Position numbers and translations under genes: made by a program
Part shown: positions 1 through 25,298 of the stretch, piece after piece
Layout: every line of letters begins with the position of its first letter
Position numbering within the stretch: the first letter of the stretch is position 1
Notes under the pieces: generated by a model
Told to the model about the DNA's origin: nothing
The model's database searches: none
The model's input: only the letters and a program-made list of their open reading frames with translations
Source of the DNA: a virus
DNA: 25,298 nt
Direction: 5' to 3' (one strand)
IMG/VR virus record: IMGVR_UViG_3300019888_000016
Coordinates: 1 to 25,298 of that record

Positions 1-146
1 TCATCATCGTGCTCGTCGTCCTAGCCCTCGTCCTGGCCATCCTTTCGGCATTCCCGACCCCGCTGGGACACGCACCGCTCCTGGCCATCTCGGTGATCCT
101 GCTGGCGGTGGCGATGCTCATCCCAGGCGTCTCCGCTTTCCACTGA
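1..146 (+). CDS. Small membrane protein, C-terminal part (partial)
   Basis: An open frame (codons in phase with base 3) enters from the left edge and ends at TGA 144-146. The 47 visible residues are almost entirely hydrophobic: one segment rich in Val/Leu/Ile/Ala, a short Pro-Thr-Pro-Leu-Gly-His turn, and a second Leu/Val/Ala segment, ending ...GVSAFH. This reads as a two-span helical hairpin. The 35-residue membrane protein that follows starts only 4 bases later, so the two are probably co-translated. Small paired membrane proteins near phage lysis genes are often holins, but no endolysin is visible here, so the holin role is only a guess. The start lies outside the window. Confidence 0.55.
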   Translation, partial: IIVLVVLALVLAILSAFPTPLGHAPLLAISVILLAVAMLIPGVSAFH

Positions 147-150
147 CCCG

Positions 151-258
151 ATGGGCCACCTCGCCGTCCAGACGCTCTCCTGGCTCACGCTCATCGCGGC
201 GGGCACAGCAGGTGTCTGGACCGGCATCCGGCTCGCCTCGTGGCTCACCAACCGCTAG
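151..258 (+). CDS. 35-residue single-span membrane protein
   Basis: ATG 151 to TAG 256-258 encodes 35 residues. The middle (SWLTLIAAGTAGVWTGI) can form one transmembrane helix, followed by a basic C-terminus ending TNR. It lies 4 bases after the preceding two-span protein, in the same direction, which suggests an operon and possibly a two-component membrane function such as holin/antiholin. No separate ribosome binding site is evident, consistent with translation coupled to the upstream gene. The function is inferred only from size and hydrophobicity; an unrelated small phage membrane protein is equally possible. Confidence 0.45.
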   Translation: MGHLAVQTLSWLTLIAAGTAGVWTGIRLASWLTNR

Positions 259-282
259 CCCGCAACGACGTGCGGAGGCAAT

Positions 283-600
283 GTGGACCCGGACCCGCCT
301 GTCCCCGCCATCCCACGGCCCCCGTTGCAGCACGCCAGCGACCGCGTACCCGCCCAATCCCCACCCAACCGGATGGACCAGCACGAACGCGCAGTGCCCG
401 ATCCGCTCTTCGAGGACCTGCGCGGCCCGGACGTGCGCCATCAACTCGATCCGCAGCTGGTCTTGCCCGATCATCGTGGACACGCCGGCCACGACCCGAC
501 CGACCTGTGGTGGCAACTCGCCGAAGGCTTCACCGGCAACCACCCCGAGCAACTCGCATCAGGCCTGGCCGCGGCCATTCTGCGACTCGCACGCCTCTGA
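283..600 (+). CDS. Hypothetical protein, 105 aa
   Basis: GTG 283 to TGA 598-600. GGAGG at 274-278 sits 4 bases before the GTG, which decides this start; an in-frame ATG at 373 (before DQHERAVPDPLFEDLRG) is an alternative. The first 30 residues are Pro-rich and probably disordered. The rest is acidic and has a short helical C-terminus (WWQLAEGFTGNHPEQLASGLAAAILRLA in outline). Third codon positions are strongly G/C, supporting real coding. No family was recognised. It precedes three further small hypothetical genes on the same strand. Confidence 0.55.
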   Translation: MDPDPPVPAIPRPPLQHASDRVPAQSPPNRMDQHERAVPDPLFEDLRGPDVRHQLDPQLVLPDHRGHAGHDPTDLWWQLAEGFTGNHPEQLASGLAAAILRLARL

Positions 601-618
601 CCTGCTAGAATTTTGAGC

Positions 619-795
619 ATGGACGCCACCTGTAACGCCGAATCCGACGACCCGTTCGACCTCGGCGATGCTGAGATCGCTATCCGAAACCCGGTCGTCG
701 TCGACGGCCCCGACGCACCGAACGGTGTGATCGTCGGTGGTGAAATCGCCTGGGTGTCCATCTCGGCCGAACAGATAGCATCCCGCAGGAGGTGA
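619..795 (+). CDS. Small acidic hypothetical protein, 58 aa
   Basis: ATG 619 to TGA 793-795; a TTG two codons upstream (613) is also in frame. The protein begins MDATCNAESDDPFDLGD and has a beta-rich middle (AIRNPVVVDGPDAPNGVIVGG) before a basic Arg-Arg-Arg end. Its last codons contain the strong ribosome binding site AGGAGGTGA (786-794) of the next gene, so the two genes are tightly linked. No family was recognised. Confidence 0.5.
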   Translation: MDATCNAESDDPFDLGDAEIAIRNPVVVDGPDAPNGVIVGGEIAWVSISAEQIASRRR

Positions 796-801
796 CCACT
801 G

Positions 802-1167
802 ATGCCCACTGGTCGCCTGACCGCCAAACGCGAAGGCCCACACATCCGGTTCGAGATGGACCACCACCCGGACTACACCCACGCGTTCATGGTCGAGAAG
901 TACCTCGACACGAGGGAAGAACTCGACGCGCTGGGCAACCTCGTCCCCGTCGAGGTGTGGGAACCGATCCACACCGGTACCGCGAAGTTCGTGAAACACG
1001 GCCACACCCACGAGACGGCCCGCACCCCAGACGACCCCGACGCATCCCCACAACCGCTACCGGGTGGCCGGTATCGGGCGTTGGGATACCGCCTCGCCGA
1101 AACCTCCGTGTCCGGGGTGGAGATCCTCCACACCGACGGCGTGTACACCGACGTCGTCACCGTCTGA
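802..1167 (+). CDS. Hypothetical protein, 121 aa
   Basis: ATG 802, preceded by a near-perfect Shine-Dalgarno (AGGAGGTGA at 786-794), to TGA 1165-1167. The protein is soluble, His- and Asp-rich, with alternating beta-like stretches (PVEVWEPIHTGTAKFVKHG, RYRALGYRLAETSVSGVEILHTDG). The next gene's ATG overlaps its stop (TGATG), implying translational coupling. No recognisable domain. The strong ribosome binding site and coupled neighbour make it a confident gene with unknown function. Confidence 0.65.
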   Translation: MPTGRLTAKREGPHIRFEMDHHPDYTHAFMVEKYLDTREELDALGNLVPVEVWEPIHTGTAKFVKHGHTHETARTPDDPDASPQPLPGGRYRALGYRLAETSVSGVEILHTDGVYTDVVTV

Positions 1168-1349
1168 TGGACATCGCCGTATCCGACAACGACGGCATCC
1201 GCTACCTCAAGCCCTACACCCGAGACAACCCACCAGCCGACGTCGACGTCGAATGGGTCAACGACGACGCCTCCAACCTGACGATCATCGGGACACACAC
1301 CGTGGCGAGCCCTGAACGCCCTCCTGACGCATCGAGCACCACCACCTAG
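1167..1349 (+). CDS. Small hypothetical protein, 60 aa, coupled to the upstream gene
   Basis: ATG 1167-1169 overlaps the TGA of the preceding gene by one base; the stop is TAG 1347-1349. The 60-residue product is acidic in its first two thirds (MDIAVSDNDGIRYLKPYTR then PPADVDVEWVNDDASNLTII) with a Ser/Thr/Pro-rich tail. The overlap suggests the pair is made in linked amounts. The same frame extends upstream without a stop, but that region is antiphase to the clearly translated 802-1167 gene. No family was recognised. Confidence 0.55.
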   Translation: MDIAVSDNDGIRYLKPYTRDNPPADVDVEWVNDDASNLTIIGTHTVASPERPPDASSTTT

Positions 1350-1410
1350 CCGACTACACCTAGCCGGCGAGGATCAGCCACCAGCGTCGACCTGAACGGC
1401 CGTGGGCGCC

Positions 1411-1659
1411 CTAGAAGTCGTCCTTGCACACGCCATGCGGGCTCCGCTTCCCCGGATCAGTCTTCACCCAACCCGGCTCCCACTTGTACGTGGCGAACGA
1501 CAACAGCAGGCACGCCATCTCGTTCCACGACTGACCCTCCTGGTCCGCGAGCCGCTGGACCGCCGCGATACCAGTCGGGCGCAACCTCAGCGAACGAGGC
1601 TCACGAGCCGGCTTCGGCGTAGTCACTTCGGTCGGATCCGCGTCCTCGACGGTGCTCAT
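1411..1659 (-). CDS. Ribbon-helix-helix-like DNA-binding protein, 82 aa
   Basis: Minus-strand ATG at 1659-1657 to stop at 1413-1411. Residues about 22-57 (SLRLRPTGIAAVQRLADQ, then EGQSWNEMACLLLSF) fit the ribbon-helix-helix layout of Arc/MetJ-type repressors: a short beta strand with alternating basic and hydrophobic residues, a helix containing an ADQEG turn, then a second helix. The N-terminus is acidic/Pro-rich and the C-terminus basic. Dimeric RHH proteins usually repress transcription, often of their own promoter. It lies divergent to the terminase small subunit candidate with 130 bp between. A -10-like TAGAAT lies 7 bases before the ATG and no ribosome binding site is seen, so a leaderless mRNA is likely. 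The assignment rests on pattern only. Confidence 0.6.
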   Translation of the reverse strand: MSTVEDADPTEVTTPKPAREPRSLRLRPTGIAAVQRLADQEGQSWNEMACLLLSFATYKWEPGWVKTDPGKRSPHGVCKDDF

Positions 1660-1666
1660 GACTACG

Positions 1667-1672
1667 ATTCTA
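1667..1672 (-). promoter_or_regulatory. -10 element for the RHH gene, leaderless arrangement
   Basis: Minus-strand TAGAAT, 7 bases from the ATG at 1659, which places the expected transcription start at the start codon. No convincing -35 hexamer is seen. Two other minus-strand genes (starting at 5494 and 6607) show the same spacing. Confidence 0.45.
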
Positions 1673-1789
1673 CCCGGTTCGATCTTGAATCGCGAGTCTA
1701 ACTACGCACCCACAACGCCCTGACCTGCCAGAACACGAAGACAGGTGCCACCAACCCACGGGCCCACAACACGCGAAAGGACCCACGAC

Positions 1790-2308
1790 ATGGCCATGGA
1801 CACCATGGAAGCGTCCGCCCGCGAAGCACGCATCATCGAACTCCGCTCACAACGCCTCTCCTACCGCAAAATCGCCGCCGAAGTCGGACTCTCCCACCAA
1901 CGCGTCGTCCAAATCTTCGAAGCAGCACGCGACCGCATCCCAGCCGAACGCCTCGCCGACCTCCGCGCCGAAGAAGCCGAGCTCGCCGACCGCGCCATCC
2001 AAAAACTCCTCCTCATCGCCGAAAACGACACCTACAACGAGCGCACCGGAAGCCACAACGTCTCCCCACGCACCCGAGTCGAAGCATGGGGCCACATCCG
2101 CATGTGGAGCGAGTCCAAGCGCAAACTGTTCGGCGCCGACGCCCCAACCAGACGCGAGATCACCGTCGTCACCGAAGAAACCATCGACCGCGAAATGCGC
2201 AGGCTCAACGAGCAGATCGCCGCACTCGACGCCCGCCCGGCCACCACGGAGAAGGCGCTGCCGAGTCCACTGGACTCCATGCCCGGCTTGCCGTACAGCA
2301 AGCACTAA
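1790..2308 (+). CDS. Helix-turn-helix protein, probable terminase small subunit
   Basis: ATG 1790 follows GAAAGGA with about 9 bases' spacing; the stop is TAA 2306-2308; 172 residues. Residues about 20-45 (SQRLSYRKIAAEVGLSHQRV) form a typical helix-turn-helix like sigma region 4 or small-terminase DNA-binding domains. The middle is an acidic, helical, coiled-coil-like stretch, followed by RTRVEAWGHIRMWSESKRKL and a Pro-rich tail. Small terminases bind the packaging site, oligomerise through such helices and hand DNA to the large subunit. The size and its place as the last plus-strand gene before terL (though 4.3 kb away) support that role. Alternatively it is a phage transcription regulator. 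The conserved-looking RMWSESKRKLFG stretch is seen in similar phage proteins, as far as I recall. Confidence 0.6.
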   Translation: MAMDTMEASAREARIIELRSQRLSYRKIAAEVGLSHQRVVQIFEAARDRIPAERLADLRAEEAELADRAIQKLLLIAENDTYNERTGSHNVSPRTRVEAWGHIRMWSESKRKLFGADAPTRREITVVTEETIDREMRRLNEQIAALDARPATTEKALPSPLDSMPGLPYSKH

Positions 2309-2349
2309 ACCAACGGTCTGGTCCCTGCGGCGAGGCAATGGAGCACCCG

Positions 2350-2367
2350 GACTCACGGCGCTGAGTC
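2350..2367. terminator. Short hairpin between convergent genes
   Basis: GACTCA (2350-2355) and TGAGTC (2362-2367) form a perfect 6-bp stem with a 6-base loop between the converging ends of the small terminase and the minus-strand recombinase operon. There is no T-run on either side, so it is at best a weak or factor-dependent terminator. Confidence 0.25.
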
Positions 2368-2402
2368 AGGCCTTGCAGCAGTCCCTTCGCGTCCTGGCGC
2401 CG

Positions 2403-2631
2403 TCAGGCGAGAGCTGCTCGGGCCGCCTTCAGGTCGACCTCGAAGATGTCCGTGCGCCGCATCCCGTTCCACGCGGCGTACAGCGGATGCTTCTGGGTGA
2501 GCCACTCCCGCTTGACGCCCACCTCGCACCTCGTTGCTCGAAGCGATCTTCCTGCCCGGCAACACCTGGACGAAGGTGACGCTGCCGTCGCGATACGGGA
2601 TGCGGTCGTTGGCGGTCTCGGGTCCGTTCAT
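2403..2631 (-). pseudogene. Gene coupled to the recombinase, disrupted by a one-base frame step
   Basis: The minus-strand ATG at 2631-2629 overlaps the recombinase stop (ATGA), the classic sign of a coupled gene. It opens with MNGPETANDRIPYRDGSVTF and reads well to about NEV (2527). In that frame the remaining translation is Arg/Gly-rich and unnatural and runs on to about 2353. In the +1 frame a coherent sequence starts at the same point (GVKREWLTQKHPLYAAWNG ... MRRTDIFEVDLKAARAALA) and stops at TGA 2405-2403. The junction is an imperfect tandem repeat, GAGGTGC/GAGGTGG, around 2518-2532. Removing one 7-base unit, or one base, restores a single protein of about 75 residues. It could be a decayed gene, a sequencing error or a recoding site. 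The family is unknown. Confidence 0.55.
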
Positions 2632-3230
2632 AGCGTGCTCCTACGGTTGCCGATCTTGGTGATGCGTGCTGAGGGCGAGATGTGGTTCAGGTAGACGGCG
2701 GTCGTGTTGAGGTGGGTGTGACCGAGCTGCTGCTGGATCTCGGACACGGTGAAGCCGGACGATTCGAGCTCGGTCGCGTGGGTGTGTCGCAGACCGTGCG
2801 GGTGGACCCGCTTGTCGATGTCGGCGCGGGCGGCCATCCGCACCATCATGGCTCGCACGTAGCGCGGTGACAGGGCAGTCCCGTCCAGGGTGCAGAACAG
2901 CACCCGGCCCCTGATGCCGGCCGCGTGGCGGGTCTCCAGCCAGCGCACGACGTGCACCAGCGCGCCCTCATCAATGCCGGCGAACCGTGCGGCGTCACCC
3001 TTGCCATGCAGGATGCGGATGCTGCGCGCGTCCATGTCCACGTCGGACGGCTTCAGCGCGAGAGCCTCGGCCAGTCGTAGGCCAGCGCCGTACATGATGG
3101 CGATCAGGGCACGGTTGCGCACTCCGGTCGGTGCGCGCTTGCTGGGCGCGAGAACCAACGCTCGGGCCTCGTCCTTGGTCAGAATCTCGGCCGGGAACTT
3201 CACTCCGGCGTTGGTGGGCGGTGCTGTCAT
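2628..3230 (-). CDS. int: Tyrosine recombinase/integrase, catalytic domain only
   Basis: Minus-strand ATG at 3230-3228, with GGAG about 11 bases upstream; TGA at 2630-2628; 200 residues. All catalytic positions of the family are visible: R52 (in YGAGLRLAEA), K77 (HGKGD), H145 and R148 (HGLRH), H171 (LGHTHLNTT) and the nucleophile Y180. The enzyme cuts and rejoins DNA through a 3'-phosphotyrosine, which would integrate or excise this phage, or resolve dimers. Full phage integrases of this family are usually 300-400 residues with an arm-binding and a core-binding domain; only about 20 residues precede the catalytic fold here and no upstream frame encodes the missing part. It may depend on a partner or act on a simple site. 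Its stop overlaps the start of the next gene. A palindrome of recombinase- or repressor-site type lies 24 bp upstream. Confidence 0.85.
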   Translation of the reverse strand: MTAPPTNAGVKFPAEILTKDEARALVLAPSKRAPTGVRNRALIAIMYGAGLRLAEALALKPSDVDMDARSIRILHGKGDAARFAGIDEGALVHVVRWLETRHAAGIRGRVLFCTLDGTALSPRYVRAMMVRMAARADIDKRVHPHGLRHTHATELESSGFTVSEIQQQLGHTHLNTTAVYLNHISPSARITKIGNRRSTL

Positions 3231-3253
3231 GGCTGGTTGATCTCCATTGTGGG

Positions 3254-3287
3254 TAGAGTACCGAATCGCTAGGCTTTCGGTACTCTA
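3254..3287. promoter_or_regulatory. 12-bp perfect palindrome upstream of the recombinase
   Basis: TAGAGTACCGAA (3254-3265) and TTCGGTACTCTA (3276-3287) are perfect inverted copies separated by 10 bases. A third partial copy, CGGTACTC followed by AATCGC, lies about 40 bp further at 3328-3335. The sites lie between the recombinase start (3230) and the terminator of the upstream gene. This fits an operator for a dimeric repressor, or recombinase binding arms of a crossover (att) site. The sequence does not decide between these. Confidence 0.5.
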
Positions 3288-3373
3288 TCACACACCTACG
3301 CAGGTCAGGGCGCCCAGTACGTGATAAGCGGTACTCAATCGCACGGATGCACATACAGTCAACGGGCACGCAA

Positions 3374-3408
3374 AGAGGCGCGCCGCCCACAAGGGACGAC
3401 GCGCCTCA
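3374..3408 (-). terminator. Intrinsic terminator after the 3421-3738 gene
   Basis: Inverted arms GAGGCGCG (3375-3382) and CGCGCCTC (3400-3407) form an 8-bp G/C-rich stem with a 17-base loop, starting 13 bases past the stop of the minus-strand gene at 3421. On the minus strand the stem is followed by TTT. It separates that gene from the recombinase unit. Confidence 0.5.
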
Positions 3409-3420
3409 CACCAGAGCGGA

Positions 3421-3738
3421 CTAGCGGCCCAGGTTCGCCACCACCTCGACGGCGCCGGCCTCACGGAGCAGGCGACGCCACATCGCCCGACCGGTCTTCG
3501 ATCCGAGGACCTCGCGGTAGTGCGCCTCGAGGATGAGCTGCAGTTGCGCCTCCGACACCGCCGGCACAACCGCCTGTGACCGCTGCTCCCGCCGCTCAGT
3601 GACCCACGCAGGCGCCGACGACAACGGCTGGTCACCCAGTACCCGACGGGCTGTCTCCGACGATGCACGGTCGCACAGGGCCAGGTACTCGGACTTGGGC
3701 ACGGTGACGGTGTCGACGTGTTCGCGGCGTCCGAACAT
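3421..3738 (-). CDS. Hypothetical protein, 105 aa
   Basis: Minus-strand ATG at 3738-3736, with AAGGAG 5-6 bases upstream; TAG at 3423-3421. An in-frame upstream start exists (3780) but lacks a ribosome binding site. The protein opens MFGRREHVDTVTVPKSEYLA, where a short beta strand leads into a helix, a form common in small regulatory proteins. It has a Pro-rich linker, then a helical C-terminal half (SEAQLQLILEAHYREVLG, then a basic AMWRRLLREAG). No family is recognised. It follows two small coupled genes (3817-4157) on the same strand and is followed by an intrinsic terminator, so it is probably the last gene of that unit. Confidence 0.6.
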   Translation of the reverse strand: MFGRREHVDTVTVPKSEYLALCDRASSETARRVLGDQPLSSAPAWVTERREQRSQAVVPAVSEAQLQLILEAHYREVLGSKTGRAMWRRLLREAGAVEVVANLGR

Positions 3739-3816
3739 GATGCTCCTTGTGGTAGGTGAGAGTTGCGGTCTGGCGACCAACGACGGCCCTGTCGCATCCA
3801 GGGGCGCCGCAAGCGG

Positions 3817-3924
3817 TCAGAAGCAGTGGCAGACGTAGGCGAGCCGGCAGCCCTCGCACTCCTCCGGTGCGTCGGGCTGGTCGAACCCCAGCCGGTAGGC
3901 CAGAGCACGCAACGCCCGGATCAT
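3817..3924 (-). CDS. 35-residue Cys-rich miniprotein
   Basis: Minus-strand ATG at 3924-3922 overlaps the TGA of the preceding gene (ATGA, 3924-3921); stop TGA at 3819-3817. The product begins MIRALRALAYRLGFDQPDAP and ends CEGCRLAYVCHCF. C23, C26, C32 and C34 could bind one zinc ion. The overlap implies coupled translation with the 78-residue gene before it. The function is unknown; the Cys spacing resembles other small phage zinc-ribbon peptides. It is short enough to be missed by automatic callers. Confidence 0.5.
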   Translation of the reverse strand: MIRALRALAYRLGFDQPDAPEECEGCRLAYVCHCF

Positions 3925-4157
3925 CGCCGCGCCCCGACCGGGAAGTACACGCCGGCGTGCAGGGCACACAGGATGCGGTGCCGGCCGTCGACGTCCACTG
4001 CCTCACGGACACCGAGCTCGCTGCCGCACTGCCGGCGCCCGACCCGGATGTCGCACAGGTCGCCCTCGACGAGCGGGCCCAGGACGGGCCGCATCGGCAG
4101 GGTGAGGGCTGCGTCCTCGCGGTCCCAGTCGGCTCGGGGGCTGTATGCGGCGGTCAT
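3921..4157 (-). CDS. Hypothetical protein, 78 aa
   Basis: Minus-strand ATG at 4157-4155 with an excellent ribosome binding site (AGGAGG, 5 bases upstream); TGA at 3923-3921. The sequence starts MTAAYSPRADWDREDAAL and contains MRPVLGPLVEGDLCDIRVG, C53-GSE and an AVDVDGRHRILCALHAG stretch with scattered Cys/His that might coordinate metal. The next gene starts inside its stop codon. A -10-like TAGACT at 4187-4192 gives a leader of about 23 bases. It is the first gene of a three-gene minus-strand unit (4157 down to 3421). No family recognised. Confidence 0.55.
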   Translation of the reverse strand: MTAAYSPRADWDREDAALTLPMRPVLGPLVEGDLCDIRVGRRQCGSELGVREAVDVDGRHRILCALHAGVYFPVGARR

Positions 4158-4186
4158 GTCGTCCTCCTGCTCGGCGGTGTACCGTG

Positions 4187-4192
4187 AGTCTA
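4187..4192 (-). promoter_or_regulatory. -10-like element before the 4157 gene
   Basis: Minus-strand TAGACT fits the actinobacterial TANNNT pattern and would start a transcript near 4180, leaving room for the AGGAGG site before ATG 4157. No clear -35 is seen. CACCC-GTAT-GGGTG (4217-4230) just upstream could be a hairpin or operator. Confidence 0.35.
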
Positions 4193-4260
4193 GCCCTGAG
4201 CAGTGTTGGGGCATACACCCGTATGGGTGAGACAGGCAAGGAAGTGGCCGGTCAGGCCAT

Positions 4261-4389
4261 GATCACCAGTGATCCACTCACCCACTGGGAACGATCATGG
4301 GTGATCCACTACCCCGCAGGAGCGATCACCGAAGATCGACAGGTACTCGGGGATGATCACCCGTGATCGACTCCCCCCTGGGTTCGATC
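4261..4389. repeat. GATC-rich array of direct and inverted repeats
   Basis: Nine GATC tetramers occur in 129 bp (4261, 4271, 4293, 4303, 4324, 4334, 4355, 4365, 4386), mostly inside longer words. ATGATCACC occurs at 4259 and 4353, each followed by GTGATC(C/G)ACT; a further GTGATCCACT starts at 4301; CGATCAT occurs at 4292 and 4385 after GGGAA or GGGTT. Together they look like about three diverged units of roughly 40-50 bp. The array lies in the non-coding gap between the endonuclease gene (ends 4436) and the promoter of the 4157 gene. It could be a protein-binding cluster (operator, partition or replication site). No gene is seen in 4193-4435. Confidence 0.55.
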
Positions 4390-4435
4390 ATGCACCGGGA
4401 CCCCAGGGCAAGGGTTCGACCGACGGCGTGTCTTT

Positions 4436-5494
4436 TTAGCGCCCCGATTGAGGCCTTTCCAAGATCAACTCACGGTGCCGTTCAAGGTACACGGCAGCCG
4501 TCCGCAGGATCTCCACGTTCTCGTTCATGAACCCGAGTAGCTTGTCGCAGCTGTTGCACAGCAGGTCTCTCACGGCACCAGTCTGCGGGCATCGGTCGGC
4601 GCCCAGTTTCCTGACCTTTCCGGATGGCGTGACGACGGTCTCCGGGGACTTGCAGATGGCACACAGGTTGCACTGAGCGTCACGCATGGATCGGTATTCA
4701 CCATGGGTGAGACCGTCCGATCGAAGCGTGTGCTCAAGCGTGCAGTACTTCCGTGGCTGCCCTGCTCGCGCGGTCTGTGGGATGACGGCTCCGCACCAGC
4801 AGATTTGGTAGAGCGGCTTGGCCTCTTGGGTGCGCTCCCAGAGTTGGGTGACGCGCTGTCGGGTAAGTCCGAGTCGCTGGCCGATGGCTTTGAAGGTGGC
4901 ACCTTCTCCACGTAGTTTGAGGATCAGGGCGGTGCGTGGCGCCATGTGACTGTCGTCTGTGGCGCCGACGGGTTCAGCGGATCGCGGCCGTGGGATGTTG
5001 TGGATGCGCGGCGCCCGTCGGTGCTTTCTGAGGTAGTCGGCTGCCAAGATGAACGTCTGCGGATCGTCTCGGCCGAGCCCTAGTGCGAGGTTGCACTTGC
5101 CGCAGAGGAGTCCACGCGTGTCGCCGCATGCGTGACAGTGGTCAACGCTGAGCTTCTTAGTGTCGCCGAGGATGCCTGTTTGCGATTCCGGCATCCGACA
5201 GATCGCGCATACGCTGTTTTGCTCAGCGGCGAGCCTGTAGTACTGCTCCCGGCTCACCTGCGCACCCCTGTTGCAATCTTTGCAGAGGGCAGCCGTCCGT
5301 GGATTTTCGTAGACCTGGCCGCACAGTCCACATGCTGTGCGGAGTTTGCCTCGGACCTTCGTCCTGACCGCGACTGAGCGTTCGATGAAGGGCTTGTAAG
5401 CACTTGGTCGGTGTTCCGGCTTGCAGTACTTCCGACGTCGCCCAGCATGGGGATGTTCGGCGAGTTCGGCGCCACACCAGCAATGTCTAGGCAC
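4436..5494 (-). CDS. Tandem endonuclease VII/HNH-type protein with central HTH
   Basis: The frame is open from 5776, but the first 94 codons read as low-complexity non-coding sequence. GTG at 5494-5492 is preferred because -10-like TATTAT ends 6 bases upstream, predicting a leaderless mRNA. The product is 352 residues, stop TAA 4438-4436. Order: CWCG/RKYC/EH zinc motif (5-28); Cys pairs C55/C58 and C71/C74; endonuclease VII-like domain with C96/C99, the catalytic D118-H119-C-H121 and C131/C134; helix-turn-helix (about 190-221, LILKLRGEGATFKAIGQRLG); a second CWCG/RKYC/EH motif (233-255); a second endonuclease VII-like domain with C278/C281, D300-R-C-P303 and C313/C316. The zinc-plus-nuclease unit is thus duplicated, and the second copy has lost both catalytic histidines. 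T4 endonuclease VII cleaves Holliday junctions and branched DNA; phage relatives also act as homing nucleases. Location between terS and terL suits a mobile or packaging-linked nuclease. Confidence 0.8.
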   Translation of the reverse strand: MPRHCWCGAELAEHPHAGRRRKYCKPEHRPSAYKPFIERSVAVRTKVRGKLRTACGLCGQVYENPRTAALCKDCNRGAQVSREQYYRLAAEQNSVCAICRMPESQTGILGDTKKLSVDHCHACGDTRGLLCGKCNLALGLGRDDPQTFILAADYLRKHRRAPRIHNIPRPRSAEPVGATDDSHMAPRTALILKLRGEGATFKAIGQRLGLTRQRVTQLWERTQEAKPLYQICWCGAVIPQTARAGQPRKYCTLEHTLRSDGLTHGEYRSMRDAQCNLCAICKSPETVVTPSGKVRKLGADRCPQTGAVRDLLCNSCDKLLGFMNENVEILRTAAVYLERHRELILERPQSGR

Positions 5495-5500
5495 GCTCAG

Positions 5501-5506
5501 ATAATA
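5501..5506 (-). promoter_or_regulatory. -10 element of the endonuclease gene, leaderless arrangement
   Basis: Minus-strand TATTAT lies 6 bases before GTG 5494, so the transcript would start at the start codon; no ribosome binding site is present. The rest of the gap (5507-5648) shows a T7 run at 5553-5559 but no gene. Confidence 0.5.
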
Positions 5507-5648
5507 CCATTGCGCACACGCTGACCAGCACTGATGCGGTGTCGGCCCCGATTTTTTTGGGCAGAATTCCCCGCCCCACACTTCAAGATCAACGCCCGGA
5601 GGGGCGGACGACGAGCTAGACCGGCTGCTCAAAGACAATCGGCCAAGG

Positions 5649-6176
5649 TCATCGTCGGTCCGACCACCACGCCTGACCGTGTGGTGGGTCGTCGTCCGGA
5701 CCTTTCCGGATGGTTGGGATGCGCTGGGCGGCGGCTCGCGCCGCGTATCCGGCTGTGGCCGTTGCGGCCGCATCACGTTCGGGCTTGGACAGTTTCCGGT
5801 CGAGCCAGATGATGAACCCGATCACGATAGCTGCGCCTACGAGGACACCCGCGAGCAGTATCGGATTGGTCGCCGTGTCCGGGATGGGGACTGTCGCTGT
5901 GGCGTGGTAGGAGGCGTTGGGCCAGAAGTGGGTTGGGTCGGTGACGGGTTGCCCTGGGTAGATGGGAGTGTCCTGGTTGTCGGTGATGACCCACCCGATG
6001 GGTTGGCGCACCTGTGCGTCGAGGTGGTCCAGGAACATGATGCCGAGGATGACGGCCGCGCTGAGGACACCCAACCATGCCGCTTCGGTGGGCGTGGTGG
6101 GCTTGTCGTTGCGTCGCGACCGGTAGTGGCGGCGTGGCCTGAGGGTTGACCGTACGGCGTAGTAGAAGATTCCCAT
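5649..6176 (-). CDS. Two-span membrane protein, 175 aa
   Basis: Minus-strand ATG at 6176-6174, with GGGGA about 7 bases upstream; stop at 5651-5649. An in-frame start at 6236 would overlap the neighbouring gene's 3' end without a ribosome binding site. A basic N-terminus (RPRRHYRSRR) precedes membrane helix 1 (about 32-49, AAWLGVLSAAVILGIMF). An approximately 55-residue loop follows with Trp, Pro and Tyr residues (FWPNASYHATATVPIPDT). Helix 2 (105-125, ILLAGVLVGAAIVIGFIIW) leads to a charged, Ala-rich tail. By the positive-inside rule both ends are probably cytoplasmic and the loop outside. No family is recognised. It lies 14 bp after the zinc-repeat gene on the same strand and may share its transcript. 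A role at the host envelope, such as superinfection exclusion, is possible but unproven. Confidence 0.6.
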   Translation of the reverse strand: MGIFYYAVRSTLRPRRHYRSRRNDKPTTPTEAAWLGVLSAAVILGIMFLDHLDAQVRQPIGWVITDNQDTPIYPGQPVTDPTHFWPNASYHATATVPIPDTATNPILLAGVLVGAAIVIGFIIWLDRKLSKPERDAAATATAGYAARAAAQRIPTIRKGPDDDPPHGQAWWSDRR

Positions 6177-6190
6177 GGCGAATTCCCCGG

Positions 6191-6607
6191 TCAGTTGGCT
6201 TGGTTGAGGACGCGGGCACCGTCGGCGCGTAGACACCCGCAGGACTTCGATCTGCCCGACAGCAGGTGGCCGGCGACTACGACCTTCTCGGTTCCGCAGT
6301 CGCAGCGGACCTGGGCCAGTCGGTTGCGGCTACCGGGTTCGGAGTACGGGATCGTCAGCGCGGTCAGGCGCCCGAACCTGGCGCCGGGCACGACTTCGGT
6401 GTCGCTGGGCGGTGCGAGGTCGGACCACGTTCTGCCTCGTCCGGGCAGTGTCCCTCGGCAGCCGCAGGACTTCACGTGGCCTGAGGTGAGCCTGGACCGG
6501 CCGATGGTTTTCTCGACGCCGCATTCGCAGCGGCAGGGGACTTTGCCGCGTCGGACGGTGCGGTCGAGCACCGTCAGGTTGCCGTAGCGGGCGCCCAGGA
6601 GTTCCAC
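6191..6607 (-). CDS. Protein with two C-x-C-x-C-G/SCGC zinc-binding repeats
   Basis: GTG at 6607-6605 is chosen because -10-like TACAGT lies 6 bases upstream (leaderless arrangement). Stop at 6193-6191, 138 residues. The protein is two copies of one module: G-A-R-Y/F-G-x-L-T, 15-25 variable residues, a CxC(xC)G knuckle, then a Leu-x-SG...KSCGC knuckle. Copy 1 uses C25/C27/C29 and C48/C50; copy 2 uses C102/C104 and C123/C125. Such modules occur in phage and homing-endonuclease-associated proteins (often with AP2 or HNH domains) and are thought to bind DNA through zinc. There is no nuclease motif here, so this looks like a stand-alone DNA-binding form. It is divergent from terL with 45 bp between, placing its promoter next to the terL ribosome binding site. 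Confidence 0.65.
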   Translation of the reverse strand: MELLGARYGNLTVLDRTVRRGKVPCRCECGVEKTIGRSRLTSGHVKSCGCRGTLPGRGRTWSDLAPPSDTEVVPGARFGRLTALTIPYSEPGSRNRLAQVRCDCGTEKVVVAGHLLSGRSKSCGCLRADGARVLNQAN

Positions 6608-6613
6608 ACCCCC

Positions 6614-6619
6614 ACTGTA
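6614..6619 (-). promoter_or_regulatory. -10 element of the zinc-repeat gene, leaderless arrangement
   Basis: Minus-strand TACAGT with 6 bases to GTG 6607. No recognisable -35. Spacing matches the elements at 5501-5506 and 1667-1672. Confidence 0.4.
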
Positions 6620-6652
6620 CGACCCAAAACAGTATTGGGGAAGGGGGGTGTG

Positions 6653-8083
6653 ATGGCCGAGCCCCCGATCTACGACGGCGACCCCGAGAAGCTGCGGCAA
6701 CTGGCGGAACTCCGGGCGGCGTTGGCCGCGAAGCAGCGGGAGATCGCCGCGAACTCACCCCCTCGACCTCGGCCATGGCATGACATCGCCAGGCCGAACC
6801 AACTACCTCCGCCGGGAGACTGGTCGACGTGGCTAGTACTTTCTGGGCGCGGATTCGGGAAGACCAGGCTTGCATCCGAGTGGCTCGCCGAACAGGCCGC
6901 TACCAATCCGAACACGGAATGGGCGATCGTCGCGCCGACGTGGCGTGACTGCCAGAAGACGTGCATCGAGGGCGACGCCGGGCTGTTGAAGGCTCTGCTC
7001 CCCGGCGAGCTCGACGGCATGAACGTGTCCAACCTGCAGGTGCGGTTGACGAACGGCTCCCGCGTCTACGGCTACTCGGCTGACCGTCCGGACCGGCTGC
7101 GCGGGTCGTCGCTCTCCGGGGCATGGGTGGACGAGGCAGCGGCGATGCCGCTGGTCGATGATCTGTTCGCCGACGCACTCGTACCGGCGCTGCGCATCGG
7201 GGAGAACCCGCGTGTCCTGGTCACCACCACTCCGCGTCCGATCCCGTTCCTGCGCAAACTGCTCGACTCCGACGACGGCTCAGTGGCTGTGGTTCGAGGA
7301 ACCACCTGGGACAACGCCGCCAACCTGTCCAAAGTCGCATTGGCGCGAATGAGGGCCACTTATGAAGGCACCCGGAGGGGACTCCAGGAGCTGGAAGGCA
7401 TATTGCTTTCCGATGTGGAAGGCGCTCTGTGGACACGGGAGATCATTGACTCCTCCCGCGTATTGAAGGCTCCCGAATTGGTGCGGATCGTGGTGGCGAT
7501 CGACCCTGCTGTCACCAGCGGCGAGAAGTCTGACCACACGGGCATCGTAGTCGCTGGCCGGTCTGTCGATGGACACTTCTACATCCTTGAAGACTGTTCG
7601 CTGAAGGCGTCCCCGGATGCCTGTATGCGGAAGGCTGTTAATGCGTACCGCCGCTGGCGGGCTGATCGGATCGTCGGCGAAGTAAACAACGGTGGCGACT
7701 ATATTGAGCGGACTCTCCGCACGGTCGATGAGACGGTGCCGTACAAGAGTGTCCGGGCAACCCGAGGCAAGTTGAAGCGCGCTGAGCCGATCTCGGCACT
7801 GTGGGAGCAGGGACGTGCTCACATCGTGGGGGTGCAAGCGGCACTGGAAGACGAGATGTGCTCCTACACCATCGACGCGGTGTCCGACCCGAAGAAAACG
7901 GGCATGCATGACGACCGACTGGACGCGATGGTGTGGGCGGCGACCGAACTTCACGTGGGTGGCGCATCGGCCATGGGGTACCTGTTCGCTATCTCAACCA
8001 TGTGCACCAAGTGCGAGTGTCCAAACAGCCGGCGGGTCACCGCGTGTGTCGAGTGCGGCGAACCGCTATCTAAGTGCGCCTGA
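6653..8083 (+). CDS. terL: Terminase large subunit with C-terminal zinc-ribbon extension
   Basis: ATG 6653 follows a G-rich ribosome binding site (GGAAGGGGGG); 476 residues to TGA 8081-8083. The N-terminal ATPase has Walker A GRGFGKT (65-71), Walker B ending in D160-E161 (SGAWVDEAAAM) and the coupling motif TTTPRP (191-196). The C-terminal RNase H-like nuclease has D284 (VAIDPAV), E343 (IVGEVNNGGDYI) and HDDRLD (419-424). This motor packages DNA into the prohead and cuts it at headful or site-specific ends. After the nuclease comes an unusual tail with C451-x2-C454-x-C456, C465-x2-C468 and C475, resembling a zinc ribbon that most large terminases lack. It is the first gene of the plus-strand structural operon, separated from the probable terS by the minus-strand island. 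Confidence 0.93.
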   Translation: MAEPPIYDGDPEKLRQLAELRAALAAKQREIAANSPPRPRPWHDIARPNQLPPPGDWSTWLVLSGRGFGKTRLASEWLAEQAATNPNTEWAIVAPTWRDCQKTCIEGDAGLLKALLPGELDGMNVSNLQVRLTNGSRVYGYSADRPDRLRGSSLSGAWVDEAAAMPLVDDLFADALVPALRIGENPRVLVTTTPRPIPFLRKLLDSDDGSVAVVRGTTWDNAANLSKVALARMRATYEGTRRGLQELEGILLSDVEGALWTREIIDSSRVLKAPELVRIVVAIDPAVTSGEKSDHTGIVVAGRSVDGHFYILEDCSLKASPDACMRKAVNAYRRWRADRIVGEVNNGGDYIERTLRTVDETVPYKSVRATRGKLKRAEPISALWEQGRAHIVGVQAALEDEMCSYTIDAVSDPKKTGMHDDRLDAMVWAATELHVGGASAMGYLFAISTMCTKCECPNSRRVTACVECGEPLSKCA

Positions 8084-8105
8084 CCTTCCCGCGACAGGTC
8101 AGGCT

Positions 8106-8384
8106 CTAATCCCGCTGCCAGTCTTCCCGCTTCACGTAGAGGCTGATGGCGATCCGTGGTGGGGCGATGACTTCGCACGCCCTTCCATCGGGACGCCGCC
8201 AGCGGATCCGCAGTTTCGGACCGCACCACCAGACGGGCCACCAGTGCATCCGTCCGATGGCGGGACATGAGCGGTCAAAGTGTGCCGCATCCTCGGGCGA
8301 CAACTTCCGGGTCCCTGGGCGGCGGCCAAACTCCACCACCCCGACACCCATCTCCAACATCCGGCTCGGTTCGGTCTCGTTCAT
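8106..8384 (-). CDS. Minus-strand moron protein between terL and portal, about 92 aa
   Basis: The stop is at 8108-8106. ATG 8384 (MNETEPSRMLEMGVGVVEFG) is taken as start; an in-frame ATG at 8411 would add MAWDGTMGG but would lie almost on top of a -10-like TATTCA (8413-8418). That element would instead give a leader of about 22 bases for 8384. The C-terminal half is Trp/Arg-rich (MHWWPVWWCGPKLRIRWRRPDG) and then beta-like (CEVIAPPRIAISLYVKREDW). No family was recognised. It is squeezed between terL (22 bp) and the portal gene (44 bp from this start) on the opposite strand, as expected for a moron inserted in the head operon. Small basic proteins of this type might be regulators or anti-host factors, but nothing here proves it. 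Confidence 0.6.
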   Translation of the reverse strand: MNETEPSRMLEMGVGVVEFGRRPGTRKLSPEDAAHFDRSCPAIGRMHWWPVWWCGPKLRIRWRRPDGRACEVIAPPRIAISLYVKREDWQRD

Positions 8385-8428
8385 GCCGCCCATCGTCCCG
8401 TCCCATGCCATGTGAATAGGGGTGTTCG

Positions 8429-10384
8429 TTGTCTCGTCGCCGACGTCGCCCCACGAGTGTGCAGCCGCACCCGACGCCGCCGCGTGAGCCCGACGTTCGG
8501 GACATCGTCCGCGAAGAGCTGAACAAGGCGCTCGCGCTGCCGCCTGGTGCGACCACCACGAACATCACCACCGGCTATCTGCAAGCCCTGCAGCGGCAGA
8601 ACGCCATGCGGCCGAACACCGGGTCGGTGGCGTTGACGCGTGACCCGAACAACGGGTACCCGTTCGGCCCGGGTGAGCCGCTGATCCCAGCCCCGATCTC
8701 ACCGTTGATGGCGTCAGGTCGCCCGGCTCCGCAGTTGTGGGATTACCCGGTCAGCTGGAACTTGCAGACGACGTCCAACCGGATGGTGCCGTGGACGGTG
8801 CTGCGGGATGTCGCGGCGCAGGTGTCGGTGGTTCGGGCATGTGTCGACGCATCGAAGTCGGCGTTGACGGGGTTGGACTGGTCGTTTTCGATTGATTCGG
8901 CGCGGGCACGGGCGCTGGCGAAACGCTCGAACACATCGTCGCATGCGGTGATCGCCGATTTGCAGAACAAGTTCGCCGACCAGATTAACAGTTTGCACCA
9001 GTGGTGGCAGAAGCCGGATCGTATCCGGAATCTGAACTTTGTGGAATGGCTGACGGCGCTCCTGGAAGACGAATTGGTCCTGGATGCCGTGGCTTTGTAT
9101 CCCCATCTGACGATGGGTGGACAGTTGCACTCGGCGGAACTGATCGACGCGACGATGATCAAGCCGCTATTGGATGACCGGGGGGCTCCCCCGCAGCCGC
9201 CGTATGCCGCCTACCAGCAGATCCGGATGGGTTTCCCGCGCGGCGAATATTCGCAGTCCCCCCTGACGGAAGGTGACCAGGCGTTCGTTTCGGCTGTGTA
9301 TGGGCGTCCTGAGGGTGTTCATGCGGCGACGGATGCGCTGATCTACAAGGTACGTAACCAGCGGACTGACGGTCCTTACGGTTTCTCGGCGGTGGAGAAG
9401 GCTCTCCCTGCCGTTGATCTGTGGTTGAAGCGGTGGGACTGGCTGAAAGCGGAGTACACCGCCGGGGTCACACCACAGATGATCGTCAAGGTCATGGGGA
9501 ACATGACCCCGGAGCAGCTGCGGCAGTACCAGGCTGTGTTCAACGACGATTTGACTGGTCGCAGCGAGGAGCGGCATCGGGCCCAGTTCTTGCCGGAAGG
9601 GTTCGACCCGGTGTTCCCGAATGACATGGGCGCCAGGTTCGCGTCCGATCTGGATTTGCACATCATCCGGCTGATCTGCGCGGCGATTGATATTCTTCCC
9701 ACGAGTATCGGGTTCACCCCGAACCACGGCACCGGTGCCATGGGCGGCCAGGGACATCAGCAGGGGGAATCGGACAGTCAGTTGGCGCGGGGTACGAAAC
9801 CGCGTGCCAAGTGGGTGGTCGACCTCATCAACGAGATCTCCATCAACTACTTGGGGATGCCGCCCGAGGTCACGTTCACCTTTCATGGCCTGGACGCCGA
9901 CGATGAGGAGAAGAAGGCTGTCCTCCTCGAGGGATACGTCAACAACGGGTTGATGGTGCTGAACGAGGGCCGTGACCAGTTGAACCTGCCGCGTTTCGCC
10001 ATCGAACAGGCGAACGAACCGTTCATCGCCACCCCGACCGGGCCGGCGTTTTTCAACCCGCTGGTGCAGCCGGTGGGGATGCCCGGGAACCTGCCGTCGG
10101 CACCGCAGAACAGCCCCGGCCAGGTCGAGTCGGGAAACCAGCCGGCGACCGGTGCCGGTGCGGTCGACGGGCAGGTCCCCGACGTCACCGACGACGCCCC
10201 GGACTCGAAGGCGGAGAAGCGGGCGTTCCTGACGTTCGCGGCGAACCGGACGGCACGCGGGCAGCAGTGGCGCGACTTTGCGTTCAAATCCCTCGACTCG
10301 GACGTCGGGGAAGCTGCTAACCGGCTGGCGGCGGCGGAAGACCTCGACGCCGTCAAGGCGCTGTTCGCGCTCCACAGCCAGTAG
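8429..10384 (+). CDS. Portal protein
   Basis: TTG 8429 with AGGGG about 7 bases upstream; TAG 10382-10384; 651 residues. The disordered basic N-terminus leads to a helical region, then the portal core: VSVVRACVDASKSALTGLDW, the wing/stem region with LNFVEWLTALLEDELVLDAV, ...GPYGFSAVEKALPAVDLWLK, and LQLARGTKP-like C-terminal segments (GQGHQQGESDSQLARGTKPR). This arrangement (first helix recruiting three-residue turns, then conserved Gly-Phe-Ser-Ala-Val-Glu) is typical of HK97/SPP1-type portals of actinobacterial phages. The dodecamer forms the DNA channel at one head vertex and docks terminase, then the connector. The Pro/Gly-rich stretch near 540-600 and the helical C-terminus (RTARGQQWRDFAFKSLDSD) may contact the MuF-like protein that follows 9 bp later. 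Confidence 0.85.
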   Translation: MSRRRRRPTSVQPHPTPPREPDVRDIVREELNKALALPPGATTTNITTGYLQALQRQNAMRPNTGSVALTRDPNNGYPFGPGEPLIPAPISPLMASGRPAPQLWDYPVSWNLQTTSNRMVPWTVLRDVAAQVSVVRACVDASKSALTGLDWSFSIDSARARALAKRSNTSSHAVIADLQNKFADQINSLHQWWQKPDRIRNLNFVEWLTALLEDELVLDAVALYPHLTMGGQLHSAELIDATMIKPLLDDRGAPPQPPYAAYQQIRMGFPRGEYSQSPLTEGDQAFVSAVYGRPEGVHAATDALIYKVRNQRTDGPYGFSAVEKALPAVDLWLKRWDWLKAEYTAGVTPQMIVKVMGNMTPEQLRQYQAVFNDDLTGRSEERHRAQFLPEGFDPVFPNDMGARFASDLDLHIIRLICAAIDILPTSIGFTPNHGTGAMGGQGHQQGESDSQLARGTKPRAKWVVDLINEISINYLGMPPEVTFTFHGLDADDEEKKAVLLEGYVNNGLMVLNEGRDQLNLPRFAIEQANEPFIATPTGPAFFNPLVQPVGMPGNLPSAPQNSPGQVESGNQPATGAGAVDGQVPDVTDDAPDSKAEKRAFLTFAANRTARGQQWRDFAFKSLDSDVGEAANRLAAAEDLDAVKALFALHSQ

Positions 10385-10393
10385 GGGGCGCCC

Positions 10394-11029
10394 GTGGATG
10401 CCACGGTGCGCGCTCTCATGGCCCTGGCTCGCGCGAAAGCCGCCAAGCAGCCCGACCGCGACGATGACGCTTTGGTCGCCCTCCTGACGGCCTGGTTCGC
10501 CTCCCAGCCCGCTATCGCCGCCACCGCCTTACCGGACGACCTGGTGGCGGCTCTCGTCGCACGAGGCTTCACACAGCGTGCAGCGATAGAAGCTGGCGAG
10601 CTCGGGTCCGACCCGACCATGGCCGGCCGGTCCCGCTACGGCGCGCCTGCGGTGAAGCCGAACATGACGACGCAGCGACGCGTCGCCACCGAAGAACCCG
10701 AACTGCGTGCCCGCTACGTCGTGGCAGCGGCCGAACGTCTCACCGACGCTGACGACTACGACGTCGCGTTGGCGAGGGAGAAAACGTACCGGGACCAGCA
10801 CGTCGCCGCTGGCCGCAACCGCCGTAAGGCGGCCCGGGAACTCGACCGGGTCGCGGCTACGTCGAAGACCGGCTGGCTCGTGTGGCGCTGCGGCGACCAC
10901 CCGGAACCAGAGTGCAAGGCCCTCAACAATCGGATCTTTACTGTCGACAACCCGCCAGGTATCCCAGGCGCCATGCACCCGAACTGTAAGTGCTGGTCAG
11001 AGCCATACGGCGGCTTCGTCCCCGTCTAA
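10394..11029 (+). CDS. MuF-like minor capsid protein
   Basis: GTG 10394, preceded by a G-rich site next to the portal stop; TAA 11027-11029; 211 residues. The N-terminal half is helical and Ala-rich. The C-terminus has the treble-clef-like signature of Mu gpF/SPP1 gp7 proteins: WRCGDHPEPEC (C166, H169, C174) and PGIPGAMHPNCKC (H195, C198, C200). These proteins lie inside the head near the portal in a few copies and influence DNA ejection. Position directly after the portal agrees with the standard order portal-MuF-protease/scaffold. It is short compared with 300+ residue family members, so it may represent mainly the C-terminal module. Some MuF domains carry toxins, but no toxin domain is seen here. 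Confidence 0.75.
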   Translation: MDATVRALMALARAKAAKQPDRDDDALVALLTAWFASQPAIAATALPDDLVAALVARGFTQRAAIEAGELGSDPTMAGRSRYGAPAVKPNMTTQRRVATEEPELRARYVVAAAERLTDADDYDVALAREKTYRDQHVAAGRNRRKAARELDRVAATSKTGWLVWRCGDHPEPECKALNNRIFTVDNPPGIPGAMHPNCKCWSEPYGGFVPV

Positions 11030-11049
11030 GTGAAGAGGGATGTGCGCCC

Positions 11050-11284
11050 GTGCCCGACCCTAATGGCCCCGAATCGGCTCGCCAACGCGAACTCGCACTG
11101 CTGGAAAAGATGGAGCCTGAGATTCGGGGGGCAGAACCGGGCCGCCGCGTTGCAGCAGGCCAAGGCCAACCACGACTTCGTTGAGCAGGAAACCGAGCTC
11201 AAAACGAACACGCAGCTCACCCGCGAGATCCACGCCCTGAGCACCGAGTTGCAACGTCGACTCCCCGCCAGCCCGTCACGCTGA
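11050..11284 (+). pseudogene. Small helical head gene split by a G-run frame step
   Basis: GTG 11050 has AGAGGGA 9 bases upstream and reads PDPNGPESARQRELALLEKM, then EPEIRG up to a run of six G (11126-11131). In this frame it soon reads unnaturally and stops at 11182-11184. In the +1 frame the continuation is QNRAAALQQAKANHDFVEQE and TELKTNTQLTREIHALSTEL, stopping at TGA 11282-11284. Reading five G instead of six gives one continuous 77-residue, mostly helical, coiled-coil-like protein. The same start, in-frame logic and codon bias on both sides make an intact ancestral gene nearly certain. Causes could be a real mutation, an assembly error in the homopolymer, or programmed +1 slippage. It sits between MuF and the protease-scaffold gene. 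Confidence 0.6.
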
Positions 11285-11356
11285 CCCCGATCACGTGTCG
11301 GGCGGCGGCCGTCGGCCAGTTGGCGTGCGCCCACACAGAAAAGGTAGCCACCACTC

Positions 11357-13303
11357 ATGGACCAGATCTCGGTTTTCGCGCCGATCTTCAAGAGCCAGGA
11401 GCAGGACGACGGCTCTCTGATGATCTACGGCAAGGCTACTGGTTCCGATCTTGATTTGGATCAGCAGCGCTGCGACCCGGATTGGTTGATGCGGGCGATG
11501 CCGAAGTGGTATGGAACAGGTGTCATCGGCGAGGTCGGCGGAAATATTCGTGAGCAACATGACAGCAAGCGTGCAGTCGGCAAGGCAATCGGGCACGAAG
11601 TCAAGACGGACGGCCACTACATCAAGGCTCATATTGTTGATCCGATCGCTATCACGAAGACTAAGGCCGGCGTGTTCACCGGGCTCAGCATCGGCATTTC
11701 CAGGCCGCGTCTAGACAAGGAATGGATTCGGGCCGGCGATATTTGCGAGGTTTCCCTCTGCGACCGCCCGGCCCTCCCGACCGCAACGTTCACCATGTGC
11801 AAAGCCGCGAAGCCCGGAATGGAACTCGACGCCGCCGACTTTGACGAAGAGCGCGGCCTCGTCAAGTGCGCGGAACTGACAGTCGACAAGGACCTGGTCG
11901 CCGCCGCTGTCTCCGACGGAACGATGACCCTGAACAAGGCTCGTGTCGCCCTCGACCTTCCCGAGTATAACCTCGACGGTGGCGATACCACCAAGGCCGT
12001 GAAGCCGTCCCCGCTGAACATGCCCGGTGCGAAGAAGGCTGTTACCACTGAAGCCGAAGCGCAGGCCGTCGCGGATGAGTTGCTCACCGTCGTGAAGACG
12101 ACCGACGTTGACCACCTCGACGCGCCGGCACCGGGTCAGAAGTGCGCTGACTGCGGCGACGACGGCCATCTGAACTGTGCCCCCGTCGCTGACCCGGCCC
12201 CGCTCACCGCCCAGCAGGTGGATGCGGCGATTGCGAAGCTGCGGGCTGAACTGACGTCCAAGACCGCCGACACCGAAGTCAAGCCTGAGTTCGATCGTGA
12301 CGCCGCGGTTGCTCTGGTCAAGACGACCCTGGCCACGAAGGCGGCCGACGACCTGACCGGTGCCCACTCCGCCGACGAGGCCAGCGACATCTCCAACGCC
12401 CAGTCAGCCATCGGGATGATCGCCGCGCTGATCTCCTCCGAAGCGTCCGAGCTCGCCGGGCAGCCGTCGGAGCTGATCGACATCAGCCTGTTGCTCGACG
12501 CTGTGTCTTCCCTGCAGGCATTCATCCGCCGCGAGCAGTCCGAACAGACCGACATCACCCCCGACGTCATGTCGGGGTCGGACATGGTGTGCCTCACGGC
12601 CGACGCTGACGTCGTGAAGGTCAGTGTCGAGAAGGCCAAGTACTCCGCCGAGCAGCTCCGTCAGATGCTCAAGGACGGTAAGGCGTTCAAGAACGCCGAC
12701 GGTGAGCCCTCGTTCCCCATCGGCGATGAGGAAGACCTCGACAACGCCATCGCCGCCGTGGGCCGGTCCAAGGCCGACCACAACGAGGTGCGCAAGTACA
12801 TCACCGGCTGTGCGAAGGCCATGGGGAAGTCCAGCAAGATTCCCGACAACTGGGCCAGCAACGGCAGCAACAAAGCCGTCGACACCGAGGCCGAGGCGGA
12901 TGAGACCGCCCCCAAGACTGTGGAGCCGGAAGCCGCCAAGGCCACCGACGTCTCCACTGATCCAGACGCCCTCGTCAAGGCCCTCACCGGGGTCCTGGAG
13001 AAGGCGGACAACCCGCTGCGCAAAATGTTCACGGAGATCGTTGAGGCTGCGACAGAGACCACCGCAAAGTCCGTCAGTGACCTGATGGAGCGGCTGGTGA
13101 AGGTCGAGAGCATGGCGACCCCCGGAGGCCCGGCACTGCGCCGGACCGACACGGAAGTGAAGAAGTCCCGCCAGAACGACCTCCTCCTGCAGGCGGAGAT
13201 CGAGAAGCGCAAGGCCGACGCCGCTGATGACTACGACCTGAAGCTCGGATACGAGCGGATGGAGAAGAGTCTACGCGCCCAGGCCAGGGCCCTCGCGGCC
13301 TGA
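11357..13303 (+). CDS. Prohead protease fused to scaffold-like C-terminus
   Basis: ATG 11357 after AAAAGG; TGA 13301-13303; 648 residues. The N-terminal about 150 residues fit a capsid maturation serine protease of the HK97/XkdF type: YGKATGSDLDLDQQRCDPDW, H69 in REQHD, GKAIGH, HYIKAHIVDP and S111 in TGLSIGIS, then EVSLCDRPALPTATF. H69 and S111 are likely catalytic. The rest is acidic, Ala/Glu/Lys-rich and helical, as expected for a scaffold removed during maturation. Within it are a Cys cluster CADCGDDGHLNC (about 260-273) and a compact segment at about 428-498 (KDGKAFKNADGEPSFPIG ... DLDNAIAAVGRSKADHNEV ... GKSSKIPDNW). That segment resembles a small domain found in several phage proteins with the pattern Gly-x-Ala-x-DG-x-PI...DL-x-NAI. 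The C-terminal basic stretch may bind capsid protein. Confidence 0.75.
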   Translation: MDQISVFAPIFKSQEQDDGSLMIYGKATGSDLDLDQQRCDPDWLMRAMPKWYGTGVIGEVGGNIREQHDSKRAVGKAIGHEVKTDGHYIKAHIVDPIAITKTKAGVFTGLSIGISRPRLDKEWIRAGDICEVSLCDRPALPTATFTMCKAAKPGMELDAADFDEERGLVKCAELTVDKDLVAAAVSDGTMTLNKARVALDLPEYNLDGGDTTKAVKPSPLNMPGAKKAVTTEAEAQAVADELLTVVKTTDVDHLDAPAPGQKCADCGDDGHLNCAPVADPAPLTAQQVDAAIAKLRAELTSKTADTEVKPEFDRDAAVALVKTTLATKAADDLTGAHSADEASDISNAQSAIGMIAALISSEASELAGQPSELIDISLLLDAVSSLQAFIRREQSEQTDITPDVMSGSDMVCLTADADVVKVSVEKAKYSAEQLRQMLKDGKAFKNADGEPSFPIGDEEDLDNAIAAVGRSKADHNEVRKYITGCAKAMGKSSKIPDNWASNGSNKAVDTEAEADETAPKTVEPEAAKATDVSTDPDALVKALTGVLEKADNPLRKMFTEIVEAATETTAKSVSDLMERLVKVESMATPGGPALRRTDTEVKKSRQNDLLLQAEIEKRKADAADDYDLKLGYERMEKSLRAQARALAA

Positions 13304-13322
13304 CTTTACCCCCTTTCCTTTC

Positions 13323-13353
13323 ACGCCCCACGGTGTATCCGTTGGGGCGTTTT
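13323..13353 (+). terminator. Intrinsic terminator between scaffold and capsid genes
   Basis: ACGCCCCA-CGG (13323-13333) pairs with CCG-T-TGGGGCGT (13339-13350) with one bulged base, then TTTT. It lies 20 bp after the scaffold stop and 17 bp before the capsid start, and could adjust the amount of upstream head messages or process capsid mRNA. Confidence 0.6.
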
Positions 13354-13370
13354 GCACATAGGAGCACATT

Positions 13371-15017
13371 GTGAGATACAGCTTCAAGCCCAGAGAGGCT
13401 TTCGGTGTCACCGATCCGGTGGAGATCGCTACCCGGTTTGACGACTTCAAGGACACGCTGACCAAGTCGCTGGAACGTCCGATCCCGTGCGGCCCTGACG
13501 GTCGCCCCATGGTCGGGTACGACGCCCCCCAGTCGGGGATGTCGATGTTCCAACAGGGTCTGGACAACCCCGACATCAGCAAGGCCCTCTCCCCGGAGAC
13601 GGTGGAGTCGGTGCGCAACCAGCTTGCGCAGTCGGATATCGGCAAGGATCTGTCGCTGACGAGCCCGATCTCGTCCGGCCTGGTCGCGTTCGACCTCGAC
13701 GCGCCGAGCAAGAAGTTGTACCCGATCCAGACCCCGATCCGAAACCGGATTCCCCGCGTGAAGGGGTTCGGCACCAGCCACCGGTTCAAGGTGATCGGCG
13801 GTATTTCAGGTTCCCAGACCGGTGTCAACGACGTGTACCCCGGCATCATCGACTCCACCGCCACGTCGTTCGGCAACGTCAGCTACCTTCGACCCCCGAA
13901 GATCAGCTACGCCGGTTACGACGTGGTCGTGCCCTACTCCCAGTTCGGTCTGTCTGACCAGGTCTCCTGGTCGGCACAGTTCTCCGGCCAGGGATTTGAG
14001 GACATCCGGCAGCTGTCGCAGTCGTCGGTTCTCTACGCCTCCATGCTGGAGGAGGAGAAGGTCATCACCGTCGGTCGCGGCACCGGTTCCGGGTTCCAGG
14101 GTGCGCTCGCCGCACCGACCGGGGTCACCGCGACCGCCCGCGCGGCGGCCACCGGTGAAGCCGCCATCACCGGCGGTGGCACCAACATCTACGCGTTCGC
14201 CACCTCCGACGCCGGACCGTTCGGCCAGTCCGTGCTGTCCTCCGTCGTCACCGTCGCCACCGGCACCGGTGTCGTCGACATCACCGTTCCCACGATGCCC
14301 GTAGGTGCCCTCGGTATCCGCGTCTACGTGGGAACCGGTACCACCCAGCCCGCGAACTCCGCGTTCTGGTACGCCGGGCGTGTCAGCGGCAACGTGTTCA
14401 CCATCCAGGGTGCACTACCCACCTCCGGTGTTGCCGCGTCCACCGTCACAGCCGACACATCGGCGTACGCCGCCGGCTACGACGGCATCCTGGCCACCTG
14501 CCTGGGTACGACCTCCGGGTATGTGAGCCGGGTCAACGCACCCCTAACCACCACCAACCCTGGTTCGGAGTTTTTCAAGGCATTCGATGTCATGTACCAA
14601 GCCAATGGTGCTGACCCGGACGAGGTCATGATGAACGGCTCCGACCGGCGCCAGTTGTCGGACCTGCTGAAGACCTCCTCGGCGAACTATCGGGTCGCGG
14701 TCACGAGCACCGAAGCGCACGGCGCCATGATCGGCACCATGGTCATCGGCCTCCAGAACGAGGTGACCACGAAGATGGTCGACCTCAGCACCAGCAGGTA
14801 CATCCCCCAAGGTGTGGCCCCCATCATTTCCTGGACACTTCCGCTACCCAACTCCGAAGTGTCGAACGTGTGGGAAATGCGACTGGTGCAAGATTACATG
14901 GGCATTCAGTGGCCCATTCTACAAACGACCTACGACTATTCCTCCTACTGGTACGGCGCTCTTATCTGCCAGGCGCCCAGCTACAACGGGGCAATCACTG
15001 GGATTCGCCTTACCTGA
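13371..15017 (+). CDS. Major capsid protein with inserted Ig-like domain
   Basis: GTG 13371 follows AGGAG (13360-13364) by 6 bases; TGA 15015-15017; 548 residues. The fold signature of HK97-type capsid proteins is seen in the E-loop/P-domain region (KKLYPIQTPIRNRIPRVKGF, SQTGVNDVYPGI, KISYAGYDVVVPYSQFGLSD) and the A-domain end (NGSDRRQLSDLL, NEVTTKMVDL, SEVSNVWEMRLVQDYMG). Residues about 245-365 form an extra beta-rich segment (Gly/Thr/Val-rich, PTGVTATARAAAT, ending TADTSAYAAGYDG). It has the look of an Ig-like insertion displayed on the capsid surface. Length well above the usual 280-400 residues is explained by this. The N-terminal helical about 100 residues probably act as a delta-domain. 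Promoter/terminator elements upstream suggest separate control. Confidence 0.9.
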   Translation: MRYSFKPREAFGVTDPVEIATRFDDFKDTLTKSLERPIPCGPDGRPMVGYDAPQSGMSMFQQGLDNPDISKALSPETVESVRNQLAQSDIGKDLSLTSPISSGLVAFDLDAPSKKLYPIQTPIRNRIPRVKGFGTSHRFKVIGGISGSQTGVNDVYPGIIDSTATSFGNVSYLRPPKISYAGYDVVVPYSQFGLSDQVSWSAQFSGQGFEDIRQLSQSSVLYASMLEEEKVITVGRGTGSGFQGALAAPTGVTATARAAATGEAAITGGGTNIYAFATSDAGPFGQSVLSSVVTVATGTGVVDITVPTMPVGALGIRVYVGTGTTQPANSAFWYAGRVSGNVFTIQGALPTSGVAASTVTADTSAYAAGYDGILATCLGTTSGYVSRVNAPLTTTNPGSEFFKAFDVMYQANGADPDEVMMNGSDRRQLSDLLKTSSANYRVAVTSTEAHGAMIGTMVIGLQNEVTTKMVDLSTSRYIPQGVAPIISWTLPLPNSEVSNVWEMRLVQDYMGIQWPILQTTYDYSSYWYGALICQAPSYNGAITGIRLT

Positions 15018-15037
15018 TCACGGTAGCTAGCTGGTCG

Positions 15038-15081
15038 CCAACGGCCGGATCGTGCCTTACCGGGAATGGTTCGGCCGTTGG
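15038..15081. terminator. Long-loop hairpin downstream of capsid gene
   Basis: CCAACGGCCG (15038-15047) and CGGCCGTTGG (15072-15081) are perfect inverted copies with a 24-base loop, in the 107-bp gap after the capsid gene. No T-run follows, so it may stabilise the capsid mRNA 3' end or attenuate rather than terminate. Confidence 0.4.
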
Positions 15082-15124
15082 TGATGTCCGAAGAACCCGC
15101 ATTATCCCTGGGAGGGGATCACGC

Positions 15125-15535
15125 ATGACTGAAGTTCCTGTTCGTCGCGGCCCTGGCCGTCCCCGCAAGGTCACCCCCCCGGTCAAGGAGCGGGACGAAG
15201 ACCTCGAGGGTCCCCCGGCGGTTGAGGTGGACCTCATGAAGACCCCGGAGGCCACCGCCGCGTACGCCGCGCACGGCACCACCGCCCACATCAGGGCCGC
15301 TGAACCGGCCGCCGCGGATGACGAAGTCGAGGGCGACGGGGCCGAGAAGGATCCCAGTGACCGGTCCGGCCACAGCGTCTCCCGCCACGCCCCTGGTCTG
15401 GATGCCGCCTCGGTGACCGGTATCGGGTTCGACGACGGCACCGAGTACGGGGTCAAGGACGGCAAGCTCACGAAGAGGGCCGTCCCCGCCGAGCGCAAGC
15501 CGGATCCCGCCAGCGCCGAGGACGAGGGCAAGTAG
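15125..15535 (+). CDS. Acidic head-associated protein with N-terminal AT-hook-like motif
   Basis: ATG 15125 with GGGAGGGG about 7 bases upstream; TAG 15533-15535; 136 residues. The open frame extends upstream into the capsid gene but without sense. Residues 7-15 (RRGPGRPRK) match the AT-hook core GRP flanked by basic residues, which binds the minor groove of DNA. The rest is acidic, Ala/Glu/Asp-rich and probably disordered, with a more ordered end (ASVTGIGFDDGTEYGVKDGK). Small proteins directly after the capsid gene are often head decoration or connector-related; the DNA-binding-like motif is unusual. Function is inferred from motif and position only. Confidence 0.6.
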   Translation: MTEVPVRRGPGRPRKVTPPVKERDEDLEGPPAVEVDLMKTPEATAAYAAHGTTAHIRAAEPAAADDEVEGDGAEKDPSDRSGHSVSRHAPGLDAASVTGIGFDDGTEYGVKDGKLTKRAVPAERKPDPASAEDEGK

Positions 15536-15539
15536 TCCG

Positions 15540-15794
15540 ATGCGTCTGCTGTCTCCCGCCACTGGGTGCGTTGAGGTCGACACTGACCGGCGCCGCTACC
15601 GGGGCCGGATCCTCGAAGTGGCCGATTCAGCGGACATCAGGGATCTGCGGGCGGCCGGCTACACGGTTGGTGATGTAGCCGGCCGCCCGTCCCGTGCCGC
15701 CGGGTTTTGCTGCCCGGGGTGTGGCTTCAGAGGTTTCTTTCGCCTGTGTTCCCGCTGCGGCGGCGTCTGTGAACGTCCCGACCTGACTGCCTGA
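15540..15794 (+). CDS. Zinc-ribbon protein, 84 aa
   Basis: ATG 15540 begins 4 bases after the preceding stop; TGA 15792-15794. The N-terminal about 50 residues are beta-like (CVEVDTDRRRYRGRILEVAD, SADIRDLRAAGYTVGDVAGRP). The C-terminus has C58-x2-C61 and C70-x2-C73 plus C57 and C77 (FCCPGCGFRGFFRLCSRCGG), a clear zinc-ribbon pattern. Stop-start proximity implies coupling with the AT-hook protein. Similar small ribbon proteins sit in head-completion regions of other actinophages, but no precise role is known. Confidence 0.6.
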   Translation: MRLLSPATGCVEVDTDRRRYRGRILEVADSADIRDLRAAGYTVGDVAGRPSRAAGFCCPGCGFRGFFRLCSRCGGVCERPDLTA

Positions 15795-15818
15795 CCGCCC
15801 CCCGTAGGAGAAGACGTA

Positions 15819-16340
15819 ATGGCAACCGAGTTTCTGAGCACACCGACTATTTCACGGTTCTATTTCACCCAGTATCCGCTGGCCGCGAGGACTGTGGCGG
15901 ATGGTGTCACGGCGTCCTCGACCACCGTGACGTCGGCGACGGCGGCGTTCAACTCGAACGATGTCGGGGCCACCATCACTGGCACAGGCATCCCCGCTCT
16001 AGCCACGATTTCTTCTGTCACGAACGCGACGACGGTGATTATTTCGTCGGCGGCGACGGCGTCCGCGTCGGGTGTGTCGTTGACGGTCACTCGGACGAAT
16101 GCGCTCGCGTTGAACGTGTTCCAGACGGCGATCAACACCGACTTCGCCTCGTACTTCACAACCGTGCCGACGCTAGTGACCCAGCCAGCTGCGCCGACAA
16201 CCGCGATCCTCCTCGTTAGCGCGACTCAGCCGCCCCTGTCGATCAGTCCCGGGTCTTACGTGGGGCTGAACTACGGAAACTGGCAGGTGCAGCCTGCCTC
16301 GAATATGGCGGGGCTCATCTTCACGCCAGCGAGTGTTTAG
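15819..16340 (+). CDS. Beta-rich virion protein, 173 aa (possible decoration protein)
   Basis: ATG 15819 follows GTAGGAGAAGACGTA (AGGAG 8 bases upstream); TAG 16338-16340. The sequence is Ser/Thr/Val/Ala-rich with a recognisable repeat-like beta segment (about 28-90: DGVTASSTTVTSATAAFNSN, DVGATITGTGIPALATI, ATTVIISSAATASASGVSLTV). That segment is common in phage surface and fibre proteins and probably folds as a small beta barrel. The second half (NYGNWQVQPASNMAGLIFTP) resembles capsid-associated stabiliser proteins. Position between head and connector genes supports a head decoration or fibre role. Not certain. Confidence 0.6.
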   Translation: MATEFLSTPTISRFYFTQYPLAARTVADGVTASSTTVTSATAAFNSNDVGATITGTGIPALATISSVTNATTVIISSAATASASGVSLTVTRTNALALNVFQTAINTDFASYFTTVPTLVTQPAAPTTAILLVSATQPPLSISPGSYVGLNYGNWQVQPASNMAGLIFTPASV

Positions 16341-16378
16341 ACCCTCTCACCCCGGATGACCCCTAGGGGGTGGTGTGC

Positions 16379-17233
16379 ATGCCTAGTGTGACTGTTCCGG
16401 CGCCGAGCACTCCGTATCTGACGGTGGCCGAGTTGAAACGCTCGCCTATCTATACGCAGCTGCAGAAGTTGGTTCCGGGTGGTTCGGACGCCGAGAACGA
16501 TGCGGAACTGGGCCGGATCATCATGCGCGTCTCCGCGATGATCAACGGGGAGATCCGCCAGAACTTGGCGGCCACGGTGGACGTCGAGGCTGATTGGGCG
16601 ACGTTCTCGGACTATGGGGACCTGCGGATCCATACCCGTGGCAATCCGATTGTGTCGGTGGTGTCGGTGCTGGTGGGGGCCGATCCTTACAGCCTGACCG
16701 CGGTGAGTGACCTGTCGCATGTGGAGTTGGATCCGTGGCAGATCACCATCCCGAGGGGAGCGTTCGGCGCGTTCGGTGGTTTCGGCTCTAGGTCGAGGCG
16801 TCGGGTGTGGGCGGAGTGGACGTACGTCACCGGCTACCCGGTGACAACGCTGACGTCGGCTGTGGCGGCTGGCGACACGTCGGTGACGGTTGTGGACGCT
16901 ACCGGCATCGTGGCTGGTCGGACCGTCCTCACGGTGGAGGACGGCAAGTGGCTGGAAACCATCACCCCCACCGCCGTGGCCGGTAGCACGCTCACCGTCG
17001 CACCGCTGACGTTCGCCCACCAGGCCGGGGTCGGGGTGGATGCGCTACCCAACGACATCCAAGAGGCGGCGCTACTACTGATCTCCCGGTTGCACGACAG
17101 CTGGAGCCTGTCCATGGGCGCCGTCACTCACGACGGAACCGGCGCCAGGAGAGACCCGAAGGCCCCCGGAACCGGCGCCCGCTTCCTGTGCGATCCGGGC
17201 GTGATCCTGGCCCCGTACAAGCGCGTCTGGTAG
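16379..17233 (+). CDS. Head-tail connector (adaptor) protein
   Basis: ATG 16379, three codons inside the longer frame, has AGGGGG about 12 bases upstream; TAG 17231-17233; 284 residues. Features match adaptor proteins that bind the portal: an N-terminal helix (YLTVAELKRSPIYTQLQKLV), NDAELGRIIMRVSAMINGEI, and beta-rich middle with VWAEWTYVTGYP. An inserted beta segment (TTLTSAVAAGDTSVTVVDAT ... VEDGKWLETITPTAVAG) is followed by ALPNDIQEAALLLISRLHDS. HK97 gp6/SPP1 gp15-like adaptors have this helix-beta-helix pattern. The next gene starts on its last stop base (TAGTG). Confidence 0.65.
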   Translation: MPSVTVPAPSTPYLTVAELKRSPIYTQLQKLVPGGSDAENDAELGRIIMRVSAMINGEIRQNLAATVDVEADWATFSDYGDLRIHTRGNPIVSVVSVLVGADPYSLTAVSDLSHVELDPWQITIPRGAFGAFGGFGSRSRRRVWAEWTYVTGYPVTTLTSAVAAGDTSVTVVDATGIVAGRTVLTVEDGKWLETITPTAVAGSTLTVAPLTFAHQAGVGVDALPNDIQEAALLLISRLHDSWSLSMGAVTHDGTGARRDPKAPGTGARFLCDPGVILAPYKRVW

Positions 17234-17634
17234 TGGCCAACTACAACGATGTGCGGGCCGCGCTGGGCACCGCACTCGAGACGTATCAGTCGGGGTTGAA
17301 CGTCTACGACTATGTCCCGAAGTCGCTGACACCGCCCGCCGCGATTGTCCAACCAGCACCGCATCGGACAATCGACTACGTGCAGGCGCAAGGGGCGGGC
17401 GGTCTCGCCAAGTGGCGTTTCAACGTGCTGATCGTAATCGGACAGGTCGATGAACTGGCAGCGCAACAGCAGGCCGGTGATCTCATCAGCCCCGGATCGT
17501 CGGTGATCCAAGCCTTGAACCGCATGCCGTTGACCAACGGGTACGCGCTGGTCGAATCGGGCGGTATCGCCCAGATGATGTTCGACCAGGGTTTGTACAC
17601 GTACGCCGAACTATCGGTGGTAATCACCAGCTAG
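17233..17634 (+). CDS. Tail terminator/head-tail joining candidate, 133 aa
   Basis: GTG 17233 overlaps the stop of the adaptor gene by one base; TAG 17632-17634. The upstream in-frame ATG at 17188 lies within the adaptor gene and is less likely. Sequence YNDVRAALGTALETYQSGLN followed by PPAAIVQPAPHRTIDYVQ and a final beta-helix-beta portion (KWRFNVLIVIGQVDELAAQ, YTYAELSVVITS) matches the size and alpha/beta pattern of tail terminator proteins, which cap the tube and join the head. Gene order (adaptor, terminator, tube) agrees. Family assignment is by resemblance. Confidence 0.6.
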   Translation: MANYNDVRAALGTALETYQSGLNVYDYVPKSLTPPAAIVQPAPHRTIDYVQAQGAGGLAKWRFNVLIVIGQVDELAAQQQAGDLISPGSSVIQALNRMPLTNGYALVESGGIAQMMFDQGLYTYAELSVVITS

Positions 17635-17654
17635 CCCCGCTTTTCCCTCTCGCT

Positions 17655-17683
17655 CCCCGCTTGTGTTGCGTGGGGCTTCTTTT
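17655..17683 (+). terminator. Probable intrinsic terminator before tail genes
   Basis: CCCCGC (17655-17660) pairs with GTGGGG (17670-17675), including one G-U pair, with a 9-base loop and then CTTCTTTT. It lies 20 bp after the 17634 stop and before the tail module, and resembles the terminator upstream of the capsid gene. Confidence 0.45.
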
Positions 17684-17718
17684 CGTTGCCCTCACACGTC
17701 GCAAGAAAGGCACTGCCA

Positions 17719-17964
17719 ATGGCAGGCAAGCAGCAGCCCCCCGTCATCCAGTATTTCCGGCGGGTCGACCCGGACACGGGCGTCGACACCCACTACCAGG
17801 TGGGTGACACCTATGACGGGCCGATCGACGAGGACTACTACCTGAGTTCGAGTGGTCCGGACGGTAAGGGTCCGCTACTTGGTGAGCCGCGGTCCAGCCC
17901 TAGCGCCCCTGCCGAGAAGTCGGCTTCGTCTAGTTCCAGCGACTCCCCGAGCAAGGAGAAGTAG
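17719..17964 (+). CDS. Small hydrophilic protein before tail tube, 81 aa
   Basis: ATG 17719, preceded by AGAAAGG with about 8 bases' spacing; TAG 17962-17964. The N-terminal half has a compact beta-like stretch (PPVIQYFRRVDPDTGVDTHY then QVGDTYDGPIDEDYYL). The C-terminus is Ser/Lys-rich and disordered (KSASSSSSDSPSKEK). The tail tube gene starts 2 bases after its stop and its AAGGAG ribosome binding site lies in the final codons, so the two are coupled. Function unknown; it may be a minor virion protein. Confidence 0.6.
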   Translation: MAGKQQPPVIQYFRRVDPDTGVDTHYQVGDTYDGPIDEDYYLSSSGPDGKGPLLGEPRSSPSAPAEKSASSSSSDSPSKEK

Positions 17965-17966
17965 TC

Positions 17967-18764
17967 GTGCCTATCAACCTCGACCAGACCACTCAGGCGT
18001 TCCTCGGCCTCAACGCCCAATGGGGTGTCGAGCAGTATCTGTTCGGCTGCCAGGCCAACGATCTGGAGCATTCCCGTAAGTCGGACAAGGTACCGGCCGA
18101 CGGGTTCGGACAGCCGGTGAAGAACAGCCTGCCGGGTCAGCAGGAAGCCTCTTTGAAGGTCAAGGGCATGGCCGTCCTGGACCGGGGGCAGATCAACTGG
18201 CAGATGCACCAGTGGGCCGGGCGCAAGTCCCCAGTGAACGCCTGGTTCGCCTTGGAAGGTTTGCAGGCGCTTCAGCCGGCCACCTTCCAACCGTCCACGA
18301 TCATGGACCATTCCGTGACGGCGAAGTTGAAAGACCCTGTCGACGTCACGTGGGAACTGGACGCACGAGGCGCCTACTACGACGGCACGATCCTGCTGTC
18401 CCCACAGACCCTGCTGACCGGTCCGTCCGGTACGGGCTCGCTGGACCTCAACCCGCTCAACGGCATCACCGGGGCAACCCCGACAGCGACCACCACCGGT
18501 GGGGCGGTGGCGTTGCATGTGTGGGCGTTCGACGGCGGCACCGCCCCGACGGTCACGGTGACCGTCCAGCACTCCCCGGACGGTGTCACGTACACGAACC
18601 TCGCCGTGTTCAACACGTTCTCAACGCTGGGCTCGCAGCTGATCAAGCTTCCCAACCCGACCACGATCAACCCCTACGTGCAGGCCATCTGGACCGCCAC
18701 CGGCACCCCGACGGATGTGCAGGTTTTGTGCATGTTCGCCCGCACCCCGAACCTCTCCCTGTAG
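17967..18764 (+). CDS. Major tail tube protein
   Basis: GTG 17967 with AAGGAG about 8 bases upstream; TAG 18762-18764; 265 residues. The first about 150 residues (LDQTTQAFLGLNAQWGVEQY, EASLKVKGMAVLDRGQINWQ, VTAKLKDPVDVTWELDARG) have the alternating beta pattern of siphovirus tube subunits. The last about 100 residues (GGAVALHVWAFDGGTAPTVT, HSPDGVTYTNLAVFNTFS) form an additional beta-sandwich, as in many actinophage tube proteins with surface domains. Hexamer rings of this protein build the non-contractile tail. Its place right before the tail chaperones and tape measure gene is standard. Confidence 0.85.
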   Translation: MPINLDQTTQAFLGLNAQWGVEQYLFGCQANDLEHSRKSDKVPADGFGQPVKNSLPGQQEASLKVKGMAVLDRGQINWQMHQWAGRKSPVNAWFALEGLQALQPATFQPSTIMDHSVTAKLKDPVDVTWELDARGAYYDGTILLSPQTLLTGPSGTGSLDLNPLNGITGATPTATTTGGAVALHVWAFDGGTAPTVTVTVQHSPDGVTYTNLAVFNTFSTLGSQLIKLPNPTTINPYVQAIWTATGTPTDVQVLCMFARTPNLSL

Positions 18765-18768
18765 CGCG

Positions 18769-18993
18769 GTGGCCGATCCGGATCCGGAGTGCACATACAG
18801 CCCGATAGTCCTCGGCATTGAGGATATGTTACGGGAACTTGACGTGGAACGGCTCACGGACACCGGGTGTCGGGTCCTGAAACACCCGGACTGTTGCGTT
18901 CTCTGTGCGGCGAATAACGATTGTCGACGCCTCCCGATACATTTTCGTTGCCGATGTGTTCCAGAGGGATACCTGACGTCGAGCATTCCGTAG
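18769..18993 (+). CDS. Miniprotein resembling the MuF C-terminal zinc module
   Basis: GTG 18769 starts 4 bases after the tube stop; TAG 18991-18993; 74 residues. An internal ATG at 18826 (MLRELDVERLTDTGCRV) is an alternative start. The C-terminal half has C43-x2-C46 (CVLCAANND) and H58-x2-C61-x-C63 (LPIHFRCRC), nearly the same layout as the HPNCKC end of the MuF-like protein at 10394-11029. This looks like an independent treble-clef-type zinc module without the rest of MuF. Its position between tube and chaperones is unusual for MuF proteins. It may be a diverged small structural or assembly factor. Confidence 0.6.
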   Translation: MADPDPECTYSPIVLGIEDMLRELDVERLTDTGCRVLKHPDCCVLCAANNDCRRLPIHFRCRCVPEGYLTSSIP

Positions 18994-19051
18994 CGGCGCT
19001 CAGCGGTACTGCCTTCCACCTTCGCACGACAAACAGGAGACCCGCTTCATC

Positions 19052-19489
19052 GTGGCCGATTCCGAGGACGTCGAGTTCGAGTTCATCTCCAGCGCCAGAC
19101 AGCTCGGCCCACCCCCCAAGTTGCGAACTAAACTGGTCGACGTACCCGACTGGGTAACCCCCAAGGGGAAGGGTGCCCGGTTCCTTGTGTCGGAGGTGAC
19201 CCAGGGCGACTACGTTGACTATGTGGAGTCGGGCCGCACCTATGAGGGCAACGTTGCGCGCTATAGCGCCGCTGATGACGACGTTCGCCTTCTGGCGTTC
19301 ACGGTTCGTGACAAGAACGGAAACCGGATCTGGCCGACGATCGAGGCGGCGAAGGCCCAGCTTAACCCGGTTGGTAAGTCCTGTCTTAATCTGTTGTTGA
19401 ACGCGGCGAATGAGATTAACACTCCGAAGCCCGCGAGCGCGGAGAAAAACTTCGAGAAGATTACGAGCGACTCTTCGCCCTCGACCTAG
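19052..19489 (+). CDS. Tail assembly chaperone, gpG-like
   Basis: GTG 19052 with AGGAGA about 11 bases upstream; TAG 19487-19489; 145 residues. It is acidic at the N-terminus and has DVPDWVTPKGKGARFLVSEV, GDYVDYVESGRTYEGNV, LLAFTVRDKNGNRIWPTIEA and QLNPVGKSCLNLLLNAAN. Actinophage and lambda-type tail chaperones show this size and helical C-terminus and bind the tape measure protein while the tube polymerises. The gene lies immediately upstream of the tape measure gene with a second overlapping frame, the classic G/G-T arrangement. The last 13 residues (after GAGAAAAAC) are of the 0-frame only. Confidence 0.8.
   Translation: MADSEDVEFEFISSARQLGPPPKLRTKLVDVPDWVTPKGKGARFLVSEVTQGDYVDYVESGRTYEGNVARYSAADDDVRLLAFTVRDKNGNRIWPTIEAAKAQLNPVGKSCLNLLLNAANEINTPKPASAEKNFEKITSDSSPST
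19444..19450 (+). other. Probable -1 ribosomal frameshift site for tail chaperone fusion
   Basis: In the G frame the codons read GAG AAA AAC. Slipping back one base at G-AAA-AAC gives GA-GAA-AAA then CTT, entering the open frame that carries the T domain. The heptamer GAAAAAC departs from the ideal X-XXY-YYZ pattern because the first base is not A, but it is the only A-rich run in the overlap. Confidence 0.65.
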
Positions 19490-19728
19490 CATTTGAGTGG
19501 GGACGACCCTGCGTGGGTAACATGTTGGACGAAATGTCCAGGGGCGATTTCCTGGAGTGGATGACGTGGGCGAAGATCCGGGGTCCTGTGGGTCCACCGC
19601 GCCGCGACTACTACACATACTTTCTGGCGTTGCATTCTGGGCGGGAGTGGCCTGAGAAGACGACTGTGGACCAGCTGGTGGCGACGTTCCCGATGCCGTG
19701 GCTCAAGCCCGACCCGGACAGACGATGA
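19450..19728 (+). CDS. Tail assembly chaperone T domain, made by -1 frameshift
   Basis: This frame continues from the slip site (first codon CTT 19450-19452) to TGA 19726-19728, adding about 92 residues. It reads LREDYERLFALDLAFEWGRP, then NMLDEMSRGDFLEWMTWAK, then RRDYYTYFLALHSG, followed by a Lys/Pro-rich end (WLKPDPDRR). The conserved pattern LDLAFEWGRP-x-NMLDEMS and FLEWMTWA is familiar from many phage gpT extensions. A GTG at 19513 would start an orphan, but the 60 bases upstream in this frame also code well, so the frameshift product is the natural one. The fusion spans 19052-19728. Confidence 0.78.
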   Translation, partial: LREDYERLFALDLAFEWGRPCVGNMLDEMSRGDFLEWMTWAKIRGPVGPPRRDYYTYFLALHSGREWPEKTTVDQLVATFPMPWLKPDPDRR

Positions 19729-19743
19729 GATCGGGGTGGCGGC

Positions 19744-22700
19744 GTGCCTGAGCTGAACCTCGTCATCAACGGTGATTGCACTGGCGCGGAGAACGCGATC
19801 AACAACACCCGCGCGGCCACCGAGCGGCTGCGTGGGACGTCGGCCAGTGTTGGTGTTTCGGTTACGGGTTCGGATGCGACGATCAGCAGTTTGGGTCGTG
19901 TCGCCGCTGCCCGTTCGTCGGCGGGTGGCACGGTCTCCCTCGGTGTGGATACCAGCGGTATCGACGCGGGGCGCAACAGCCTGAGTGGTTTGCGTGGTGA
20001 TGTTCGGGCCGCCGGGCGGGATTTTGACTCGGTCAGTGGGACTCGCGCGTTCGGTCTGACGAATGACGGGTCGATCCGTCAGATGACCGGTGACTTGCGT
20101 GGTCTCGGTGCGACTGCCGCGCAGTCACTCGGCCAGGTCGATCTGGGTGTGTCGCAGGCGGGACGGTCCCTCGGAGGTGTCGAGAGCTCGCTGAGCGGCG
20201 TCGGGAGTTCCGCCGACGGGATGGGTGGGTCGCTGTCGGAGTCGTTGTCGCCGGTTCGGCAGGCGTCGATGGCGATGGCCGGCGGCCAGGGGTCGCTCGC
20301 GGACTCCAGCAACATCGCGGCCTCGTCGATGGGGCAGATCGAAAACTCCCTCGGTGGGGTGTCTCGCGCTGCGTCGCTCACCCAGCGCCAGGTCGCGTCG
20401 GTGAACTCCCAGCTCAACTCTGGTTCGCTCGTGGGTGGTTTCAACGCGTTCAACGCTGCTACGGGTGGTGCCCCCCCCGGTGGTGGTGGTCCACCCGGCG
20501 GAGGTGGCGGAGGTGGCGGGGGTGGTGGAGGACGCGGCGGCGGCGGGCCCGGTGGCGCCAGCGACGACAAGGCGGCTTTCAAGGATGCAATGGGTGGCGC
20601 TGAAGCCGCCTTGGGCCCAGCGGCACTGACCGGGCTGATCGGCGGCGCGGCAACCATTGTCACCGGCGCGGCCGGCGCCGCTGCTGTCTTAGAGACCGTC
20701 AAGCACTTACCTCCCGCATTCTTCGCCGCCAAGCAGGCGACGGCGCAGTTCGGTAACGAACTGACCAGGGCGGTCGCGGGCGCGTCTGTCGACGAGTCCA
20801 CGTTCCGGGCCCTGGGGACTGCGCTGGGTGGCCTCGGGACTGAGACTGGACGGATCGGTCTTGCGCAGATGTCGAATGTGGTTGGCGGGGCCGCGAGCCT
20901 GATCACCAACGCCACCACGGCGGCGCACAGCCTCGAGGGTGCCTTCGGGCCTGCTATCAACGGCGCCGTCGGTTTGGGTAACGCGATCATAAAGGGCATC
21001 GGGAGCCCGGGTGTGGCGACGGGCATCGCCAGTGTGGGTAATGCGCTGGCCGATCCGAAGACCCAGCAGGCCATCACCGATGTGACGAGTGGTGTCCTGC
21101 TGGTCGGTACCACCACTGCACGGGTCGCCGCTGATGTGGCGAAAACCGTGGATTCAATGCTCCCCGGTGGTGGTGACACCGCCGCCGTGAACGCCGGTCA
21201 GACCGCCGCCGTCACCGGTGCTATCACGGGTTTCCAGAAGGGTGGCATCAAGGGTGGGATAGTCGGCGCCCTCCTTACGGGCCTTCCCTTTGCCGCCGCC
21301 CAGTATGAACAAGACACCGGTCACGGCGATTTGGTGACACCGGGCATAATGAGCACCCTCGGCGGCGGCATCCTCGGCGGCACCCTTGCTCCCAAGGGCA
21401 AGAAGGGTGTGGGCGCCGTAGTTGGTGGTCTCGGCGCTGACGCTCTGATCACCGCCGCTGGCTCGCTGCCTGGCCGTTGGGGACCTACCACCCAGGACGT
21501 GTTAGGCGGTGCGGAGGCTGCCGCCACTGCCGGTTCAATGTTCGGTCCCGCTGGTGCGGTCCTTGCGGCGCCCTTCGGCGCGGCCGCGGGTGCTTGGCAC
21601 GCCGCGTTCAACGACCCACGCCTGAAGGACGGCGCCCAGGGCACCGCGCTGGAAACCCCCAGCGAGGCCATCTCGCAACAGGCCCTCGTGCCGGATCCGA
21701 TGTTCGGCTACCAACCGGGCCAGACGCCGTCGTTTCAGCCGAGCCGCACGGCCGCCCAAAATCAGTCGTGGGTGCGCGCCCAACACATGTCCTCCGAGAA
21801 CCCCCTCTCCCCACCGCCGTCGCCGCTGTCCTTTTCCAGCCCCACACCGGCCGATGTGCCGCGCATGACCCCGGCGCCTCCCCTTCCACCCCTTCCACCG
21901 CCCTCCGTTCCAGGGCGCGACCCTTCGTCGGATACGTCCAGGTCGTGGCAACGCAGCCCGAGTGATCTCCTGCGTGGGCAACTGCCGACGCTGCCCAGCT
22001 TTCTGGGTGGTCCCGCGGGGCCGCCACCGGTACTGCCCGGGGCCCCCCGCGTCGGCCCTGGTTCGTCGGGGGCGCCGATGTCCACACAGGGGTTGTCCCA
22101 GCTCAACGCCGCCGCCACGGGCACCTCGTCGTCGATGGGGCAACTGGGGCAGCGGACCGCCGTCACAGCGCAGTCGCTGATGCAGATGGGGCAGGGCTCG
22201 ACCCAGCTCTCGCCGGCAATCTCACAGGTGGGTCAGAACTCAGCCAACGTGGTCTCGCAGCTGGGGCAGGTGAACCGCAACGCGACCACAGCGGCGGGTT
22301 CGGTGTCGCAACTGGGGCAGAACTCGTCGTCGACGTTGAGTCAGTTGACTCAGTTCGCCCCGAGCGCGGGGCAGCAGCTGAGCCAGGCCAGCGAAACGTT
22401 CGCCTCGGGTGGCCAGTCCCTCGGCCAGTCGGCGTCCAGTGGCATGGCGTCGGGGATCACCGCGAACCAGGGTGCGGCGTGTTCGGCGGCGAACGACCTG
22501 GGTGACTCGGCGGCGGCCTGCGCCCGCCTCGCGCTGAAGACGCAGTCGCCGTCGAAGGAGTTCGTCGCCATCGGTGAGAGCACCGGATCCGGCCTGGGGA
22601 TTGGCGCTCTGAACAGTGTGGGCGCCGCGACCAGCGGGGTGAGCGCGATGGCGGGTGCGGCCATCTCCGCCGCGTACAGCGCCACCGCCGGTATCGCCTC

Positions 22701-23052
22701 CGACGCCGGGCTGTCGGTGGGGTTTTCGTACGCGGAGAACGTTGCTACCGGGATGCAGACGGTGTTCCAGTCGTCCAACTTCCAGGCTCAAGGGTTCCCG
22801 CAGATGGATTCCCCGGCCGCCCAGTTGGCTCTCGGCCAGTTGGGGTTGCTGGGGCCTGCCGGTTCCGGTGCGGAGTCGTACAAGTTCACCACCCCAGCGG
22901 TCACGTTGCCCACCGCGAGCGGTGGGTCGAGCCAACCGACGACCGTGCAGGTTCAGGTCCTCCTCGACGGCCAGGTGTTCGACACGAAGGTCGCCACAGC
23001 GATCAGCTCGTCGTTCAGCGACCTGGCGAACTCGATCGGCCAGCAGAACTAG
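19744..23052 (+). CDS. Tape measure protein
   Basis: GTG 19744 follows GGGGTGG; TAG 23050-23052; 1102 residues, the longest gene here, right after the chaperones. It contains many short helical, Ser/Gly/Ala-rich segments. A poly-Gly tract lies at about 242-272 with glycines interrupted by Pro, Arg and Ala, and a hydrophobic, membrane-prone centre follows (AALTGLIGGAATIVTGAAGA and later). A Pro-rich linker lies near 680-780, and diverged SQLGQ-type repeats at about 782-900. A C-terminal motif SPSKEFVAIGESTGSGLGIG is typical of tape measure proteins. Tail length is set by this protein, which is ejected before DNA. 1102 residues at about 1.5 angstrom per residue predicts a tail of roughly 160 nm. 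Confidence 0.88.
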   Translation: MPELNLVINGDCTGAENAINNTRAATERLRGTSASVGVSVTGSDATISSLGRVAAARSSAGGTVSLGVDTSGIDAGRNSLSGLRGDVRAAGRDFDSVSGTRAFGLTNDGSIRQMTGDLRGLGATAAQSLGQVDLGVSQAGRSLGGVESSLSGVGSSADGMGGSLSESLSPVRQASMAMAGGQGSLADSSNIAASSMGQIENSLGGVSRAASLTQRQVASVNSQLNSGSLVGGFNAFNAATGGAPPGGGGPPGGGGGGGGGGGGRGGGGPGGASDDKAAFKDAMGGAEAALGPAALTGLIGGAATIVTGAAGAAAVLETVKHLPPAFFAAKQATAQFGNELTRAVAGASVDESTFRALGTALGGLGTETGRIGLAQMSNVVGGAASLITNATTAAHSLEGAFGPAINGAVGLGNAIIKGIGSPGVATGIASVGNALADPKTQQAITDVTSGVLLVGTTTARVAADVAKTVDSMLPGGGDTAAVNAGQTAAVTGAITGFQKGGIKGGIVGALLTGLPFAAAQYEQDTGHGDLVTPGIMSTLGGGILGGTLAPKGKKGVGAVVGGLGADALITAAGSLPGRWGPTTQDVLGGAEAAATAGSMFGPAGAVLAAPFGAAAGAWHAAFNDPRLKDGAQGTALETPSEAISQQALVPDPMFGYQPGQTPSFQPSRTAAQNQSWVRAQHMSSENPLSPPPSPLSFSSPTPADVPRMTPAPPLPPLPPPSVPGRDPSSDTSRSWQRSPSDLLRGQLPTLPSFLGGPAGPPPVLPGAPRVGPGSSGAPMSTQGLSQLNAAATGTSSSMGQLGQRTAVTAQSLMQMGQGSTQLSPAISQVGQNSANVVSQLGQVNRNATTAAGSVSQLGQNSSSTLSQLTQFAPSAGQQLSQASETFASGGQSLGQSASSGMASGITANQGAACSAANDLGDSAAACARLALKTQSPSKEFVAIGESTGSGLGIGALNSVGAATSGVSAMAGAAISAAYSATAGIASDAGLSVGFSYAENVATGMQTVFQSSNFQAQGFPQMDSPAAQLALGQLGLLGPAGSGAESYKFTTPAVTLPTASGGSSQPTTVQVQVLLDGQVFDTKVATAISSSFSDLANSIGQQN

Positions 23053-23098
23053 CTCCACCCGTTCGGCCAACAACTGCACAGCGACGCGGGGGTGAACG

Positions 23099-24778
23099 GT
23101 GGCCCTGGTCGTGCAGACGTTGCGCCCCAGCTCCACCCCGCAGATCAACGGCACCTACGCAACCGTCACCGGAGCGGCCAGCGCGAACGCCGCGTTGAGC
23201 GACAACAGCGATTCCAGTTACGTACAGCTGAATCTGCGCTGCCGGCTCGACTCCCAGGTGCTCCGGGTGGGGTTCCCAACTCCCACCCTCCCCGCCGGCG
23301 CGCGGGTTCTCAGCGTGGGTTTGCGCCGGCGGGTGCAGACGGTGATCGCTATTGCCGGCACGCCGCCACCGACGCATCTGCATTGGTTCCGCTGTTCGTC
23401 GGGCGCGGTCACAGTGTCCGGACAAGTTCCCGAGATCGCGAAGACACCGTTCAGTTCCCCCTGCCCCACCTCCACGACAACGACCGCGTGGGTGACGGAA
23501 TCCCTCGGCACCTTCACCACGGCACCTGACGGGGCGGTGTGGGATCCGGCGACAACGCTGAACGGTGTTTGCTACGACATGGGTCGTGGCGACGACACGG
23601 GTGTCGCCACGAACGTGTCCGAGGTCTACCTCGACGTCACCTACCAGCAGCTGTCCTCGGTCACAGTCACTGGTCCAACAGCCACGGTGAGCACGACCCG
23701 CCCGACGGTCACGTGGGCCTACGCGAGCCCCGATTCGCAGCCGCAGCAGGCATGGCGGGTCATGATCTACACGGCGGCCCAGGTCGCGGCGTTGGGTTTC
23801 ACGCCGTTCACCACCGCCCCGTTGCAGGACTCGGGGCAGCAGATCGGCGAGGACCAACAGTGGACACTGACCGCTGACCTCGTCGACGGCCAGTACAGCG
23901 CCTACGTGCAGGCCGTCAGCGCCTGGTCCGGTGCAGGTGGAGATTTCGACACCGCGATCGCCTCCACCTCCTGGACGCGCACCTCGGCCCCCGCCAGCCC
24001 CCCTCCCAACGCGACTCTGTCGTCGGTGACGTTCGACGCCACGAACAACCGGGTGCCCATCACGATGGTCCCGTCGGGCAGCTCACCCGTCACAGCCGCA
24101 TTCACGGTGTTCGCCTCCCGCGATAACGGGGTCACGTTTACCCCGATCCCGTCCCTGACGCTGATCCCGGCGAACGGGATGACCCCGATCGTCGCCTACG
24201 ACTACACCGCACCCATCAACGTCACCAGCCAGTACAAGGTGATGGCCTACTCCCAACCGTCCGGGGTGTACGTCGCCGCGGCAGGCTTCTCCTCGACGCT
24301 TCTCGTCACGACCACCGGCTCCGACTGGTGGTTGAAAGACCCGGCGAACCCGCTCAACAACACGCTCCTGCCGGTAGCCGCCCCCAGCAAAGCCGGCGGG
24401 ACCGGCAGCGGCGGTGGCCTGAAAGTCGTCCGTCGCCGAATGCAGGGCACCTTCGAACCCCTCGGCGGGGCGGGAAACACCGTTCACCCGATCGTCGTGT
24501 CCGGCCCGTACTACGGCGAACGCGGCGAACTGGAACTGCTATTCAAGATCGACGATCCGGTGGACTACTTCCCCGCGTTCGACGCCCTCGACCGCTCAGG
24601 GCACGTTCTGCTGCTGCAGAAGCCGAACGGGGACCAGGTGTTCTGCGTCCTCGGCCCCGGCTCGGGAGGCCAGGACACGGAACTGCGTTGGGACGGCCAA
24701 GCGGGTGTGTCCAGTCAAATCCTCTACCGCCGCGTCACAACGTCGTACACGGAGACAAATCCACCTAGCTATTACTAG
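23099..24778 (+). CDS. Distal tail-like protein with N-terminal beta domains
   Basis: GTG 23099 with GGGGG about 6 bases upstream; TAG 24776-24778; 559 residues. The first about 180 residues form a jelly-roll-like beta domain (LVVQTLRPSSTPQINGTYAT, VLRVGFPTPTLPAGARVLS). A fibronectin III-like stretch follows (about 185-300, TVSTTRPTVTWAYASPDSQP, WRVMIYTAAQVAAL), then another beta segment. A C-terminal Dit-like domain (about 440-555) has VVRRRMQGTFEPLGG, VVSGPYYGERGELELLF and a FDALDRSGHVLLLQKPNGDQ run, seen at the C-terminus of many actinophage distal/minor tail proteins. The N-terminal domains could bind host-surface sugars. The gene order tape measure, then this, then the next minor tail gene is standard. 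Confidence 0.7.
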   Translation: MALVVQTLRPSSTPQINGTYATVTGAASANAALSDNSDSSYVQLNLRCRLDSQVLRVGFPTPTLPAGARVLSVGLRRRVQTVIAIAGTPPPTHLHWFRCSSGAVTVSGQVPEIAKTPFSSPCPTSTTTTAWVTESLGTFTTAPDGAVWDPATTLNGVCYDMGRGDDTGVATNVSEVYLDVTYQQLSSVTVTGPTATVSTTRPTVTWAYASPDSQPQQAWRVMIYTAAQVAALGFTPFTTAPLQDSGQQIGEDQQWTLTADLVDGQYSAYVQAVSAWSGAGGDFDTAIASTSWTRTSAPASPPPNATLSSVTFDATNNRVPITMVPSGSSPVTAAFTVFASRDNGVTFTPIPSLTLIPANGMTPIVAYDYTAPINVTSQYKVMAYSQPSGVYVAAAGFSSTLLVTTTGSDWWLKDPANPLNNTLLPVAAPSKAGGTGSGGGLKVVRRRMQGTFEPLGGAGNTVHPIVVSGPYYGERGELELLFKIDDPVDYFPAFDALDRSGHVLLLQKPNGDQVFCVLGPGSGGQDTELRWDGQAGVSSQILYRRVTTSYTETNPPSYY

Positions 24779-24789
24779 GCAGGTACGCG

Positions 24790-25179
24790 ATGCAGGTGCA
24801 TTCACCCGAACTCGACGCCGCCGTCAGCACAGATCACACGGCCACCGCCCGAGTTGACGTTCTCCAGAACGGTCAGGTCGTCGCACAACTCGCAGTGCAC
24901 TCCGGGTCGAGCACAGCGGACCGCACCAACGCGCAGATGCGCAACTTCGAAGTTGAGGTGTCCGACCCGACCGGCGAACTGACCCCCGACGGGATGGCGT
25001 CGCTGCTGGCCCCGTTCGGTACCCGGCTGCAACTGCATCGCGGCGCGCGCATTGACGATGTGAACACGCTGGTCATGTTCGCCAACACGCAGACTGCGTG
25101 GGGAGTGAGCACGTCGTTCGGGATGCTCAACGGTGTCGTCGGGGACGCTTCTGACGGGTCTCTCCGGCTTGGACCCTAG
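24790..25179 (+). CDS. Minor tail protein, apparently truncated
   Basis: ATG 24790 with AGGCAGG about 8 bases upstream, 11 bp after the previous gene; TAG 25177-25179; 129 residues. The first about 85 residues (ATARVDVLQNGQVVAQLAVH, NFEVEVSDPTGELTPDGMAS, LLAPFGTRLQLHRGARI) resemble the N-terminal part of actinophage minor tail proteins that follow the distal tail gene. The remaining about 45 residues (VNTLVMFANTQTAWGVSTSF ... GDASDGSLRLGP) do not continue that pattern, and the gene stops much earlier than those relatives. Its TAG overlaps the stop codon of a minus-strand zinc-finger gene entering from the right edge, suggesting an insertion or deletion cut the gene. Confidence 0.6.
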   Translation: MQVHSPELDAAVSTDHTATARVDVLQNGQVVAQLAVHSGSSTADRTNAQMRNFEVEVSDPTGELTPDGMASLLAPFGTRLQLHRGARIDDVNTLVMFANTQTAWGVSTSFGMLNGVVGDASDGSLRLGP

Positions 25180-25298
25180 GCGCTGGCCTTCTTGCGGGGT
25201 CTGCCCCGGTTGGCTGCATGGAAGCACGGTCCTCCGCAGTACCGGTGCGTGCCTCCTGGCTTGTAGAAGTCGACACCACAGTGAGCGCACTGCCTGGT
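25176..25298 (-). CDS. C-terminus of a zinc-finger (HNH-associated) protein (partial)
   Basis: On the minus strand the visible end reads QCAHCGVDFYKPGGTHRYCG, then GPCFHAANRGRPRKKASA, stop TAG at 25178-25176. It shows a Cys-x2-Cys followed by YCGGPC, and a basic GRPRKK tail. The CxxC-(12-14)-RYC-x3-C layout is like the CWCG...RKYC motifs of the endonuclease at 4436-5494 and is common in HNH homing nucleases and other small DNA-binding proteins. The beginning of the gene lies beyond the window, so the catalytic part cannot be seen. Confidence 0.5.
   Translation of the reverse strand, partial: TRQCAHCGVDFYKPGGTHRYCGGPCFHAANRGRPRKKASA

Follow-up and report, generated by a model that had tools for sequence, protein, structure and literature searches.

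A phage endonuclease VII-family protein with two fused nuclease units, the second of which lacks its catalytic residues

The window analyzed here (the whole stretch of 25,298 nt, IMG/VR record IMGVR_UViG_3300019888_000016) carries a gene for an endonuclease VII-family protein whose single chain holds two nuclease units, each preceded by a zinc finger, and a helix-turn-helix (HTH) between them (Table 1). The translation has zero internal stops, and the codon-position GC of the gene (0.63/0.51/0.71) resembles that of a real gene such as terL (0.65/0.51/0.77).

Table 1. Features of the two-unit endonuclease gene and its surroundings in the window
Feature	Residues	Position	Strand	Basis or remark
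Two-unit endonuclease VII gene	1-352	4436..5494	(-)	352 aa, GTG start
N-terminal CxCG..YC..EH finger	5-28	5411..5482	(-)	Sequence; conserved in L032 and L024
Second Cys4 zinc-ribbon-like pair, CxxC..CxxC	55-74	5273..5332	(-)	Sequence; missing from L024 unit 1
Endonuclease VII unit 1, catalytic residues intact	76-157	5024..5269	(-)	Pfam, model, alignment
Unit 1 catalytic D118-H-C-H121	118-121	5132..5143	(-)	N135 at 5090-5092
Sigma-region-4-like HTH	184-225	4820..4945	(-)	Pfam and model
Second CxCG..YC..EH finger	232-255	4730..4801	(-)	Sequence, half-half alignment
Endonuclease VII unit 2, catalytic residues lost, zinc site kept	~259-338	4481..4720	(-)	Pfam, alignment, model
Unit 2 degraded site D300-R-C-P303	300-303	4586..4597	(-)	N62-equivalent D317 at 4544-4546
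Conserved element AACCCTTGCC..GATC..AGGGGGG..GATCA		4346..4416	(-)	Directly downstream of the endonuclease gene
AP2-like two-repeat zinc DNA-binding protein		6191..6700	(-)	phrog_374, 'HNH endonuclease'; no nuclease part here

The whole protein matches PF02945 (Endonuclease_7) in two stretches (E = 8.4e-31), which lie in one frame at 5024-5260 (71.9 bits, E = 8e-22) and 4481-4720 (52.6 bits, E = 8.5e-16), both above the curated cut-off of 23.6 bits. When one half of the protein is compared with the other by BLASTP, they align across finger and nuclease (E = 1e-16, 26% identity); the chain contains two homologous nuclease units, as a single-chain pseudodimer would. The HTH between them is of the sigma-70 region-4 type (PF04545, E = 3.4e-5, slightly below the cut-off), and a model of the chain places three helices at aa 186-225. 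An initial annotation, drawn from the letters of the sequence, had described a zinc motif and an endonuclease VII domain that each occur twice, with an HTH in between, and both descriptions hold.

Endonuclease VII enzymes are homodimers, with each subunit cutting one strand. Unit 1 of the window protein has equivalents of D40, H41, H43 and N62, as D118-H119-C120-H121 plus N135. The corresponding positions of unit 2 read D300-R301-C302-P303 and D317, so that the H41, H43 and N62 equivalents are all changed and the residue set of an active unit is lacking, while zinc cysteines are kept in eight of eight positions (C96, C99, C131 and C134 in unit 1; C278, C281, C313 and C316 in unit 2). The catalytic Asp-His-Cys-His of the first unit, and the loss of both histidines from the second with its four zinc cysteines in place, had been reported correctly in the initial annotation; the third change, D317, had been overlooked. 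The T4 N62D variant belongs to the inactive mutants that have been crystallized. D317, within the sequence CNSCD, is the same change as in that crystallized mutant (1e7l), which is itself among the sequence and fold matches.

Among near-invariant residues, the losses in unit 2 are confined to catalytic ones. We aligned 46 Endo VII units collected in this analysis and took the 13 columns with at least 96% conservation; unit 2 departs from exactly three of them (H, H and N) while keeping the other ten, the zinc cysteines, D and R included. Three random losses among 13 columns would fall on those three with a chance of 1 in 286, a post hoc figure that concerns one sequence, and the window type of unit 2 loss (DRCP...D) was seen in that sequence only. 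Because the first histidine (H41) is conserved in all 313 aligned Endo VII-motif proteins of the F-CphI study (PMC6083498), its absence from a natural unit is out of the ordinary.

A separate model of unit 2 (pLDDT 85) has a beta-beta-alpha core. In fold comparisons it matches T4 endonuclease VII first, with E values from 8.5e-4 to 4.6e-3, and Hpy99I next; the Z-scores are 6.0 and 4.9. This endonuclease VII fold excludes the possibility, named alongside the initial annotation, that the second unit is unrelated. The top PDB sequence match of the whole protein is Hpy99I (3fc3, E = 2e-5). The whole-chain model has a pLDDT of 72.5 and a pTM of 0.55 and does not reliably give the packing of unit against unit. 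Unit 2 aligns to residues 3-102 of the 157 of T4 endonuclease VII and the window chain ends shortly afterwards; a C-terminal dimer domain of the T4 type is absent, as unit 2 lies near the chain end and unit 1 is followed by the linker and HTH.

Relatives with the same two-unit plan, which the initial annotation had proposed to look for, do exist. A terminase-anchored scan of IMG/VR yielded seven related phage contigs that encode this plan in the same place, upstream of the terminase and on the opposite strand; the protein is fused in L032 and L024 and divided between two frames in L021, G010, G011, G012 and G015. The near relatives of the window do not have the gene. The L032 protein is read in one frame and has both sites intact (DHCH...N twice), and one dead site is therefore neither a rule of the plan nor needed by it. 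The L024 protein, also in one frame, is in its residues the mirror image of the window protein: unit 1 is degraded (DYCS, with further loss of R and G and without the second zinc pair) and unit 2 is intact (DHDH...N). The initial annotation had held that an intact second site in relatives would mark the window's change as an error. Such sites are found in L032 and in the two-frame forms, but the reciprocal loss in L024, together with the loss of only catalytic near-invariant residues from the window's unit 2, makes a sequencing error unlikely. A tree of the units (~73 columns) has 30-67% support at its key nodes and does not settle whether a single duplication gave rise to all unit 1s and unit 2s.

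In L021 and the near-identical G010, G011, G012 and G015 (the G010 group), both sites are intact, while unit 1 and the HTH-unit 2 part lie in different, overlapping frames. The overlap occurs at the same place in all of them, and the stop codon of unit 1 (TAA in G015, TGA in the others) falls within the HTH codons. No ATG, GTG or TTG is found near the HTH for the second open reading frame in these contigs; a CTG is conserved there. An overlap of +1 between unit 1 and HTH-unit 2, with the conserved CTG, is seen in L021 (3629-4503, minus strand) and in L042-L045. The two-frame form may reflect a +1 frameshift, a CTG-started second subunit (a split heterodimer) or damage. In L021 and the G010 group alike, unit 1 ends in '..QVA*'; this does not prove programmed frameshifting, because every shift of that kind would meet the stop inside the conserved KWRE codons. 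In L021 the HTH has a further frame break of 1 nt. HTH-unit 2 differs little among members of the G010 group, and most of these changes are nonsynonymous, as if weakly constrained; between L021 and the G010 group, third codon positions differ most, as expected for genes long under selection.

The gene is an optional occupant of its site. The closest phages to L032 by terminase and portal are L010-L013, and their whole records contain no PF02945 match. In an alignment with L011, L012 and L013, the L032 gene lies right after a terminator-like hairpin and right before a conserved AACCCTTGCC...GATCA...GGGGGG element, and at the empty site of L011-L013 these two flanks nearly meet. With the gene present in L032 and absent from L011-L013 between matching flanks, it is optional at a fixed spot, which would be in keeping with a free-standing homing endonuclease. 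Elements of this kind lie after the gene in the window, L024, L021 and L032, and the element is kept at the empty site in L011-L013. On the phage tree, the gene-bearing lineages are scattered, a pattern compatible with gain and loss. Between the endonuclease gene and the open reading frame at 3921-4214, the window also has a cluster of GATCA/TGATC repeats (GATCACCAGTGATC and similar, 4230-4416), likely an operator array, and comparable clusters occur in L011-L013, L032 and L024.

Several neighboring genes have features of their own. The protein encoded at 6191-6700 (minus strand) contains two CxCG..SCGC repeats, and a phrog_374 match lies beside the endonuclease gene in L021 and L016 too; the protein also occurs in relatives that lack the endonuclease gene. 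A short tyrosine recombinase of 200 aa (2628-3230, minus strand; Phage_integrase, E = 1.4e-35) is without the usual N-terminal domain, and its XerC-like matches span the catalytic part only. An HTH protein at 1745-2308 (plus strand) matches phrog_645, labelled 'RNase E' (E = 1e-16); from its place upstream of the terminase, it would also fit a small terminase subunit. The terL and portal genes are uninterrupted in the window. In relatives they carry in-frame inserts, 150-410 codons long and intein-like at their ends (C...HN), placed in terL at aa ~75 (L018, L019, L020 and L022), aa 164 (L024 and L025) or aa ~433 (L021 and L023) and in the portal gene at aa 243 (L007, L017 and L024). Group I introns were rejected as an explanation of these interruptions, there being no Rfam match and the inserts being in frame with intein-like ends. 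A different Endo VII protein, with a row of repeated C..C..H fingers followed by one C-terminal nuclease unit, is encoded downstream of the portal in L021 (10632-11549, plus strand) and L009 (4259-5185, plus strand).

Beyond this phage group, the two-unit plan was not encountered in the collections searched with short patterns, a type of scan that overlooks distant relatives: 749 records of a phage collection match, and in none does a single place cover 80% of the query; plasmids (14 records) gave none. In 396 Actinomycetota genomes, no Endo VII match proved to be a two-unit protein in one open frame, and only adjacent separate genes were seen. Two such adjacent Endo VII genes are present in 7 of the 29 genomes with matches above the cut-off (L149-L155, in the genomes G164, G186, G061, G075, G110, G093 and G121; the second gene of G093 is without the first zinc knuckle). 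An alignment-based contig scan returned the finger only, in an unrelated protein (L040), and a portal-anchored scan gave no match. The 39 MCP-anchored records searched had no PF02945 match, which is a weak test, as control genomes gave none either.

Taking these observations together, our tentative reading, which we place somewhat short of probable, is that the window gene encodes a mobile, free-standing homing-type endonuclease of the Endo VII (F-CphI/Hpy99I) kind that acts as a single-chain pseudodimer in which unit 1 alone cuts, with a nick as product. The two fused units would form the pseudo-twofold nuclease that ordinary Endo VII and Hpy99I proteins make as homodimers. The finger of each unit would bind DNA and the HTH of the linker would add recognition, so that fingers and HTH together read the target. 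Unit 1 would cut its strand, while unit 2, with its zinc-held fold, would act as a non-cutting partner that positions the DNA. Since only unit 1 is competent and unit 2 would hold without cutting, a strand-specific nick is the expected product. On this reading the window protein would probably work as a nickase, and the suggestion of the initial annotation, one chain that mimics the dimer and has a single nicking-competent site, is plausible. Nicking is known for several phage homing enzymes, for example I-PfoP3I (PMC3428280).

The dead unit may instead have no tuned role at all. Homing endonuclease genes are known to decay, and a two-unit endonuclease that was inherited or recently acquired could be losing the function of unit 2 in the window and of unit 1 in L024. 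The additional HTH frame break in L021, the structural residues and second zinc pair lost from L024 unit 1, the few and mostly nonsynonymous differences in the G010 group and the restriction of the window-type loss to a single sequence all agree with decay. However, the window gene has an uninterrupted frame and normal GC by codon position, the losses from its unit 2 are of catalytic residues and of no other near-invariant residue, and third codon positions are the most variable between lineages; decay is a serious alternative that we nevertheless consider unlikely. An improbable explanation is that two chains pair by their unit 1s and cut both strands in the ordinary way, with unit 2 and the HTH serving solely as a recognition module. 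Unit 1 is complete, family members such as Hpy99I work as dimers, and unit 2 keeps its zinc fold and fingers, all of which would suit such an arrangement, but the intact site of L024 is that of unit 2 and both sites are intact in L032, and unit 2 is therefore not a fixed recognition module across the family.

Membership in the endonuclease VII family and a position adjoining the terminase/portal block would also fit a single-chain form of a T4 gp49-like resolvase that clears Holliday junctions or branched DNA for packaging. Several observations make this quite improbable. The gene is optional among close relatives, and RusA is encoded elsewhere in two gene-bearing relatives, G015 and G016, the latter with three further Endo VII-domain matches (for the window phage, the view of its own resolvase complement is that of the 25-kb record). 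The presence of a second resolvase has been used as an argument that such proteins are homing endonucleases, and a C-terminal position of the motif is typical of the homing endonuclease clade (PMC6083498); in the window protein, the nuclease motif likewise lies C-terminal to DNA-binding parts rather than at the N-terminus, and the alignment to T4 stops near residue 102 of 157, short of a T4-type dimer domain. The extra fingers and HTH point to sequence recognition, and an enzyme with one site would not yield paired cuts. A defence role was set aside; its sole support was a generic type II REase profile match on unit 1.

A broader proposal, rather unlikely as a whole, is that these proteins are a natural family of single-chain Endo VII heterodimers in which either fused site can be switched off (unit 2 in the window, unit 1 in L024), so that a homing endonuclease that cuts both strands becomes a strand-specific nickase; related phages would have the fused form or the two-frame form (heterodimer or +1 frameshift). 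If true, a fused chain whose relatives have both sites, the first only or the second only would be a ready series in which to study the passage from dimeric cutter to nickase, and the single-chain route of LAGLIDADG homing enzymes would extend to the Endo VII fold. The findings also suggest that the label 'endonuclease VII' on such phage genes need not imply a resolvase.

Among known systems, single-chain LAGLIDADG homing endonucleases consist of two fused halves that replace a dimer, as here, but they are unrelated proteins and the likeness is an analogy only. The likeness to nicking HNH homing endonucleases such as I-PfoP3I, phage homing enzymes with a single unit that nick one strand (PMC3428280), is likewise one of analogy. 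T4 endonuclease VII (gp49; 1en7, and 1e7l with N62D) shares the catalytic fold, and unit 2 of the window protein has a natural equivalent of N62D; the T4 enzyme differs in having one unit per chain, an N-terminal nuclease and a C-terminal dimer domain, and it resolves junctions. In Hpy99I (3fc3), a beta-beta-alpha-Me restriction endonuclease, the nuclease domain lies at the C-terminus of each unit, as in the window protein, but each chain has one unit rather than two; no methylase partner was identified among the neighboring window genes searched. The tandem Endo VII genes of Mycobacterium phage Koko (gp048/gp050) and of the seven genomes named above likewise place two units side by side, but as two genes with different fingers, no HTH between them and mostly both sites intact, whereas the window has one fused gene. 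F-CphI, a free-standing homing endonuclease of cyanophage S-PM2, has its Endo VII motif C-terminal to a DNA-binding sequence and is an optional phage gene beside conserved genes, like the window protein; its single unit retains the catalytic residues, and the enzyme nicks one strand, then the other (PMC6083498), whereas the window protein has two units and an HTH, with one unit dead.
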